Source: Paracoccus tegillarcae
GTDB lineage: Bacteria > Pseudomonadota > Alphaproteobacteria > Rhodobacterales > Rhodobacteraceae
Length of the DNA: 64,000 bases
Direction of reading: 5' to 3'
NCBI RefSeq assembly: GCF_002847305.1
Contig: NZ_CP025408.1
Span: forward strand, 2,253,001-2,317,000
Shown: positions 1 to 64,000 of the stretch, piece by piece
How the letters are laid out: each line of letters begins with the position of its first letter
Position numbering within the stretch: the stretch's first letter is position 1
Translations under genes and position numbers: made by a program
The notes under the pieces: model-generated
The model's input: the letters and a program-made list of their open reading frames with translations, nothing else
Told to the model about the DNA's origin: nothing
The model's database searches: none

Positions 1-21
1 TAATAGAGTAACAAGTCAACA

Positions 22-42
22 GATATGTTATAAAATCACATG
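22..42. promoter_or_regulatory. Candidate Zur operator at the zur start codon
   Basis: The sequence GATATGTTATAAAATCACAT resembles the alphaproteobacterial Zur box, an AT-rich palindrome of the GATATGTTATAACATATC type. It overlaps the zur ATG at 40-42, so bound Zur would block transcription and initiation of its own operon. A TTGACT on the minus strand at 14-19 could be the -35 of a divergent gene, probably znuA, lying off the left edge. The match is by eye and the right half-site is imperfect. Confidence 0.55.
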
Positions 43-549
43 AACTCGGATCACCTTCCTGACGATACCGCGACGGCCTTCGCCCCGCACGATCACGGCG
101 CCTGCCGCGATCAGGCGTTGCAGGCCGCTGCCGAACTGGCCGATCAACAGGGCGTGCGCCTGACGCCCGTGCGGCGGCGCACGCTGGAGATCCTGCTGGA
201 ATCGCACAGAGCGCTTGGCGCCTATGACGTGCTGGAGCGTCTGTCGGCAGAGGGCTTCGGCAGTCAGCCACCCGTCGCCTATCGGGCGTTGGATTTTCTG
301 GTGCAGAACGGGCTGGCGCATCGGGTGCAGCGATTGAATGCCTTTGCCGCCTGCCTGACCCCGGGCCACCTGCATGCGCCCGCCTTTCTGATCTGCCGTA
401 CGTGCAACAAGGTGGCCGAGGCCGATGCGCCCGCAATTCGCGCTGCCCTGGGCGATGCAGCCCGGGCATCCGGCTTTGCCGTCGAGCGGATGACCGTCGA
501 GGCGCTGGGCCTGTGCGACAGTTGCGCCGGTGTCGAGGTGTCCGCTTGA
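40..549 (+). CDS. zur: Fur-family zinc uptake regulator Zur
   Basis: A 169-residue Fur-family repressor that senses cytoplasmic zinc. The N-terminal winged helix (about residues 25-85) reads VRLTPVRRRTLEILL, followed by PPVAYRALDFLVQNGLAHRV, the recognition region typical of Zur. The dimerisation half contains the CxxC pair ICRTCNK near residue 120 and a second CDSC near the C terminus, the structural zinc ligands. Its stop overlaps the start of znuC, so regulator and transporter are co-transcribed. Co-location with znuCB separates it from Fur or PerR. Confidence 0.93.
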   Translation: MNSDHLPDDTATAFAPHDHGACRDQALQAAAELADQQGVRLTPVRRRTLEILLESHRALGAYDVLERLSAEGFGSQPPVAYRALDFLVQNGLAHRVQRLNAFAACLTPGHLHAPAFLICRTCNKVAEADAPAIRAALGDAARASGFAVERMTVEALGLCDSCAGVEVSA

Positions 550-1301
550 CCGCGTTGCTGCAAGCCGAAAAGCTGACCATTCATCGACCCGGCACCGCCG
601 ATCCGGTGCTGCATGATGTGGATTTCCGCATTGATCCGGGCGAGATCGTCACCGTTGTCGGGCCGAATGGTTCGGGCAAGTCCTCGCTGGTGCGGGCGCT
701 GCTGGGGCATATGCCGCTGGCATCGGGTTCGGTGCGGCGGCAACCGGGGCTGCGCATCGGCTATGTGCCGCAGCGCGTTCACATCGACAGCGCCATGCCG
801 ATGACCGTCCGGCGCTTTTTGTCACTGCCGCGCAAGGTCAGCGATGCAAAGGCCGCAGATATGCTGCGTGAGGTCGGTGTCGAAGGCGTCGAACGACGTC
901 AGATCACCCAGCTGTCCGGCGGGCAGTTCCAGCGCGTTCTGCTGGCGCGCGCGCTGCTGCACGATCCGGAATTGCTGGTGCTGGACGAGCCGACGCAGGG
1001 GCTGGACCAGCCGGGTATCGTCGGCTTTTACAAGCTGATCGAACAGATCCGCCGCCAGACAGGCGCGGCCATCCTGCTTGTCAGCCACGATCTGCTGGTG
1101 GTCATGCGCGCATCGGATCGGGTTCTCTGTCTGAACGGCCATATCTGCTGCGAGGGCACGCCCGAACATGTCAGCGTTGCGCCCGAATACCGTGCCCTCT
1201 TCGGTGCGGACGCCGAGGGCACGCTGGCGCTGTATCGTCATCATCATGACCATGACCATGACCACGATCATGGTCCCGCGCAGGATCACCATCATGCTTG
1301 A
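546..1301 (+). CDS. znuC: Zinc ABC transporter ATP-binding protein ZnuC
   Basis: A 251-residue ATPase that powers high-affinity zinc import. Visible motifs are Walker A GPNGSGKSS, signature LSGGQFQRV, Walker B LLVLDEPTQGLD and the switch histidine in LLVSHD. I place the start at TTG 546, which overlaps the zur stop; the open frame extends further upstream but that part lies inside zur. The last 20 or so residues form a His/Asp-rich tail (HHHDHDHDHDHG), probably metal-binding. The gene overlaps znuB by 8 bases. Confidence 0.93.
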   Translation: MTALLQAEKLTIHRPGTADPVLHDVDFRIDPGEIVTVVGPNGSGKSSLVRALLGHMPLASGSVRRQPGLRIGYVPQRVHIDSAMPMTVRRFLSLPRKVSDAKAADMLREVGVEGVERRQITQLSGGQFQRVLLARALLHDPELLVLDEPTQGLDQPGIVGFYKLIEQIRRQTGAAILLVSHDLLVVMRASDRVLCLNGHICCEGTPEHVSVAPEYRALFGADAEGTLALYRHHHDHDHDHDHGPAQDHHHA

Positions 1302-2076
1302 CGATTTCATGGTCCGCGCGGCGCTGGCCGGACTTGGGCTGGCGCTGGCCGCAGGCCCTCTTGGTTGTTTCGTGGTCTGGCGGCGAATGGCCTATTTCGG
1401 CGATTCGATTGCCCATGCCGCGATCCTCGGCGTCGCGATGAGCTTTGCGTTTGGGGTGTCGATCTATGCGGGCACGCTGGCGGTTGCGCTGGCCATGGCA
1501 CTGACGGTCTCGTCGCTGGTCGGGCGCGGACACGCGATGGATACGCTGCTGGGGGTGGCGGCGCATTCCGCGCTGGCGCTGGGGCTGGTGGCCGCCAGTT
1601 TCGTGCCCGGGCTGCGGGTTGATCTGACGGCCTTTCTGTTTGGCGATATTCTGGCCGTGGGGCGGATGGATCTTTTGTGGATCTGGGGGGGTGCGCTGGC
1701 GGTTCTGGGCCTGCTGATCTGGCGCTGGCAGCCGCTGGTCAGCGCGACGGTGAACGAAGAACTGGCAATGGCCGCGGGAATCGATACGCGGCTAGAGCGA
1801 CTGATTCTGGCAGCGGCTCTGGCCGTGGTTGTGGCGGTCTCGATAAGGATTGTCGGTGCTTTGCTGATCTCTGCCATGCTCATCATACCGGCGGCAGCGG
1901 CGCGCGGCTGGTCGCGCACACCAGAGCAAATGGCCGCAATCGCAACGGGGCTGGCGGCTATTTCAGTCGCGATAGGGTTGTGGTCCAGCCTGAGGCTGGA
2001 TTCGCCCGCCGGACCGTCGATCGTCGTTGCTGCTGCGGCGTGCTTTGCCGTGGGGGCATTTCGTGCACGCGGTTAG
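1294..2076 (+). CDS. znuB: Zinc ABC transporter permease ZnuB
   Basis: A 260-residue hydrophobic permease of the ABC-3 family that forms the zinc channel with ZnuC. Several membrane helices are visible, and conserved family stretches include CFVVWRRMAYFGDSIAHAA near the N terminus and GALLISAMLIIPAAAAR near residue 200. The ATG at 1294 overlaps the end of znuC, consistent with translational coupling. No znuA follows; the periplasmic binding protein is probably divergent, left of the window. Confidence 0.93.
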   Translation: MLDDFMVRAALAGLGLALAAGPLGCFVVWRRMAYFGDSIAHAAILGVAMSFAFGVSIYAGTLAVALAMALTVSSLVGRGHAMDTLLGVAAHSALALGLVAASFVPGLRVDLTAFLFGDILAVGRMDLLWIWGGALAVLGLLIWRWQPLVSATVNEELAMAAGIDTRLERLILAAALAVVVAVSIRIVGALLISAMLIIPAAAARGWSRTPEQMAAIATGLAAISVAIGLWSSLRLDSPAGPSIVVAAAACFAVGAFRARG

Positions 2077-2274
2077 GGTTATTGCGCAACAGGCCGGAAT
2101 ATCGGTAAAATCACAGCGGCCCACCCGCCGCCGGGCGTGTTGGCCAATATGCAACAGTGGGCGCAATCCCGCCGTGTGAATGAATTGACGCGGCTTTTCA
2201 AAGGTTCGGGTTTATGCAACTGTCACAGCGATGTTGCCGGAGACGGCATCTGTCATTTGAAACGGAGCATGATC

Positions 2275-2550
<276 letters not shown>

Positions 2551-2577
2551 TCGTCGCTTCCCTTTGGGGAAACGTTT

Positions 2578-2608
2578 AAAGGGCTGGCCTTGTGCCAGCC
2601 CTTTTTCT
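2578..2608 (+). terminator. Intrinsic terminator after the Asp-Gly protein gene
   Basis: The arms AAAGGGCTGGC and GCCAGCCCTTT enclose a short loop and run into a T-rich tract on the plus strand, 28 bases after the stop codon. Confidence 0.85.
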
Positions 2609-2659
2609 TTTGGCCTTTTGATAGGGGCCGCAGGCATACGCAGTGGTCCGGTTGACAAA

Positions 2660-2684
2660 AAGGCCGCCCTGAAGGGGCGGCCTT
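2660..2684 (-). terminator. Intrinsic terminator of the yjbH-yjbF operon
   Basis: Perfect 10-base arms AAGGCCGCCC and GGGCGGCCTT flank a five-base loop. Read on the minus strand, the hairpin is followed by a T run, so it ends the operon to its right. Confidence 0.8.
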
Positions 2685-2714
2685 AAAGATTGCTCAGCTG
2701 GCGTCCCTGTCGGT

Positions 2715-3380
2715 TCAGGGGCGCACTGTCTGGATGGTGATATAACCCAGCCCTGGACCTGCCCATTGGCGTGAGACAGGGATCTGGCCGCCCTGCACCA
2801 TATAGTTGTTCTGAAAGCTCGCGCCGTGCCCCTCGCAGCTTTCGATCATCACGCCGGGATTGGGGCCGGGGGTGACGCTGCACTCAAAGCTGAGCGGGCG
2901 TTCCAGCCCGTCGCCCGCGTAATAGCGCAGAACGCGTGGGGCACTGCCTGATTGACGCGCCCGAATCAGCGATTCGGTCCCGGCCTCTACGACCGACAGA
3001 TCATTGCCCAGCCCGCGTGTCCCACTCAGCATTCCGCCGCGCAGGATCAAGGCCTGTTCGCTGGGCGTCATGTAGGTGCGCATTCCGCCGTTCTCGCCGG
3101 TCATCGCCATCACCTGATTGATGCCTGACGATTCCATTCCGACCAGGATCAGGGGTCCGGGATTGACCCGCAATGCCTCTGCCGCCATCTGCTCGGGCGA
3201 TTTGGCCGGCGCTTGGGGCTGACTGGCTGCGCGCCGCTCGGCGACGACCTGCCCAAGGGCTTGCCGCGCCAATCCAAGGGGCGAGGTGCTTACCCGGTCT
3301 TCCGATTGGTTGCCGCCACAGGCAGTCAGCAAAGCCAGCGAGGCGCCGCATAACAGGCGCATGTTCATGGTTCTGCTCAT
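2715..3380 (-). CDS. YjbF/GfcB-family outer-membrane lipoprotein
   Basis: A 221-residue lipoprotein with a signal peptide and lipobox LLTAC. The globular part (residues 80-220) fits the YjbF/GfcB family, which accompanies YjbH-type proteins in exopolysaccharide secretion. The start ATG at 3380 overlaps the TGA of the upstream yjbH-like gene (ATGA), so the two are translationally coupled. Family membership rests on this partnership and on general sequence character, so it is less certain than for YjbH. Confidence 0.7.
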   Translation of the reverse strand: MSRTMNMRLLCGASLALLTACGGNQSEDRVSTSPLGLARQALGQVVAERRAASQPQAPAKSPEQMAAEALRVNPGPLILVGMESSGINQVMAMTGENGGMRTYMTPSEQALILRGGMLSGTRGLGNDLSVVEAGTESLIRARQSGSAPRVLRYYAGDGLERPLSFECSVTPGPNPGVMIESCEGHGASFQNNYMVQGGQIPVSRQWAGPGLGYITIQTVRP

Positions 3381-5563
3381 CGCCAGAATTTCCCCCAACC
3401 TTGGTAAAGTTTCTCGGAATGGCTTTCGCGGACAGTGTTGTAGAGACGACCGCTGACCCGCAGCTTAGAGCCACCATCGCGCGACAATGACCGGATGATG
3501 CCGCCCACGCGCTGTTTCGATGCCTGACCCGTAGCCCATCCAATCGGCAGTGAGATCGTCACGCCCTTGTCGAACGAACCCTCGCCGAAATCTTCTTCGC
3601 TCATGTCGGTCTTGGTCGCATAGGCGCCGACGCGCCAGCCATTCGCAAATTCGCGGGTGACCGATACCGACGCGCCGCGGTCGCCGGCCAGATATTGCCC
3701 GACTTCCAACTCGCCGACAAAGCCATCGCCGAATTCGTAATAGGCCGAGACATGGCCAGTGGTGACCTCATAGTCGCGGAACCCGAACATGTCTTCAAAG
3801 TCGCGCTTGCGAACCCGGTTGACTTCGGCCCCGAAGGCCAGCGGCGAATTCACCGGCTTCCACAGCGCCTCGGCCGAGACGCCGCCATAGGCACGTTCCA
3901 GCAGGCCGACGGTCACGCGGGTATAGATCTGATCGGTCGGCTTGGCGTACCAGGTCAGTGTCAGATTCGGGATGACCGGTTTGTTATTGCCGGAATACAT
4001 GCGCCCATCCGAACGCACTCGCGGGACACCGCGCGCATTCACATCCTCGTCCTGCGCCAGATATTCCTCGGGCGTCTGGCTGCCCGGCCCTTCCTGTTCG
4101 GTCGAACCCAAAACGCGCTGCTGGATCGCGCCAGACAGCACGAGGCCTGGACTGATCGCGTATTCGCCGCTCAGCCGGGCACCGATCTCGTAACGGAAAG
4201 GTTCGTCAGGGTCGAAGAGCGAGGTCGACATATAGGGCCGCAGACCCCCTTGGAGCCGGGGATAAAGACCCGGCGTCGGCACCAGACCGGCAGGGCGAGG
4301 ATCGGCGTCGCTAAGCACTGCAACGGAGGCGATCTTGCTGGCCTCGGTGTTTTCCAGCCGTTCGACATCGGAACGGCGCAGGGTCACCGAAGAGGTCGGC
4401 AGGCCACCCGCCGATGTGGTGATCACAAAGGTTTCGACCGAGGGCGGCAGTGCCCGTGTCATCAGCCGCGCGGTCCGGCCAATGGCCTCGGCGTGCTGGA
4501 TATAGCGCTGGTTGCGGATCCGAACCTCGGCGCGGTTGGCCGACAGCGCCATCGATTCCAATTGCTGCCCTTCGCCGGCCAGAGCCTCGCCCAGTGCGGT
4601 CTGAATGGCAGGCTGCGCGGTCGGGTCGCTTGCCCAGACACCTGACCAGCCCTCGGGGTCGGCATTCTGCGCGGGGCGCGGCCGGACAGGGGCGGGTGCG
4701 GGCTCGATGCCCGACGGGTAAGGTGCATGGCGCGGGTTCAGCGCGACCGAGAACTGTGCGCCGAATTTCTTGCCGCCGATGGTGTAAAGACCAAGCTGGT
4801 AATTGTCGCGGAAGGAATATGTCGCGCCCAGATTGATCTGGCTCGAGGGTTCCTCTTCGCCCACGGCGGATTCCAGGCCGTAGGTCTCGGGCGAATATTC
4901 GGCCACGATGCGCAGTCGATCGGTTGCCTGATAGCTGATCGACCCGAATGCCTTGGCCGAGCCCCGGAACCAGTCGTCGGGCTGTGGCTTGCCGCCATTG
5001 CCGATATCGTCGCGCAACTCGCAATCGCCCGTCGTGCCTTGCCCGCCGGGAATATAACAGGTGCCACCCAGCCGCCCCCAGCCCACACCGGCGCTGACGC
5101 GCAACTGCGGGGTGATGGTTTTCGACGCAACCATGTATTGGGCCGAATAAAGGCCCGTCCCCATGAAGTCGCGCAGCCCGACAGCCAGCGCAGGCTGCCA
5201 GCTGTTCTCGTTTTCGTCCAGCAACTGATAGCGCAGATCGAAGGACCGGTCCCAGACATAGTCGCGGTCGCCATCCTCGATGTTGTCAAGGCGCGAATAG
5301 CGCAACGCGGTGCTGAGCCGAGGCAGTACCTGGAACATGACCGTGTTGCGCTGCCCATACTCCGAATAGCTGACCGTGGCGCCAATCGTCCCGTCAGGCA
5401 GCATTTCCGCCGTGGGCGTGTCGATCGCGCCGGGCAGGCCATAGGCGTTCATGCCCTGGCCGATCATGGGCTCTGCCAGCGCGGTTTGCCCGCCAGAGGT
5501 CAGCAGCAGGGCCACTGGCAGGGTGGTTGCCAGCAGGTGGCGGGACAGTCGCGATTTGCGCAT
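3377..5563 (-). CDS. YjbH-domain exopolysaccharide outer-membrane protein
   Basis: A 728-residue secreted protein of the YjbH family, outer-membrane beta-barrel proteins linked to polysaccharide export. A signal peptide ends at ALAEPM. The family opening GLPGAIDTPTAEMLPDG is clear near residue 45, and much of the rest consists of alternating amphipathic strands ending in aromatic residues (RLYNTVR, YQGWGKFWR). The start is ATG 5563, preceded by AGGAG at a spacing of 11; upstream in-frame codons precede the ribosome site. The first gene of a two-gene unit with the YjbF-like lipoprotein; yjbE and yjbG are not present. Confidence 0.82.
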   Translation of the reverse strand: MRKSRLSRHLLATTLPVALLLTSGGQTALAEPMIGQGMNAYGLPGAIDTPTAEMLPDGTIGATVSYSEYGQRNTVMFQVLPRLSTALRYSRLDNIEDGDRDYVWDRSFDLRYQLLDENENSWQPALAVGLRDFMGTGLYSAQYMVASKTITPQLRVSAGVGWGRLGGTCYIPGGQGTTGDCELRDDIGNGGKPQPDDWFRGSAKAFGSISYQATDRLRIVAEYSPETYGLESAVGEEEPSSQINLGATYSFRDNYQLGLYTIGGKKFGAQFSVALNPRHAPYPSGIEPAPAPVRPRPAQNADPEGWSGVWASDPTAQPAIQTALGEALAGEGQQLESMALSANRAEVRIRNQRYIQHAEAIGRTARLMTRALPPSVETFVITTSAGGLPTSSVTLRRSDVERLENTEASKIASVAVLSDADPRPAGLVPTPGLYPRLQGGLRPYMSTSLFDPDEPFRYEIGARLSGEYAISPGLVLSGAIQQRVLGSTEQEGPGSQTPEEYLAQDEDVNARGVPRVRSDGRMYSGNNKPVIPNLTLTWYAKPTDQIYTRVTVGLLERAYGGVSAEALWKPVNSPLAFGAEVNRVRKRDFEDMFGFRDYEVTTGHVSAYYEFGDGFVGELEVGQYLAGDRGASVSVTREFANGWRVGAYATKTDMSEEDFGEGSFDKGVTISLPIGWATGQASKQRVGGIIRSLSRDGGSKLRVSGRLYNTVRESHSEKLYQGWGKFWR

Positions 5564-5674
5564 GGCGGTAGGGTCTCCTGTCGGCATTTCGCCCATGTTA
5601 ACGGGCGCGCGCGCCGGCGCACACCCCCAGTCTCAAATAGGCTATTGCCCGCGTCGAATGGGCAACAGGGCAGG

Positions 5675-6241
5675 TCAGCCCTGCTGGTTGGTCGCTGTCC
5701 CGGCGGTCGCCGCGGCAGCAGCAGCCGGTGCCGCGCAGCCGTTGTTCATCCGTCCGCCGATCTTGAGCACCGCCGTCATCGGGAAGGCCTCGCCCGACAT
5801 GTCATCGACGCAATCGTCGCCGCGGATGGTCAGGGCAAAGACGCTGCCATCCAGCGTGCCGACATATTCGACGCCGTTTGCAAAGACCAGACGGCGCACA
5901 TTGATGCTGCGCCCGGCAGGGTTCGCCGGCGTCTTGTAAAGGACGCTATCGCCCGCGGCCTCGATGTTCCAGAACGGTTCATTGCCGCGCGCGACAAAGG
6001 CCTGGGTGTTATAGGTCTCGGCCTGTGCCGTGGAAACAGCGGCCTGCGCGCCCCCTTGCACCTCGATGGCCTGATCCAGCGGCGAGACGGCCGGCGGCTG
6101 CGGCGGGCCTGCCGGTTCCTCGGGCTGTGCCTCTTCGGTGGGGGTCATGCCAAGGCCGCTGCGCAGATCGCTCATCGCGGCCTCATCGCAGGCGGCAAGG
6201 GCAAAGGGCAGCAGCGCGACGGCGCCAAGACGAAGTTTCAT
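5675..6241 (-). CDS. COG3650-like lipoprotein
   Basis: A 188-residue lipoprotein with signal peptide and lipobox ALAAC. After a Pro/Glu-rich linker, residues 75-160 contain GNEPFWNIEA, the hallmark opening of the COG3650 domain, and an IRGDDCVDDMSG segment. A cysteine in that segment and one in NNGCAAP may form a disulfide. The C terminus is alanine-rich. The function of the family is unknown. The start at ATG 6241 gives an intact signal peptide; the open frame reaches further upstream but without a signal sequence. Confidence 0.7.
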   Translation of the reverse strand: MKLRLGAVALLPFALAACDEAAMSDLRSGLGMTPTEEAQPEEPAGPPQPPAVSPLDQAIEVQGGAQAAVSTAQAETYNTQAFVARGNEPFWNIEAAGDSVLYKTPANPAGRSINVRRLVFANGVEYVGTLDGSVFALTIRGDDCVDDMSGEAFPMTAVLKIGGRMNNGCAAPAAAAAATAGTATNQQG

Positions 6242-6591
6242 GTTTTCCGGCCTTCTTGCAGGGATCACTGTCGTGACAGCGTTATCAAAGCGGGACCCAA
6301 TCGCGCAAGGTGGCTGGGAAATGACAGGCTGATTAGGCAGACCATCGCCCGATCCGCGCTGTCCGTGCAATAGCGGTCTTTGGGCCATCGTGATCTCGGC
6401 CGTGCCAAGTGGTCGTGTTACGCAGGACCGGTTGGCCCCGCTGCTGTCCCAAGGCAACGCCGATTGCCGTGCCCGGGCCGTTTACCCCGTGGGGAATTGC
6501 TGGGTTCTGTCACTGCATCGTCAGGAAACTCGACCGCATCGGGCAGCGTCAACACCGTGGCGCCAACGGGGCAGTGCATTACCAGGCGAGG
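6242..6591. other. 350-base gap with no recognisable gene
   Basis: Lies between the COG3650-like gene start and the sdaA stop. Several short open frames cross it, but none has a good ribosome site or a recognisable protein. It should hold the promoter of the COG3650-like gene; I cannot pick it out. Confidence 0.5.
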
Positions 6592-7974
6592 TCAGCAATT
6601 GGGTACGTTGACGGCCAGCCCGCCAAGCGAGGTCTCTTTGTATTTCTCGCTCATGTCACGGCCTGTCTGGCGCATGGTTTCGATGGCGGCGTCCAGCGGC
6701 ACAAAATGCTGGCCATCGCCGCGCAGTGCCAGGCTGGCGGCGCTGATCGCCTTGACCGCGCCCAGACCGTTCCGTTCGATGCAGGGGATCTGAACCAGTC
6801 CCTTCACCGGGTCGCAGGTCATGCCGAGGTGGTGTTCCAGCGCAATCTCGGCTGCGTTCTCGATCTGCTGGGGCGTGCCGCCAAGGACGGCGGCCAGCCC
6901 GGCTGCGGCCATCGCTGAGGCGCTGCCAACCTCGGCCTGACAGCCGCATTCCGCGCCGGAAATCGAGGCATTGTGCTTGATCAGCCCGCCAATTGCCGCC
7001 GATGTCAGCAAAAAGTCGTCAAGCGCGCTTTCAGAGGCGCCGGGCACGTGATCCAGCCAATAGCGCAGTACCGAAGGCAGCACCCCGGCCGCGCCGTTTG
7101 TGGGGGCCGTCACGACCTGACCGCCGGCGGCGTTTTCCTCGTTCACGGCCATGGCATAGGCCGACATCCAGTCATTGATCACATGCGGGGCGGTCAGGTT
7201 CATGCCGCGCTCTGCCATCAGCTTGTCATGGATCCCCTTGGCCCGGCGGCGCACGTTCAGCCCGCCCGGCAGGTGACCGTCCGTTTCCAGGCCGCGATCC
7301 ATGCAGTCGCGCATCACCTGCCAGACCCGGCGCAGGCCATCGTCGATTTCGGCATCGCGGCGATAAACGCTTTCGTTCTCGCGTTTCATCCGGGCGATGG
7401 ATTTTCCCGATTCCTCGGCCATGCGCAGCATTTCGGCGGCGCTGGCGAATGGGTAGGGCACCTTGCTGCTGGCATCACTGCGGTCCTCGTCGCCCTTGCG
7501 TGCCAGTTCCTCTTCGGTCAGCACAAAGCCGCCGCCGACAGAATAATAGACCTGATGAAAGATCACATCCCCCTGCGCATCGGTCGCCGAAAGGGTCATG
7601 CCGTTGGCGTGGCCGGGCAAGGCATTGTCATAATCGAACAGCAGGTCGCTGTCGGGATCAAATTGCAGGTCGGGCAGGCCCTCGGGGCTGAGGCGGCGGC
7701 TGTCGCGGTTGGCGGCCAGCGCGGCTTCGGCGGCCTCCGGGTCCATGGTCTCGGGGGTGAAGCCGGCAAGACCCAGGATGGTGGCGCGGTCGGTGGCGTG
7801 CCCCTTGCCGGTAAAGGCCAGACTGCCATGCAGGCTGGCGCGCAGCCCGTGCGGTCGGAATGGCTGTTCGCGCAACGCGCCGAGAAAACGCGCACCGGCG
7901 ATCATCGGACCCATCGTATGCGACGAAGACGGGCCGACGCCGATCTTGAACAGGTCGAATACCGACAGGAACAT
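6592..7974 (-). CDS. sdaA: L-serine dehydratase (ammonia-lyase), single chain
   Basis: A 460-residue iron-sulfur enzyme converting L-serine to pyruvate and ammonia. The N-terminal motif [13 protein letters not shown] and the C-terminal cluster-binding stretch [13 protein letters not shown] (about residue 340) are typical, with a further cysteine in [11 protein letters not shown]. The chain ends in Cys, as in the SdaA family where the C-terminal residue can reach the cluster. Start ATG 7974 has AGGAG six bases upstream; in-frame sequence beyond it is unrelated to the family. Monocistronic, divergent from dusB. Confidence 0.94.
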
Positions 7975-8096
7975 GGGGCTTCTCCTTTGAACTGCGCGCA
8001 GTGTAAGCAGCGAATGGCAGGCCGTGCCAGCCGGAAAGCGACCGTTTGCGTGGGGCGCTGCGACCTTGTGTGCTTCTGGCGTTTGCTTAAATATTA

Positions 8097-8107
8097 GGCA
8101 TAATGCC
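8097..8107. promoter_or_regulatory. Short palindrome in the sdaA-dusB intergenic region
   Basis: GGCATAATGCC is a perfect 11-base palindrome in the AT-rich part of the divergent promoter region, about 100 bases before dusB. It could be an operator or overlap a -10 element (CATAAT). No regulator can be named from sequence alone. Confidence 0.3.
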
Positions 8108-8203
8108 CGAAAAATGAACAATCGAGACGGATGTCGTTCGGGGCTGCCCGGCACCTGTCATACCCGGCTTGCGATCCGCCGGTGAACCACGCGAAGGAAA
8201 AGA

Positions 8204-9217
8204 ATGACCCAGCCAGACCCCATTCATGTCGGCGATCAGCGCCTTGGGCTGCCGGTCTTTCTGGCACCGATGGCAGGGATCACCGATTTGCCCTTTCGTC
8301 GCGCCGTTGCCCGTCATGGTGCCGGGCTGATGGTCAGCGAAATGGTGGCCTCGACCGAGATGGTGACGCCGCGCCCCTCGACCCGCGCGGCCGTGCGTGC
8401 CAAGGCTTTGACCGACGGCGCGTTGCCGGTCAGCGTGCAGATTGCCGGTCGCGAGGCCGGGGCGATGGCTGAAACGGCGCGGATCGTGGCGGGGATGGGT
8501 GCGCGAATCATCGATATCAACATGGGCTGCCCGGCAAAGAAGGTGACGGGCGGTCTGTCCGGGGCGGCGCTGATGCGGGATCTGGATCACGCCCTGGGCC
8601 TGGTCGATGCGGTGATCGGCGCGGTCAACCTGCCCGTGACATTGAAGATGCGTCTTGGCTGGGATGACGATTGCCTGAACGCCCCCGAGCTTGCGCGCCG
8701 CGCCAGCGATGCCGGCGTGCGGATGCTGACCGTGCATGGCCGGACGCGGGCGCAGTTCTACAAGGGCCGTGCGGACTGGCGCGCGATCAGGGCGGTGGCC
8801 AACCTGCCCGACCGCCCGCCACTGGTTGCCAATGGCGATGTGGTGGACGCGGCTTCGGCGCGGGTGGCGCTGGAGCAGTCGGGCGCAGACGCGGTGATGG
8901 TCGGGCGCGGGGCGCAGGGTGCGCCCTGGCGTCTGGCTCAGATCGCGCATGAGCTATGGGCAGCCCCTGCGCCCGCGATCCCGCAGGCCGCGGCCTTGGC
9001 CGACGCGGTGGCCGATCACTATGAGGATATCCTGTCGCTTTACGGGGCCGAACTTGGCCTGCGCGTCGCGCGCAAGCATCTGGGCTGGTACGCCGATGCC
9101 AATGGTGCGCCGGGGCGTGACCTGTTGATGCGGGCCGCGACACCGGCCGAGACGCTGGCGTTGATCCGGATGCTGTTCGCGGATGCGGCAGGCGACGGGC
9201 AGGGGCGCATCGCATGA
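8204..9217 (+). CDS. dusB: tRNA-dihydrouridine synthase (DusB/NifR3)
   Basis: A 337-residue FMN enzyme that reduces uridines in tRNA D-loops. Family motifs are APMAGITDLPFRR near the N terminus, NMGCPAKKV with the catalytic cysteine (about residue 109), TVHGRTRAQFYKG and the FMN phosphate-binding VMVGRGAQG. It is the first gene of the ntr operon, the place of nifR3 in Rhodobacter, and overlaps ntrB by four bases (ATGA). The link to nitrogen control is positional; the enzyme itself is a general tRNA modifier. Confidence 0.95.
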   Translation: MTQPDPIHVGDQRLGLPVFLAPMAGITDLPFRRAVARHGAGLMVSEMVASTEMVTPRPSTRAAVRAKALTDGALPVSVQIAGREAGAMAETARIVAGMGARIIDINMGCPAKKVTGGLSGAALMRDLDHALGLVDAVIGAVNLPVTLKMRLGWDDDCLNAPELARRASDAGVRMLTVHGRTRAQFYKGRADWRAIRAVANLPDRPPLVANGDVVDAASARVALEQSGADAVMVGRGAQGAPWRLAQIAHELWAAPAPAIPQAAALADAVADHYEDILSLYGAELGLRVARKHLGWYADANGAPGRDLLMRAATPAETLALIRMLFADAAGDGQGRIA

Positions 9218-10329
9218 GCTGTGCGCCGCCGCCTGATTTTACTGCCTCAAAGCAGGGGATCGGCTGGATGGGCCTGCCTTTGCCGGCGCTGGTCCTGGAT
9301 TGCAAGGGCCGGGTGGCGGCGCTGAATGATGCCGCCGAGATCTGGCTGAACCTGTCTCGCCGCTCGACTCTGGGCAAGGCACTGGAGGGCGAGGAGATGG
9401 CCAACCGGCTGCGCATCGACCCCTCGCTTGCACCGATGGCCGAACGCGTCGCGCGCGGCGATGAGGCGCTGTTTCAGCCGCATGTCTGCTTTCACATCGG
9501 TGATCGCGCGGGTCGTCACGATGCCCATTATGCCACGGTCCATGCGGGCCCTGCACCCGACATGCCCGACGGTGTGATGCTGTTGATCGCCCCCAGTGCC
9601 GCTGATGACAGGAACAGCCAGAACCGGGCCGTTCGCGGCGCGGCCCGCAGCGCCATCGGCATGGCCGAAATGCTGGCGCATGAGATCAAGAACCCGCTGG
9701 CCGGCATTCGCGGGGCGGCACAGTTGATGGCGATGAACGCCTCGCCCGAGGATCGCGAGATGGCCGATATGATCGTCAGCGAATCGCGCCGGATCGTGGC
9801 GCTGCTGGATCAGGTCGAGCGGTTCGGGGATACGACCGGACCAAAGCTGGGGCCGGTCAACGTGCATGACGTGCTGGAACAGGTGCGGCGCTCGGCCAAG
9901 GTGGGCTTTGCCAAGGGGCTGCGGATCCTGACGGATTACGACCCCTCTCTGCCCGCGGCGATGGCCGATCCCGATCAACTGATGCAGGTCTGCCTCAATC
10001 TGGTCAAGAACGCCGCCGAAGCTTTGGCGCGGCGCGGTGGCACGATCCGGTTGCGTACCTATTACGACCATGCGATGCGCTTGCCGCCGACGCCTGCCGA
10101 ACCGGCGGGTCGAGCGCTGCCGCTGCAAATCGAGATCGAGGATGACGGTCCCGGCCTGCCCGAGGCAATCGCCGATCAGATTTTCGAACCCTTCGTGTCG
10201 GGCCGCGAGAACGGCACCGGGCTGGGTCTGGCGCTGGTCAGCAAGATCATCACCGATCACGGCGCGTGGCTGCGCGTGGACAGCCGCCCCGGCCGCACGA
10301 TTTTCTGCATGTCACTGCCCAAGGCCTAG
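9214..10329 (+). CDS. ntrB: Nitrogen sensor histidine kinase NtrB
   Basis: A 371-residue soluble kinase/phosphatase that controls NtrC according to PII status. An N-terminal PAS-like region (residues 10-130) precedes the H-box MLAHEIKNPLAGIRG with the phospho-acceptor His at 156. An N-box (NLVKNAAEAL) and G boxes (DDGPGLP, GTGLGLALV) form the ATPase. No membrane helices are visible. It starts inside the dusB stop and sits 16 bases before ntrC. Confidence 0.95.
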   Translation: MSCAPPPDFTASKQGIGWMGLPLPALVLDCKGRVAALNDAAEIWLNLSRRSTLGKALEGEEMANRLRIDPSLAPMAERVARGDEALFQPHVCFHIGDRAGRHDAHYATVHAGPAPDMPDGVMLLIAPSAADDRNSQNRAVRGAARSAIGMAEMLAHEIKNPLAGIRGAAQLMAMNASPEDREMADMIVSESRRIVALLDQVERFGDTTGPKLGPVNVHDVLEQVRRSAKVGFAKGLRILTDYDPSLPAAMADPDQLMQVCLNLVKNAAEALARRGGTIRLRTYYDHAMRLPPTPAEPAGRALPLQIEIEDDGPGLPEAIADQIFEPFVSGRENGTGLGLALVSKIITDHGAWLRVDSRPGRTIFCMSLPKA

Positions 10330-10345
10330 ATTCAAGGATCGACAC

Positions 10346-11809
10346 ATGGACGGAACCGTTCTGATCGCCGACGATGACCGCACAATCCGCACCGTGCTGA
10401 CGCAGGCGCTGACCCGCGCGGGGTGCCGGGTCCATGCCACCGGCTCGCTGGCGCAATTGGCGAAATGGGTCGATGAGGGCCGAGGCGATCTGGTGATCAC
10501 CGATGTGATGATGCCTGACGGCAACGGGATCGACCGCATTCCGGAAATCCGCAAGCTGCGACCGGATCTGCCTGTCATCGTCATCTCGGCCCAGAACAAC
10601 ATCGTGACCGCGATCCGCGCGACCGAGGCCGAAGCATTCGAGTATTTGCCCAAGCCTTTTGATCTGCCCGATCTAATGGGCAAGGCGGGGCAGGCCCTCT
10701 CGCGCCGGCCACGCAGGACAAGCGACGCGGTGGATGCGCAGCCCGAGCTGCAGGGCGGCCCGAGCGATCAATCTGCCGATCCGGCCATGCCGCTGATCGG
10801 CCATGCGCCCGCGATGCAGGCCTTGTTCCGGATGGTCGCGCGGGTGCTCAACGCGGATCTGCCGGTTGTGATTTCGGGTGAGGCCGGGGTCGGGAAATCC
10901 ATGATTGCGCGCAGCTTTCATGATCTGTCGGACCGCAAGGCCAAGGGGCTGGTGGTTCTCAGTGCTGCCGATCCGATGGATGCAGCCCTTGCCCGGATCG
11001 AGGCGCAGGTGGCGGGCGGATCGATCATCATCGAGAACCCGGCCAGCTTTGACGCGGCGGCGCAAGCCCGGCTGGTTGGCATGATCGAGACCTTCGAGGC
11101 AGATCCGGAACCGAGCCGGTCACCGCGCCTGATCTCGACCATGGGCGAAGACCCGCAGGCCGATCTGGCCGCCGGGCGGCTGCGCACGGATCTGTACTAT
11201 CGGCTTGCCGGTGTGACGATGGCGGTGCCGCCCTTGCGGGCGCGGATCGAGGATATCGTGCCGCTGGCGCGTCACTTGCTGGCGCGTACTGCGACCCAGG
11301 GGCTGCCCGACCGCACCCTGTCGGACGACGCGGCGGCGTTGATCCGTGCGCATCCCTTTCCCGGCAATGTCCGCGAACTGGAAAACGCCGTGCGCCGACT
11401 GGCCCTGACTGCCGCAGGCCCCGAGATCACGGCGGCAGAGGTCGGTGACACGCTGGCGCAGGGTCTCGGAGCCGATCGTTTGGCCCATCTGGGCGAACGC
11501 GCGACCCCCGTTGCTGAACGCAATACGCGACAGATGCCGCTGGCTGCAGGGGCCGATACACCGCTGTCAGACGCGGTCGACGCGCATCTGCAACGCTATT
11601 TCGATCTGCATGGCGATCAGTTGCCGCCGCCGGGACTGTATGACCGCATCATCCGGGAAATCGAAAAGCCGTTGCTGGAGATTGCGCTGGATGCGACCGG
11701 CGGAAATCAGCTTCGTTGCGCGGATCTGCTCGGCATAAATCGGAACACGCTGCGTAAGAAACTGACTGATCTGAATATCGAGGTGACACGGCGGCGCAAA
11801 CTGATGTAA
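10346..11809 (+). CDS. ntrC: Nitrogen response regulator NtrC lacking the GAFTGA loop
   Basis: A 487-residue regulator with receiver (phospho-acceptor Asp53 in VITDVMMP), AAA+ domain (Walker A GEAGVGKS at 178-185) and Fis-type helix-turn-helix at the C terminus (LGINRNTLRKKL). The stretch between residues 200 and 225, where sigma-54 activators carry GAFTGA, is shortened and the motif is absent. The Walker B position reads SIIIEN instead of LFLDE. Known Rhodobacter NtrC proteins also lack this loop and work with sigma-70 polymerase, so I infer the same here. Start ATG 10346; longer in-frame reading overlaps ntrB. Confidence 0.94.
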   Translation: MDGTVLIADDDRTIRTVLTQALTRAGCRVHATGSLAQLAKWVDEGRGDLVITDVMMPDGNGIDRIPEIRKLRPDLPVIVISAQNNIVTAIRATEAEAFEYLPKPFDLPDLMGKAGQALSRRPRRTSDAVDAQPELQGGPSDQSADPAMPLIGHAPAMQALFRMVARVLNADLPVVISGEAGVGKSMIARSFHDLSDRKAKGLVVLSAADPMDAALARIEAQVAGGSIIIENPASFDAAAQARLVGMIETFEADPEPSRSPRLISTMGEDPQADLAAGRLRTDLYYRLAGVTMAVPPLRARIEDIVPLARHLLARTATQGLPDRTLSDDAAALIRAHPFPGNVRELENAVRRLALTAAGPEITAAEVGDTLAQGLGADRLAHLGERATPVAERNTRQMPLAAGADTPLSDAVDAHLQRYFDLHGDQLPPPGLYDRIIREIEKPLLEIALDATGGNQLRCADLLGINRNTLRKKLTDLNIEVTRRRKLM

Positions 11810-11875
11810 AACAGCCACAGATGGCGATGCCAGAGTCACGGCATTGCAACAACGGTCGCGGAAGACGACCCTGGG

Positions 11876-14137
11876 ATGGCGATGGCAGGAGTGGCGAGCA
11901 GCGCAATTCGAAACGGGCTGGGCGATAGTCGCAGACTAGAAGGCCGGGCGATGGCTCTGCTGTTGGGTTTGGGTGTCGTGCTTGCTGTCGCGACGCTGCT
12001 TGTTCTGGGGCCATTCGGCCCGCAAACCCCCGATTGGGCGCTGCGCCTTGTTCTGCTGCTGGATGTCGTCTGCCTGATTTCGCTGGCCGGTATGGTGACG
12101 ATGCGACTGGCGCGGATGCTGGCGGCGCGGCGGGCCTCGGCTGCCGGGTCGCGACTGCACACGCGGCTGGTCGGTGTGTTTGCAATTGTCGCTTTGGTGC
12201 CAACCGTGCTGGTGGCGCTGTTTGCCGGTTTGCTGGTCAATATCGGGCTTGAAGGCTGGTTCTCAGACCGTGTGCAGCAGGTGGTGACCACCTCGCAATC
12301 CGCCGCTATTGCCTATCAGGAAGAGCATCGTCGCGACCTGACGCAGGACGCGCAGGCGCTGGCCAGCGTGCTGACCAATGCCGCGCGCAATGATCCGCTG
12401 ATCGAGGATGGAATGCTGCGCAGCCTGTTGGTACAGGGGCAGGGGCTGATCCAGCGTGGCCTGCGCGAGGCCTATGTGATCGACCGCGCCGGCGATATCC
12501 GGGCGCGCGGAGAGCGATCCTATCTGTTCTGGTTTGAGGCCCCGACCGAAGAGCATTTCGATCAGGTCGATCTTGATGGCGTGACGCTGATCGAAGACTG
12601 GCAGAACAACGAATTTCGGGCTTTGGTCAAACTGTCGCCGCTGGCCGACCGTTATCTTTACGTCACGCGCGATGTCGATGGCGCGCTGTTCGGGCTGCTG
12701 GACGACACGCGGCAGACGGTGGGCGATTATCAGCAGTTGGAACAGACCCGCGGGCGTGTCCTGCTGGAATTCTCGCTGGTCTATCTGGGGTTTGCGCTGC
12801 TGATGGTCGCCGGCGCGATCTGGCTGGGGCTGTGGTTCGCAAGCCGGCTGTCGCGCCCGATCGGGCAGTTGGCGCAGGCCAGCGAACAGGTCGGTCGCGG
12901 TGATCTGGACGTGCAGGTGCCCGAACCCGATACGGGCGATGAGATCCAGACACTTGGTGCCAGCTTTAACCGCATGACCCGCCAGCTCAAGACGCAGCGC
13001 GAGGAACTGATCGAAAGCTATCGTTCCAGCGACGAGCAGCGGCGGCTGTTCGACAACGTGTTGTCCTCGGTTACCTCCGGCGTCGTGGGGTTGGATGCTG
13101 CGGGCGAGATCGACTTTCTCAACCGATCCGCGACGCGGTTGCTGCGGCTGGATCAGGCCCGCGACATTGATGCGCTGCTGTCCGAGGCCGTTCCCGAATT
13201 CGCGCCTCTGTTCGACCGTCTGACAGCATCGGTTTCCGAAACCGTGCAGGACGAGATTCGGCTGACGCGCGATGGCAAGGTCGAAAGCCTGCTGGTGCGC
13301 ATGGCAATGCGCCGCGCCAATGATGGCGGGCTCGAGGGCTACGTGGTCGCATTTGACGATGTGACCGAACTGGTCAGCGCGCAGCGCATGGCCGCATGGG
13401 GTGACGTGGCCCGCCGCGTGGCGCACGAGATCAAGAACCCGCTGACGCCGATCCAACTGTCAGCCGAGCGCGTCCGCCGCAAATTCGGCGCCAATATCAG
13501 CGCCGAGGACAAGGCCAGTCTGGATCAATATGTGGATGTGATCATCCGCCAGACGGGCGATTTGCGCCGCATCGTGGACGAGTTCAGCCGCTTTGCCCGG
13601 ATGCCCGAACCCGACCGCGCAGAGATCGATCTGGCGCGACTGCTGCGCGAGGCGGTGCTGATCCAGCAGGATGCGCTGAAGGATGCGCTGCAGGTCGATA
13701 TCCCCGAACAACCCGTCATTGTGGATTGCGATGCCGGGATGCTCAGTCAGGCTTTCACCAATTTGCTCAAGAACGCGGGCGAAGCGGTTGATGAGAAAGC
13801 AGGCGATGCACCCGATGACTGGCAGCCTCGTATTGACGTGCAGATGATCGCCCAGCCCGACGCCATCGAGGTGCGCATCATCGACAACGGCACTGGCCTG
13901 CCGGCGGATCGGACGCGGCTCTTTGAACCCTATGTGACGTTGAAGGCGCAAGGCACCGGGCTGGGCTTGCCGATCGTCAAGAAGATCATCGAGGAACATG
14001 GCGGCAGCCTGTCCCTGACCGACGCGCCGGATGGTGAAGGCGCCATGTCGATCATCAGATTGCCGCGTGAACGACAGCCCGTGCGGCTGATGAGCAGAAG
14101 AAACAAACAGGAAAAAGAACAGGCAGGGACGGTATGA
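11876..14137 (+). CDS. ntrY: Membrane sensor histidine kinase NtrY
   Basis: A 753-residue kinase. Three hydrophobic segments lie near the N terminus (residues 20-120), then an extracytoplasmic part and another helix (LVYLGFALLMVAGAIWLGLW), a HAMP linker (SRPIGQLAQASEQVGRGDLD), a PAS domain and the kinase core with HEIKNPLTPIQLSAERV, His at about 517, and G-box GTGLGLPIV. NtrYX responds to nitrogen, redox or envelope cues in related bacteria. ATG 11876 has no strong ribosome site; ATG 11882 is an alternative. It overlaps ntrX by four bases. Confidence 0.93.
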   Translation: MAMAGVASSAIRNGLGDSRRLEGRAMALLLGLGVVLAVATLLVLGPFGPQTPDWALRLVLLLDVVCLISLAGMVTMRLARMLAARRASAAGSRLHTRLVGVFAIVALVPTVLVALFAGLLVNIGLEGWFSDRVQQVVTTSQSAAIAYQEEHRRDLTQDAQALASVLTNAARNDPLIEDGMLRSLLVQGQGLIQRGLREAYVIDRAGDIRARGERSYLFWFEAPTEEHFDQVDLDGVTLIEDWQNNEFRALVKLSPLADRYLYVTRDVDGALFGLLDDTRQTVGDYQQLEQTRGRVLLEFSLVYLGFALLMVAGAIWLGLWFASRLSRPIGQLAQASEQVGRGDLDVQVPEPDTGDEIQTLGASFNRMTRQLKTQREELIESYRSSDEQRRLFDNVLSSVTSGVVGLDAAGEIDFLNRSATRLLRLDQARDIDALLSEAVPEFAPLFDRLTASVSETVQDEIRLTRDGKVESLLVRMAMRRANDGGLEGYVVAFDDVTELVSAQRMAAWGDVARRVAHEIKNPLTPIQLSAERVRRKFGANISAEDKASLDQYVDVIIRQTGDLRRIVDEFSRFARMPEPDRAEIDLARLLREAVLIQQDALKDALQVDIPEQPVIVDCDAGMLSQAFTNLLKNAGEAVDEKAGDAPDDWQPRIDVQMIAQPDAIEVRIIDNGTGLPADRTRLFEPYVTLKAQGTGLGLPIVKKIIEEHGGSLSLTDAPDGEGAMSIIRLPRERQPVRLMSRRNKQEKEQAGTV

Positions 14138-15525
14138 GCGATATCTTGATCGTCGATGACGAACGCGACATCCGCGAGCTGATCGCGGACATTCTCAAGG
14201 ACGAAGGCTTTCAGACACGGGTCGCCGCGAATTCGGATGAGGCGGTGTCGGCGCTGAACGAGGCAGAGCCGGCACTGATGATCCTGGATATCTGGCTCAA
14301 GGACAGCCGGATGGACGGGATCGACATCCTGAAACAGGTCAAGCGCAACAATCCCGATGTGCCGGTGATCATCATTTCGGGCCACGGCAATATCGAAATC
14401 GCCGTCGCGGCGATCCGGCAGGGCGCCTATGACTTTATCGAAAAGCCATTCAACATCGATCAGTTGATGGTTGTCATCAACCGCGCAATGGAAACCAGCC
14501 GCTTGCGGCGCGAGAATACCAGTCTCCGACGCGGTGACAGCCGCCCGGCCGAGATGCTGGGGCTGTCGGCGGCGTTCAAGCGGCTGCGCGAGAACCTCGA
14601 AAAGGTTGCCAAGTCCAATGGCCGGGTGATGCTGACCGGCGAACCGGGGGCCGGCAAGGAACTGGCCGCGCGCTATGTGCACGCCAACAGCCAGCGCGCG
14701 AACGAGCCCTTCATCTCGGTCTCTTGCGCCACCATCGAACCCGAACGCATGGAAGAGGTGCTGTTTGGTCGCGAAAGCAGTGAACGCGGGATTGAACCCG
14801 GTCTGCTGGAACAGGCCCATGGCGGCGTCATCTATTTCGATGAAGTGGCCGACATGCCCTATGGCACCCAGCCCAAGATCCTGCGGGTGCTGACCGAACA
14901 GCAATTCGCGCGGGCCGGCGGCACCGACAAGGTTCGGGTCGATTTGCGGGTCATCAGTTCGACCAATCGCGATCTGGCAACCGAAATCGCCGCTGGCCGC
15001 TTTCGTCAGGAACTGTTCGACCGGCTGAATGTGGTGCCGGTCGTGGTGCCTTCGCTGGCAGAGCGGCGTGACGACATTCAGATGCTGGCGCAACATTTCA
15101 TCGACGAGTTCAACCGCGACCAGGGACTGACCCCGCGCGAACTGCCTGATGAGACGGTGGCGGCGCTGCAGGCAATGCGCTGGCCGGGCAATATCCGCCA
15201 ATTGCGCAATGTGATCGAGCGCGTGCTGATCCTGGCCGAGGATACCGGCGCGATTCAGCCCGCCGAACTGGAACCGCAAGGCGCGACGCCCGACAATGGC
15301 GAGGCGCTGAGCCTGGGCCCGCAGATCACCGCATTGGCCCTGCGCGAGGCCCGCGAACTGTTCGAGCGCGAATACCTGCTGGCGCAGATCAACCGCTTTG
15401 GCGGCAATATCAGCCGCACGGCGCAATTCGTCGGGATGGAGCGCAGCGCCCTGCATCGCAAGCTGAAATCGCTTGGCGTTGTCGGCGGGGTGCGCGTCGA
15501 TGACGAGGTGGCCGTCGGGAAATGA
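14134..15525 (+). CDS. ntrX: Response regulator NtrX lacking the GAFTGA loop
   Basis: A 463-residue partner of NtrY. The receiver has Asp52 in MILDIWLKD and ends in FIEKPFN. The AAA+ domain keeps Walker A GEPGAGKE (169-176) and Walker B GGVIYFDE (230-237), so it probably still hydrolyses ATP. Where GHEKGAFTGA would lie, the sequence reads FGRESSERGIEPGLLEQ. A Fis-type helix-turn-helix (FVGMERSALHRKLKSLGV) closes the protein. Last gene of the dusB-ntrBC-ntrYX unit. Confidence 0.94.
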   Translation: MSDILIVDDERDIRELIADILKDEGFQTRVAANSDEAVSALNEAEPALMILDIWLKDSRMDGIDILKQVKRNNPDVPVIIISGHGNIEIAVAAIRQGAYDFIEKPFNIDQLMVVINRAMETSRLRRENTSLRRGDSRPAEMLGLSAAFKRLRENLEKVAKSNGRVMLTGEPGAGKELAARYVHANSQRANEPFISVSCATIEPERMEEVLFGRESSERGIEPGLLEQAHGGVIYFDEVADMPYGTQPKILRVLTEQQFARAGGTDKVRVDLRVISSTNRDLATEIAAGRFRQELFDRLNVVPVVVPSLAERRDDIQMLAQHFIDEFNRDQGLTPRELPDETVAALQAMRWPGNIRQLRNVIERVLILAEDTGAIQPAELEPQGATPDNGEALSLGPQITALALREARELFEREYLLAQINRFGGNISRTAQFVGMERSALHRKLKSLGVVGGVRVDDEVAVGK

Positions 15526-16086
15526 TCACGTTCGGGGCATTGCGCCCGGCCATCGGCTAGTGGAACCGATGGCCGGACGCCAGAGATAAGACCCCGAATG
15601 AACGTCCCGAGGCAGAACTGAGCAGTGCGGCGCTTCAATCGCGAAAAGGCGCAGACGACGACAAACCTTTCGCAACACTTCACGACACATGCTTCATCCG
15701 GTTTAGGGAAGGTCATGGGAAGAATGCTTGCGTCCAGGACACACCGCATCCGCCCCAAAACCAACCTTGTGGTCAGTCTCTGAGCGGCCAGTGTCTGCGC
15801 TGAATCCGGGTTTCCCCGGACGGATCGTCCCAAAGTCAGCATCTTAGCAACGCGGCCAGCCACACCGGGATGTGGGACGCTGCAGGTTCTCAGACCTTTC
15901 AAGGGTAGCTCATTTGCCGTGACCCATCAAGCGGCCGGCGGGGTTTCTCTTTGAAAAAGCTGGGAATTTGCAGCTTCTGCATACAAATGGGGCGGACTGC
16001 TCGCATCGCGCCCGATCGAAGCGATTGCTCATTGCCGTCAGTTTGCCTATTCCTTTTGCTCTGACACCAGGGATCGACGGGCTGGC
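15526..16086. other. 560-base gap between ntrX and trkA
   Basis: Holds a stem-loop after ntrX (arms at 15546-15556 and 15566-15576, CCGGCCATCGG paired perfectly, nine-base loop, no T run) that may end or stabilise the ntr transcript. A TGCATACAAA motif lies at 15978-15987, about 100 bases before trkA. No open frame in the rest looks like a protein. Confidence 0.55.
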
Positions 16087-17463
16087 ATGAAGATCATCAT
16101 CTGCGGGGCGGGACAGGTCGGTTGGCAGATCGCAAGGCATCTGTCGGGCGAGCGCAACGACGTCACCGTCATCGACAACAATGCTGAACTGATCCGCCGC
16201 GCCACCGACGCGCTGGACGTGCAAGGCGTGACAGGCTTTGCCAGTCATCCCGATGTTCTGGACCGTGCCGGCGCCCATGACGCTGATCTGATCATTGCAG
16301 CCACGCATTCGGACGAGGTGAACATGGTCACCTGCCAGGTGGCCCATTCGGTCTTTCAGGTGCCGCGCAAGATCGCCCGTTTGCGCAGCAGCGCCTATCT
16401 GGATGCGATTTATTCGGACCTTTATCGCACCGATCACCTGCCGATCGACGTGGTGATCAGCCCCGAACGCGAGGTGGCCGAGGCCGCGATGCAGCGCCTG
16501 TCCGCACCCTCGACCTTCGACGCCGAGACCTTCATGGGGGATCGGGTGCATCTGCTGGGCATCGCGCTGGAAGAGGATTGCGCCGCGCTGAACACGCCGC
16601 TGCGGCAGTTGAATGACATCTTTTCCAGCCTCAGCGCCATTGTGGCCGGTGTGCGCCGCGATGGCCGTCTGTTTGCACCCGAGGCCAATGACCAGCTGTT
16701 TGCGGGCGACCAGATCTATGTCTTTGCCGACCACGACGATGTCGACCGCACGCTGGAGATCTTTGGCAAGCCCACCGAAAAGCAGGAACGCGTGGTCATC
16801 ATCGGCGCGGGCAATGTCGGGCTTGCCGTCGCGCGCGCCCTCGAGGCCCGCCCCGAACGAGTGCGCGCCAAGCTGATCGAACGTGACCGCCACCGCGCCG
16901 AAATGGCCGCCGATTCGCTGGAGCGGACCATCGTGCTGAACGGTGACGGCCTCTCGGCGGAACTGCTGGAAGAGGCCGCCGTTCCGCGCGCCGACGCCGT
17001 TCTGGCGGTGACCGATGATGACAAGACCAACATTCTGGCATCGGTTCGGGCCAAACAGGCCGGGGCCAAGCTGGCCATTGCGTTGATCAACGACCCGACG
17101 CTGGTGCCGCTGATGGGGGCGCTGGACATTGACGCCTATATCAACCCGCGCGCCACCACCGTTTCAACCATTCTGCGCCATATCCGTCATGGCCGGGTGC
17201 GCGACATCTATTCGGTCGGCGACGCCGAGGCCGAGGTGATCGAGGCGCAGGTGCTGTCGACCTCGCCCATTTCCGGGCGGGCGATCCGCGACATCGAATT
17301 TCCCGAGGGCGTGTTGATCGGTGCGGTGCGCAAGGGCGAAAAGGTTCTCAAACCCACCTCCGACATGCGCATCGAAGAGGGCGATCTGGTGTTGATCTTT
17401 GCCCTGTCGGCAGACGTTCCCGAGGTCGAGCGCCTGTTGCAGGTCTCGATCGACTTTTTCTGA
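16087..17463 (+). CDS. trkA: Trk potassium uptake regulatory protein TrkA
   Basis: A 458-residue cytoplasmic regulator that binds NAD(H) and gates TrkH. It is a tandem RCK protein: two Rossmann halves begin with IIICGAGQVGWQIARHL (residue 3) and VIIGAGNVGLAVARAL (about residue 238), each followed by a TrkA-C domain. It lies 9 bases before trkH, and this pair sits next to ntrYX in many alphaproteobacteria. Confidence 0.96.
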   Translation: MKIIICGAGQVGWQIARHLSGERNDVTVIDNNAELIRRATDALDVQGVTGFASHPDVLDRAGAHDADLIIAATHSDEVNMVTCQVAHSVFQVPRKIARLRSSAYLDAIYSDLYRTDHLPIDVVISPEREVAEAAMQRLSAPSTFDAETFMGDRVHLLGIALEEDCAALNTPLRQLNDIFSSLSAIVAGVRRDGRLFAPEANDQLFAGDQIYVFADHDDVDRTLEIFGKPTEKQERVVIIGAGNVGLAVARALEARPERVRAKLIERDRHRAEMAADSLERTIVLNGDGLSAELLEEAAVPRADAVLAVTDDDKTNILASVRAKQAGAKLAIALINDPTLVPLMGALDIDAYINPRATTVSTILRHIRHGRVRDIYSVGDAEAEVIEAQVLSTSPISGRAIRDIEFPEGVLIGAVRKGEKVLKPTSDMRIEEGDLVLIFALSADVPEVERLLQVSIDFF

Positions 17464-17472
17464 GGCGCAGGT

Positions 17473-19116
17473 ATGTCCGTCCTCATCCGCTTGCCTCTGG
17501 CTGTGATCCTGGCTGGTATCGGCGCCCTGGCGATGATGATTCCGGCCCTTTATGCGTCGGTGATCAATCTCGACGCCATTGCGCGAAACTTTTTCTATTC
17601 AGGGCTCCTGTTTCTGATCCTGGCGGGCATGGTCGGCGTCGCCACCCTGTCCAATCCCACGGGACAACGCGCGCGGTCGCTTTTGCTGACCATGGTTGCG
17701 ACGATGGCCGCCCTGCCGCTGATGCTGGCCGTGCCTTTCGCGGAAAGCCTGCCGGATACCGGTCTGTTCAATGCCTGGTGGGAGATGGTGTCATCGCTGA
17801 CCACAACCGGCGCATCGCTTTATTCGGCGGATCTGCTTGCCCCACCCTTGCATCTGTGGCGGGCGCTGGTGGGCTGGATGGGCGGGTTGTTCATGCTGGT
17901 CGCGGCCATCGCCATCCTTGCGCCTCTGCGGGTTGGCGGCTTTGAGCTGATGTCCTCGCCCTATGGGCGCAGCGAGTATTTCGAACGTCTGCCCAAATCC
18001 TCCGACCCGCGCGAGCTGCAGCCGCACCTGTCCAACCCCACATTTCAGACCGAACTGGTCGATCCCGCCTATCGCCTTTTGCGCGCTACCCATGCCGTCG
18101 CACCGGTTTATGCGGCTTTGACGCTGGTTTTATGGGTCATCCTGTTGCTCTTGGGTGACAGTTCGCTGGTGGCGTTGTGCCGGGCGATGGGCACCTTGGC
18201 GACCTCGGGGATTTCGCCGGTGATGGGGCCGTCTGGGGAAAGCTCGGGCGTGGCTGGCGAGGTGGTTATCTTTGCCTTTCTCATCCCCGCGTTGTCACGT
18301 CGCTTCTGGCCGGGTGGGGGCGAGTTGCGGGCCACGGAAAAGCTGATCGACGATCCCGAATTACGGATGGCTGCCGGGGTCGTGACGCTGGTGGCCTCGC
18401 TGTTATTCGCGCGCCACTTCATTGGCGCCATCGAGGTCGCCACAGACGCCACGGCTGCACAATCCACGCAAGAGGGCGGCGGGCTGGCGGGTCTGGCAAA
18501 CGCCGCCGCGGCAGCCTGGGGTGGCTTGTTCAACGTACTGAGCTATCTGACCACAACCGGCTGGAACAGCGTTGACTGGCAGGGTGCGCGCACCTGGTCG
18601 GGGCTCAATTCGCCCGGTGTCATGCTGGCCGGTCTGGCCATGTTCGGCGGTGGGGTGGCGACGACGGCGGGGGGCGTTAAATTGCTGCGTGTTTATGCGC
18701 TTGCCCGACACGGAGAACGAGAGCTGGAGCGGATCATCCACCCGCGATCCATCGGCGGCGGCGGGCGCATGGCCCGGCGTTTGCGCCGCGAGGGTGCCTA
18801 TCTGGCCTTTATCTTCTTCATGCTTTTCGCGATGTCGATCGCGGTCGTGGTCATCCTGGTTTCCATCCAGCAGATCGAGTTTGAAACCGCGACCATCCTG
18901 TCCATCGCCGCACTGACAAATACCGGGCCGCTGGCCGGCGCCATCCCCCTGACCCCCGCCTTCGAAGGCACGGCCGGCGTCGCATCCGCCCCGTGGGAGG
19001 GCTGGTCGGGCCTGTCAGGGTACAACAAGGCGATTCTTGCGGGCGCGATGATCGTCGGGCGGCTTGAAACGCTGGCCATATTGGCGCTGTTCTCGCCGGA
19101 ATTCTGGCGCCGCTGA
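17473..19116 (+). CDS. trkH: Trk potassium transporter membrane subunit TrkH
   Basis: A 547-residue membrane protein with many hydrophobic helices. Selectivity-filter repeats are recognisable: SSLTTTGASLYS near residue 112 and SYLTTTGWNSVD near residue 357. TrkA, encoded directly upstream, forms its cytoplasmic gating ring. The length is somewhat above the usual 480-500 residues, with a longer N-terminal part before the first pore loop. Confidence 0.94.
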   Translation: MSVLIRLPLAVILAGIGALAMMIPALYASVINLDAIARNFFYSGLLFLILAGMVGVATLSNPTGQRARSLLLTMVATMAALPLMLAVPFAESLPDTGLFNAWWEMVSSLTTTGASLYSADLLAPPLHLWRALVGWMGGLFMLVAAIAILAPLRVGGFELMSSPYGRSEYFERLPKSSDPRELQPHLSNPTFQTELVDPAYRLLRATHAVAPVYAALTLVLWVILLLLGDSSLVALCRAMGTLATSGISPVMGPSGESSGVAGEVVIFAFLIPALSRRFWPGGGELRATEKLIDDPELRMAAGVVTLVASLLFARHFIGAIEVATDATAAQSTQEGGGLAGLANAAAAAWGGLFNVLSYLTTTGWNSVDWQGARTWSGLNSPGVMLAGLAMFGGGVATTAGGVKLLRVYALARHGERELERIIHPRSIGGGGRMARRLRREGAYLAFIFFMLFAMSIAVVVILVSIQQIEFETATILSIAALTNTGPLAGAIPLTPAFEGTAGVASAPWEGWSGLSGYNKAILAGAMIVGRLETLAILALFSPEFWRR

Positions 19117-19241
19117 CGCGGCCGCCCCGCTCCTCGGTGCTGCGCGGTTTTTTATGCAAACGCAGCAAAATTTGTCGGCTTCGTGGTCGCGTCGGCGTCG
19201 TTTATGGCCGGCCTGCTGTGAAAAGCTTTCTGTCAAGTAAC

Positions 19242-19270
19242 TTGCAAGCGCCGTTCGCAGCCCCTAAACC
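19242..19270 (+). promoter_or_regulatory. Possible sigma-70 promoter of hfq
   Basis: TTGCAA at 19242-19247 and TAAACC at 19265-19270 are 17 bases apart, 38 bases before the hfq start. The -10 is a weak match; proposed because hfq follows a 190-base gap after trkH. Confidence 0.3.
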
Positions 19271-19308
19271 TTGATGAAAGACCAACTTTAGCAGGCAGGC
19301 TGAACCGA

Positions 19309-19542
19309 ATGGCTGGCGATAAACAGAACCTTCAGGACGCATTTCTGAATCACGTCCGCAAGGCAAAGGTGCCCGTCACGATCTTCTTGATCAACGGCGT
19401 CAAACTGCAAGGCGTGATCACGTGGTTTGACAACTTCTGCGTGCTGTTGCGTCGCGACGGACAATCGCAGCTGGTTTACAAGCATGCGATCAGCACGATC
19501 ATGCCGGGTCAGCCGATCAGCCTGTATGAAGGCGAAGATTGA
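19309..19542 (+). CDS. hfq: RNA chaperone Hfq
   Basis: A 77-residue Sm-like protein that pairs small RNAs with mRNAs. Both Sm motifs are intact: [20 protein letters not shown] and the C-terminal [11 protein letters not shown]. The short acidic tail (YEGED) is typical of alphaproteobacterial Hfq. The TTG start of hflX directly follows its TGA, so the two genes are coupled. Confidence 0.97.
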
Positions 19543-20883
19543 TTGACTGAGCCCACCTCGACCGAGGCTCTGCCCACACGGGCCTACGTGATCCATCCCG
19601 ATATCGGCGACGCGCGCAAACAGCGGCGTCAACCTGAACATGCGCTGGCCGAGGCCGTGGCGCTGGCTCTGGCTTTGCCGGGGATCGAAATCGTGGGCTC
19701 TGAAACGGTGCGCCTGCGCAAGCCCGATCCGGGTAGGTTGTTCGGCAAGGGCAAGCAGGCCGAGATCGACGCGCGGCTGGAAGAGGCCGAAGTTGATCTG
19801 GTGCTGATCGACGGTCCTGTCAGCCCCGTGCAACAGCGCAATCTGGAAAAGGACTGGGGCGTCAAGCTGCTGGACCGGACCAGCCTGATCCTCGAGATAT
19901 TCGCCGACCGCGCCCGCACGCGCGAGGGTGTGCTGCAGGTTGAACTGGCTGCGCTGTCCTATCAGCGCACACGACTGGTCCGCGCCTGGACCCACCTTGA
20001 ACGTCAGCGGGGCGGGTTGGGATTCGTGGGCGGTCCGGGCGAAACCCAGATCGAGGCCGACCGTCGCGCCATCGATGAACAAATGACCCGGCTGCGGCGC
20101 CAGTTGGAGCGTGTGGTCAAAACCCGCAGCTTGCACCGCGCCGCACGGGCCAAGGTGCCTTATCCGATTGTCGCCCTTGTGGGCTATACCAATGCCGGAA
20201 AATCCACGTTGTTCAACCGGCTGACGGGTGCCGAGGTAATGGCAAAGGACATGCTGTTTGCCACGCTGGACCCGACCATGCGCGCTATCCGCCTGCCCGA
20301 TGCACAGGGCGGCGGGCAGGGGCGCAAGATCATCCTGTCCGACACGGTGGGCTTTATCAGCGACCTGCCGCATGAACTGGTCGCCGCCTTCCGCGCCACG
20401 CTGGAAGAAGTGCTGGAGGCCGACCTGATCCTGCATGTGCGCGATATCAGCCATCCCGAAACCGAGGAACAGGCCGCAGATGTGGCCGAGATCCTTGACG
20501 GTCTGGGCGTGGACGAAGACGTCGCGCTGATCGAGGTCTGGAACAAGATCGACGCGCTCTCTGCCGATACCCGCGCCGCCTTGCGCCGTACTGATTCGCG
20601 GACCGAAGGCGTGCAGGCCGTCAGCGCGCTGAGCGGCGAGGGGCTGGACGATCTGGTCGCCGCCGTCGACGCGCATCTGGCCGAGGCGCTGGACGAGCCG
20701 CGCCACGAGGCTGTGGTGATGCTGCCCTTTTCCGATGGCCGCCGCCGCGCCTGGCTGCACGAGGCCGGCGTGGTCCAGAACGAACAGGCGACCGAGGACG
20801 GGCTGCGTTTCGACCTGCGCTGGACCGAACGGCAAAAGGCCGGGTTCGAGGCACTAGAGCCAGAAACAGGCGATCAGCAGTAG
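19543..20883 (+). CDS. hflX: Ribosome-associated GTPase HflX
   Basis: A 446-residue GTPase that splits stalled ribosomes. The N-terminal HflX domain contains GKGKQAEIDARL and the glycine-rich GLGFVGGPGETQIEADRR linker; the G domain has G1 GYTNAGKST, G3 DTVGFISDLP and G4 NKID. Translation begins at TTG 19543, immediately after the hfq stop, since no ATG is better placed. The hfq-hflX order is conserved in Proteobacteria. Confidence 0.95.
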   Translation: MTEPTSTEALPTRAYVIHPDIGDARKQRRQPEHALAEAVALALALPGIEIVGSETVRLRKPDPGRLFGKGKQAEIDARLEEAEVDLVLIDGPVSPVQQRNLEKDWGVKLLDRTSLILEIFADRARTREGVLQVELAALSYQRTRLVRAWTHLERQRGGLGFVGGPGETQIEADRRAIDEQMTRLRRQLERVVKTRSLHRAARAKVPYPIVALVGYTNAGKSTLFNRLTGAEVMAKDMLFATLDPTMRAIRLPDAQGGGQGRKIILSDTVGFISDLPHELVAAFRATLEEVLEADLILHVRDISHPETEEQAADVAEILDGLGVDEDVALIEVWNKIDALSADTRAALRRTDSRTEGVQAVSALSGEGLDDLVAAVDAHLAEALDEPRHEAVVMLPFSDGRRRAWLHEAGVVQNEQATEDGLRFDLRWTERQKAGFEALEPETGDQQ

Positions 20884-20914
20884 CGGCCCGGCAAGGGGCT
20901 GTGCAGAGGTGCCG

Positions 20915-21649
20915 ATGCGGACGGATCAGATCGTCATTCTTCTGGGCAGCGCACCCAATGCCGTGCAGATCCGCGACTGGCAGCGGCCAGCGGGCTGCGT
21001 GATTGTCGCGATCAACAACGCCTGGCGGCTGCGTGACGATTGGGACGTCCATATCGCACCCGATGATTTCCCCGCCGACCGATTGCCACCGCATCCGGGT
21101 GCCGATCAGCGCCGCATAGGCTCTGGCGATTATGTGCCGGCGAATAACGACTATGGCGGGGTCGTCTATGCCGGCGGCACCATGGCCTTTTCGGCAGGCT
21201 ATTGGGTGCTGTCTGCGCTGCGCCCGTCTGCGATGATCATCGTCGGTTGCGATATGATCTATCCGGCGACAGGCCAGACGCATTTCTATGGCACCGGCAC
21301 CCCTGATCCGTTGCGAGTGGACCCCACGCTTCGCAGCCTTGAGGCAAAATCAGCCCGTCTGATGCTGCATGCCGCGCAGCAAGGCTGTGCCTGCCTGCGC
21401 GCGCCAGATGGTAACAGCCGCCTTGTCTGCCCGGCCATCGCTCTGTCCGCCCTTTCGGCGGCGCTTCCTGCGCCCATCAACGTCGACGCACCGGCATTCG
21501 AGGATGCCAAGCGCCGCGAGGCCGAGGCGGGCTATGTCGTCAGGTCGGGCCGCTACTGGACCGAAGCAGCCTCGTTCAAGGCAGAGGTCGTGGATGCCAT
21601 CGATCAGGCCTGGTTGCACGCGCTGCGCGCCAGTGGGGCGGCCCCTTGA
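20915..21649 (+). CDS. Hypothetical protein, Rossmann-like, possible glycosyltransferase relative
   Basis: A 244-residue protein I cannot assign. It opens with IVILLGSAPNAV, a glycine-containing strand-loop-helix, followed by VIVAINNAWRL, and has a second conserved-looking block YAGGTMAFSAGYWVLSAL and MIIVGCDMIYP. This pattern recalls DUF115 or GT42-like proteins, where a short sugar-nucleotide-binding strand is followed by a GSD/GCD block. The start is ATG 20915, five bases after AGAGG; GTG 20909 is possible. Confidence 0.6.
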   Translation: MRTDQIVILLGSAPNAVQIRDWQRPAGCVIVAINNAWRLRDDWDVHIAPDDFPADRLPPHPGADQRRIGSGDYVPANNDYGGVVYAGGTMAFSAGYWVLSALRPSAMIIVGCDMIYPATGQTHFYGTGTPDPLRVDPTLRSLEAKSARLMLHAAQQGCACLRAPDGNSRLVCPAIALSALSAALPAPINVDAPAFEDAKRREAEAGYVVRSGRYWTEAASFKAEVVDAIDQAWLHALRASGAAP

Positions 21650-21793
21650 CGGGACAGGTCCGGCCTCCCATATCGTGCTTCTCGGGTTCAGACCCCGGCC
21701 GCTCACAAGGCGCAAGCCTATGGTGAAGTTCTGAAATCAGACCGCTTTTGGGCAATATGTCCGACGGCGGCAATGTGAGCCCCGCCCCATTTT

Positions 21794-21817
21794 GGCATAT
21801 TTGCTTGAAGGAATGAA
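21794..21817 (+). repeat. Partial copy of a family-wide extragenic element
   Basis: GGCATATTTGCTTGAAGGAA resembles the 3' part of the hairpin element at 34121-34176 (GGGATATTTTCATGAAGAAG). It also supplies the ribosome site of the gene at 21821. Confidence 0.35.
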
Positions 21818-21820
21818 AAC

Positions 21821-22243
21821 ATGGCTATGACCCATGACGTGAATATATTGAAATCGCAGGCAAAAAATCTGCGTTCTGCGCTGGAACGCGCAGGCACCCC
21901 GGTCTCGCATTCGCAGGCGCTGGAACTGGTTGCGCAAAGCCACGGCGCGCGCGACTGGAACACCGCCCATGCCACGGCTGATGCGGTGTCGCTGTGGCAG
22001 TTCGGTGGCCCGGTCAAAGGGCGCTATCTCGGCCAGCCCTTTACCGGCCGCGTTGTTGCCGCCAGTGAACGCGGACGCAATCACCACGCGCTGACGATCA
22101 ACTTCGACAAGGCCGTTGATGTCTCGCGTTCGGAGTTGTTCGAGGCACAGCGCAAACGGATCCATGCGACCGTCAACACCGCAGGGCGCAGCATCAGCCG
22201 CACCTCGGACGGGCAGCCCCATCTGGTGCTGGAAGCCGCCTGA
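21821..22243 (+). CDS. Glyoxalase-superfamily-related small protein
   Basis: A 140-residue cytoplasmic protein. The first 55 residues (LKSQAKNLRSALERAG, SHSQALELVAQSHGARDWNT) match the short helical domain annotated as glyoxalase-related in many Proteobacteria. The remainder is a small beta-rich part of unknown role; no metal-binding glyoxalase residues are visible. Ribosome site GAAGGA lies about nine bases upstream. No linked pathway genes. Confidence 0.65.
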   Translation: MAMTHDVNILKSQAKNLRSALERAGTPVSHSQALELVAQSHGARDWNTAHATADAVSLWQFGGPVKGRYLGQPFTGRVVAASERGRNHHALTINFDKAVDVSRSELFEAQRKRIHATVNTAGRSISRTSDGQPHLVLEAA

Positions 22244-22305
22244 CTGCGCAACCGTAAGGTTCATACATGATCGACAAGGGGGCCAATCGGTCCCCTTGTT
22301 TCGTT

Positions 22306-22908
22306 TCAGCGGGTCAGGCGGGCGATGGTGTGCGCGACCTTGCCTGCAAAACGCTCGGCGCGTTCGGGCGTGACATCCTCGGCGCGGTAGAGGGCCAGCC
22401 AGTGCAGTCTGGCCTTGGGCGCGCAGGGTGCCATGATTGCCCACCGCAGCACCCGCCTCAGCGGGCGGCGAAGCACCAGCCAGTCAACCCACCGGGGCGA
22501 GCCAAGGGTCGTCACCGCAACGACATGGCGCAGCCGCGCCAGACGCGGAACCAGCTTGCCCCTGTCGGCGCTGTGATCAAAGGCGATGCCGGGCCGCCAG
22601 ACCCGGTCGAACCAACCCTTCAACAGCGCGGGAAAGCCGAACCACCAGGTCGGAAACACGAGGATCAGCAATTCGGCCTGCCGCAATTGCGTGGCCATCT
22701 CGCGTATGATCGGGTCCGAAATATCAGCGTCCGCGGCATAATAACCGCTGCGTTCACCGGCATTCAGGCGCGGGTCGAAACCCAGGGCGACAAGATCAAC
22801 GATATCGACCTGATGCCCGGCGTCGCGGGCCGCCGTCAGCGCCCGGTCGGCAAGATGACGGCTGAGGCTGCGCTGCACCGGGTGGCAGATCACCAACAAC
22901 GCCTGCAT
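22306..22908 (-). CDS. Flavodoxin-fold NAD(P)H-dependent oxidoreductase
   Basis: A 200-residue flavoprotein of the NAD(P)H:quinone oxidoreductase/MdaB-KefF type. Key features are ALLVICHPVQRSLSRHLA (phosphate-binding start), ILVFPTWWFGFPALLKGWFD (the FMN-contacting FPxWWxxxP pattern) and TTLGSP. The natural electron acceptor cannot be read from sequence. ATG 22908 shares a base with the stop of the DUF3445 gene, so the two form an operon. Confidence 0.82.
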   Translation of the reverse strand: MQALLVICHPVQRSLSRHLADRALTAARDAGHQVDIVDLVALGFDPRLNAGERSGYYAADADISDPIIREMATQLRQAELLILVFPTWWFGFPALLKGWFDRVWRPGIAFDHSADRGKLVPRLARLRHVVAVTTLGSPRWVDWLVLRRPLRRVLRWAIMAPCAPKARLHWLALYRAEDVTPERAERFAGKVAHTIARLTR

Positions 22909-23705
22909 CACATCGACCTGCGGATCGGGAATTCGGCCAGAGCTGCTGCCTGCTCGGCGCTCAAGGCACCGGGCTGCACGATGCTGGTATGGATCGAAAA
23001 CACGACCGCCTGGGTCCGGGGCAGGCGGAACAGGCATTGGCGTTCGACCCGGATCAGCGGCGTGTCGCCGGGCAGGGCGGCTTTTTCGGCCTCGGATAAG
23101 GGATTGTGCAGGGGGGCATCGGTCCAATGCGCCGTACCTCGCATCATGCCGGAACCGGGCCGAACACCGTCCAGCAGGCGCTGAACCCGGCGGGCGATAT
23201 TCTCGTCATACTGGGCGACGGGGGCATGGATGCGAACCATGGGCTGCATGAATTTCTGATCCAGCCGCCACCCCGCCGGAAAGCACAGCGCCGCTGCGGT
23301 CAGGATATGTTGATCTGATCCGTCGGGACGCTGCATCAGACACATATCCTCGGCCAACAGCCGGCCGATGGTTGCCATCGGCGCATCGTGGTCCACCGTC
23401 ACCGACACGCCATCGGGGCGCTGCACCCTCGTGCGCTTCGCCGCAACGCGATGCCCAAGCGCGGGCAGCAGCGGCAGAATTGTGTCCAACAGCTCTTGCG
23501 CGGCGGGGCGGGCGGCAGGCGACAGGGCCAGCACCGCATCGGGCTGCCCCGCGACCAACCCATCACGCAGGGCCATCTGACCCGCATAGGCACCATCGAC
23601 CAGCAGCCAGTCATCCAGCGCCACCGGAACCGTGCCGGGCAACCGCCGGGTTGCGGGATCGGCCCAGGGGGCAAAGGCAAGGCTGGGTTGCAACACGTCG
23701 CTCAT
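22908..23705 (-). CDS. DUF3445 heme-dependent oxidative N-demethylase-like protein
   Basis: A 265-residue member of DUF3445, the family of the heme-dependent oxidative N-demethylase alpha subunit. The diagnostic central region is present: CFPAGWRLDQKFMQPMVRIH, then PVAQYDENIARRVQRLL, and the C-terminal VERQCLFRLPRTQAVVFSIH. A flavin oxidoreductase follows directly, a plausible electron donor. The usual additional subunits of the characterised enzyme are not adjacent, so the substrate is open. Confidence 0.78.
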   Translation of the reverse strand: MSDVLQPSLAFAPWADPATRRLPGTVPVALDDWLLVDGAYAGQMALRDGLVAGQPDAVLALSPAARPAAQELLDTILPLLPALGHRVAAKRTRVQRPDGVSVTVDHDAPMATIGRLLAEDMCLMQRPDGSDQHILTAAALCFPAGWRLDQKFMQPMVRIHAPVAQYDENIARRVQRLLDGVRPGSGMMRGTAHWTDAPLHNPLSEAEKAALPGDTPLIRVERQCLFRLPRTQAVVFSIHTSIVQPGALSAEQAAALAEFPIRRSM

Positions 23706-23773
23706 CCCCGATCTGTCGCCCTTCGGCTGTCAGCTTGCAAGGGGCCGCGCCACCGTTGCCTGCGACACCGCGT

Positions 23774-23787
23774 GGGATATTTGCTTG
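23774..23787 (+). repeat. Fragment of the extragenic element
   Basis: GGGATATTTGCTTG, preceded by CCGCGT, matches the core of the element at 34121-34176. Short enough to be chance. Confidence 0.3.
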
Positions 23788-23946
23788 CCGATCTTGGGGC
23801 GGGCGCTTGCAGGCGAGGCTGTGCGTTCATATAGAAGGCGGCATGAGTTTTGAGGCGTTCGGCATACGAATTACAAGCCCGGCGGTGTGAGGTTTCGCGC
23901 CGCCGGGATGACGTCTGCCGAAACGACTGACCCAAAGGACCGCCCG

Positions 23947-26900
23947 ATGAGCGCCGAGACCCCCGACTATCGCGATACCGTTTTTCTGCCCAGGACCGAT
24001 TTCCCCATGCGCGCCGGATTGCCCGCGCGTGAACCCGAATGGCTGGATCGGTGGGCGCGCATCGGCCTCTATGACCGGCTGCGCGAACAGGCCGACGGGC
24101 GCACGCCCTTCATCCTGCATGACGGCCCGCCCTATGCGAACGGCCATCTGCATATCGGCCACGCGCTGAACAAGACGCTGAAGGATATGGTCGTGCGCTC
24201 CCAGCAGATGATGGGCCGCGATGCGCGCTATGTGCCGGGCTGGGATTGCCACGGTCTGCCGATCGAATGGAAGATCGAGGAAAAATACCGCAAGGACGGC
24301 CGCGACAAGGACGCCGTCGATGTGGTCGAGTTCCGTCAGGAATGCCGCCGTTTCGCCGATGAATGGATCGACATCCAGCGTTCCGAATTCAAGCGCCTTG
24401 GCATCACCGGCAAATGGGATGACCCCTATCTGACGATGAACTACCACGCCGAGGCGGTGATCGCGGCCGAGTTCATGAAGCTGCTGATGAACGGCAGCCT
24501 GTATCAGGGATCCAAACCCGTGATGTGGTCGCCCGTGGAAAAAACCGCGCTGGCCGAGGCCGAGGTCGAATATCACGACCATACCAGCCATACGGTGTGG
24601 GTGCGGTTTAAGACTATAGGTGTCAAGCCGAAAGCCCAGTGGATTGGCACGTCCGATGAAGAAGTTCAGCGGTTCAAAGATGATTATAATGACCAACTGC
24701 AGGCGATGGCTGATCTTATCGGGACAGAAGCAAAAGCCTCTGTAGTGATTTGGACAACGACTCCATGGACTATTCCTCAGAACCGTGCGGTCGCATTTAA
24801 TCCTGATATTTCTTATGGCTTGTTTGAGGTTGGTGAGGTCGCAGAAAACTCCAATGCCGTGCGCGGCGAAACGCTGCTGCTGGCTGACTCGCTCGCCGAG
24901 AACGTGATGCAAGCTGCCAAGGTCGAAAATTACACGCGCCTGCGCGACATTCCGGCAGATCAATTGAAGATGCTGACGCTTGATCATCCTTTGAAGGGCG
25001 TTGAAGGGGGGCAAAATGCCGAGGGCAAGGATGAGTGGGGAGACAGAATTCCCATGCTGCCCGGCGATCACGTCACCGACGACGCCGGCACGGGCTTTGT
25101 CCATACCGCGCCGAGCCATGGCGATGACGATTATCAGCTTGGCCTGAAACACGGCCTGCCCATGACCTATAACGTCGAGCCGGATGGTAGCTATCGCAAG
25201 GATCTGCCGATCTTTGGCGGTGAGGCCATCGTGCAGCCCGACGGCAAGGACGGTCCGGCCAATGTCAGCGTGATCAAGAACCTTGCCTGGGCGCGCGCGC
25301 TGCTGGCCAAGGGCAAGATCAAGCACAGCTATCCGCATAGCTGGCGGTCCAAGGCTCCGCTGATCTATCGCAATACCGCGCAATGGTTTGCGGCCATCGA
25401 CAAGCCGTTGGAAGACGGCATGGGCGACTATGGCGACACGATCCGCGACCGGGCGCTGACCAGCATCGACAAGCTGGTGCATTGGACGCCGCAATCGGGG
25501 CGTAACCGGATCCACTCGATGGTCGAGAACCGGCCCGATTGGGTGCTGTCGCGCCAGCGCGCATGGGGCGTGCCGCTGACCTGTTTTATCCGCAAGGGTG
25601 CCAAGCCAGATGCCGATGATTTCCTGCTGCGCGACGCGCGGGTGAATGACCGGATCGTCGCCGCTTTCGAGGCAGACGGTGCGGATGCGTGGTACAAGCC
25701 CGGCTTCAAGGAAACCGTTCTGGACGGCGTGGCAAACCCTGACGATTACGATCAGATCATGGATGTGCTGGACGTGTGGTTTGACAGCGGAAGCACCCAT
25801 GCTTTCGTGATCCGCGACCGCGCTGATGGCGCGCCGGACGGGATTGCTGATCTGTATCTGGAAGGCACCGACCAGCATCGCGGCTGGTTCCATTCCTCGC
25901 TGTTGCAGGCATCGGCCACCAAAGGCCGCGCGCCCTATCGCGGCGTGCTGACGCATGGGTTCACGCTGGATGAAAAGGGCATGAAAATGTCCAAGTCGCT
26001 TGGCAATACCATCGTGCCCGCCGAGGTGATCGAACAATACGGTGCCGATATCCTGCGGCTTTGGGTGGCGCAGACGGATTACACCGCCGATCAGCGGATC
26101 GGGCCGGAAATCCTGAAAGGCACCGCCGACAGCTATCGCCGTTTGCGCAATACCTTGCGCTTCATGCTCGGCAATCTGGACGGGTTCAGCGATGCGGAAA
26201 AGGTCGCACCCGAGGACATGCCTGAATTGGAGCAATGGGTGCTGCACCGTCTGGCGCAACTGGATCACCGGGTGCGTCAGGGCTATGACGCCTATGACTT
26301 CCAGGGCGTGTTCCAGACGCTGTTCCAGTTCTGCACCGTTGATCTGTCAGCGTTCTATTTCGATATCCGCAAGGATGCGCTGTATTGCGATGCGGCCGAC
26401 AGCATCCGCCGGCGTTCTGCCCGGACCGTCTCGGATATCCTGTTCCATCGCCTTGTGACCTGGCTGGCCCCGATCCTGCCCTTCACGATGGAGGATGTCT
26501 GGCTGTCGCGGTTCCCGTCGGATGATGACAGCGTACATCTGCACGATTTCCCGCTGACGCCTGCCGATTGGCTGAATGAACCGCTGGCGGCGAAATGGGA
26601 TGCGGTGCGCCGCGCACGTCGTGTGGTGACGGCGGCGCTGGAGGTCAAGCGGGCCGACAAGACCATTGGTGCCAGCCTCGAGGCCGCGCCAATCGTGCAT
26701 GTCGAGGATGGTGATACGCTGGCGGCGCTGAAATCGGTGAACTTCGCCGATATGTGCATCGTCTCGGATATCTCGCTGACCGCCGATCCCGCCCCGAACG
26801 AGGCGTTTCGGATGACCGAGGCACCGGGCATCGGTGTGGTCTTTGAACTGGCCGAGGGCGAGAAATGTCAGCGCTGCTGGAAGATCCTGCCCGATGTGGG

Positions 26901-26958
26901 CACGCACAGCCATCCCGGCGTCTGTGCGCGCTGTGACGAGGTGCTGAGCGGGGCGTAA
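23947..26958 (+). CDS. ileS: Isoleucyl-tRNA synthetase
   Basis: A 1003-residue class I synthetase charging tRNA-Ile. It has the HIGH motif HLHIGHALNKT (about residue 69), the CP1 editing domain with WTTTPWTIPQNRAV, the KMSKS loop MKMSKSLGN and a C-terminal zinc ribbon CQRCW...CARCD. ATG 23947 has AAAGGA at good spacing; earlier ATGs lack this. Within the editing domain, 24601-25060 (residues 219-372) is about 48-50% GC with AT-rich codons, against about 63% around it, while the frame stays open and the motifs stay intact. Confidence 0.96.
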   Translation: MSAETPDYRDTVFLPRTDFPMRAGLPAREPEWLDRWARIGLYDRLREQADGRTPFILHDGPPYANGHLHIGHALNKTLKDMVVRSQQMMGRDARYVPGWDCHGLPIEWKIEEKYRKDGRDKDAVDVVEFRQECRRFADEWIDIQRSEFKRLGITGKWDDPYLTMNYHAEAVIAAEFMKLLMNGSLYQGSKPVMWSPVEKTALAEAEVEYHDHTSHTVWVRFKTIGVKPKAQWIGTSDEEVQRFKDDYNDQLQAMADLIGTEAKASVVIWTTTPWTIPQNRAVAFNPDISYGLFEVGEVAENSNAVRGETLLLADSLAENVMQAAKVENYTRLRDIPADQLKMLTLDHPLKGVEGGQNAEGKDEWGDRIPMLPGDHVTDDAGTGFVHTAPSHGDDDYQLGLKHGLPMTYNVEPDGSYRKDLPIFGGEAIVQPDGKDGPANVSVIKNLAWARALLAKGKIKHSYPHSWRSKAPLIYRNTAQWFAAIDKPLEDGMGDYGDTIRDRALTSIDKLVHWTPQSGRNRIHSMVENRPDWVLSRQRAWGVPLTCFIRKGAKPDADDFLLRDARVNDRIVAAFEADGADAWYKPGFKETVLDGVANPDDYDQIMDVLDVWFDSGSTHAFVIRDRADGAPDGIADLYLEGTDQHRGWFHSSLLQASATKGRAPYRGVLTHGFTLDEKGMKMSKSLGNTIVPAEVIEQYGADILRLWVAQTDYTADQRIGPEILKGTADSYRRLRNTLRFMLGNLDGFSDAEKVAPEDMPELEQWVLHRLAQLDHRVRQGYDAYDFQGVFQTLFQFCTVDLSAFYFDIRKDALYCDAADSIRRRSARTVSDILFHRLVTWLAPILPFTMEDVWLSRFPSDDDSVHLHDFPLTPADWLNEPLAAKWDAVRRARRVVTAALEVKRADKTIGASLEAAPIVHVEDGDTLAALKSVNFADMCIVSDISLTADPAPNEAFRMTEAPGIGVVFELAEGEKCQRCWKILPDVGTHSHPGVCARCDEVLSGA

Positions 26959-26976
26959 CAGCCCCGCAAGGTCCCG

Positions 26977-27987
26977 TCAGGTCAGCCACCAGCCCTTGTC
27001 TTTCAGCAATTGCCGGATCGGGCGTTCCTGGCGCGATGGGGCTTGGCCGTCGAAAAGCGGTCGGATCTTTTCGCGCCCCTTGCCCTGATAGATCAGCTTG
27101 CGCGCGGGCTGCCAGTCGCGCAGGACGCGCTTGATCCGGTTGGGGGCGGTCACGGCCTCTGTGACCTCGATCGCGCGGTCGGATTCGCGCGCATAGAGCA
27201 GAGGCAGATTGCGGTAATGGCAAGTGGTTTCACCGTCCAATCCATCCAGCTCCGGACCCGGTCGGGTGCCGCCAAAGGAATGGATGACCAAGGGCAAGAC
27301 AGCCTGATCCAGCCACGGGTCCAGCACCTGATTGGCCAGTTCATCCTGAGGCGCGTCCCGAACGGCCAGCGCCCATTCCAGAAAGCGGCGCCGAAATTCC
27401 ACCGGATCGGCGCCGAAAAACCAGCCGGCATTGAAATAGAGATAGCGTTCCCAATGCTCGTCAGGCTGCGTCAGATCCAGTGTGTTTTCATAGTCCAGCC
27501 CAAAGCGATCATACATCGACCGCCAGATGCCCGCATAACCGGGCCCGTAGATCGGGGGCTGCGGCCAAGTTCCCTCGCGGCGCATCGAGGCGGATGGACG
27601 GCTGAAATCCAGCGGCAAATCCGCCAGTTCATCAAGAATCACGGTGTCTGTGTCGAAAAAGATGAACGGCTCGTTTTCGGGCAGGGCCGAAAGCGCCTCG
27701 ATCTTGTTGCCATAAGGGTAAGACGCGCCGAAATGCTGCGCGGTAAAGGGTGTGGTCTCGGCGCCCATCTCTGTCAGCAGGGTGCGGTGGTCCGCGTCAA
27801 GCCGGGTCGAACGGCCAGCCCAGGCTGCCTGGGGCTGTGGCTCTGCCACGATCAGGCGGCCCTGAAAGCCGGGCGATTGCGCGCGCAGGCTGGCAGCAAA
27901 GATCAGCGCCTGATGAGCAAGCCGCCCATCCTGCGCAACAATCAGAATGTTGAAAGCCTGAGCTGTTTTTCGGGGCGCTTGCATCAT
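26977..27987 (-). CDS. GT-A-type glycosyltransferase-like protein
   Basis: A 336-residue protein convergent with ileS. FIFFDTDTVILDELAD near residue 108 carries a DxD motif as in GT-A glycosyltransferases, which bind a nucleotide sugar and a metal through it. YGNKIEAL and RYLYFNAGWFFG fit the same fold. No membrane helix or signal peptide is visible. The acceptor is unknown and there is no polysaccharide cluster around it. Start may be ATG 27987 or ATG 27984. Confidence 0.65.
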   Translation of the reverse strand: MMQAPRKTAQAFNILIVAQDGRLAHQALIFAASLRAQSPGFQGRLIVAEPQPQAAWAGRSTRLDADHRTLLTEMGAETTPFTAQHFGASYPYGNKIEALSALPENEPFIFFDTDTVILDELADLPLDFSRPSASMRREGTWPQPPIYGPGYAGIWRSMYDRFGLDYENTLDLTQPDEHWERYLYFNAGWFFGADPVEFRRRFLEWALAVRDAPQDELANQVLDPWLDQAVLPLVIHSFGGTRPGPELDGLDGETTCHYRNLPLLYARESDRAIEVTEAVTAPNRIKRVLRDWQPARKLIYQGKGREKIRPLFDGQAPSRQERPIRQLLKDKGWWLT

Positions 27988-28134
27988 AGTTGGCCCTTCG
28001 CGTCTTTGTGGCCCGGTAACAGGCGGCGATGCCGATCAGGGCGCAACGGCACCGGTTCGGCGACAGCGATAGGCCAGCAAGCCTTTGCCGTCAACGCGGA
28101 TGGCCCAAGCGGGGCAAGGCAATCTGGGGTGAAA

Positions 28135-28218
28135 TGGTGGGCGACCCTGGAATCGAACCAGGCGTGGGTCTCCCCGGCGGAGTTACAGTCCGCTGCCGCA
28201 CCTTGCAGCACGTCGCCC
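28135..28218 (-). tRNA. tRNA-Tyr (GTA)
   Basis: Read on the minus strand, the acceptor arms GGGCGAC and GTCGCCC pair perfectly, followed by A and an encoded CCA. The anticodon stem GCGGA/TCCGC holds a CTGTAAC loop with anticodon GTA, the T arm is CCTGG-TTCGATT-CCAGG, and the long variable arm is the class II form expected for bacterial tRNA-Tyr. Length 84 bases with CCA. Confidence 0.96.
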
Positions 28219-28339
28219 GCCGAACGCCTCGGCGTGTGGGGTGATTAGCGGGCGTTCCAAGGGGCGTCAAGCGGATATCCGGGGCTTGCGCATAGTAAGG
28301 CTTGTGCGCCATGAGGGGGAGGCAAGCAGGGGAAAACCG

Positions 28340-29143
28340 ATGGCCGAAAAGCCCGGAAAATCGAAAAAGCCCACCTGGGTGATAGACAAGGAGCGCGCGA
28401 AACGCGCCTCGGCGGCAGAGACTGTCTGGTTGTTCGGGCTGCATGCCGTTCGTGACGCTCTGGCCAATCCAGTGCGGGAAAAGCTGCGGTTGGTGGTGAC
28501 GCGGAATGCGCTGGATCGTCTGGGCGATACCGGCGGGCTGGAGCCGGAAATCACCGACCCGCGCGTTTTCGACAAGACCGTTCCGCTGGCCGGCGAAAGC
28601 GTGCATCAGGGCACCGCACTTGAGGTCAAGCAACTGAAATGGGGCAGCCTGAGCGAGGCGGCACTGCGCGAGGCACCGGGCGAAACCCGTCCGCTGGTTC
28701 TGGCGCTGGACCGGGTGACCGATCCGCATAATATCGGTGCGATCCTGCGTTCGGCCGAGGTGTTTGGCGCACGCGCGGTCATCGCCCCCGCGCGCCATTC
28801 CGCGCCCGAGACAGGCGCGCTGGCCAAGGCTGCATCGGGCGCGCTTGAGCGGCAGCCCTATCTCAGGGTGCCCAATCTGGCCGAGGCGCTGATCTCGTTG
28901 AAAGAGATGGGGTTCATCACCGTCGGTCTGGATGGCACCGGCGACGAGCCGCTGCCCAGGCTGCTGGACGATCTGCCGGGCCGGGCGATCTGTCTGGTGC
29001 TGGGCGCCGAGGGGCCGGGGATGCGCAGCCGCACGATGGATTTGTGCGATCACGTTGTCCGCATTCCCTTTGCCGCTGATTTCGGGTCACTGAATGTGTC
29101 CAACGCAGCCGCCGTCGCCTTGTACGCTGCAACGCGTCGCTAA
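28340..29143 (+). CDS. rlmB: 23S rRNA 2'-O-ribose methyltransferase, RlmB/TrmH family
   Basis: A 267-residue SPOUT methyltransferase. The N-terminal substrate-binding domain begins at VWLFGLHAVRDAL; the catalytic domain carries DRVTDPHNIGAILRSAEVFG, LVLGAEGPGM and IPFAADFGSLNVSNAAAVAL, the three SPOUT motifs of the knot. By closest family it should methylate G2251 of 23S rRNA, but TrmH-type tRNA specificity cannot be excluded. ATG 28340 leaves the tRNA-Tyr gene clear on the other strand. Confidence 0.88.
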   Translation: MAEKPGKSKKPTWVIDKERAKRASAAETVWLFGLHAVRDALANPVREKLRLVVTRNALDRLGDTGGLEPEITDPRVFDKTVPLAGESVHQGTALEVKQLKWGSLSEAALREAPGETRPLVLALDRVTDPHNIGAILRSAEVFGARAVIAPARHSAPETGALAKAASGALERQPYLRVPNLAEALISLKEMGFITVGLDGTGDEPLPRLLDDLPGRAICLVLGAEGPGMRSRTMDLCDHVVRIPFAADFGSLNVSNAAAVALYAATRR

Positions 29144-29233
29144 GGTCACATCAGCGCGACAAACTGCGCGAGCGCATTGAGAATCATCGTCGACACTGCC
29201 AGATTTGCAAGGTTCCGCAATTCAGTACGTGCC

Positions 29234-29653
29234 ATGAAATCCCTTATCGCCGCCCTCGTCATTCTCTTGTCGCCGCTGTCGCCGATCGCATCAGCGGCCG
29301 TTGCGCAGGATTGGGCGCTGGGTGGCTTTGATCCGGTCGGCTATCAGGCCGAGGGACGCGCGGTGCCGGGGCGCAATGACATCTCGACCACCTGGAAAGG
29401 GATGGTCTGGCATTTCGCGACCGTCGAGAACCGCGCCCGGTTCGAGGCTGATCCGCGCAGCTTTTCACCGGGTCTAGGTGGGTTTTGCCCGGTCGCGATG
29501 GCCCATGGTCGGCGCGAGGCCGGCGACCCGCGGCATTTCGTGATCGTGGGCAACCGGGTCTATTTGCTGCGCAATGGCAGCGACCAGCGCCGCTTTATGC
29601 AAGATCCCCGGGCGATCCTGATGGAGGCCCGCAAAGTCTGGGCGTCGCGCTAA
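29234..29653 (+). CDS. Secreted YHS-domain protein
   Basis: A 139-residue exported protein. The signal peptide (MKSLIAALVILLSPLSPIA...) is followed by a YHS-like domain: LGGFDPVGYQAEGRAVPG and WHFATVENRARFEADPRSF, the latter typical of the family. The single later cysteine (GGFCPVAMAHG) may bind a metal. The role is unknown; YHS domains often sit in metal or redox proteins. Confidence 0.72.
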   Translation: MKSLIAALVILLSPLSPIASAAVAQDWALGGFDPVGYQAEGRAVPGRNDISTTWKGMVWHFATVENRARFEADPRSFSPGLGGFCPVAMAHGRREAGDPRHFVIVGNRVYLLRNGSDQRRFMQDPRAILMEARKVWASR

Positions 29654-29721
29654 TATTTGTTGGATCACGATTCTGCGAAAAGTCTGGAACTTTCGGGGTC
29701 GGCTAACCATTTATCCTTATA

Positions 29722-29810
29722 GAACATGACCCCGGAACGGTCATGTTCGGATCACTGTCCCTCGTTCCGCGACTTGCGCCCGGCCAGACTTCTGGACCGG
29801 GCGCCTTTTC
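29722..29810 (+). ncRNA. Candidate small RNA with two hairpins and a terminator
   Basis: A 198-base gap holds a perfect 10-base inverted repeat (GAACATGACC at 29722-29731, GGTCATGTTC at 29739-29748, loop CCGGAAC) followed by a GC-rich intrinsic terminator (arms 29776-29787 and 29792-29804) and CTTTTC. TATAGA at 29719-29724 could be a -10. The arrangement resembles a short stand-alone transcript more than a leader, because the terminator lies upstream of the next gene. It could also be an attenuator for the CoA-binding gene. Confidence 0.45.
29776..29810 (+). terminator. Intrinsic terminator upstream of the CoA-binding gene
   Basis: GCGCCCGGCCAG and CTGGACCGGGCGC pair, with one bulged A and an ACTT loop, then CTTTTC. 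It lies 120 bases after the YHS gene and 42 bases before the next ATG, so it ends either the YHS transcript or a small RNA. Confidence 0.75.
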
Positions 29811-29851
29811 TATGCGAGGGTACGGTCTGCAACCTTTGGATGAGGTATGTC

Positions 29852-30307
29852 ATGCCATCAAACCTGGCCGAAAGAATCGACGACGACGAATTGGTCGATC
29901 GTCAGATTGCCGGAATTGCTCGTGAGATCAACGTGGTCGCCATGGTTGGCCTGTCGCCAAATCAGGACCGTCCCAGCTGGGGAGTGGCTCGGTATTTGCA
30001 ATCGCAGGGTATTCGGGTGATTCCCGTCAATCCTGGCCATGCGGGCAAGTCAATTCTGGACGAACTGGTATATGCTGACCTGTCCTCGATCCCGGCGGAT
30101 GCCGGTGTGGAAATGGTCGACATCTTTCGCCGCTCTGAGGCGGTGCGGTCGATCGTTGACGAGGCGGTCGCAAAATTGTCTGACCTGCGGGTGATCTGGA
30201 CGCAGTTGGATGTGCGCGATGACGAGGCTGCGGCCTTGGCCCGGGGTCGCGGGATCACTGTTATTCAGGACCGCTGCCCCAAGATCGAGTTTCCGCGCTT
30301 TCTGTAG
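29852..30307 (+). CDS. CoA-binding domain protein (YccU-like)
   Basis: A 151-residue Rossmann protein of the CoA_binding family. The signature is INVVAMVGLSPNQDRPSWGVARYLQ, then GIRVIPVNPGHAGKSILDE and VEMVDIFRRSE, with QDRCPKIEF at the end. The function is unknown though CoA binding is known for the family. ATG 29852 has GAGG six bases upstream; ATG 29840 in the same frame is possible. Confidence 0.85.
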   Translation: MPSNLAERIDDDELVDRQIAGIAREINVVAMVGLSPNQDRPSWGVARYLQSQGIRVIPVNPGHAGKSILDELVYADLSSIPADAGVEMVDIFRRSEAVRSIVDEAVAKLSDLRVIWTQLDVRDDEAAALARGRGITVIQDRCPKIEFPRFL

Positions 30308-30354
30308 TATTGATCAGGGCCATCGAGTCCTGAAAACCCGCTTAACTGAAATGA

Positions 30355-30384
30355 AAAAGGCCGCAGCATCCGCTGCGGCCTTTT
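30355..30384. terminator. Bidirectional terminator between convergent genes
   Basis: AAAAGGCCGCAGC and GCTGCGGCCTTTT pair over 13 bases with a four-base loop. T-rich ends on both strands let it serve both the CoA-binding gene and the OmpA-family gene. Confidence 0.88.
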
Positions 30385-30427
30385 GCTGTTCTGTGACGCC
30401 CTCGCGGTGGCGAGGGCGTCTGCTGGC

Positions 30428-32719
30428 TCAATTGGCCTGCGCGGTCTGCAGCAGATCTGTGATGCGGCGGACGGACGCGCGACGGTTGTCGCGGATATCG
30501 CCCTCTGAGCGCACCTTGAGGAACTGCTCGCCATAGCCTTGTACGACCATGTTTTCCGGCGGGACGTCGAAATACTCGGTCAGCGCCAGTGCTACGGATT
30601 CCGCGCGGCGGTCTGACAGTGCCAGGTTCATCGCATCCGCGCCCACCGTGTCGGTGTGACCCTCGATCATGAAGATCTCACGTGGGTTATTGGCGATGGC
30701 ATCCTGGATAACGCTGCCAAGGCCCGACAGTTGACGCGCCTGATCGGGGTTGATTGCCGCCGAGCCGGTGTCAAAGGTGATCGCGTCGATATTGACCGGC
30801 GCCACCAATGCGCGCACCTCGGGGATATTGCGCACCTGACCCAGGGTAAAGCGACGGTCGATCACGGACTCGCGCTGCAGGGCGGCCCGCAATTCGTCCT
30901 CGGACATTGCGCCATCGCTGGTCTGTGCCTCTGCCGGTGCGGGCAGGCTGGCCACATCGACGGGGCGCACATCGGCGGTGTCGTCGATCAGCATGGTCGA
31001 GGTGCCATCGGTCGAGATCAGCGTGCGGCGAAGGACACGCAAGTCGGCATCGCGGATGGTGACAACCTTGCTGCCATCTTCGCGTGTGACAATGGTCCGC
31101 GAGCTGCCGTCATCGAAGTTCTCGGTCGTGACGGTGCTGCCCGGTTGGCGCAGCAGGGCGACCTCATCCTTGATGACCTCCTGGCTGCCATCGGCGCGGG
31201 TGACAACCACCCGGTCATCCGTGCTGAGCGCGACCTGACGGTTGTTGTTCAGCATCTGGCCCACGGCCACCGCACCCAGACCAAGGATCAACGCCTTGGC
31301 AAGGTCGTTATCGCCGCCGTCATCGGCCGCGGCATTCGCCTGTTGCTGATCGTTGGTCGCGCCGGTCAGCTGACCTGCCTGTTCCAGCGCGCCGCGAAGG
31401 CTGGCCTCGAAATCATCGGCCGAGCTGCGGCTGTTGGCCTCGGTGATCTCTTGTTCGTCGACCGTCTCGCCTGCGCCATCTGCGGCGTCGAGGGCGGTTG
31501 CAACCGGGGCCTCAGCCTCTTCGGCGGCTTCCTTGGAGGCGGCGGTTTCGACCGTATCCTCTTCGGGTGCGCGAGGCAGGATCTCGCCATTGGCGTTGAC
31601 CCGGTTGATCTGACGACCACTCGGCAACAGTGCGACGCTGTCATTGTCGTTGACGATCACCCCGACACCGCGCGGTGTCATCAATGCGACGCCTTGGGCG
31701 CAAGGGGCGGCTTCGCCGGTCTGACAGATCAACTGGTCATGGGTCAGCCCTGCATCCAGTTCCTGACGCAGCACAGATGCCAGACCCGGCATTTCCGAGA
31801 TCCGCTCACGCGCCGTTTCGCCGTTCGCCATGGTCAAGCCACCGGCGGTTTCGGCCTCCGCCTGCTCGGGTTCTGCGGCGGGTTCCTGAGCGTTGGCCAG
31901 AGCCTCTGCCAGTGCGTCCTCGTCAGCGGTGTCAGCTTCCGTGGCCGTTTCGACCTGTGCCTCGGCTTCTGCTTCGGGTTCTTGCACGTCTGCCTCGGCG
32001 TTGGTCTCTGCCTCTGCCTCTGCCTCTGCCTCGGGTTCTTGAACGTCTGCTTCGGCGGTGGTCTCGGCTTCTGCTTCGGGTTCTTGAATGTCTGCTTCGG
32101 CGGTGGCCTCTGCCTCTGCAGGCTCGGCCGCTGCGCCAAGGTCTTGCTGCGCCTCTGCTGCGGCCTGATCAAGTGCGGTCGCCGGCTCTTCGGCTTCTGC
32201 CGTCACTTCGGCCTCGGCCATTTCAGGCTCTGCCTCGGCGGTTTCGGGCGCCGCCTCGGCGACACTCTCTGCTTCCGCATTCGCGTCGTCCCCGGCAAGT
32301 GCGGTCTCAAGCTCGGCTACGGCCTCTTCCTCTGTGGGCGCGGCCTCGGCTGCTTGCGCCGCGTCGCGTGGGATGACGTTTCCGTCTGCGTCCGCGCGGT
32401 TCACCTGCTGGTTCACTGGCGCCAGAACGATCGCATCGCTTTCGGCGACCTCGACGACCACACCTTCGGGCGTCGCCAGAGGCACGTCGTCCGCGCAGGG
32501 ACGCGCATCGCCATTCAGGCAAACCAGACCGTCGACCGTCAGGCCGGCATCCATTTCGGCCTGCAGGACACCGGCAAGAAATGGCATGGCCTCGGCGCGG
32601 GGCTGGGCCTCTGCATTGGCGATGTCGTCGCTGATCCGCATTTCGGCGGCGGCAACCTGCGGCAAGAGCAGTGCAAGGCCTGCTGCGATGGCGGTTGTGT
32701 TGTGAATGATCCGGCGCAT
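30428..32719 (-). CDS. Large OmpA-family protein with Ala/Glu linker and duplicated module
   Basis: A 763-residue envelope protein. After the signal peptide (cleaved near VAAAEM) comes a roughly 75-residue module (45-118, with two cysteines), an Ala/Glu-rich linker (120-292) with repeats of the EADVQEPEAEAE type, a second copy of the module (310-383) and a glycine-containing hydrophobic segment near 465-480. The C-terminal OmpA domain (about 640-760) binds peptidoglycan: EGHTDTVGADAMNLALSDRR. The linker probably spans the periplasm. The function of the repeated module is unknown to me. Confidence 0.82.
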   Translation of the reverse strand: MRRIIHNTTAIAAGLALLLPQVAAAEMRISDDIANAEAQPRAEAMPFLAGVLQAEMDAGLTVDGLVCLNGDARPCADDVPLATPEGVVVEVAESDAIVLAPVNQQVNRADADGNVIPRDAAQAAEAAPTEEEAVAELETALAGDDANAEAESVAEAAPETAEAEPEMAEAEVTAEAEEPATALDQAAAEAQQDLGAAAEPAEAEATAEADIQEPEAEAETTAEADVQEPEAEAEAEAETNAEADVQEPEAEAEAQVETATEADTADEDALAEALANAQEPAAEPEQAEAETAGGLTMANGETARERISEMPGLASVLRQELDAGLTHDQLICQTGEAAPCAQGVALMTPRGVGVIVNDNDSVALLPSGRQINRVNANGEILPRAPEEDTVETAASKEAAEEAEAPVATALDAADGAGETVDEQEITEANSRSSADDFEASLRGALEQAGQLTGATNDQQQANAAADDGGDNDLAKALILGLGAVAVGQMLNNNRQVALSTDDRVVVTRADGSQEVIKDEVALLRQPGSTVTTENFDDGSSRTIVTREDGSKVVTIRDADLRVLRRTLISTDGTSTMLIDDTADVRPVDVASLPAPAEAQTSDGAMSEDELRAALQRESVIDRRFTLGQVRNIPEVRALVAPVNIDAITFDTGSAAINPDQARQLSGLGSVIQDAIANNPREIFMIEGHTDTVGADAMNLALSDRRAESVALALTEYFDVPPENMVVQGYGEQFLKVRSEGDIRDNRRASVRRITDLLQTAQAN

Positions 32720-32888
32720 GGGCGCTCCCTTTTTTTCCCTGTGGTCGGCATAGTCCGGTGCTGCCTAGATAACAGGTCAAGGACCAGACGGTTCCAAACA
32801 AGCGCGTGACCCGGACGTGAGCGTCGGGATTGCCAGCGCGCCGGCGGCGTCTTATCCCAGAGATCAAGGGTAGGATCAGGAGACGACG

Positions 32889-34103
32889 ATGGCCACAACG
32901 CTGAAGCCGAAAGATGCACCGGATTTGGGTTCGTTTGATTGGGAGGACCCGTTCAGGCTGGAGGATCAACTGAGCGAGGACGAGCGGATGCTGCGCGACG
33001 CCGCGCGTGCCTATGCCCAGGACAAGCTGCAGCCGCGCGTCATTGCTGCCTATCGCGACGAGACCAGCGATCCGGCGATTTTCCGCGAGATGGGCGATAT
33101 GGGGCTGCTGGGGGTGACGGTGCCCGAGGAATATGGCGGATTGGGTGCGGGCTATGTCAGCTATGGCCTGATTGCACGCGAGGTCGAGCGCGTGGATAGC
33201 GGCTATCGCAGCATGATGTCGGTGCAAAGCTCGCTGGTGATGTATCCGATCTATGCCTATGGCTCGGAAGAGCAGCGGCAGAAATATCTGCCAAAGCTGG
33301 CATCGGGTGAGTGGATCGGCTGCTTTGGCCTGACCGAGCCGGATGCGGGATCTGATCCGGGCGGGATGAAGACGGTCGCGAAGAAGACGGCGAACGGCTA
33401 TGTGCTGAATGGCGCCAAGATGTGGATATCCAACGCGCCGATCGCGGATGTGTTTGTCGTCTGGGCAAAATCCGAGGCGCATGGCGGCAAGATCCGCGGC
33501 TTCGTTCTGGACAAGGGTACAAAGGGTCTTTCTGCGCCCAAGATCGGTGGCAAGCTGTCCTTGCGCGCCAGCATCACCGGCGAGATCGTGATGGACGGCG
33601 TCGAGGTCGGCGAAGACGCACTGCTGCCCAATGTCGAGGGTCTGAAGGGGCCGTTTGGCTGTCTGAACCGGGCGCGCTATGGCATTTCCTGGGGTGTTAT
33701 GGGTGCGGCCGAATTCTGTCTGCATGCCGCGCGGCAATACGGGCTGGATCGTCAGCAATTTGGTAAGCCTTTGGCGCAGACCCAGCTGCATCAGTTGAAG
33801 CTTGCAAATATGCTGACCGAAATTGCGCTAGGACTGCAGGGGTCGCTGCGGGTCGGGCGGCTGCTGGACGAGGCCAGGGCGGCGCCCGAGATGATCTCGG
33901 TGGTCAAGCGCAACAACTGCGGCAAGGCGCTGGAGATCGCGCGATGGGCGCGTGACATGCATGGCGGCAACGGTATTTCCGAGGAATATCAGGTGATGCG
34001 CCATATGGCGAACCTGGAAACCGTGAACACCTATGAGGGCACGCATGATGTTCATGCGCTGATCCTTGGACGTGCGATCACTGGATTGCAGGCGTTCTTT
34101 TGA
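32889..34103 (+). CDS. gcdH: Glutaryl-CoA dehydrogenase
   Basis: A 404-residue acyl-CoA dehydrogenase family flavoenzyme that oxidises and decarboxylates glutaryl-CoA to crotonyl-CoA in lysine and tryptophan breakdown. Family motifs are [16 protein letters not shown] (flavin), [18 protein letters not shown], and the catalytic Glu in [15 protein letters not shown]. The opening FDWEDPF followed by [10 protein letters not shown] is typical of GcdH. No electron-transfer flavoprotein or CoA-transferase gene is adjacent. Confidence 0.93.
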
Positions 34104-34120
34104 TATGCGTCCCGCGACAG

Positions 34121-34176
34121 CCGGGGGGCTTTGCGCCCCCCGGACCCCCCGCGGGATATTTTCATGAAGAAGAAAG
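34121..34176 (+). repeat. Rhodobacteraceae extragenic hairpin element
   Basis: CCGGGGGGC and GCCCCCCGG form a 9-base stem (34121-34143), followed by ACCCCCCGCGGGATATTTTC and ATGAAGAAGAAAG. I recognise this C-rich hairpin plus GGGATATTT...GAAGAAGA tail as common in intergenic regions of this family. Here it lies between two convergent genes and could also act as a terminator. Confidence 0.6.
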
Positions 34177-34233
34177 GCCACGCCCTGGCGCAGCCTTTGA
34201 TCGTCTGGTGTGATGTTCGAGTGCGAGCGGCCC

Positions 34234-35079
34234 TTAGACGCCGTCGCCGACGAAAGCCTTTTCGACGACGAATTGCTTGGGGTCGGAATTGGCGCCTTCT
34301 TCTAGGCCGAAGCCTTCCAGCACGGCTTTTACATCGACGTTGAAGGCGAGGCTGCCGCAGATCATGGCGCGGTCGTTTTCGACCGACATCGGTGGCAGAT
34401 TCAGGTCCTCGAAGACCTTGCCTGAGGTCATGTTATCGGTGATGCGGCCCATCAGCGGCGAATTTTCACGCGTCGTCGTGGGATAATAGAGCAGGCGCGA
34501 GGCGAATTCCTCGCCGTAGATTTCGCCCAGCAGCGGATCGTTTTTCAGGTTTTCGACCAGTTCACGACCGTAGTTCAGCTCATCCGCGTTACGGCAGGTA
34601 TGCATCATCACGACCTGTTCGTAGCGCTCGTAGGTTTCGGGATCGCGCATCAGGCTGGCGAAAGGTGCAATGCCGGTGCCCGTGGCCAGGAACCACAGGC
34701 GCTTGCCAGGCAGCAGCGCGTCAAGGACGAGCGTGCCCACGGGTTTGGGGCGCAGGATGATCTCGTCGCCCGGCTGGATATGTTGCAGTTTCGAGGTCAG
34801 CGGGCCGTCCTGGACCTTGATGGAATAGAATTCCAATTCGTCATCCCAATTGGGCGAGGCGATGGAATAGGCCCGCAACAGCGGCTTGCCGTTATCGCCC
34901 AACAGACCGATCATCACGAACTCGCCCGAACGAAAGCGCAGGCTGGCCGGGCGCGTGACCCGGAACGAGAACAGCTTGTCGTTCCAGTGCTTCACGGCCG
35001 TCACGGTCTGTGCATCGGGCAGCAGTTTTGCGGGTTTATCGGCGGCGGTGGCGTCGTTCACGGTAAGGTCCAGCGTCAT
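34234..35079 (-). CDS. fpr: Ferredoxin-NADP(+) reductase
   Basis: A 281-residue FAD enzyme of the bacterial Fpr type, exchanging electrons between NADPH and ferredoxin or flavodoxin. FAD binding is shown by LLRAYSIASPNWDDELEFY, NADP binding by FLATGTGIAPFASLMRD and MICGSLAF. The C terminus KAFVGDGV extends past the family aromatic, as in Rhodobacter Fpr. It lies 54 bases after the sulfate operon on the same strand and may supply reduced ferredoxin to its sulfite reductase. Confidence 0.92.
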   Translation of the reverse strand: MTLDLTVNDATAADKPAKLLPDAQTVTAVKHWNDKLFSFRVTRPASLRFRSGEFVMIGLLGDNGKPLLRAYSIASPNWDDELEFYSIKVQDGPLTSKLQHIQPGDEIILRPKPVGTLVLDALLPGKRLWFLATGTGIAPFASLMRDPETYERYEQVVMMHTCRNADELNYGRELVENLKNDPLLGEIYGEEFASRLLYYPTTTRENSPLMGRITDNMTSGKVFEDLNLPPMSVENDRAMICGSLAFNVDVKAVLEGFGLEEGANSDPKQFVVEKAFVGDGV

Positions 35080-35133
35080 ATTCTGTCTTTCTCATGTCTC
35101 TATGGCATGCGGGCGGTGGGTAAAAGCCCCGCC

Positions 35134-35505
35134 TCAGCCCGCCAGACTGTCGCGATGGTTCCAGTCCTGCCAGTCGGCGCGGGCAAGCCATTGCTCTTGT
35201 GGTTGGCGGGCGGCCAGTTCGGCGGGGATCTCGACCTCGTCAAAGCCCACGCGGCGGGCCATGGCATATTGATCGGCGATCAGCTTGCCGGTCGCGCGCA
35301 ACTGGCCTGTGTAGCCAAGCGCGCGCAGGCGGCGTGCCAGCGAAAAGCCGCGACCATCGGTCATGGCGGGGAAGTCGATGGCGACCAGCCCGCGATGCAG
35401 GTGATCGACCAGTTGTTCGGGGTCGGTATCGGGGGCCAGCAGCACCTCGGGTGCGTTGCCGGCGGGGTGAAAGCCGTCGTCGCGGACGATGATCACGTCG
35501 CTCAT
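35134..35505 (-). CDS. DUF934 protein of the sulfate assimilation operon
   Basis: A 123-residue protein. IDFPAMTDGRGFSLARRLRA and RATGKLIADQYAMARRVGFD are the conserved stretches of DUF934, whose members sit beside cysH and cysI. The reaction is unknown; a role in electron supply or sulfite reductase assembly has been suggested by position only. The start ATG 35505 overlaps the cysH stop (ATGA). Confidence 0.85.
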   Translation of the reverse strand: MSDVIIVRDDGFHPAGNAPEVLLAPDTDPEQLVDHLHRGLVAIDFPAMTDGRGFSLARRLRALGYTGQLRATGKLIADQYAMARRVGFDEVEIPAELAARQPQEQWLARADWQDWNHRDSLAG

Positions 35506-36233
35506 GCCGGAACCTTTCCGCGGACCATGCGCCCGCCAATGAAGTGGATGCCGCATTCGGTCTTGGCGCTGCCGCGCCAGCGCCCGGCGCGCGGGTCCTC
35601 GCCCGGTTTCACCGGCGAGGTGCAGGGCGCGCAGCCGATCGAGGGATAGCCCTTGGCGACCAGCGGGTGCCGGGGCAGATTGTTTTCGGCCATGTATTCC
35701 TGCACATCCTCGCTGCGCCAATGGGCCAGCGGGTTGATGCGCAGGCGCGAGGGCTCTTCGGGTTCAAAGAACTCCAACTCGGTCCGCTGACCGCCCTGAA
35801 AGCGTTTGCGCCCGGTGATCCATGCGTCATAGCCCGACAGTGCGCGCTCTAGCGGCACGGTCTTGCGAAAGTCGCAGCAGGCATCGGTGTTGAACTGATG
35901 CAATGTGCCATCGGGGTCCTTGCTGGCGATTTCGGCGTCGGTCGCGCCGATCATCTGCACATTGGTCAGGCCCAGTTTGGCCGCCACCTCGCGCTGGTAG
36001 TCCAGCGTTTCGGGAAACAGCATCTGCGTGTCGATGAACAGCACCGGCAGGCCGGGCGCCACGACGCTGACCATATGCAGCAAAACCACCGATTCCGCAC
36101 CGAACGATGACACGAGCGATACGCGCCCCAGGTCGGGGTCGCCCACGGCGCGGCGCAGAACCTCGGTCGCGGCGTGATGCCGATACCGATCGTTCAGCCG
36201 CGCTGCGCGGCTGTCCAATGTGCCATCAAGCAT
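35502..36233 (-). CDS. cysH: Adenylyl-sulfate reductase, iron-sulfur type (CysH)
   Basis: A 243-residue assimilatory reductase producing sulfite. SSFGAESVVLLHM is the nucleotide-binding start and KTECGIHF carries the catalytic cysteine. A CC pair (DACCDFRK) and a CxxC (IGCAPCTS) provide the four cluster ligands found in APS-specific enzymes, so it probably uses APS rather than PAPS. Start ATG 36233 lies inside the end of cysI (8-base overlap), indicating coupled translation. Confidence 0.92.
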   Translation of the reverse strand: MLDGTLDSRAARLNDRYRHHAATEVLRRAVGDPDLGRVSLVSSFGAESVVLLHMVSVVAPGLPVLFIDTQMLFPETLDYQREVAAKLGLTNVQMIGATDAEIASKDPDGTLHQFNTDACCDFRKTVPLERALSGYDAWITGRKRFQGGQRTELEFFEPEEPSRLRINPLAHWRSEDVQEYMAENNLPRHPLVAKGYPSIGCAPCTSPVKPGEDPRAGRWRGSAKTECGIHFIGGRMVRGKVPA

Positions 36234-37884
36234 TGACCGTCTCCGGGTACAGCGCGGCTTTGAACGGCGCCACGCCAAGGCGGCGGTACGCATCGATGAA
36301 CGGCTCATGCTCGTCTTCGCGCAGGTCCAGATAGGCGCGCATCACGCGGTCGATGGCGGGCACGACCTCTTCTGCGGGGAAGCCGGCGCCGGCGCGCTGG
36401 CCAATGGCCGGGACGTCGAAGCCGTCGCCGCCAAGCGTGATCTGGTAGTTCTCGGCGCCGGCGCGGTCCAGGCCCAGGATGCCGATATGGCCCAGGTGGT
36501 GATGGCCGCAGGCGTTGATGCAGCCCGAGATGCGGATCTTCATCTGGCCGATCTCGTCCTCCAGCCCCTCGGCACGGAAGTGATCGGCAATGTCCTGCGC
36601 GATCGGGATCGAGCGTGCGGTCGCCAGCGTGCAGTAATCCATGCCGGGGCAGGCAATGATATCACTGGTCTTGCCGGCATTGGCGGTGGCCAGCCCGACA
36701 GGCAGCAGCGCGTCATAGAGCGCCGGCAGGTCCGACTTATGCACATGCGGCAGCACGATGTTCTGGTCATGGCTGATGCGCAGATCGCCGTGGCCGTATT
36801 GTTCAGCCAGATCGGCCAGCAGGCGCATCTGTTCGGCCGAGGCATCGCCGGGCGTCTGGCCGGGTGCCTTCAGCGTCACGGTCACGCTGGTATAGCCGGG
36901 CGCGCGGTGCGGGTGCAGGTTGGTGTCGGTCCAGCTGCGGAAGGCCGGGCGGGCGGCAAGTGCGGCGTCGTAGACGTCGGTCGGCGCATTGCGGAACGTC
37001 GGCGCGACAAAGCGTGCGCGGAACCGGTCCAGCTCTTCCTGATCGACACCGCTGAACTGTGCGCGACGGCGCTGGAATTCATCCTCGGTCTCGGCGCGGA
37101 ACACGTCGATGCCGCGTTCGGCCACGGTGATCTTGATGCGGGCCTTGTATTTGTTGTCGCGGCGACCCGACAGATTGTAGGTGGCGATGATCGCCTCCAG
37201 ATAGGGCAGCAGATCGTCTTCCGGCAGAAAGTCACGGATGACCACGCCCAGCATCGGAGTGCGCCCAAGGCCGCCACCGACATAGACCTGAAAGCCCAGC
37301 TGGCCGTCCTGTTCGACCATGCGCAGGCCGATGTCATGCGCCGTGACCAGCGCGCGGTCGCGCTTGCCTGCGGAAATCGCGATTTTGAACTTGCGCGGCA
37401 GGAACTGGTATTCCGCGTGATCGGTCGACCATTTGCGGATCAGCTCGGCGTAGGGACGGGGGTCCAGCAACTCATCCGCGGCGGCGCCTGCGAACACGTC
37501 GGTCGTGGTGTTGCGGATGGTGTTGCCCGAGGTCTGGATGGCATGCATCCCGACAGCGGCCAGTGCGTCCAGCATATCGGGGATATCGACCAGCTTGGGC
37601 CAATTGTACTGGATGTTCTGGCGGGTGGTGAAATGGCCGTAGCCCTTGTCCCATTTCTGGGCCAGCAGGGCCAGCGTGCGCATCTGATCGGGGCTGATCG
37701 TGCCGTAGGGAATCGCCACGCGCAGCATATAGGCGTGCAATTGCAGATACACGCCGTTCATCAGGCGCAGCGGACGGAATTCTTCCTCGGTCAGCGATCC
37801 GTCCAGACGACGCGCCACCTGTGCCCGAAACTGGGCCGAGCGGTGGCGGACATAGTCGGTATCAATGGGGCGGGCGTCAAACAT
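36226..37884 (-). CDS. cysI: Sulfite reductase hemoprotein, ferredoxin type (CysI)
   Basis: A 552-residue siroheme enzyme reducing sulfite to sulfide. It has the two-fold nitrite/sulfite reductase ferredoxin-like domains, with TRQNIQYNWP near residue 88, and the siroheme/4Fe-4S ligands CPGMDYC near 415 and SGCINACGHHH near 455. There is no CysJ flavoprotein gene, so electrons should come from ferredoxin; fpr lies nearby on the same strand. Overlaps genes on both sides. Confidence 0.92.
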   Translation of the reverse strand: MFDARPIDTDYVRHRSAQFRAQVARRLDGSLTEEEFRPLRLMNGVYLQLHAYMLRVAIPYGTISPDQMRTLALLAQKWDKGYGHFTTRQNIQYNWPKLVDIPDMLDALAAVGMHAIQTSGNTIRNTTTDVFAGAAADELLDPRPYAELIRKWSTDHAEYQFLPRKFKIAISAGKRDRALVTAHDIGLRMVEQDGQLGFQVYVGGGLGRTPMLGVVIRDFLPEDDLLPYLEAIIATYNLSGRRDNKYKARIKITVAERGIDVFRAETEDEFQRRRAQFSGVDQEELDRFRARFVAPTFRNAPTDVYDAALAARPAFRSWTDTNLHPHRAPGYTSVTVTLKAPGQTPGDASAEQMRLLADLAEQYGHGDLRISHDQNIVLPHVHKSDLPALYDALLPVGLATANAGKTSDIIACPGMDYCTLATARSIPIAQDIADHFRAEGLEDEIGQMKIRISGCINACGHHHLGHIGILGLDRAGAENYQITLGGDGFDVPAIGQRAGAGFPAEEVVPAIDRVMRAYLDLREDEHEPFIDAYRRLGVAPFKAALYPETVNA

Positions 37885-38206
37885 GGCTAGCCTCTTTCTT
37901 GCCGGCCTGGATGCCGTGGAAATAATTCGAGGGGCCGCGCTGGCGGAACGCCTCGCGGAAATGGGTGGGCTCGGGGCCGTTGGGTCCGCGCCGTGCCTCG
38001 ACCAGATAGGGGCCGACGACGATATTGGCCTGACCGATGGCTTTCAGCATGGCCAGTTCGGCGATTGCCTCATCCTCGAACACGGTTGCCAGGGCAGGAT
38101 CACCGGTCCAGCCATCTTCGCACATCCACACGTTATGACCTTCGCGCAGGTCATTTGCGGTGATGACGCCGGGCTTGGCGGCGGTCGGAGTGAAGGCTTT
38201 GCTCAT
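37877..38206 (-). CDS. DUF2849 protein, first gene of the cys operon
   Basis: A 109-residue protein of DUF2849. It opens with VITANDLREGHNVWMCEDGW and has a WTGDPALATVFEDEAIAELA stretch, a conserved family feature. Members precede cysI in alphaproteobacteria, but the biochemical role is not known. The gene overlaps cysI by 8 bases, and its promoter lies in the 100-base gap to the divergent Lrp-type regulator. Confidence 0.85.
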   Translation of the reverse strand: MSKAFTPTAAKPGVITANDLREGHNVWMCEDGWTGDPALATVFEDEAIAELAMLKAIGQANIVVGPYLVEARRGPNGPEPTHFREAFRQRGPSNYFHGIQAGKKEASHV

Positions 38207-38239
38207 CTGTCTGCCCTTTCGGTGGATGTGCTCAATATA

Positions 38240-38250
38240 GAATTTTGTTC
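38240..38250. promoter_or_regulatory. Possible operator between cys operon and its regulator
   Basis: GAATTTTGTTC has GAA/TTC half-sites around five bases in an AT-rich stretch of a GC-rich gap. It lies between the divergent starts and is a plausible Lrp-type site. This is a guess from position and symmetry. Confidence 0.3.
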
Positions 38251-38308
38251 TGGATTTTGGCAGGTGGGTCTGGGAAATAAGGACAAAACGGTCTTTGAGG
38301 TAAAAGTG

Positions 38309-38821
38309 GTGGAACACAATCCCGGCAATGCCGCAGCTGCACAAACGCCTGTCCGGTTGGACGAGGTGGATCGCAAAATCCTGTCCCTGCTGCAAGAGGA
38401 TGCCAGCCTGTCGCTGGACCAGATTGCGGACCGGGTCGGGGCCTCCAAGACCCCGGTCTGGAACCGAATCCGCAAGCTGCGCGAGGGCGGCGTGATCCGT
38501 CGTCAGGTGGCGATTCTGGACCCCGAAGCCCTGGGGCTGGAGGCGTGCTTTTTCGTGCTGGTCCGCACCGCCGAGCATGACAAGGACTGGGCCGCGCGGT
38601 TCCTCAAGGCGCTGCGCGAGCGCCCCGAAGTGATCGAGGCGCACCGGCTGGCTGGGGATATCGATTATATCCTGAAGGTGCAGGTAAGGAACGCCCGCGC
38701 CTATGACCGGTTCTACCAGTCGCTGATCGCGGAGGTAAAAATCCACAACGTCACCGCGCTGTTGTCGATGGAGGAGGTCAAGCATTCGACCGCGCTTCCC
38801 ATCCCGGATGCAGCGGGCTAG
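38309..38821 (+). CDS. Lrp/AsnC-family regulator divergent from the cys operon
   Basis: A 170-residue feast/famine regulator. The helix-turn-helix covers DEVDRKILSLLQEDASLSLD and VGASKTPVWNRIRKLREGG; the C-terminal AsnC ligand domain follows, with RLAGDIDYILKVQV and FYQSLI. It begins at GTG 38309 (or GTG 38306), with GAGG upstream; frames further upstream overlap the divergent gene. Position strongly suggests control of sulfate assimilation, with a sulfur amino acid as probable signal. Confidence 0.87.
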   Translation: MEHNPGNAAAAQTPVRLDEVDRKILSLLQEDASLSLDQIADRVGASKTPVWNRIRKLREGGVIRRQVAILDPEALGLEACFFVLVRTAEHDKDWAARFLKALRERPEVIEAHRLAGDIDYILKVQVRNARAYDRFYQSLIAEVKIHNVTALLSMEEVKHSTALPIPDAAG

Positions 38822-38842
38822 GTTTCGGGAAACGGAGGGACC

Positions 38843-39199
38843 ATGTCCGACGGATATATCATCTGGCACAACCCAAGATGCTCGACCTCGCGCTTTGTCT
38901 TGAATGCGCTGCGCGAGGCGGGGCTGGACCCGGTCGTGCGGGATTACCAGAAGGACCCACCATCTCAGGCCGAACTGCGCGATCTGTTGGCGGTGTCGGG
39001 GCTTGAGGCGCGCGATCTGTTGCGCAGCAAGGATGCGCCCGACGAGGTGAGGGCGCAGGATGGCGATGCCTTGCTGGCGACGCTGGCAGATGTACCCAAG
39101 CTTGTCGAACGGCCGGTGGTCTTTACGCCCAAGGGCGCATGGCTGTGCCGACCCAAGGAAAAGGTGTTCGATCTGCTGCCAGAGGGAACGGGTAACTGA
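38843..39199 (+). CDS. ArsC-family protein (arsenate reductase-like)
   Basis: A 118-residue thioredoxin-fold protein of the ArsC/Spx family. [15 protein letters not shown] holds the catalytic cysteine in the HNPxCSxSR context of glutaredoxin-dependent arsenate reductases; [16 protein letters not shown] matches the conserved basic segment near residue 90-105. The stop overlaps the arsH ATG by one base, which supports an arsenic function, although ArsC-like proteins of unknown role (YffB-like) are common. Confidence 0.8.
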
Positions 39200-39915
39200 T
39201 GCGGCTGCGCAAACTTCCCGATCCTGATAACCTGCCTGCGCTGGAGGCGCAGCGGTTCAACATCGATCCGGGTGCGGGGATGGGATTGGTTGATGACCCG
39301 ATCAGGGTGCTCTTGCTTTTTGGCAGCCTGCGCGACCACAGTTACTCTCGTTTCGCCGCCGAAGAGGGCGCGCGTCTGTTGCGCAAGATGGGGGCCGAGA
39401 TCCGCATCTTCGATCCCTCTGACCTGCCCTTTCCCGACCAGCATGACGACGGTCACCCCGCCATCGCCGAGTTGCGAGAACACGCCATCTGGTCGGATGC
39501 CATGGTCTGGTCCACGCCCGAAACCCACGGGCAGATGTCAGGTCTGATGAAATCACAGATCGACCATATCCCGCTATCCATCGGTTCGGTCCGACCGACG
39601 CAGGGGCGTGTGCTGGCGCTGATGCAGGTCAATGGCGGTAGCCAAAGCTTTAATGCCTTGAACAATATGCGTATTCTTGGCCGCTGGATGCGGATGCTGA
39701 CGATTCCAAACCAATCGTCGATCGCCCGCGCCTATCAGGAATTCGACGAACACGGCCGGATGCGCGCATCAGATTATTACGAGCGGATCGTCGATGTGAT
39801 GGAAGAATTGATGCGCTTTGCCATCCTGACCCGCCCGCATCGCGCGCAGCTGGTGGATCGCTATTCGGAACGGCGGATGGCAGATAGCGCCGAGACCATC
39901 CGGCAAAAGATGTGA
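39199..39915 (+). CDS. arsH: ArsH NADPH-dependent FMN reductase
   Basis: A 238-residue flavoprotein that oxidises trivalent organoarsenicals. [20 protein letters not shown] is the FMN-binding start of ArsH, followed by [20 protein letters not shown] and the [20 protein letters not shown] region, all diagnostic of the family. No arsR repressor, arsB or acr3 efflux gene is nearby, so regulation is not visible. A GC-rich hairpin follows the stop. Confidence 0.9.
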
Positions 39916-39922
39916 CAGAAAT

Positions 39923-39950
39923 GCGCGCCGCCCCATACGGGGCGACGCGC
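39923..39950 (+). terminator. Hairpin after arsH
   Basis: GCGCGCCGCCCC and GGGGCGACGCGC pair with one mismatch and an ATAC loop; only a weak T stretch (GGATTTTGG) follows. Probable terminator of the arsC-like/arsH unit. Confidence 0.55.
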
Positions 39951-39975
39951 GGATTTTGGTCGAACGTTCTGCCGG

Positions 39976-41703
39976 TCAGGGCTGGATCTGCCCGTAATCC
40001 AGCATCATGTAACGCGCGGGCTCGTTCTTCTTTTCGTTGCCCTCATCGCTCATGATCAGCAGCCGCGGTTCGCCGTCGACGGTGATCGAGTCGATCGATT
40101 CCACGTTGTTGAGGTTGATGATGTCGGGCAGTGCAATCGGGTCCGGCTGATCCTCGGGGTTGCCGGTCCAGGCCCAAAGCTGCGAATGACGGTTGTCGTC
40201 ATAGCCCTCGATCTCGTTCACGATCAGAAAGCTGCGCAGAACAGGGTCATAGCTGAGTGCGCGGATACCGCCATCTTGCAGGTCCAGCAGGATCGGCTCT
40301 GCGAAATCAGGGGCAGCGCCGTTATCAAAAACCTCGTTCGGATTGCGGATCACGACGATGATCGAACTTTCCTCTGCCAGAGGCGAACGCAGCCCGACAT
40401 AAAGATGTTCGCTGCCACTCAGATAGGCCAGGCCCTCGATGTTCAGATCGTCGAATTCAATATCCTTGCCGGTTACTTCCTTCAACGAATCCTTGATAAC
40501 CGCTGATTCTGACAGCGCGGCCCTTAGATCGCCATAGTTCCGCACCTCGCCGACACTGCCGCCCGACACGCGAAAGCGCAGCAATTGCTCGCGTTCGGGG
40601 CGGCGTTCACCCTTGTTGGTCAAGGAATGCGAGGTCGTGGCATAAATCCGGTCCTGATCGTCGATCGACAGCCCTTCCAGATCGTTCAACTGTCGGCCAA
40701 AACCCCGCATCATCTTGACGCCCGTGGCACGGTCTTCGGTCAGGCTGCCATCCTCGGCGACGCTCAGCAGCGCGATGGCGCGGTCGGGCTCGTCCTCGAC
40801 CACCAGGATGCGCCCGTCGGGCAATTGCTGCACCGCCGAGGGTTCATACACCCCCTGGAACTCGCCGATGCCCAAGCTGCGCAGCCGCACCTGATTGCCG
40901 TTGTTATCAGCACTGCCGATCAGCCCGACCGAGAATTTCAGCCCGACGAAGGTGATCAATGTCGCCAGCAGCCCCCAACGGAACGCGGTATAGGACAGGT
41001 TCAACAGGCGAAACTTGCGGTCGGTCACCGTGCCCAGCCAATAAAGATGGTCACTCATGTTGAAATAGACGCGTTCCCGGTCGCGCATCAGTTCCTGCAT
41101 CCGCACCCAATGTTCTTCGCGGGTCAGGCGCACGCGATCCTCGTAGATCAGCAGATTGACGCTGTCGCCCTGGTCGGGCTTGCTCGCCTGCAAGACGCGG
41201 TCGCGGAGGTCGCGAAAGCCGGCCCTGCGGTGCCAGAAATCACACATCCAGCCCCTGATCGCGCCAAACAAATCGGCGCGTTCCGGCGAGGCGGCCATCA
41301 GCGCAAAGACGATCGAGGTCGCTGCTGTGAACAGGAAAACCCCTGCCGGCAGCAGGAATGCGGGTGACGAGGCAAAGATGAACGCACCCGAGATCATCAG
41401 CGCAGAGATGATAAAGCCGTTCAGCGAAATCATGATATTGGCCTTGGTCGCGGCCAGCGCGATGGTGTCCAACTCGGCCCGATAGGCGTTGCGGTACATG
41501 GTTTCGACCGCCTTGTTGCTGCCAAGGGCTTCGGGCTCGTCCTTTGCCTTTTTCTTCTTTTTCTTCTTTTCTTTCTTCGTCAGCCCAGCCTGATCCGCCG
41601 TTGCATCTTCGGTGTCGGTGCTCACGGTCGGATCAAGCACTGCCTCTGCGCTGGAATCATCGCCGGGCTGCTGATCCTTGGCTTTGTTCTTTTTCTTGTC
41701 CAT
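39976..41703 (-). CDS. Pycsar-effector-like (DUF5706) membrane protein fused to DUF3616
   Basis: A 575-residue protein. Residues 1-60 are charged, with a Lys-rich stretch (KKEKKKKKKKAK). Residues 70-263 look like the PycTM/DUF5706 effector domain: YRAELDTIALAATKANIMI, two adjacent helices (about 88-110 and 114-137), a cytoplasmic helical segment with NLLIYEDRVRLTREE, and a third helix (241-263). From about residue 280 a DUF3616-type beta-propeller follows (NDLEGLSIDDQDRIY, NIEGLAYLSGSEHLYVGLR), which this topology would place in the periplasm. No nucleotide cyclase lies nearby. Domain calls are from pattern memory, not a search. Confidence 0.62.
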   Translation of the reverse strand: MDKKKNKAKDQQPGDDSSAEAVLDPTVSTDTEDATADQAGLTKKEKKKKKKKAKDEPEALGSNKAVETMYRNAYRAELDTIALAATKANIMISLNGFIISALMISGAFIFASSPAFLLPAGVFLFTAATSIVFALMAASPERADLFGAIRGWMCDFWHRRAGFRDLRDRVLQASKPDQGDSVNLLIYEDRVRLTREEHWVRMQELMRDRERVYFNMSDHLYWLGTVTDRKFRLLNLSYTAFRWGLLATLITFVGLKFSVGLIGSADNNGNQVRLRSLGIGEFQGVYEPSAVQQLPDGRILVVEDEPDRAIALLSVAEDGSLTEDRATGVKMMRGFGRQLNDLEGLSIDDQDRIYATTSHSLTNKGERRPEREQLLRFRVSGGSVGEVRNYGDLRAALSESAVIKDSLKEVTGKDIEFDDLNIEGLAYLSGSEHLYVGLRSPLAEESSIIVVIRNPNEVFDNGAAPDFAEPILLDLQDGGIRALSYDPVLRSFLIVNEIEGYDDNRHSQLWAWTGNPEDQPDPIALPDIINLNNVESIDSITVDGEPRLLIMSDEGNEKKNEPARYMMLDYGQIQP

Positions 41704-41920
41704 CTGTTATGTCCAATCCTCTTGCGGCGCGGATCGCGGGGATTTCGCGCCGTCTTCGGCATGTGTCATCAAACCGACAACGAACCGTCACAGTTATTAT
41801 TCCCGGCATACCGCGAATTTATGGGAACGGTCCAGAAAACGAACGCAAAGCAACCGCGATGGGCCGTCTCCGGCACAAGCGGCGCGTCGGGATGGTCTGC
41901 GGATAAAAAGAGTGGGCTGG

Positions 41921-42379
41921 CTATTCGTCGACGACGTTCAGGATCTGCGGCAGCGCGGGGCAAGGCAAAAGCTGGTTCTTGGCGACGTCGGCAAGTGTAT
42001 GGTTGTGCAGGAACACATAGACATGCGCCGACAGGCTTTCCCACAGCCGGTTCGACAGTGTCTGCGCGCGAGAACCCGAAATCCCGCCCGAGGCGCCCGC
42101 GCCGATATGCATGGCGCTGACGGTCTCATCCACCGCCTCGAGAATTTCTGCAACGCGGATCGTCTCCGGGGTGCGACCCAGTTTGTATCCGCCGCCCGGT
42201 CCGCGAACGCTGTCGACCAGACCGGCACGGCGCAGGCGGACGAAAAGCTGTTCCAGATAGGCCAGCGAGATATCCTGCCGTTCGGCAATCTCGGCCAACG
42301 AGGTCAGCTGATCCGGCTTGGCGATGGCCAGGTCGGTGAGCGCAATGATCGCATAGCGGCCCTTGGTCGATAGCTTCAT
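41921..42379 (-). CDS. iscR: Rrf2-family iron-sulfur regulator IscR
   Basis: A 152-residue Rrf2 regulator with the winged helix MKLSTKGRYAIIALTDLA and SLAYLEQLFVRLRRAGLV and the wing SVRGPGGGYKLGR. The three cluster cysteines of E. coli IscR are absent; the only cysteine is Cys140 in LLPCPALP. Rhodobacter sphaeroides IscR also binds its cluster with one cysteine. The suf/isc genes do not follow it here, and it may regulate in trans. Confidence 0.85.
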   Translation of the reverse strand: MKLSTKGRYAIIALTDLAIAKPDQLTSLAEIAERQDISLAYLEQLFVRLRRAGLVDSVRGPGGGYKLGRTPETIRVAEILEAVDETVSAMHIGAGASGGISGSRAQTLSNRLWESLSAHVYVFLHNHTLADVAKNQLLPCPALPQILNVVDE

Positions 42380-42496
42380 GCCGGTCCTCTCCCCTTTTTT
42401 CGCCGAAGGCCGCGTTTTCTTGACGGGTGATACGACGCTGCGCTATGCCGCAAGCGCCAGTTCTTGCGCTTTGTGTAGTTGCGCACCAGATATTGT

Positions 42497-42525
42497 GATC
42501 TAGAGCCCGACCGCGTTTGCGTCAA
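42497..42525 (-). promoter_or_regulatory. Probable sigma-70 promoter of iscR
   Basis: On the minus strand TTGACG and TAGATC are exactly 17 bases apart. The -10 overlaps AGATATTGTGATCT (42488-42501), an imperfect palindrome that could bind IscR or an iron regulator. The leader to the ATG is about 110 bases. Confidence 0.5.
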
Positions 42526-42551
42526 GAAATCCCTGTTCCCGAAGGAAGCCC

Positions 42552-43214
42552 ATGCCCGAGTTGATTTTTCCCGGCCCCGAAGGCCGACTGGAAGGCCGTT
42601 ATCACCCTCAGCCCGGAAAGCCCGACGCGCCCATCGCCATCGTGCTGCATCCGCATCCGCAATATGGCGGGACGATGAATAACCGCGTTGTCTATAATTT
42701 GCATTATGCGTTTTATAACATGGGCTTCACCGTCATGCGGTTCAATTTCCGCGGGGTTGGCCGGTCACAGGGCGAGTTTGATCAGGGCATTGGCGAATTG
42801 TCGGACGCCGCCTCGGCGCTGGATTACCTGCAGGCGATGAACCCGAATTCCAAGCATTGCTGGGTGGCCGGGTTCAGTTTTGGCGCCTGGATCGGGATGC
42901 AGCTTTTGATGCGCCGGCCAGAGATCACGGGCTTCATCAGCGTGGCCCCTCAGGCCAATGTCTATGATTTCAGCTTTCTGGCGCCGTGCCCGTCCTCTGG
43001 GCTGATCGTCAATGGCACCGCCGACCGGGTGGCGCCGCCGAAGGATACGCATACGCTGGTCTCCAAGCTGGGCGAGCAGAAGGGCATCACCGTGACCCAC
43101 GAGGAAATCGAGGGCGCCGATCACTTCTTCCGCGATGACGAGGCGCATATGAAGCCGATGATCGATCTGGTGCAGACCTATGTGCGCAGGCGACTGACCG
43201 AGACCACACGATGA
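42552..43214 (+). CDS. Alpha/beta hydrolase
   Basis: A 220-residue hydrolase. IVLHPHPQYGGTMNNRVV and FNFRGVGRSQGEFDQG are typical of the family that neighbours iscR in Rhodobacteraceae; the nucleophile elbow is GFSFG (about residue 109), with Asp in NGTADRVAPP and His in GADHFF completing a possible triad. The substrate is unknown. Confidence 0.82.
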   Translation: MPELIFPGPEGRLEGRYHPQPGKPDAPIAIVLHPHPQYGGTMNNRVVYNLHYAFYNMGFTVMRFNFRGVGRSQGEFDQGIGELSDAASALDYLQAMNPNSKHCWVAGFSFGAWIGMQLLMRRPEITGFISVAPQANVYDFSFLAPCPSSGLIVNGTADRVAPPKDTHTLVSKLGEQKGITVTHEEIEGADHFFRDDEAHMKPMIDLVQTYVRRRLTETTR

Positions 43215-43269
43215 ACGGCCAGGCCGGGGCGCTGTTTTCAGCGACCCGGCTTGCGCGACTGATGCCAGC

Positions 43270-44433
43270 ATGACCACCCAGAACGATCAGGACGAGGCGG
43301 AAACCGGCAGGCTCGCCCGCGCCATGGCATTTCTGAACGAGGCTGACCGGCTCAAGGCGGTCGATCGGGCGAATGTCCTGTTGGATCTGTCGCGACCCGA
43401 GAACAGCGCCGAACACAGCTGGCATGTGGCGCTGTGGGCGCTGGTCTTTGGCGGCTCTGATCGAGCCATCGCAATGCTGTTGCTGCATGATCTGGTCGAA
43501 ATCGACGCCGGCGATCACCCCATTCACCTTGGCCATGACCCCGACCTCCTTGCCATGACAGAGGCGCGCGCGGCGGAACGGATCATGGGACTGTCTGCGG
43601 ATGGCCAGGCCCTGCTGGCGCTGTGGTGTGAATTTGACGCGGGCGAGACGCAGGATGCAGCCATCGCCAAGCGTATTGATCACGGGCAGCCCTTGTTTCA
43701 GGTGCTGATGGCCGCGGCGCCCTTGCCGGATCATGTGGACATCGCCCGTGCCAACCTGTCGGGCGGCCGTGCGGCCCGGCTGCGCCACGAGTGGCCAGAG
43801 CTGATCGATGCGGCCGAGGCGATGCTGGCTCATGAGCCCTTGCCGGGCTCCGATCTTGTGCGGCGCTTGCTTTTCCTCGCCGAGGCGGATCAGCTGAAAT
43901 CGGTCTATCGCGCCAACCGGCTGATTGACGATTCCCGCGCCGAGAACAGCGCCGAGCATAGCTGGCACCTCGCGCTATACGCGCTGATCCTGGCCGATCA
44001 AGCCGGTGCCGGCGTTAATATCGGTCGGGTCATCCGCATGTTGCTGATACATGATCTCGTCGAGATCGACGTCGGTGACGTGCCGCTGCATTCAGCACAG
44101 GGTCAGGCCCATGGTTCGGCTGAGATCCAGGCTGCCGAGGCACAGGCGGCGCGGCGGATCTTTGGCATGCTACCGGCAGGGCAGGGCGCTGAATTGCTGG
44201 CACTGTGGCAAGAGTTCGAGGCCGCGGAAAGCCCCGATGCGGTGTTTGCCAAGGCGCTCGACCGGGCTCAGCCGGTGATGCAGAATCTGCGTTCTGGCGG
44301 CGCGGGATGGGTCGACTATGGGGTCAGCCTTGCTGATATCGAAGCCCGCGTCGGCACCAAGGTCAGCCGCGGCGCGCCCGCGCTGTGGGCGCATCTGCAT
44401 CACGAGTTGCGCGACCATTTCAACCAGCGCTGA
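43270..44433 (+). CDS. Tandem HD-domain hydrolase (YfbR-like)
   Basis: A 387-residue protein made of two similar HD halves. Each half contains ENSAEHSWH with a metal-binding His and LLHDLVEIDAGD or LIHDLVEIDVGD with the HD pair (residues 45-82, and about 220-260). Single-domain relatives such as YfbR are nucleotidases of deoxynucleoside monophosphates and related compounds. Here both metal sites look intact, so the internal duplication probably mimics the dimer. Confidence 0.78.
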   Translation: MTTQNDQDEAETGRLARAMAFLNEADRLKAVDRANVLLDLSRPENSAEHSWHVALWALVFGGSDRAIAMLLLHDLVEIDAGDHPIHLGHDPDLLAMTEARAAERIMGLSADGQALLALWCEFDAGETQDAAIAKRIDHGQPLFQVLMAAAPLPDHVDIARANLSGGRAARLRHEWPELIDAAEAMLAHEPLPGSDLVRRLLFLAEADQLKSVYRANRLIDDSRAENSAEHSWHLALYALILADQAGAGVNIGRVIRMLLIHDLVEIDVGDVPLHSAQGQAHGSAEIQAAEAQAARRIFGMLPAGQGAELLALWQEFEAAESPDAVFAKALDRAQPVMQNLRSGGAGWVDYGVSLADIEARVGTKVSRGAPALWAHLHHELRDHFNQR

Positions 44434-44454
44434 TCCGGACCTGGCCCGAATAGG

Positions 44455-45594
44455 TCAGGACACCAGCGGATGGTCGTTGCGGATGTGCCGGTCAACCAGT
44501 CTGTCCACCCGACGGCCTGCCGGGATCAGCCGGGCCGAAGGCGGTGCGTCATCGTTCTCCAAGGCGGGAAAGAGCGCGAGGATCTCATCGACTGCTTGCT
44601 GGCCAAGCGCCGCAACCGCCATCTTGCCCAGATAGAGCGATTCGGTCTCGGCCCCGTTCGACAAGACGATTTCGTGGTCAGCGAACATGAGATGGACATA
44701 GCTGACTGCTTCGCAGCTATCGTCGATTTCGATGCCCGGCAGCTCTGTCAGCCGTTTTGCCGCAACCAGAATCTCGGCGCAGCCGAACATACGGATCGCG
44801 ATAGCTGACCTTACCAATACGCGATGCTGGGGTGAGACGATCAGATCGCGGTCAGGCATGCCCTTGCCCAATGCGCCGGCGCTGATGCGGATCGGGCGCC
44901 ATGCCTCATGGGCCACCAGATCCGACGCCGTTATCCGGCGGATCCCGCACCACTTGATCGGCTGAAAGCCATGATCCCGGGTCCAGATCCGGTCGCCCGG
45001 CTGCAAGGTTTCTGCCGCGCGGTCGCCCGCATCCGTGCGAATCAGCGTCCCCGCTGTAAAGCATGGTACGAACCCGGCCACATCATACCGATCAGTATAA
45101 ACATGTGTATATTGGGTGACGTAGTTACTTTGCCCGGTCGGGAACACGACGCTGACGATGGGATAAGTGGTGACGCCCGCCACTTCGCCGGCTTCGCCGC
45201 CCGACAGGGGCGGGGGCATCAGGAACGTATTGCCGCTGGTATCCTGAAACACACGCAGCGTCGTCGTGACGGTATCGGTCGTGCCGTCCGGTTGCAGGCG
45301 TGTAATTTCAACGTTGCGGACCCGGATGGTGCTGTCCACCTCCAGGTTGTAGGTTGTGCCATCCAGGGTGTAGCTGACCGTCTCTTGCGCGCCGGGCGCG
45401 TTGTTCAGCGCAATGACGCCGTCGCTGTTCGTGTCATTCATGGACACGTCGACGATGGCATCGTGCAGCGGATCTGCTTCGCCGCCATAGCTTCGCCCAT
45501 TGATCAGCGAATAGGCGCGTTCAGCGTTCTGCGTATTTTCGTTCAGGTCCATATCGGCGAGATCGCCGATGAAAATCATCCGATAAACAGGCAT
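44455..45594 (-). CDS. Hint-domain protein
   Basis: A 379-residue protein. After about 190 residues of Thr/Asp-rich sequence comes a Hint (hedgehog/intein) domain starting at VPCFTAGTLIRTDAGDRAAE, with LQPGDRIWTRDHG and LIVSPQHRVLV, the block A and B patterns. The first-residue cysteine and the TxxH-like SPQHR are present, so autocleavage is possible. Members are abundant in Rhodobacteraceae, and their biological role is unknown. Start ATG 45594. Confidence 0.78.
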   Translation of the reverse strand: MPVYRMIFIGDLADMDLNENTQNAERAYSLINGRSYGGEADPLHDAIVDVSMNDTNSDGVIALNNAPGAQETVSYTLDGTTYNLEVDSTIRVRNVEITRLQPDGTTDTVTTTLRVFQDTSGNTFLMPPPLSGGEAGEVAGVTTYPIVSVVFPTGQSNYVTQYTHVYTDRYDVAGFVPCFTAGTLIRTDAGDRAAETLQPGDRIWTRDHGFQPIKWCGIRRITASDLVAHEAWRPIRISAGALGKGMPDRDLIVSPQHRVLVRSAIAIRMFGCAEILVAAKRLTELPGIEIDDSCEAVSYVHLMFADHEIVLSNGAETESLYLGKMAVAALGQQAVDEILALFPALENDDAPPSARLIPAGRRVDRLVDRHIRNDHPLVS

Positions 45595-45736
45595 TATGAA
45601 AACCAATCAACATTTACTGTGCCAGAACTATGTTTTTAATCTGCGCCTTAAACCGCAATTGCACAACTGTCTAAATCGCTAGAATTTGAGCTGTCGCAGG
45701 CGGCCAGGACAGCGCCCGGCCCGAAGGTGCAATTTC

Positions 45737-45756
45737 TGCATACAATTGCATACAAG
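45737..45756 (+). promoter_or_regulatory. Tandem TGCATACAA motif upstream of icd
   Basis: TGCATACAAT and TGCATACAAG lie back to back, one helical turn apart, 64 bases before the icd start. The same nine-base motif occurs once upstream of trkA at 15978. It may be an operator for a shared regulator. Confidence 0.4.
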
Positions 45757-45820
45757 CTTTCCATCCTGTCCGTTTCCGGCTATATCGCGCGCAAGCAAAT
45801 CCCAATCGAAGGAAAGACTC

Positions 45821-47032
45821 ATGTCGAAGATCAAGGTAGAGAACCCGGTCGTCGAGTTGGACGGCGATGAGATGACCCGGATCATCTGGGACTTCATCAA
45901 GCAAAAGCTGATCCTGCCCTATCTGGACATCGACCTGAAATATTACGATCTGGGCATCGAAGAGCGCGACAGCACTGATGACCAGATCACCGTCGATGCG
46001 GCCGAGGCGATCAAGCAATACGGCGTTGGCGTGAAATGCGCGACCATCACCCCAGACGAGGCCCGCGTCGAGGAATTCGGCCTGAAAAAGATGTGGCGCA
46101 GCCCCAATGGCACAATCCGCAACATCCTGGGCGGCGTGATTTTCCGCGAGCCGATCATCTGCAAGAACGTTCCGCGCCTGGTGCCGGGCTGGACCCAGCC
46201 CATCGTGGTCGGCCGTCACGCCTTTGGCGACCAGTATCGCGCAACCGATTTCCACTTTCCCGGCAAGGGCACGCTGACCATCAAGTTTGTTGGTGAAGAC
46301 GGCGAAACGATCGAACACGAGGTCTATCAGTCACCCGGCGCTGGCGTCGCGATGGCCATGTATAACCTGGACGATTCGATCCGCGATTTTGCGCGCGCCA
46401 GCCTGAACTATGGTCTGCTGCGCAACTACCCGGTCTATCTGTCGACCAAGAACACGATCATGAAAGTCTATGACGGGCGCTTCAAGGATATCTTCCAGGA
46501 AATCTACGACGCCGAGTTCGCGGACGACTTCAAGAAAGCCGGCATCCATTACGAACACCGCCTGATCGACGACATGGTCGCATCGGCGCTGAAATGGTCG
46601 GGCGGCTATGTCTGGGCCTGCAAGAACTATGATGGCGACGTGCAGTCGGACATCGTGGCGCAAGGCTTTGGCTCGCTGGGTCTGATGACCTCGCAACTGA
46701 TGACGCCAGATGGCAAGATCGTGGAGTCCGAGGCCGCGCATGGCACCGTGACCCGCCACTACCGCGAGCATCAGAAGGGCAACGCGACATCGACCAACTC
46801 TATCGCGTCGATCTTTGCCTGGACCGGCGGCCTCAAGCATCGTGCCAAACTGGACGGCAATGACAAGCTGATGGAATTTGCCGAGACGCTGGAAAAGGTC
46901 ACCGTGCAGGCCGTGGAAGATGGCTTCATGACCAAGGACCTGGCGCTGCTGGTCGGGCCGGAACAGAAATGGCTGACCACGATGGGCTATCTGGAAAAGG
47001 TCGACGAATATCTGAACAAGGCGCTGAACTAA
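45821..47032 (+). CDS. icd: NADP-dependent isocitrate dehydrogenase
   Basis: A 403-residue TCA-cycle enzyme, of the eukaryote-like subfamily common in alphaproteobacteria. It starts [19 protein letters not shown] and has [14 protein letters not shown] (isocitrate binding), [20 protein letters not shown] and [22 protein letters not shown] lies 7 bases before ATG 45821. A strong terminator follows. Confidence 0.96.
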
Positions 47033-47050
47033 CGCGTCGCGGAAGACAGG

Positions 47051-47080
47051 AAAGGCCGGGCGGTGACGCCCGGCCTTTTT
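47051..47080 (+). terminator. Intrinsic terminator of icd
   Basis: AAAGGCCGGGCG and CGCCCGGCCTTT pair over 12 bases with a GTGA loop, followed by TT. The AAA on the other side lets it serve the minus-strand gene that ends at 47103. Confidence 0.88.
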
Positions 47081-47102
47081 CTTTGCTGAAATGCCGGCGC
47101 GA

Positions 47103-48179
47103 TCAGTTCAGTTCAGCGACCGCATCGGCCAGCGTGCCTGTACTTTCCTGTGCCCAGTTGATCACGTCGTCCGGGACGTCTGTGACACCTTCATCGATGC
47201 GCGCCACGGCCTGAATTTCCAGAAGCCCCAGGCCAACCTCTGCCATGCAGGTGTTCGCTGCGAGGGTTTCCACCTTCACTGCGTGAAGGCAGCGCATGTC
47301 GAGCCCGTCCGGGGTGGTCGTGTCGGTTTTCTGAATGCTGCCAAGAATATTCGCTAGCTCGCCTTCATGAAACTCCGCCAGGTCCTGCAGCGGGCCTCCT
47401 TCGCCGGTGTAGATCACGATCTGCGTCGGGGTGTCCTCTGCGTCGCGATACATCGCTTTATAGGTGGTGTCCGGGCCGCTGACGCTGATGGTCTTCAGGC
47501 TGCGGTCGCCAAGTTCCTTCGGCAGGGCCTTTGCGAAGGGGGTGTCCTGCGGACGCACGTCTGCGCCCGACATATCCAGGGCCGGTATGTCGGCAGGGAA
47601 CAGGGGTGCGTCGCCTTCTGCAGCCCCGGCCGATTCGGGCGCCTCGTGGATGCTGTCAACGAAAACGCCGGCCAGTTTCTGATCGCGTTCGACGATGTCG
47701 GCAGGCAATGCGTCGGCGTCGGGGTCAACCACCGCGCCCATCTGCAAACGGGCGGCGCGACCCCTGATTTCCGCCAGACAGACAGTATAGCCAAGTTCAC
47801 CTTTGCGGCGGGTAAAGCAATCCATGGGCTCGCCCTGGGGGCTTTGGGTTTCGCTGGTGTTAACCGGTATTTCGCTGCCATCGCTGTAACGCTGCACATC
47901 GCGCAGAAGTACCGCGTCTATGCCGTCTTCTGGCAAGGGAAAAAGGCGGATCTGAACGTTGCGGGTGTTATCGTCGTTTCCGTATTCCGCAAAAACCGAT
48001 CCCTTAGCCGGGTTCGTTTCCAGCTTTGATTGCGAAAGATCCTCAATCTGGCGCGGAAATCCGGAGGCGAAGGCATTCGTGAAAATGCCTTCAACTTTAT
48101 TCGGGGGACCGGATTGCGCGGCCAGTGCTGTGGCCGAAAGCATCAATAGGGCTGCGCTGGTGATGGGAAAGCGATACAT
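47103..48179 (-). CDS. Exported protein of unknown function
   Basis: A 358-residue secreted protein with signal peptide ending ATALAAQ. Residues 25-165 and 195-350 are each built of beta strands with an invariant-looking single cysteine pattern (DCFTRR, YTVCLAEI; RCLHAV, NTCMAEV) at similar spacing, so it may be a degenerate internal duplication. I do not recognise the family. AAAGG eight bases before ATG 48179 supports the start. Confidence 0.68.
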   Translation of the reverse strand: MYRFPITSAALLMLSATALAAQSGPPNKVEGIFTNAFASGFPRQIEDLSQSKLETNPAKGSVFAEYGNDDNTRNVQIRLFPLPEDGIDAVLLRDVQRYSDGSEIPVNTSETQSPQGEPMDCFTRRKGELGYTVCLAEIRGRAARLQMGAVVDPDADALPADIVERDQKLAGVFVDSIHEAPESAGAAEGDAPLFPADIPALDMSGADVRPQDTPFAKALPKELGDRSLKTISVSGPDTTYKAMYRDAEDTPTQIVIYTGEGGPLQDLAEFHEGELANILGSIQKTDTTTPDGLDMRCLHAVKVETLAANTCMAEVGLGLLEIQAVARIDEGVTDVPDDVINWAQESTGTLADAVAELN

Positions 48180-48591
48180 AAAAAGAACCTTTTTGTGACG
48201 TGCATATCGAACCAACGACGTCAGAAGGTCTCGGGTTTCAAGGTCGGTCCGGTCACAAGGGGGACCGCCAAAATCGGCGGATTTCTGCCGGTTGCCCCTG
48301 TCAGGAAAGCCAGATCGTCGGAAACGAGGGCGCTGAGTTTGCTATCTCGATTGCAATTTTCGCGCTGCATATGGTGAACTCATGAACCTGACGCCGCTCT
48401 GTCATTCAGGGCGCTTCGATGGTTCTGGCCCCCAGGGAACCTGTCGGGGCGTCCGTTGCAATTGCTGACTGCCGGCGCGCCGCGACGATTGGCACGAATG
48501 CAGGTGTCGCGATGCAGGACGCGCGTCTGATGGCTTTCCAGCACCGCCGCTTCGCGCTATCAGGCCGGTGTCACACTTAATGGAGCCGCCG
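48180..48591. other. 412-base gap upstream of purQ
   Basis: It contains the promoter of the exported protein and presumably that of purQ, but no recognisable gene. In particular there is no purS-like frame directly upstream of purQ, where purS would be expected. Confidence 0.55.
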
Positions 48592-49260
48592 ATGAAAGCC
48601 GCCGTCATCACCTTTCCCGGATCGAATTGCGATCGTGATCTGGCCGTTGCGCTTGAACAGGCCGGGGCGCAGGTGGCCCGTGTGTGGCACAAGGATCAAA
48701 GCCTGCCTGACGGGACCGATCTGGTCGCGGTGCCGGGCGGCTTTTCCTATGGCGATTATCTGCGCTGCGGGGCCATCGCCTCGCATTCCCCGATTGCCGC
48801 CGCATTGCGCGAACATGCGGCGCGCGGCGGCTATGTTCTGGGCATCTGCAACGGCTTTCAGGTGCTGACCGAATTGCGCCTGCTGCCCGGCGCATTGATG
48901 CGCAATGCGGGGCTGGCCTATGTCTGCAAGCCCGTCGCCCTGCAGGTCGTCCGTGCCGATAGCAGCTTTACCCAGGGCTACACTCAGGGACAGCAGATCA
49001 CCCTGCCGGTGGCCCATCATGACGGCAATTACCAGATCGACGCCGAAGGCCTGGCGCAGTTGCAGGGCGAGGACCGGATCGCCTTTCGCTATGCTGCCGG
49101 CGTGAACGGCTCGGTAGACGATATCGCGGGCGTCCTTTCGGCAAATCGTCGTGTGCTGGGAATGATGCCGCATCCCGAACGCGCGACCGATCCGGCCCTT
49201 GGTGGACGTGATGGCGCGGCGATGTTCAGCGCGCTGGCCGACAGGCTGGTTACGGCCTGA
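48592..49260 (+). CDS. purQ: Phosphoribosylformylglycinamidine synthase subunit PurQ
   Basis: A 222-residue class I glutamine amidotransferase that feeds ammonia to PurL in purine synthesis. [14 protein letters not shown] has the nucleophilic Cys, and GMMPHPER the catalytic His-x-Glu. The start is ATG 48592, giving the family opening [17 protein letters not shown]; upstream ATG 48568 is unlikely. PurS and PurL are not adjacent. Confidence 0.95.
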
Positions 49261-49324
49261 CTTGAGCGCAGGGCAAACTGGCCTTAGATTGCCTCGATGC
49301 AAGGCAATTTGAGGGATACGCCGA

Positions 49325-51136
49325 TTGGCAAGGGAATCTGACCCGGACGACCTGCCCCAAGGGGAGGCAGGCTCGCGCTTGCGCAACCCATGGTGGCTGC
49401 GTGCGGCGATTGCCCTGATCCTGATCACGGCAGCGGCGGTGATCTGGGTGACCAATGCCTGGCTGACCGAACGCTTTTCCGAAACCACGCGGGTGCGCCA
49501 GGAACTGCGCTCGGCCCTGTATATCGGCAATCTGCGCTCGGAATTGCAGCGCACGGCTGTGGTGCCGCTGCTGCTGGCGCGCGATCCCGCGCTGATCGGG
49601 TCGCTCAACGGGAATGATTACTCGACCACCTCGGCCCGCCTGATTGCCGCGCAAAAGGACATCAATGTCGCCTCGATCCGGCTGCTGGATGCGTCGGGAC
49701 GTGTCGTGGGCGCGACCGACAGGCTGATGATCGGCAGCAACGAGGTCATGCGCCCCTATTTTGTCGAGGCAATGCGATCGCGCGATACGGTTTTCTCGGT
49801 CAGCCAGAATGCGGCTGGGGCCAATGAGTTCGTCTATTCGCGGGCTGTCGTGGCCGATGGCAAGGCCTTGGGTGTGATCGCTGTCGCGGCGGACCTGCTG
49901 CGCCTGGAACGATCATGGGCCAGTATCTCTGATGCGGTGGCCGTGCTGGACAGTAGCGGCACGATCATCCTGACGACAGAATCGCGCTGGCGCGGACTGA
50001 CATTGCCCGAGGCGCTGCAGGTTCGTTCGGCCCCTTCGGCCATCGAGCGGGCCTATCAGGTCACGGCTGACTGGACCAATATGCCGCCCGATGCCTATGT
50101 CGGCGGCCGCGCGGTGATGCAGACCGAGTCGCGGGTCCCGTTCCGGGGGTGGCGGATGGTATCCTTCGCGACCTACGATTCCATCCGAGAGCGGGTGAAT
50201 GCGGTGCTGGCGACCGAAATCATGGGATTCGCCATCCTGCTGGCCGCGACATTCTACATCCTTTCGCGCCGCGAGCGGTTCAAATCGGCGGCGGTCATGC
50301 GGGAATCGGCTGATTTGCGGGCGTTGAACAGCCGCCTGAAGGCTGAAATATCCGAAAGGGTCCGCGTGCAGCGCGAATTGCGGGTCGCCGAACAGACGAT
50401 GCAGCAAAGCTCGAAATTGGCGGCACTGGGCGAGATGTCGGCAGGCGTCAGTCACGAATTGAACCAGCCGCTGGCAGCGATGAAAACCTATCTGGCCGGT
50501 GCGCGCCTGTTGCTGCAGCGCGGGCGCAGCGAAGAGGCAATGTCCAGTTTTCAGCGGATCGACGACCTGGTTGACCGGATGGGCGCCATCACGCGGCAGC
50601 TCAAAAGCTATGCCCGCAAGGGCGGCGAGGCGGTCGAGCCGGTGGATCTGCGCGCAAGTGTGTCAGCCGCACTGACCATGATGGAGCCGCAACTGCGCGG
50701 CAGCACGATCCGTGTCAGCAACAATATTCCGCGCGAAAAGATCATGGTTCTGGCCGACCGTGTCCGGTTGGAGCAGGTCATTATCAACCTGCTGCGCAAC
50801 GCCGTCGATGCGGTGAAATCGCAGCGAGATCCGATGATCGATCTGACCGTCAGCGCGGGCTCTCGCGCGCATGTGTCCGTTCGCGATAACGGACCGGGTG
50901 TTGCTGATCTTGAAAAACTGTTTGAACCTTTCTGGACGACCAAGAAACCGGGCGAGGGCACCGGGCTTGGTCTTGCGATTTCTTCTGGTATCGTTTCCGA
51001 TTTCGGGGGGCGTCTGACAGCACATAACGAAGCCGGTGGCGGCGCGGTCTTTGAGGTCGAATTGCCGCTTTTTGAACCCGGAACACGGCAGAGCAAGTCC
51101 GATCCAACGGACGGAACCAATCTGGCTGCCGAATGA
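49325..51136 (+). CDS. dctB: C4-dicarboxylate-type sensor histidine kinase DctB
   Basis: A 603-residue membrane kinase. A first helix (residues 25-45) and a second (about 300-320) flank a 250-residue periplasmic double-PDC/Cache sensor. The cytoplasmic part has a coiled coil, H-box GVSHELNQPLAAMKTY with His377, N-box NLLRNAVDAV and G-box GTGLGLAIS. This layout matches DctB, which senses succinate, fumarate and malate. It starts at TTG 49325 with GAGGGA upstream and pairs with the downstream DctD. Confidence 0.85.
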   Translation: MARESDPDDLPQGEAGSRLRNPWWLRAAIALILITAAAVIWVTNAWLTERFSETTRVRQELRSALYIGNLRSELQRTAVVPLLLARDPALIGSLNGNDYSTTSARLIAAQKDINVASIRLLDASGRVVGATDRLMIGSNEVMRPYFVEAMRSRDTVFSVSQNAAGANEFVYSRAVVADGKALGVIAVAADLLRLERSWASISDAVAVLDSSGTIILTTESRWRGLTLPEALQVRSAPSAIERAYQVTADWTNMPPDAYVGGRAVMQTESRVPFRGWRMVSFATYDSIRERVNAVLATEIMGFAILLAATFYILSRRERFKSAAVMRESADLRALNSRLKAEISERVRVQRELRVAEQTMQQSSKLAALGEMSAGVSHELNQPLAAMKTYLAGARLLLQRGRSEEAMSSFQRIDDLVDRMGAITRQLKSYARKGGEAVEPVDLRASVSAALTMMEPQLRGSTIRVSNNIPREKIMVLADRVRLEQVIINLLRNAVDAVKSQRDPMIDLTVSAGSRAHVSVRDNGPGVADLEKLFEPFWTTKKPGEGTGLGLAISSGIVSDFGGRLTAHNEAGGGAVFEVELPLFEPGTRQSKSDPTDGTNLAAE

Positions 51137-51160
51137 CACAAGCGATGCGAGGATAGCCAT

Positions 51161-52486
51161 ATGGCAACGAAACTGAAAATCGCGATCGTCGATGACGAGC
51201 CCGATATGCGCGAATCGATCAGCCAGTGGCTGGTGCTGTCTGGCTTCCAGACGGAAACCTTTGCCAGTGCCGAGGATGCGCTCAAGGTGATCGGGCCTGA
51301 CTGGCCGGGCGTCGTGGTGACGGATATTCGGATGCCGGGCATGGATGGCATGGCGTTCCTGAAACGGCTGATGGGCATCGATTCGGGGCTGCCGGTCATC
51401 ATGATCACGGGGCACGGGGATGTGCCAATGGCGGTCGAGGCGATGCGGATCGGCGCCATGGATTTCATGGAAAAGCCCTTCAACCCCGACCGCATGAGCG
51501 AACTGGCCAAAAAGGCGACGCAGTCGCGGCGCATGACGCTGGACAACCGTGCCCTGCGTCGGGATCTGTCCGAAGGGCAGCAGGTCATGTCCAAGCTGAT
51601 CGGGACAAGCCCGGTGATGGAACGCCTGCGCGAGGATATTCTGGATCTGGGTCAGGCCGATGGCCACGTGCTGATCGACGGCGAGACCGGCACCGGCAAG
51701 ACGCTGGTCGCCCACGCGCTGCATGCCGTCGGTCCGCGCGCGTCGAAGAAGTTCGTGCCGGTCTCTTGCGCGGCTTATAACGACGAGGCGCTGGCCGTTC
51801 GGCTGTTCGGCCCGATGGAAACCGGTGTCCCGGCCGTCGAAGAGGCTCGCGGCGGCACGCTGTGCCTTGAGGATATCGAGGCCCTGTCCGATCCGCTGCA
51901 GGCCCGTCTGCTGGCCTTTATCAGCGATCAGGGCAGCCCGGCCGAGACCCGCATCATCGCCATCTCGAACGCACGCGGCGAGGGTCGCAAGGCCGAGGAT
52001 TCGCTGCGCCCCGATCTGTTCTACAGGTTGTCGGCGCTCAAGATCACCCTGCCGCCGCTGCGCGCGCGTGGCGAGGATATCCTGTCGCTGTTCACGCGCA
52101 TGACCGAGCAGTTCTCAGAGGAATATGGCTGTGAGCCGCCACAGGTCAACGCGCAAGAGGCCGCCCAGCTGCTGCAGGCGCCATGGCCCGGCAATATCCG
52201 CCAGCTGATCAATGTGGCCGAGCGTGCCGTCTTGCAGAACCGGCGCGGTTCTGGGTCCATTGCGTCGCTGCTGATGGCCGATGGCGATGATAACCAGCAG
52301 GCCACGACGACCGAGGGCAAGCCGCTCAAGGAATATGTCGAGAGCTTCGAGAAAATGTTGATCGACAACACCATGCGTCGTCACAAGGGTTCCATTGCCG
52401 CGGTGATGGAGGAACTGTGCCTTCCACGCCGGACGCTGAACGAAAAGATGGCGAAATACGGGCTGCAACGGGGCGACTACCTCTAG
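51161..52486 (+). CDS. dctD: DctD-type response regulator lacking the GAFTGA loop
   Basis: A 441-residue partner of DctB. The receiver has Asp55 in VVTDIRMPG and ends FMEKPFNPD; Walker A is GETGTGKT (174-181). Between it and the Walker B-like GGTLCLED (231-238) the text reads RLFGPMETGVPAVEEARG, so the GAFTGA loop is absent and Walker B is LED rather than LDE. A Fis-type helix-turn-helix (CLPRRTLNEKMAKYGL) ends the protein. By ancestry a dicarboxylate regulator, but no dctA or dctPQM gene follows. Confidence 0.87.
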   Translation: MATKLKIAIVDDEPDMRESISQWLVLSGFQTETFASAEDALKVIGPDWPGVVVTDIRMPGMDGMAFLKRLMGIDSGLPVIMITGHGDVPMAVEAMRIGAMDFMEKPFNPDRMSELAKKATQSRRMTLDNRALRRDLSEGQQVMSKLIGTSPVMERLREDILDLGQADGHVLIDGETGTGKTLVAHALHAVGPRASKKFVPVSCAAYNDEALAVRLFGPMETGVPAVEEARGGTLCLEDIEALSDPLQARLLAFISDQGSPAETRIIAISNARGEGRKAEDSLRPDLFYRLSALKITLPPLRARGEDILSLFTRMTEQFSEEYGCEPPQVNAQEAAQLLQAPWPGNIRQLINVAERAVLQNRRGSGSIASLLMADGDDNQQATTTEGKPLKEYVESFEKMLIDNTMRRHKGSIAAVMEELCLPRRTLNEKMAKYGLQRGDYL

Positions 52487-52513
52487 GCGTCATCACCGAT
52501 GCAGAACAAAGAA

Positions 52514-52543
52514 AAACGGCGGCCCTGGGGCCGCCGTTTCTTG
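52514..52543 (+). terminator. Intrinsic terminator of dctBD
   Basis: AAACGGCGGCCC and GGGCCGCCGTTT pair perfectly over 12 bases, then TTCTTGTTG. It lies 27 bases after the dctD stop. Confidence 0.85.
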
Positions 52544-52563
52544 TTGTGGGGGGGAAGGTCGGA

Positions 52564-53652
52564 TCAGGCAAAGAGGAATTCGTCGCCCGACAAGGTAAGA
52601 TCGTAGGTCGCTTCTGACCAGGCAGCCAGGTCGATATCAGCCGGCAATTCGCCACCGTCGCGTTCGAGGACGCCGAACAGGCCATCGCTCAGCGTGTCGG
52701 GCAGTTCACCGTTTTCGTCGAACCAGATAGCGAAGTTTTCGCTGTTGCCATCGCAATCGGTGACGATGACGCTTTTCAGGAAGTTGGCGCCGGGGACGTT
52801 CGGGTCAAGCGCGGCCACTGCTTCATTCAGTTCTGCAATATATGCATCAGGGTCTTCGCCCATCTCGGCGGGAACCGAGACGGTCACGACGTAGAAGGGG
52901 TCGCCATTGGTATCGCCGGGCCAACTGATGTCGTCGCCGTCAATGACCGGTGGAATATAATAGGCAAGCGTCACCTCGGTGATCTGGCTGTCCTGCATTG
53001 CGATCTTGCCGTCAACATTTTCGCCGTCGATCGGGCGATCGCACAGGTCCTCGGGCTCTGCCGGCGCGGTATAGGTGCCGGTATTGGCCATTTGCACGTT
53101 GGTCTTGCACCAGCCGTTGCCGGCCCAGCTGTTAAAGCCCAACTCGGCACCATCCAGATCGGACAAGCTGTCAATGCCCAGCTTGCTCATCGAGACAACC
53201 AGTTGGTCCCCGGTATTGTTGCCGTCATAGCCCCAGATAGAGCCGATGGTGGCGGTGAAATCAAAGCCATCCATACGGTCGCCATCGCTGTCGCGTCCGA
53301 CCATCCAGTCAAGGACGTTGGCTGCATGATGCCGGCCGCCGTCATTGTTGATGTCCAGATAAAAGCCCGTCAGGTCGATTTTGCCGCCCGATGCGTCATA
53401 ATCGAAGACAACATTGCCCTTGCCATCCAACGTTGCAACGACGTCGACGGTGGTCGCGCCCTTGCTCATGGTCCAGGTCACCTGCCCGGTTGCTGGCGTG
53501 GTAATATCCGTCACACTATTATCGCCGGTGTGATCTTTACCATTAGCGCCGTGATCGCGCCCGTCGCGGTCATTGCTGTGATTGTTACGATGGTCGTCGC
53601 GGTCATGGTCGCGGCGGTTTGAGTGCTTGTTGCCGTGCCTGAATCTACTCAT
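52564..53652 (-). CDS. Acidic secreted-type protein with His/Asp/Arg-rich N terminus
   Basis: A 362-residue protein I cannot assign. The first 50 residues are unusual: basic and His/Asp/Asn-rich (RDHDRDDHRNNHSNDRDGRD) with no signal peptide. The remainder is acidic, with Asp/Gly-rich turns (DINNDGGRHH, GRDSDGDRMDGFD) like calcium-binding surface proteins. Two cysteine-containing segments (WCKTN, LCDRP) could form a disulfide. An exoprotein of a type I or other signal-less route is possible. Start ATG 53652; the upstream 150 bases are AT-rich. Confidence 0.65.
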   Translation of the reverse strand: MSRFRHGNKHSNRRDHDRDDHRNNHSNDRDGRDHGANGKDHTGDNSVTDITTPATGQVTWTMSKGATTVDVVATLDGKGNVVFDYDASGGKIDLTGFYLDINNDGGRHHAANVLDWMVGRDSDGDRMDGFDFTATIGSIWGYDGNNTGDQLVVSMSKLGIDSLSDLDGAELGFNSWAGNGWCKTNVQMANTGTYTAPAEPEDLCDRPIDGENVDGKIAMQDSQITEVTLAYYIPPVIDGDDISWPGDTNGDPFYVVTVSVPAEMGEDPDAYIAELNEAVAALDPNVPGANFLKSVIVTDCDGNSENFAIWFDENGELPDTLSDGLFGVLERDGGELPADIDLAAWSEATYDLTLSGDEFLFA

Positions 53653-53992
53653 TAAAATTCTCACTACTAGATGTGACGCTTTACAAAAGCAGGATTAATA
53701 GGCAGAAAACCGCCAATCAACCTATTCAAAAGGATAGGCATAAAATGCGATCAACACATTGATTTTATTTAATTTTATATCAGGGCCTCGCATGGGCTCT
53801 CGTTTTTAACACGTTAGGGTTGAGTGGAGTCGCCAATTGCGTGCGGTGCAAGAAAACGCTTCGGCGGAAGTTCGCCCCCGGCTGAAATTTCTCTGGTGAG
53901 CGAATGATCCGACCCAGTCACGCAGCGTGCGCAGGCACTTGCGATTAGGCGCTGCGGGGCGTAATTCGCTGCCAAACCGAAAGGTCGTGAGC
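53653..53992. other. 340-base gap, AT-rich half then metZ leader
   Basis: About 53653-53815 is markedly AT-rich and should hold the promoter of the acidic protein. The remainder leads to metZ. I looked for the SAM-II riboswitch core common upstream of metZ or metA in this class and did not see its conserved strings. Confidence 0.5.
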
Positions 53993-55180
53993 ATGAGTGA
54001 TACACCCCGGAAAGACGTCCATCCCCGGACCGCTGCAGTCCATGCGGGCACGCGCCGCAGCCAATATGGCGAGATGGCCGAAGCAATTTTCCTGACGCAG
54101 GGCTTCGTCTACGACAGTGCCGAACAGGCCGAGGCGCGCTTTGTCGAGGCCGGCCCCGACGAATTCATCTATGCCCGCTACGGCAACCCGACCAGCCGCA
54201 TGTTCGAGGAACGGATGGCCGCGCTGGAGGGTGCCGAGGACGCCTTTGCCACGGCCAGCGGCATGGCGGCTGTGAATGCGGCGCTGTTCTCGATCTGCGC
54301 GCCGGGTGATCATGTCGTGGCGGCCCGTGCGCTGTTCGGGTCCTGCCTATACGTGTTGGAGCTATTGGCGAAGTTCGGGGTCGAGGTCAGCTATGTCGAT
54401 GGCACCGATCTGGACCAGTGGCGCACGGCGATCAGGCCCGATACCAAGGCTGTGTTCTACGAATCCATGTCGAACCCGACGCTCGAGGTGATCGACATGC
54501 AGGCGGTCTCTGATCTGGCGCATGCCGCCGGCGCGATCGTGGTGGTCGACAACGTCTTTACTACGCCGGTCTTTTCGCGCGCCGTCGCGTTGGGCGCCGA
54601 TGTGGTTGTCTATTCCGCGACCAAGCATATCGACGGCGGCGGGCGCGCCCTTGCCGGTGTGATCTGCGGCACCCGCGACTATATTCGCAAGGTCGCCGAG
54701 CCCTATCTGAAACATACCGGCGGCGCGATCAGCCCGTTTCACAGCTGGGTCATGCTGAACGGCCTGACGACGATGGATCTGCGGGTCCGGGCACAGGCCG
54801 ACAGCGCGCTGGCAATTGCAGCGGCGATGCAGGGCCATCCGGACCTGAGCCAGGTCATCTATCCGGGCCTTGCCGACCATCCTCAGCACGATCTGGCCAT
54901 GGCGCAGATGGGCTCGGGCGGCACGATGATCGCATTGGAGTTGCGCGGCGGAAAACAGGCCGCCTTCAACGCGCTGAACCGCCTGCAATTGATCCGCATT
55001 TCCAACAATCTGGGCGATGCCAAGTCGATCATCACGCACCCGGCGACGACGACCCATCAGCGCCTGTCCGAGGAAGAGCGCGAGAGGCTGGGCATCACTC
55101 CCGGCCTGTTGCGCCTGTCAATCGGGCTGGAAGGCGCAGATGATCTGATCGCTGATTTGCGTCAGGCGCTTGGAAACTAG
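53993..55180 (+). CDS. metZ: O-succinylhomoserine sulfhydrylase MetZ
   Basis: A 395-residue PLP enzyme making homocysteine from O-succinylhomoserine and sulfide. YARYGNPTSRMFEERMAALEG and the PLP lysine in VVYSATKHIDGGGRALAG are typical, as is LRLSIGLEGADDLIADL. The close MetZ class (versus MetB or MetC) is suggested by the RTAAVHAGTRRSQYGEMAEA opening. ATG 53993 has GAAAGG upstream. It uses the sulfide made by the cys genes at 35-38 kb. Confidence 0.9.
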   Translation: MSDTPRKDVHPRTAAVHAGTRRSQYGEMAEAIFLTQGFVYDSAEQAEARFVEAGPDEFIYARYGNPTSRMFEERMAALEGAEDAFATASGMAAVNAALFSICAPGDHVVAARALFGSCLYVLELLAKFGVEVSYVDGTDLDQWRTAIRPDTKAVFYESMSNPTLEVIDMQAVSDLAHAAGAIVVVDNVFTTPVFSRAVALGADVVVYSATKHIDGGGRALAGVICGTRDYIRKVAEPYLKHTGGAISPFHSWVMLNGLTTMDLRVRAQADSALAIAAAMQGHPDLSQVIYPGLADHPQHDLAMAQMGSGGTMIALELRGGKQAAFNALNRLQLIRISNNLGDAKSIITHPATTTHQRLSEEERERLGITPGLLRLSIGLEGADDLIADLRQALGN

Positions 55181-55408
55181 GGTTTTTCGCAGCCAAACCG
55201 GGCGATCACGGCGCTGACCAACGGTCGCGGGGACGTCCAGCCCGTCTTGCGCCTGTGCCCTCGGCTGTTCATCGCTTGCCACCGGCGCCACCCTGTCCCA
55301 AGCTTTTCCCGAATGGCGAAAGCAGTTTGGGGGCAAAATTCTGGCCCGGGGCTTTGGATTTTACATAAAAGTCCCTATATGCTGCCGGCACCCGCTGGAG
55401 GATTGCTG

Positions 55409-56371
55409 ATGACCGAGAACCGCCCGATGATTCCGGCCTACCCGGCGCTTGCGCGCGATTATGACGCCGATTTCAAGGTCGATGTCGATTACAAGGCCGG
55501 TCTGCCCGATCTGCAGAACGGCCCTGCCAGCCTGATCGTGGGCGCGCACAAGCCGATCCAGCATGTGGGGATCTCGAACTTTCGCCTGCCGATCCGCTAT
55601 GAGCGTCGTGATGGCGGTGATATGACGCTGGAAACCAGCGTCACCGGCACAGTCAGCCTCGAGGCCGACCGCAAGGGCATCAACATGTCGCGGATCATGC
55701 GGTCCTTTTATGAGCATGCTGAAAAGCAGTTCAGTCTCAAGGTGCTGGAAGCTGCGCTGAATGACTATCAGACCGATCTGGATGCGCTGGATGCGCGTAT
55801 CCTCATGCGCCTGTCCTATCCTGTGCGCGTGGACAGCCTGCGGTCTGGCCTGTCCGGCTGGCAGTACTATGACATTGCGCTTGAGGTCGCGGAGCAGGCC
55901 GGTCAGCGGCTGCGGATTGTTCATTTCGACTATGTCTATTCCTCCACCTGCCCGTGTTCACTGGAACTGTCCGAACATGCGCGCGAGGATCGTGGCCGGC
56001 TGGCGACGCCGCATTCGCAGCGCTCCATCGCGCGGATTTCGGTGGTGATGAAGGGGCCGGAAAAGATCTGGTTCGAGGATATCGTCGATCTTTGCCGCCG
56101 CGCTGTGCCGACCGAGACGCAGGTCATGGTCAAGCGTGAGGACGAACAGGCCTTTGCCGAGTTGAACGCCTCGAACCCGATTTTCGTCGAGGACGCGGTA
56201 CGCGCCTTTGCCCAGCAGCTGATGACCGACGATCGCTTTGGCGATTTTCGGATCGTGGCCAGCCATCAGGAATCGTTGCATTCCCATGACGCCGTCAGCG
56301 TGCTGACCGATGGCCCGACCTTTGCGCAGCATTCGCTTGATCCGTCGCTCTTTGCCGAACTGCGCGTGTAA
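55409..56371 (+). CDS. folE2: GTP cyclohydrolase FolE2
   Basis: A 320-residue type IB GTP cyclohydrolase for folate and queuosine synthesis. VGISNFRLPIRYE, SSTCPCSLELSEHARED (metal-binding cysteine) and SHQESLHSHDAV are the family motifs. FolE2 can work with metals other than zinc and often replaces FolE under zinc limitation; no Zur box is visible here. ATG 55409 has GGAGG eight bases upstream. Confidence 0.94.
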   Translation: MTENRPMIPAYPALARDYDADFKVDVDYKAGLPDLQNGPASLIVGAHKPIQHVGISNFRLPIRYERRDGGDMTLETSVTGTVSLEADRKGINMSRIMRSFYEHAEKQFSLKVLEAALNDYQTDLDALDARILMRLSYPVRVDSLRSGLSGWQYYDIALEVAEQAGQRLRIVHFDYVYSSTCPCSLELSEHAREDRGRLATPHSQRSIARISVVMKGPEKIWFEDIVDLCRRAVPTETQVMVKREDEQAFAELNASNPIFVEDAVRAFAQQLMTDDRFGDFRIVASHQESLHSHDAVSVLTDGPTFAQHSLDPSLFAELRV

Positions 56372-56485
56372 AGTTTTGCTGCTCGGTTGCTGCGCCGTCG
56401 GCGCGGCGACCTATTTCTGTGGGCGTGCGGAACATTTGGCGAACACGTCCTTCCCAAGAACGCCGTTCGACGCTATGTTGCCGCA

Positions 56486-58876
56486 ATGAGCCAGTTTGAC
56501 GACACCGATGCCTTCGAGGCGGCTGTTCCGCTGTCGCAGCGTGCGATGGCCGCGCGGCCCACGCCTTATCTGGACGGCCTGAACATCGCGCAACGCGAGG
56601 CGGTCGAGGCGCTGGACGGCCCGGTACTGATGCTGGCGGGCGCGGGCACCGGCAAGACCCGCGCGCTGACCACCCGGATCGTGCATCTGCTGATGCTGGG
56701 CAAGGCCCGGCCCGGTCAGATTCTGGCGGTGACCTTTACCAACAAGGCCGCGCGCGAGATGAAGAATCGCATCGGTCGGTTGCTGGGCGAGGCGGTCGAG
56801 GGCATGCCTTGGCTGGGCACGTTCCATTCGATCAGCGTCAAGATCCTGCGCCGTCATGCCGAGTTGATCGGCGATGGCGATCTGCATCTGAAGCCCAGCT
56901 TTACGATTTTGGACACCGACGATCAGCTACGGCTGATGAAGCAACTGATCGCGGCTGAAAATCTGGATGAAAAACGCTGGCCCGCGCGGCAGTTGGCGGG
57001 GCTGATTGACAGCTGGAAGAACCGCTGCATCACCCCTGCCAAGCTGCCCAAGGGCGAAAGTCGGGCCTTCGATGGCATGGGCGGGCAGCTTTATGCGGCC
57101 TATCAGCGCCGGCTGCTTGAACTGAACGCGGTCGATTTCGGTGATCTTCTGATGCATTGCGTGACACTGTTTCAGGCGCATCCCGATGTGCTGAAAGGGT
57201 GGCAGGATCGGTTCCGCTATATTCTGGTGGACGAGTATCAGGATACCAACGTCGCGCAGTATATGTGGCTGCGATTGCTGGCGCAGGCGCATCAGAATAT
57301 CTGCTGTGTGGGCGACGATGATCAGTCGATCTATGGCTGGCGGGGGGCAGAGGTCGGCAACATCCTGCGCTTTGAAAAGGATTTCCCTGGCGCGCGGGTG
57401 ATTCGGCTGGAACAGAATTACCGCTCGACCCCGAATATTCTGGCGGCTGCCTCGGGCCTGATCGCCGAGAATGCGGGTCGGCTGGGCAAGACATTATGGA
57501 CCGATGCCGAGGACCCGGGCGAAAAGGTTCGGCTGATCGGCCATTGGGACAGCGAGGCCGAGGCGCGCTGGATCGGCGAAGAGATCGAGGCATTTCAGGG
57601 CGGACATCGACACGCGGTGGGCAAGGTCAGCCTGAATGACATCGCTATCCTCGTGCGGGCCTCGCATCAGATGCGCGCCTTCGAGGATCGGTTCATGACC
57701 ATCGGGCTGCCTTACCGCGTCATCGGCGGCCCGCGCTTTTATGAGCGTCAGGAAATCCGCGATGCGATGGCCTATTTCCGGCTGGTGGTCAGCCCCGCTG
57801 ATGATCTGGCGTTCGAGCGGATCGTAAACACACCCAAGCGCGGCCTCGGCGACAAGGCGGTGCAGACGATCCAGACCGTCGCGCGGCAAAACGGCGTCGG
57901 GCTGCTGGAAGGCGCGCGGATCGTCGTCGAAGAGGGGCATCTGGGCGGCAGAGGTTTGGCGAACCTGCGCGAGTTCGTGCAGGGCGTCGGGCGCTGGCAC
58001 GGCGAGGCGCTGGACAGCCAGTCCAGCCATATCGAACTGGCCGAACGTATCCTGGACGAATCCGGCTATACGACCATGTGGCAGAACGAAAAGACGCCGG
58101 ATGCGCCGGGCCGGCTCGACAACCTCAAGGAACTGGTCAAGGCGCTGGAAGAATTCGAAAATCTGCAGGGCTTTCTGGAACATGTCGCGTTGGTCATGGA
58201 CCGCGATGACGGCGATGCCGGCGAAGAGGTCAGCATCATGACCCTGCACGCGGCCAAGGGGCTGGAATTCCCGATTGTCTTTCTGCCTGGCTGGGAGGAC
58301 GGTCTGTTCCCCAGCCAACGATCCATGGATGAAAGCGGCCAGCGCGGGCTGGAGGAGGAACGCCGGCTGGCCTATGTCGGCATCACCCGGGCCGAGAGGC
58401 TGGCAACGATCAGCTTTGCCGGCAACCGGCGGCTCTACGGCCAATGGCAAAGCTCGATGCCGTCGCGCTTTGTCGATGAATTGCCCGGCGATCATGTCGA
58501 GGTGCTGACCCCGCCGGGCCTCTATGGTGGCGGCTATGGCGCGGCGATGGCCTTTGCAGGCGCGAATGCGGGCACGGATATGCATGATCGCGCCGCCAAG
58601 GCCGATGTCTACAACTCGCCCGGATGGAAACGCATGCAGGCCAGCGCGGCCGGGCGGAAACCGCCGGTGCACAAGGTGCCCGTGGTGATTGACGCGGACC
58701 CTGCGGCTGCTTTTTCTGTTGGTGATCGGGTCTTTCACCAGAAGTTCGGCAATGGCACGGTCATGGGCATCGCCGAGGACACGGTGACGGTGCAGTTCCC
58801 GACCGGCTTCAAGACGATCAAGGCCGCCTATTTGCAGCCGGCGGGCAGTGCCGCCGGCGACGACGTGCCATTCTAG
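56486..58876 (+). CDS. UvrD/PcrA-type DNA helicase
   Basis: A 796-residue superfamily 1A helicase for repair and replication restart. Motif I is LAGAGTGKTRALTTR, motif II VDEYQDTNVAQ, motif III DDDQSIYGWRGAE, motif IV EQNYRSTPNIL, motif V TLHAAKGLEFPIVFLPGWEDGLFPSQR (split across 590-650) and motif VI YVGITRAER. The C terminus carries a Tudor-like RNA polymerase-interaction segment (VGDRVFHQKFGNGTVMGI), which fits PcrA/UvrD. Start ATG 56486. Confidence 0.93.
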   Translation: MSQFDDTDAFEAAVPLSQRAMAARPTPYLDGLNIAQREAVEALDGPVLMLAGAGTGKTRALTTRIVHLLMLGKARPGQILAVTFTNKAAREMKNRIGRLLGEAVEGMPWLGTFHSISVKILRRHAELIGDGDLHLKPSFTILDTDDQLRLMKQLIAAENLDEKRWPARQLAGLIDSWKNRCITPAKLPKGESRAFDGMGGQLYAAYQRRLLELNAVDFGDLLMHCVTLFQAHPDVLKGWQDRFRYILVDEYQDTNVAQYMWLRLLAQAHQNICCVGDDDQSIYGWRGAEVGNILRFEKDFPGARVIRLEQNYRSTPNILAAASGLIAENAGRLGKTLWTDAEDPGEKVRLIGHWDSEAEARWIGEEIEAFQGGHRHAVGKVSLNDIAILVRASHQMRAFEDRFMTIGLPYRVIGGPRFYERQEIRDAMAYFRLVVSPADDLAFERIVNTPKRGLGDKAVQTIQTVARQNGVGLLEGARIVVEEGHLGGRGLANLREFVQGVGRWHGEALDSQSSHIELAERILDESGYTTMWQNEKTPDAPGRLDNLKELVKALEEFENLQGFLEHVALVMDRDDGDAGEEVSIMTLHAAKGLEFPIVFLPGWEDGLFPSQRSMDESGQRGLEEERRLAYVGITRAERLATISFAGNRRLYGQWQSSMPSRFVDELPGDHVEVLTPPGLYGGGYGAAMAFAGANAGTDMHDRAAKADVYNSPGWKRMQASAAGRKPPVHKVPVVIDADPAAAFSVGDRVFHQKFGNGTVMGIAEDTVTVQFPTGFKTIKAAYLQPAGSAAGDDVPF

Positions 58877-58921
58877 ATCATGATGCGCAAAACCGCGTTG
58901 CCGGAACCCGTCTCGGTCGTG

Positions 58922-59707
58922 TCAGCGGCCAAGCGCCCGCGATATCGCCCCTTCCAGTCGCCGGGTCTCGCGCTCTAGCCCCCAGGGCGGATTGATCACG
59001 AACATCCCCGAGCCGATCATATTGTGATCTGCCCGCAGCGGCGGAAATCTGATTTCAGAACGCAGCACATCGCGGTGGTCGGCCGATAGCTGTTCCAGCA
59101 TCGGCAGGTGCCGCTCGTCGCTGAGGATCGGATACCACAGCGCGATGCTGCCGACGTTCCATTTCCGAGCGATCTGCGCGATCTTGCGCGGTATCTCGTC
59201 ATATTCCGTTTTCACCTCATAGCTGGGATCAATCAGCATGAGGCCGCGCCTCGGGGTGGGCGGGCACAGTGAATGCGCCACGGTAAACCCGTCACGGCGG
59301 TGGATCGTGGCAGAGCCCGCAACCCAGGACAGTGCCGCATGCTCGGCCGGGTGCAATTCGGCCAGATGAACGCTGTCTTTTGGCCGCAGGAAATAGGAGG
59401 CAATCAGCGGCGAGCCGGGATAGCTGTTTTTGCCATGGGACGACCGGACCGAGGCCAGCGCCGCCAGCAGGGGGTGGCCGCCCTGCAACCAGCCCTCGCT
59501 CTCGGCGCGGCGAATGCCTGCGGCGGCCTCGCCGGTTTTCAGCGATTCGGGGCTGTCCAGGCGGTACAGCCCACGCCCGGCATGGGTCTCGATATAGGTC
59601 ATCGCCTTGTCCTTGCGGACCATATAGTCCAGCGCGACCGCCAGCATCGAATGCTTATGCAGATCGGCAAGGTTTCCGGCGTGATAGGCGTGCTGATAGC
59701 TAAGCAT
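58922..59707 (-). CDS. rlmJ: 23S rRNA (adenine-N6)-methyltransferase RlmJ
   Basis: A 261-residue enzyme methylating A2030 of 23S rRNA. The family opening MLSYQHAYHAGNLADLHKH, THAGRGLY and LMLIDPSYE are present. The catalytic motif is DPSYE rather than the usual DPPYE, a mild variation. AdoMet binding should come from the HAGRGLY region. Stand-alone. Confidence 0.9.
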   Translation of the reverse strand: MLSYQHAYHAGNLADLHKHSMLAVALDYMVRKDKAMTYIETHAGRGLYRLDSPESLKTGEAAAGIRRAESEGWLQGGHPLLAALASVRSSHGKNSYPGSPLIASYFLRPKDSVHLAELHPAEHAALSWVAGSATIHRRDGFTVAHSLCPPTPRRGLMLIDPSYEVKTEYDEIPRKIAQIARKWNVGSIALWYPILSDERHLPMLEQLSADHRDVLRSEIRFPPLRADHNMIGSGMFVINPPWGLERETRRLEGAISRALGR

Positions 59708-59743
59708 GACTTGGCACTATCGCGACTGCCCTGAAAAAGTAAA

Positions 59744-59778
59744 GCGGCGACGCCCAGGGAGGAGGAGGGCGTCGCCGC
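59744..59778 (-). terminator. Last CcsR hairpin, also terminator
   Basis: GCGGCGACGCC and GGCGTCGCCGC pair over 11 bases around the shared loop. On the minus strand TTTACTTTTTC follows directly, so this unit ends the transcript. Confidence 0.75.
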
Positions 59779-60078
59779 GTCACCGCAGACCCAGGGAGGA
59801 GGACGGGCCGCGTATGGGGTGCGGTGATGCCCAGGGAGGAGGAAGGGGCGGTCACCGCGTAACGAGGGGCTGTCCAGGGAGGAGGAGGGACAGCCGGTCC
59901 CCGTATTCTTTCAGCGGCAGCCCTCAGGGAGGAGGAGGAGGGCTGCCGCCGCAACAAGATCACCCTCAGGGAGGAGGAGGAAGGCGATCCTGCTATCTGT
60001 CGGCGACACCCTCAGGGAGGAGGAGGAGGAGAGGGTGCCGCCTAAACCCTTGCCCCAGGGAGGAGGAGGGGGCCAGGG
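59744..60078 (-). ncRNA. Eight-unit CcsR-like stress small-RNA array
   Basis: Eight consecutive hairpins share a loop that reads CAGGGAGGAGGA on the plus strand, so the minus-strand RNA shows UCCUCCUCCCUG in each. Loop copies start at 59755, 59792, 59832, 59875, 59925, 59967, 60013 and 60056 (spacing 37-50). Stems differ in sequence but remain paired, the mark of selection for structure. The array follows a DUF1127 gene on the same strand, exactly as CcsR1-4 follow ccaF1 in Rhodobacter sphaeroides, where these RNAs respond to oxidative and other stress. The last hairpin, 59744-59778, is followed by a T run on the minus strand and so acts as terminator. Confidence 0.88.
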
Positions 60079-60090
60079 ATTGAAATTCCT

Positions 60091-60321
60091 TTACTTCGCG
60101 GTGCCGTAAGCCGCTTCCAGAGCAATGCGACGAATCATCGAGCGATGAATGCCCAGATCTGACAGGTCGCGCTCGGTCAGCGAGTTCAGTTCGCGGATGG
60201 TCTGGCGGTAGACGGCGTTGCGTGCGCGATTTTCCTGCATGCCGGCAATCATCGCGCTCAGTTTGGCGCGGATGCCGTGCGCTGCGTGGGCGCCGCCGTG
60301 GATATGTTCAATTGCAGCCAT
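60091..60321 (-). CDS. ccaF1: DUF1127 RNA-associated protein (CcaF1-like)
   Basis: A 76-residue basic protein. The C-terminal half, RQTIRELNSLTERDLSDLGI and HRSMIRRIALEAAY, is the DUF1127 domain with its LxxLxDxxLxDIGI pattern. In Rhodobacter sphaeroides the homologue binds RNA and helps mature the CcsR RNAs that follow it. AAGGA upstream of the ATG is a good ribosome site. The gap to the first hairpin is only 12 bases, so protein and small RNAs share one primary transcript. Confidence 0.88.
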   Translation of the reverse strand: MAAIEHIHGGAHAAHGIRAKLSAMIAGMQENRARNAVYRQTIRELNSLTERDLSDLGIHRSMIRRIALEAAYGTAK

Positions 60322-60673
60322 TTGCGTATTCCTTGCGTCTGCTCATCTCATCTGCGCCTTGTCCCGTTCGATCGTCTGTCCGGGTGACGCTTTCTTCGAG
60401 TACAAAGATGGCGCTAATGCTGCAGGTGCACAATGACCGAGTGTGAAATTCTGCCATGCAGAAAGCGCATAACTGTTGCTGACCCAATTTTCATGACATG
60501 CTGAAAACAAGAGCAAAAAACTTAACAAAAAGTTTACATCATTCACGTTTTGGTTGTAGTTCAGCCAAGTGGCGCAGCGTTTCTTGGGTCAGATCTGCGA
60601 CATTAGGACGCGCTTGTTGCTCAATGGATACGGTTCCATCATTTTGACGCAGATTCGGCGTGAGGGTTAAGAA
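60322..60673. other. 352-base gap between ccaF1 and mrp
   Basis: Contains the RpoH-like promoter of ccaF1 (60406-60433) and an AT-rich stretch (60470-60545) that probably drives mrp. No gene is visible. Confidence 0.5.
60406..60433 (-). promoter_or_regulatory. RpoH-like promoter of the ccaF1-CcsR unit
   Basis: On the minus strand TTGTGC and GCGCCATCT lie 16 bases apart, similar to the RpoH pattern (CTTG..., CCATNT). The leader would be about 77 bases. RpoHI/HII control is known for the Rhodobacter counterpart; the site here is matched by eye. Confidence 0.5.
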
Positions 60674-61753
60674 ATGAGCATCGACGATCAAGTTGCCTTA
60701 GGGTCAATTTCCCAGATCGCGATTCCGGGCGGTGGCACGCTTGGGCAGGCAGATCTGATCCGCGCATTTTCGGTCGAAGATACGACGGTCCGATTCGTCC
60801 TTGAACTGAAGGATGCGGAACAGGCGCGCGCGTTCGAGCCGGTCGAAGCCGAAGCACGGCGCATCCTGCTGGCGCTGCCCGGGGTGGAACAGGTCTCGAT
60901 CGTGCGCACGGCGCAGTCAGGCGGTGGCGCACGGGGCGGCGATCAGCCGCCGCAGATGAAGCTGGGCCGTCATCCCAAGCCGCAAGCCGGACCGCAGCAG
61001 ATCCCCGGCGTTTCGCGGATCATCGCCATTGGCTCTGGCAAGGGCGGGGTGGGGAAATCCACCGTCACCTCTAATCTTGCCGTCGCGATGGCGCGTGCCG
61101 GGCGGCGCGTGGGCATTCTGGACGCGGATATTCACGGCCCCAGCCAGCCGCGCATGATGGGCGCAAGCGGTCGTCCGGCCAGCCCTGACGGACAGCGCAT
61201 CGAACCCTTGCAGGCTCATGGCGTGACGCTGATGTCCATCGGCTTCATGCTGAATGAGGGCGAGGCGGTGGTCTGGCGTGGCCCGATGCTGATGGGCGCC
61301 ATGCAGCAGATGCTACAGCAGGTGAATTGGGGTGAACTGGATATTCTGCTGATCGACCTGCCGCCGGGCACGGGCGATGTGCAACTGTCACTGTGCCAGA
61401 AGGCGGCAGTGACCGGTGCGCTTATCGTCTCGACCCCGCAGGATGTCGCGCTGCTGGATGCGCGACGTGCCATCGACATGTTCGGCAAGCTGAAAACCCC
61501 GGTGCTGGGCCTGATTGAGAACATGTCGACCTATATCTGTCCGAATTGCGGACACGAGGCGCATCCGTTCGGCCATGGCGGCGTCGCAACCGAAGCCAAG
61601 GCGCTGGATCTGCCGTTTCTGGGCGAAATCCCTCTGGAACTGGAGGTTCGCCTGGGTGGTGATGCCGGCCAGCCCGTCGCCCTGGGCGATGGCGCGGTTT
61701 CTCAGGCCTATGCGAGGTTGGCGGACAGGCTGATCAAGGGCGGCATGGCTTAG
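60674..61753 (+). CDS. mrp: Mrp/NBP35-family iron-sulfur carrier ATPase (ApbC)
   Basis: A 359-residue P-loop NTPase that transfers Fe-S clusters. An N-terminal MIP18/DUF59 domain (residues 1-85) precedes the deviant Walker [46 protein letters not shown] and the cluster-binding CxxC in [13 protein letters not shown]. This arrangement is typical of bacterial Mrp/ApbC. Stand-alone, ten bases before the convergent TerB gene end. Confidence 0.94.
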
Positions 61754-61762
61754 CCGTCACCA

Positions 61763-62227
61763 TCAACTGTTGTCGGTCTGGCCGTTTTGTTCCAGCACCC
61801 GCTGCCGTGCGAATGCGGAATCGCGATCGTTGACGCCCAGCAGGCCCGCGACCAGACGGATGACGCTTTCTTCATCCATGGCGCGATCATCGTCGGAATA
61901 GGCCACCTCCCACATCGCGGCGATGACGCTGAACCGATCCTCCAGCGCGATGCGATCCTTGATGATGCGGGTAAAGCGGACGGTGTCGGGCGCCTCTGCC
62001 TCGATCATCTCGGCGGCTGCGCGCAGTTCTGCTGCCTCTTGCTGGCTCAGGCCGCGGCGACGCGCCAGAACCTGATCGATACGGCGCATCTCGATCTTGG
62101 CATACCGATCATCAGCGCGTGCCACACGAACCAGCAGCGCCGCCAAGGCCATTTCGGCGTCATTGGCATCGATATCGCCCGGTGCGGGCTCGTCGGCGAA
62201 AAGCCGTGTCAGCAGACTGCGGAACAT
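61763..62227 (-). CDS. TerB-family protein
   Basis: A 154-residue all-helical protein of the TerB family (tellurite resistance domain, DjlA-N relative). AALLVRVARADDRYAKIEMR and RFSVIAAMWEVAYSDDDRAMDEESVIRLVAGLLGV (in two parts) carry the acidic metal-binding pattern. Stand-alone members occur widely without tellurite resistance; the role is unknown. The gene is monocistronic. Confidence 0.82.
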   Translation of the reverse strand: MFRSLLTRLFADEPAPGDIDANDAEMALAALLVRVARADDRYAKIEMRRIDQVLARRRGLSQQEAAELRAAAEMIEAEAPDTVRFTRIIKDRIALEDRFSVIAAMWEVAYSDDDRAMDEESVIRLVAGLLGVNDRDSAFARQRVLEQNGQTDNS

Positions 62228-62265
62228 AGCGGGATCATACCATTTCCTATATCTGAGACAAGCAG

Positions 62266-62565
62266 TTATCGCGGCTCATCATAGCCTTCAACGATCGCCA
62301 GATCGCCGGTGCATACAGGAAGTCGCAGGGCCAGTGCGGCCTGATATTCGGCGCTGTGATAACAGTCTTGCGCGGCTTGATAGCTGGGAAACTCGACGAC
62401 CACGCTGCGCGAACGGGCCTCGCCCTCGGTCACCTGTTGCGGGCCGCCGCGAACGAGGAAACGTCCTTCATGTTTCTCGAAGGCCACGGCATTGGCCTGA
62501 CGATAGGCCTCGTAGGCATCGGCATTGTCGATCGTCATATGTGCGATCCAGTAGCCTTTGGTCAT
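62266..62565 (-). CDS. DUF1330 protein
   Basis: A 99-residue dimeric alpha/beta-barrel fold protein of DUF1330. The start MTKGYWIAHMTIDNADAYEA and SYQAAQDCYHSAEYQAAL are family hallmarks. AGAGGAGG is placed just before ATG 62565 and inside the end of phzF, with which it overlaps (ATGA). Function unknown. Confidence 0.88.
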   Translation of the reverse strand: MTKGYWIAHMTIDNADAYEAYRQANAVAFEKHEGRFLVRGGPQQVTEGEARSRSVVVEFPSYQAAQDCYHSAEYQAALALRLPVCTGDLAIVEGYDEPR

Positions 62566-63437
62566 TTGCTTACCTCCTCTGGAATGGCGATCCGCCCCTC
62601 TGCAATCGGCACCGCCGTGCCACTGATGCGAATCTCGGTCAGGGCACCGCCGCTGGTCACCGCGGTCAGGCCGATCTGTGATGGACGGCCCATCTCGATG
62701 CCTTGCCGCAGCGCGATTGTGTTTTCGCCCTCGACCAACTCGCCCGCGGCCAGCAACTGCGCCGCCAGCAATGCGCTGGCAGAGCCTGTGGCCGGGTCTT
62801 CGGGAATGCCCGCCGATGGCGATAACATCCGCGCACGATAGCCATCCGTGTCGCGCGTATACAGATAGGCGCTGTCGACCTGCGCTGCCTCCATCAACCG
62901 CGACCAATGCGGCTCGATCGGGCGGGCCCGCGCCAGATCATCCAGCGAGGCCAGCGGCAGATACAGAAAGGCCGGCCCGCCCTGCCAAATGCCGACGCTG
63001 TGGTTGTCGAACCCAAGCGCGGCAACGGGCAGATCCAGCGCGCCGGCGATCAGGTCGGGCTCGGCATGTCCCGGATGCGCGACCGGCAGCTTGGGCGCGA
63101 CGAACTGGGCAACGCCGCCCTTAATGGTGACGGGAACAAGTCCGGCCTCTTCCTCCAGCATGATCTGCATGTCCCTGCCCGATGCCAGATGCAGGGCGCA
63201 GCCGATTGTGGGATGACCGGCAAAGGGGATCTCGGCGGTTGGGAAAAAGATGCGGACCCGCGCGGTATGGGCCGGATCGCGTGGCGGCATGACAAAGATC
63301 GTCTCGGACAGGTTGAACTGGCGCGCGATGGTTTGCATCTGCGCGGTGCTCAGCGCGCCGGCATCCATCACGATCGCCAGCGGATTGCCGGTAAAGGGCC
63401 GGTCCGTGAAGACGTCGCAGATGTAAAAGTCCAGCAT
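62562..63437 (-). CDS. PhzF-family epimerase/isomerase
   Basis: A 291-residue protein of the PhzF fold (diaminopimelate epimerase-like). VFTDRPFTGNPLAIVMDA, IPFAGHPTIGCALHL and EDPATGSASALLA are the conserved motifs, with the catalytic Glu expected near residue 45 (SETIFV). There are no phenazine genes, so it is an unassigned isomerase. Start ATG 63437; coupled to the DUF1330 gene. Confidence 0.88.
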   Translation of the reverse strand: MLDFYICDVFTDRPFTGNPLAIVMDAGALSTAQMQTIARQFNLSETIFVMPPRDPAHTARVRIFFPTAEIPFAGHPTIGCALHLASGRDMQIMLEEEAGLVPVTIKGGVAQFVAPKLPVAHPGHAEPDLIAGALDLPVAALGFDNHSVGIWQGGPAFLYLPLASLDDLARARPIEPHWSRLMEAAQVDSAYLYTRDTDGYRARMLSPSAGIPEDPATGSASALLAAQLLAAGELVEGENTIALRQGIEMGRPSQIGLTAVTSGGALTEIRISGTAVPIAEGRIAIPEEVSK

Positions 63438-63523
63438 CGTTTCAGGTCCTGGCAACAGCGGCGACCATAATGCTGATCGCCGCCATTTGCACAAGGTGCA
63501 GCCATGCCTGGCGGTTGTCGCGC

Positions 63524-64000
63524 CTAGTATTTCTGCGGGACATAAAGGTCGCGTGGCAGCACATCGCGTTCGTAGTCGGGATTGAACACCCGGTTCGGCA
63601 ACTCGATTTCCTCATGCGGAACCTCGGTATAGGGCATCAGCCCGAGCAGGTGGTTCATACAGTTCAGCCGGGCGCGTTTCTTGTCATTGCCAGGCACGAT
63701 ATACCACGGCGCCTCGGGGATGTTGGTGCGTTCGAACATCTCTTCCTTGGCCTTGGTATAGCTTTCCCATCTGACGCGACTTTGCAGGTCCATCGGTGAC
63801 AGCTTCCACTGCTTCAGCGGATCGTGGATGCGGATAAGAAATCGCATCTGCTGTTCCTCATCCGTGACCGAGAACCAGTATTTCACCAGCCGGATACCCG
63901 ACCGCACCAGCATCCGTTCGAATTCGGGAACGTCCTGAAAGAACTGCTCGACCTGATCCTCGGTGGCAAATCCCATCACCCGTTCGACGCCGGCGCGGTT
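63524..64000 (-). CDS. Polyphosphate kinase 2, C-terminal part
   Basis: The last 158 residues of a PPK2 enzyme; the rest lies off the right edge. It begins NRAGVERVMGF, the Walker B/lid region following the P-loop domain, then RLVKYWFSVTDEEQQMRF and VRWESYTKAKEEMFERT, and ends with a Pro/Asp-rich tail. Such PPK2s interconvert polyphosphate and nucleoside di- or triphosphates. The subclass cannot be settled from the part present. Confidence 0.9.
   Translation of the reverse strand, partial: NRAGVERVMGFATEDQVEQFFQDVPEFERMLVRSGIRLVKYWFSVTDEEQQMRFLIRIHDPLKQWKLSPMDLQSRVRWESYTKAKEEMFERTNIPEAPWYIVPGNDKKRARLNCMNHLLGLMPYTEVPHEEIELPNRVFNPDYERDVLPRDLYVPQKY

Follow-up and report, generated by a model that had tools for sequence, protein, structure and literature searches.

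A CcsR-like array of anti-Shine-Dalgarno hairpins, built from two-hairpin modules, downstream of a DUF1127 gene in Paracoccus

Introduction

In Rhodobacter sphaeroides, the RNAs CcsR1-4 are made from the 3' UTR of ccaF1 by RNase E and destabilised by PNPase, according to those parts of two reports that deal with their processing (PMC7866481, PMC8625941). Section 2.7 of PMC3927594 attributes two stem loops to RS0680a of the same species, which on our reading is one of the RNAs later named CcsR. Cuckoo-type anti-Shine-Dalgarno (anti-SD) RNAs are described with two to four hairpins in the relevant part of PMC4504443. For NfeR1 of Sinorhizobium meliloti, the portion of PMC10746234 consulted reports anti-SD loops that pair with the mRNA start site, silence defined mRNAs and are redundant. 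The part seen of a P. denitrificans sRNA study holds no tie to the locus described below.

Here we analyze a 64,000-nt stretch of the Paracoccus tegillarcae genome (NZ_CP025408.1, positions 2,253,001 to 2,317,000; hereafter the window). A sequence-only reading had proposed that a DUF1127 gene is immediately followed there by a CcsR-like anti-SD array, encoded on the minus strand.

Results

Organization and folding of the array

This placement holds. The DUF1127 gene encodes a CcaF1-like protein; among named relatives that carry the gene, Paracoccus sp. come closest (identities of 76 and 74%). The array starts 12 nt past the end of the gene on the same strand. The gene rlmJ lies downstream of the array and mrp is divergent. 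In transcript order, the locus comprises:

60451..60461, minus strand: palindrome CTGCATGGCAG (CTGC-N3-GCAG), candidate PhaR-type box, 17 nt from the -35 element
60406..60433, minus strand: promoter candidate TTGTGC-N16-CCATCT, a pattern seen in the window and in the genus
60091..60321, minus strand: DUF1127 protein, 76 aa, CcaF1-like (Pfam PF06568, 4e-12)
60002..60078, minus strand: module 1, hairpin 1 (60047-60078, weak) and hairpin 2 (60002-60042, strong)
59912..59995, minus strand: module 2, hairpin 3 (59952-59995) and hairpin 4 (59912-59951, the strongest)
59821..59904, minus strand: module 3, hairpin 5 (59862-59904) and hairpin 6 (59821-59858), order of stability reversed
59744..59812, minus strand: module 4, the terminal pair, hairpin 7 (59784-59812, weak) and hairpin 8 (59744-59778, strong)
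59734..59743, minus strand: T-rich tract TTTACTTTTT, directly after hairpin 8

As the sequence-only reading had stated, eight hairpins with a common loop occupy exactly 335 bases (minus strand, 59744-60078). The loop of each is UCCUCCUCCCUG, and all eight plus-strand CAGGGAGGAGGA sites are present (59755, 59792, 59832, 59875, 59925, 59967, 60013 and 60056). The 11-mer core CAGGGAGGAGG occurs in the window only at these eight sites, with one further site in the 3.95-Mb genome. The loop is anti-SD and presumably resembles the end of 16S rRNA; a 16S-tail query (GGATCACCTCCTT) had no match in the assembly.

The folding energy of the minus strand of the array is -179.7 kcal/mol, compared with -131.9 +/- 5.0 in dinucleotide shuffles (z -9.6; 0 of 100 equal), whereas the plus strand of the same interval reaches only z -2.8. 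Folding unit by unit, as had been suggested, gave a divided result. Hairpins 2, 4, 5, 6 and 8 were each equalled by at most 1 of 200 shuffles, but hairpins 1, 3 and 7 were unremarkable when folded singly (31, 13 and 37 of 200 shuffles equal them), the piece used for hairpin 3 having a truncated stem. The folds, together with the compensatory changes described below for hairpin 8, bear out the claim that the stems differ yet stay paired. The proposal that loops grew along the array by slippage finds no such agreement: unpaired loop lengths are 12, 17, 12, 12, 12, 13, 10 and 11 in transcript order, which shows no trend. Nor are the units slipped and diverged copies of recent date, the top identity between window units one to six places apart being 0.80.

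The array unit is a two-hairpin module

The unit of the array is a module of two hairpins, weak then strong. Hairpins 1/2 fold at -15.6/-24.9 kcal/mol, hairpins 3/4 at -19.9/-30.1 and hairpins 7/8 at -13.4/-28.8; module 3, with -21.2/-18.3 for hairpins 5/6, is the exception to an order that holds for three of the four pairs in the window. Across 89 Paracoccus loci with even counts of eight or more hairpins, the second hairpin exceeds the first in stability in 478 of 502 pairs, as compared with 7 of 413 when the register is shifted, and mean energies are -23.9 kcal/mol for the second and -16.0 for the first hairpin. The same register is found in twelve loci outside the genus (52 of 54 pairs; shifted, 0 of 42), for which array limits were set by hand and loop clusters less than 29 nt from the previous one were dropped; this set omits L199 and L074, the latter having a DUF1127 gene and no hairpins found. 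Spacing tells the same pairs apart: in 92 even loci it averages 38.3 within pairs and 50.7 between pairs. Hairpin borders were overextended in this analysis and linker composition was unreliable; only spacings and tail counts were used.

Much stem sequence of the terminal pair is kept across the genus. Covariation of hairpin 8 was followed in 49 dereplicated loci of the 89, of which L112 and L186 were dropped as the anchor was not found; the remaining 47 loci yielded 17 distinct arm pairs. Arm cells are paired in 96.8% of cases, against 87.6 +/- 1.2% in 1000 shuffles (maximum 90.9%), and double changes occur in 20 cells (shuffle mean 4.8, maximum 12), these statistics ignoring the relatedness of the loci. 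Double changes affect seven positions, a value equalled by the shuffle maximum of seven (mean 2.3). Two arm-pair types, from four loci, seem mis-anchored, which lowers the score.

Rfam models place the array near CcsR and cuckoo RNAs

A covariance-model search had been proposed as a check, and its outcome depends on the threshold. At the Rfam cut-offs nothing matched in the array. At relaxed thresholds the CcsR1 model RF02791 matched three times (E 9e-9 to 7e-7), each match spanning two hairpins: module 4 (40.8 bits, 59739-59820), module 2 (37.2 bits, 59909-59997) and module 1 (34.4 bits, 59998-60084). Module 3 had no RF02791 match of its own in this relaxed search. The best score stays below the RF02791 gathering cut-off of 65.3 bits, and the ar14 model (RF02344) just misses its own of 58.8 bits, with 58.2 bits over three hairpins at 59861-59997.

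How far the RF02791 cut-off can guide assignment was gauged on other genomes. Of 120 family genomes, 99 match the model at E <= 0.001 and only 7 reach the cut-off, which is therefore narrow and says little on distant members. Conversely, Thermus composti, one of 14 genomes used as controls, matches below the cut-off at the same E-value, so that weak matches alone are no proof. We class the array as CcsR-like and of the cuckoo (anti-SD) type, and not as a member of Rfam CcsR1. It is a genuine, well-conserved member of an already known kind of RNA.

The RF02791 model comprises two hairpins in 83 positions. The expansion from four RNAs to eight copies suggested earlier is thus a miscount: hairpins had been counted against RNAs that, like RS0680a and the model, have two hairpins each. 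Eight is also not an unusual number, since 85 of 117 Paracoccus loci exceed it.

Arrays change by modules across the genus

These 117 loci are the window and 116 stretches around Paracoccus DUF1127 matches, some being second copies within one genome and some cut by contig ends. At least four hairpins follow the DUF1127 gene in 114 of these loci, all chosen by DUF1127, and zero to two in the other three. The count is even in 93 of the 114 and odd (five or more) in 21. Among even-count loci, one has 4 hairpins, three have 6, 18 have 8, 25 have 10, 24 have 12, 17 have 14, four have 16 and one has 20; most numbers in the genus lie between 8 and 16. Nine of ten fetched family loci were counted (L199 left out): L192, L193, L196 and L200 have 8 hairpins, and five others have 14, 12, 10, 10 and 6.

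Even counts of ten or more occur in 71 genus arrays, and in 68 of these the best-matching units at lags of one to six are 2, 4 or 6 hairpins apart. Arrays therefore change by modules, often two together, as exemplified by the close relative L077 with its 16 hairpins. Relatives have duplicated two or four hairpins at a time, but the four modules of the window are without recent copies.

Additional copies of the DUF1127 gene and array were seen on other contigs of genomes G139, G001, G003, G054, G055 and G022. The extra copies L093, L095, L102, L109, L113, L127 and L132 have 5, 2, 6, 5, 5, 5 and 6 hairpins, respectively, and the DUF1127 copies L135 and L137 have 1 and 0. Arrays L187 and L168, with seven and six hairpins, carry altered loops (UCCUCCCC types) and are perhaps degenerating copies.

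Loci without a detected DUF1127 gene

A DUF1127 match is absent from 16 of 125 genus genomes, 14 of which have an RF02791 match. We took the best RF02791 locus from each of these 14 and set aside L404, a contig end. In the 13 others (L391-L403, from 13 Paracoccus genomes), neither the genus profile nor tblastn detected DUF1127. Their setting is conserved: rlmJ follows the array in 13 of 13 and mrp precedes it in 12 (L391 being partial). TTGTGC is found in all 13, 52-111 nt before the first loop and at 52-53 nt in ten; the -10 element is CCATCT in five and one or two bases off in the rest.

Nine of the 13 have 5, 9, 7, 4, 8, 9, 7, 7 and 7 loop clusters, and L394, L395, L398 and L399 fold into three hairpins. 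Judged by energies, most carry one extra weak hairpin ahead of ordinary weak-strong pairs, which is why odd counts are usual here. These odd counts contradict a strict even rule.

On an RlmJ tree the DUF1127-less state requires four changes by parsimony, although well-supported branches force only one; L186 and L190, with DUF1127 present, are placed among the DUF1127-less loci. This state may therefore have a single origin. Of 14 loci outside the genus (ten selected through the RNA match, four through the protein), 13 have the DUF1127 gene, with L198 as the sole exception, which makes gene loss the simpler explanation. A strongly diverged DUF1127 protein may be encoded elsewhere in the DUF1127-less genomes.

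Promoter-like and terminator-like signals

Of the 117 genus loci, 90 contain the pattern TTGTGC-N(14-18)-CCATnT, the spacer being 16 in every case, whereas none of the sequences shuffled once each contains it; the tally misses the window, whose copy was read separately. A scan for sigma70 promoters found none. Conserved TTG in the -35 element is described for RpoH promoters of R. sphaeroides in the section of PMC3441632 that concerns them.

Upstream, CTGCATnGCAG is present in 96 of 117 genus loci, 78 of which place it 28-29 nt from the -35 element, start to start. We take CTGC-N3-GCAG to be the PhaR site of P. denitrificans. The genome holds one phaR gene (PF07879), and a phasin-like gene near it has CTGCATTGCAG and further TGC boxes upstream (L363, 1470-1515). 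TGC-rich regions are recognised by PhaR of P. denitrificans and R. sphaeroides, as far as the relevant part of PMC10888616 goes. The consulted portion of PMC12542648 states that in S. meliloti the sRNA MmgR is repressed by PhaR and gives the consensus YGCRNYGCR, which the window palindrome does not match exactly. We hypothesize that PhaR binds the TGC box and controls the array, which might link PHB storage to an sRNA.

Because the T-rich tract TTTACTTTTT follows it directly, hairpin 8 is a candidate intrinsic terminator, and a terminator-like site was predicted in silico on the minus strand at 59755-59742. Averaged over 92 loci, the 12 nt after the last hairpin contain 5.5 T, against 1.7 (scaled) after the others; this tail is an average and is absent from some loci.

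Candidate target sites

The 9-nt loop complement AGGGAGGAG has 15 sites in the genome, eight in the array and seven elsewhere. Six of these seven lie 4-9 nt before a start codon, and three of the six precede genes for solute-binding proteins. Four relatives yielded 38 distinct loop-complement sites outside the array, 29 of them at starts. Three of the genome's own genes seem to recur in one of these relatives, G024, judged by N-termini alone: a solute-binding protein (L231/L341), an acyl-CoA ligase (L242/L342) and a TRAP protein (L218/L344).

For AGGGAGGA, 36 of 46 non-array sites are at a start codon, as compared with 21 of 34 for the control Shine-Dalgarno word AAGGAGGA (34 sites kept of 43 listed, repeated contexts and sites away from the centre of the locus having been taken out), 24 of 65 for purine 8-mers without SD core and 1029 of 6000 random positions. 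Solute-binding proteins account for 13 of the 36 AGGGAGGA start sites and 5 of the 21 of the control. As the control word behaves similarly, the data show a loop that fits start sites, not one that selects uptake genes, and we dropped the idea that it prefers these to ordinary strong SDs.

Near a AGGGAGGAG site, L204, L298, L343 and L357 share, across four genomes, a conserved GAGGGAGGAG followed by AGGCCC-GTGGGA. In the genome of the window, this element is away from a start codon. No Rfam family matched it at cut-off.

Discussion

Sequence, predicted structure, module register, conservation, promoter- and terminator-like signals and the positions of complementary sites form the basis of our interpretation; transcription, processing, pairing and the roles of both hairpin types are what we infer from them. 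We consider it likely that the array is the ccaF1-CcsR operon in the form it takes in Paracoccus (a CIN1 or cuckoo RNA locus) and works as follows. A single minus-strand transcript would start near 60399, comprise the DUF1127 gene and the four modules, and have its end at hairpin 8. If processing resembles that in R. sphaeroides, modules of about 70-85 nt would then be freed by RNase E, so that four processed species of this size would be expected rather than the eight of 40-50 nt proposed earlier. Each module would expose two UCCUCCUCCCU loops that base-pair with Shine-Dalgarno sequences of the GGGAGGAG type and so keep many mRNAs from being translated, those of solute-uptake genes included. 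The strong second hairpin probably protects the 3' end from PNPase, while the weak first hairpin probably opens for pairing. Silencing as by NfeR1, and handling by RNase E and PNPase as for CcsR, are carried over to this locus by analogy.

The position of the array in the DUF1127 3' UTR could also mean that its main role is to stabilise the DUF1127 mRNA at the 3' end or to autoregulate it, with the protein as the working product, for example through protein-protein contacts. Such contacts are reported between A. tumefaciens DUF1127 proteins and PhoR, and DUF1127 proteins, R. sphaeroides CcaF1 among them, complement a defect in phosphate control that operates via protein contacts, according to the part of PMC12501420 devoted to them. 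However, 13 Paracoccus loci keep TTGTGC, hairpins and the rlmJ/mrp setting without a detected DUF1127 gene, and we regard this explanation as very unlikely. That the locus is no RNA gene at all, rather a coding ORF or a DNA-level repeat (a REP-like palindrome array), we find barely credible. Mechanical ORFs of 87 aa (minus strand) and 125 aa (plus strand) do overlap the array, but a comparison of three close relatives shows indels of 1-4 nt, chiefly in loops, that disrupt any reading frame, and the far better folding of the minus strand, the compensatory changes and the conserved promoter-like element upstream all speak for an RNA.

The loops might instead act in bulk, as a sponge for ribosomes, CcaF1 or Hfq that titrates SD-bearing mRNAs or a protein. 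Near-identical loops, many per transcript, would suit this role; hairpin numbers mostly of 8-16, up to 20, are as expected for a dose-dependent sink; and the potential sites are largely generic SDs. Against it, the anti-SD loops of NfeR1 silence defined mRNAs by pairing (PMC10746234, in the portion consulted), and the literature on related RNAs, in the parts consulted, offers the sponge no direct support. We hold it to be unlikely. A further reading, which we advance only tentatively and think rather less than even, makes the Paracoccus array the primary regulator, tunable in dose module by module, with a dispensable DUF1127 protein lost in some lineages; the PhaR-type box and the RpoH-like promoter would tie it to PHB and stress. 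If true, synthesis of uptake proteins would be throttled on storage (PHB) or stress demand.

To the operon-like organization that we favor, this analysis adds a conserved promoter pattern, a phasin-box-like TGC palindrome and the 13 DUF1127-less Paracoccus loci. The latter are natural experiments on the role of the DUF1127 protein for linked sRNAs. Within one genus, a single locus has as few as three hairpins, where the DUF1127 gene is missing, and as many as twenty, and this copy-number series offers a test bed for the dose action of anti-SD sRNA arrays.

Among described systems, CcsR1-4 and ccaF1 (RSP_6037) of Rhodobacter (Cereibacter) sphaeroides are similar in that anti-SD hairpins follow a same-strand DUF1127 gene, that each RNA has two hairpins with CCUCCUCCC loops, and that a terminator closes the locus, presumably after four units. 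Unlike in CcsR1, the stem sequences of the window have diverged and score below the Rfam cut-off; the RpoHI/RpoHII promoter, co-transcription, RNase E processing, stress induction and Hfq dependence that mark the CcsR/ccaF1 operon are putative for the window array. Paracoccus arrays reach up to 20 hairpins, and some Paracoccus loci are without the DUF1127 gene. The cuckoo or alpha-r14 RNAs of Rhizobiales (NfeR1, SmelA075, SmelA099; RF02344) likewise combine variable stems with CCUCCUCCC loops. They have three or four hairpins, NfeR1 with its own sigma70 promoter, whereas the window array follows a DUF1127 gene; the 13 DUF1127-less Paracoccus loci come near this free-standing form. AbcR1/2 and MmgR, anti-SD sRNAs of alphaproteobacteria, share the CU-rich anti-SD motif with the array. 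In the accounts consulted, AbcR acts largely on ABC transporter mRNAs and MmgR is repressed by PhaR/AniA. These RNAs contain one or two motifs each, whereas the window presents a tandem array of like hairpins.
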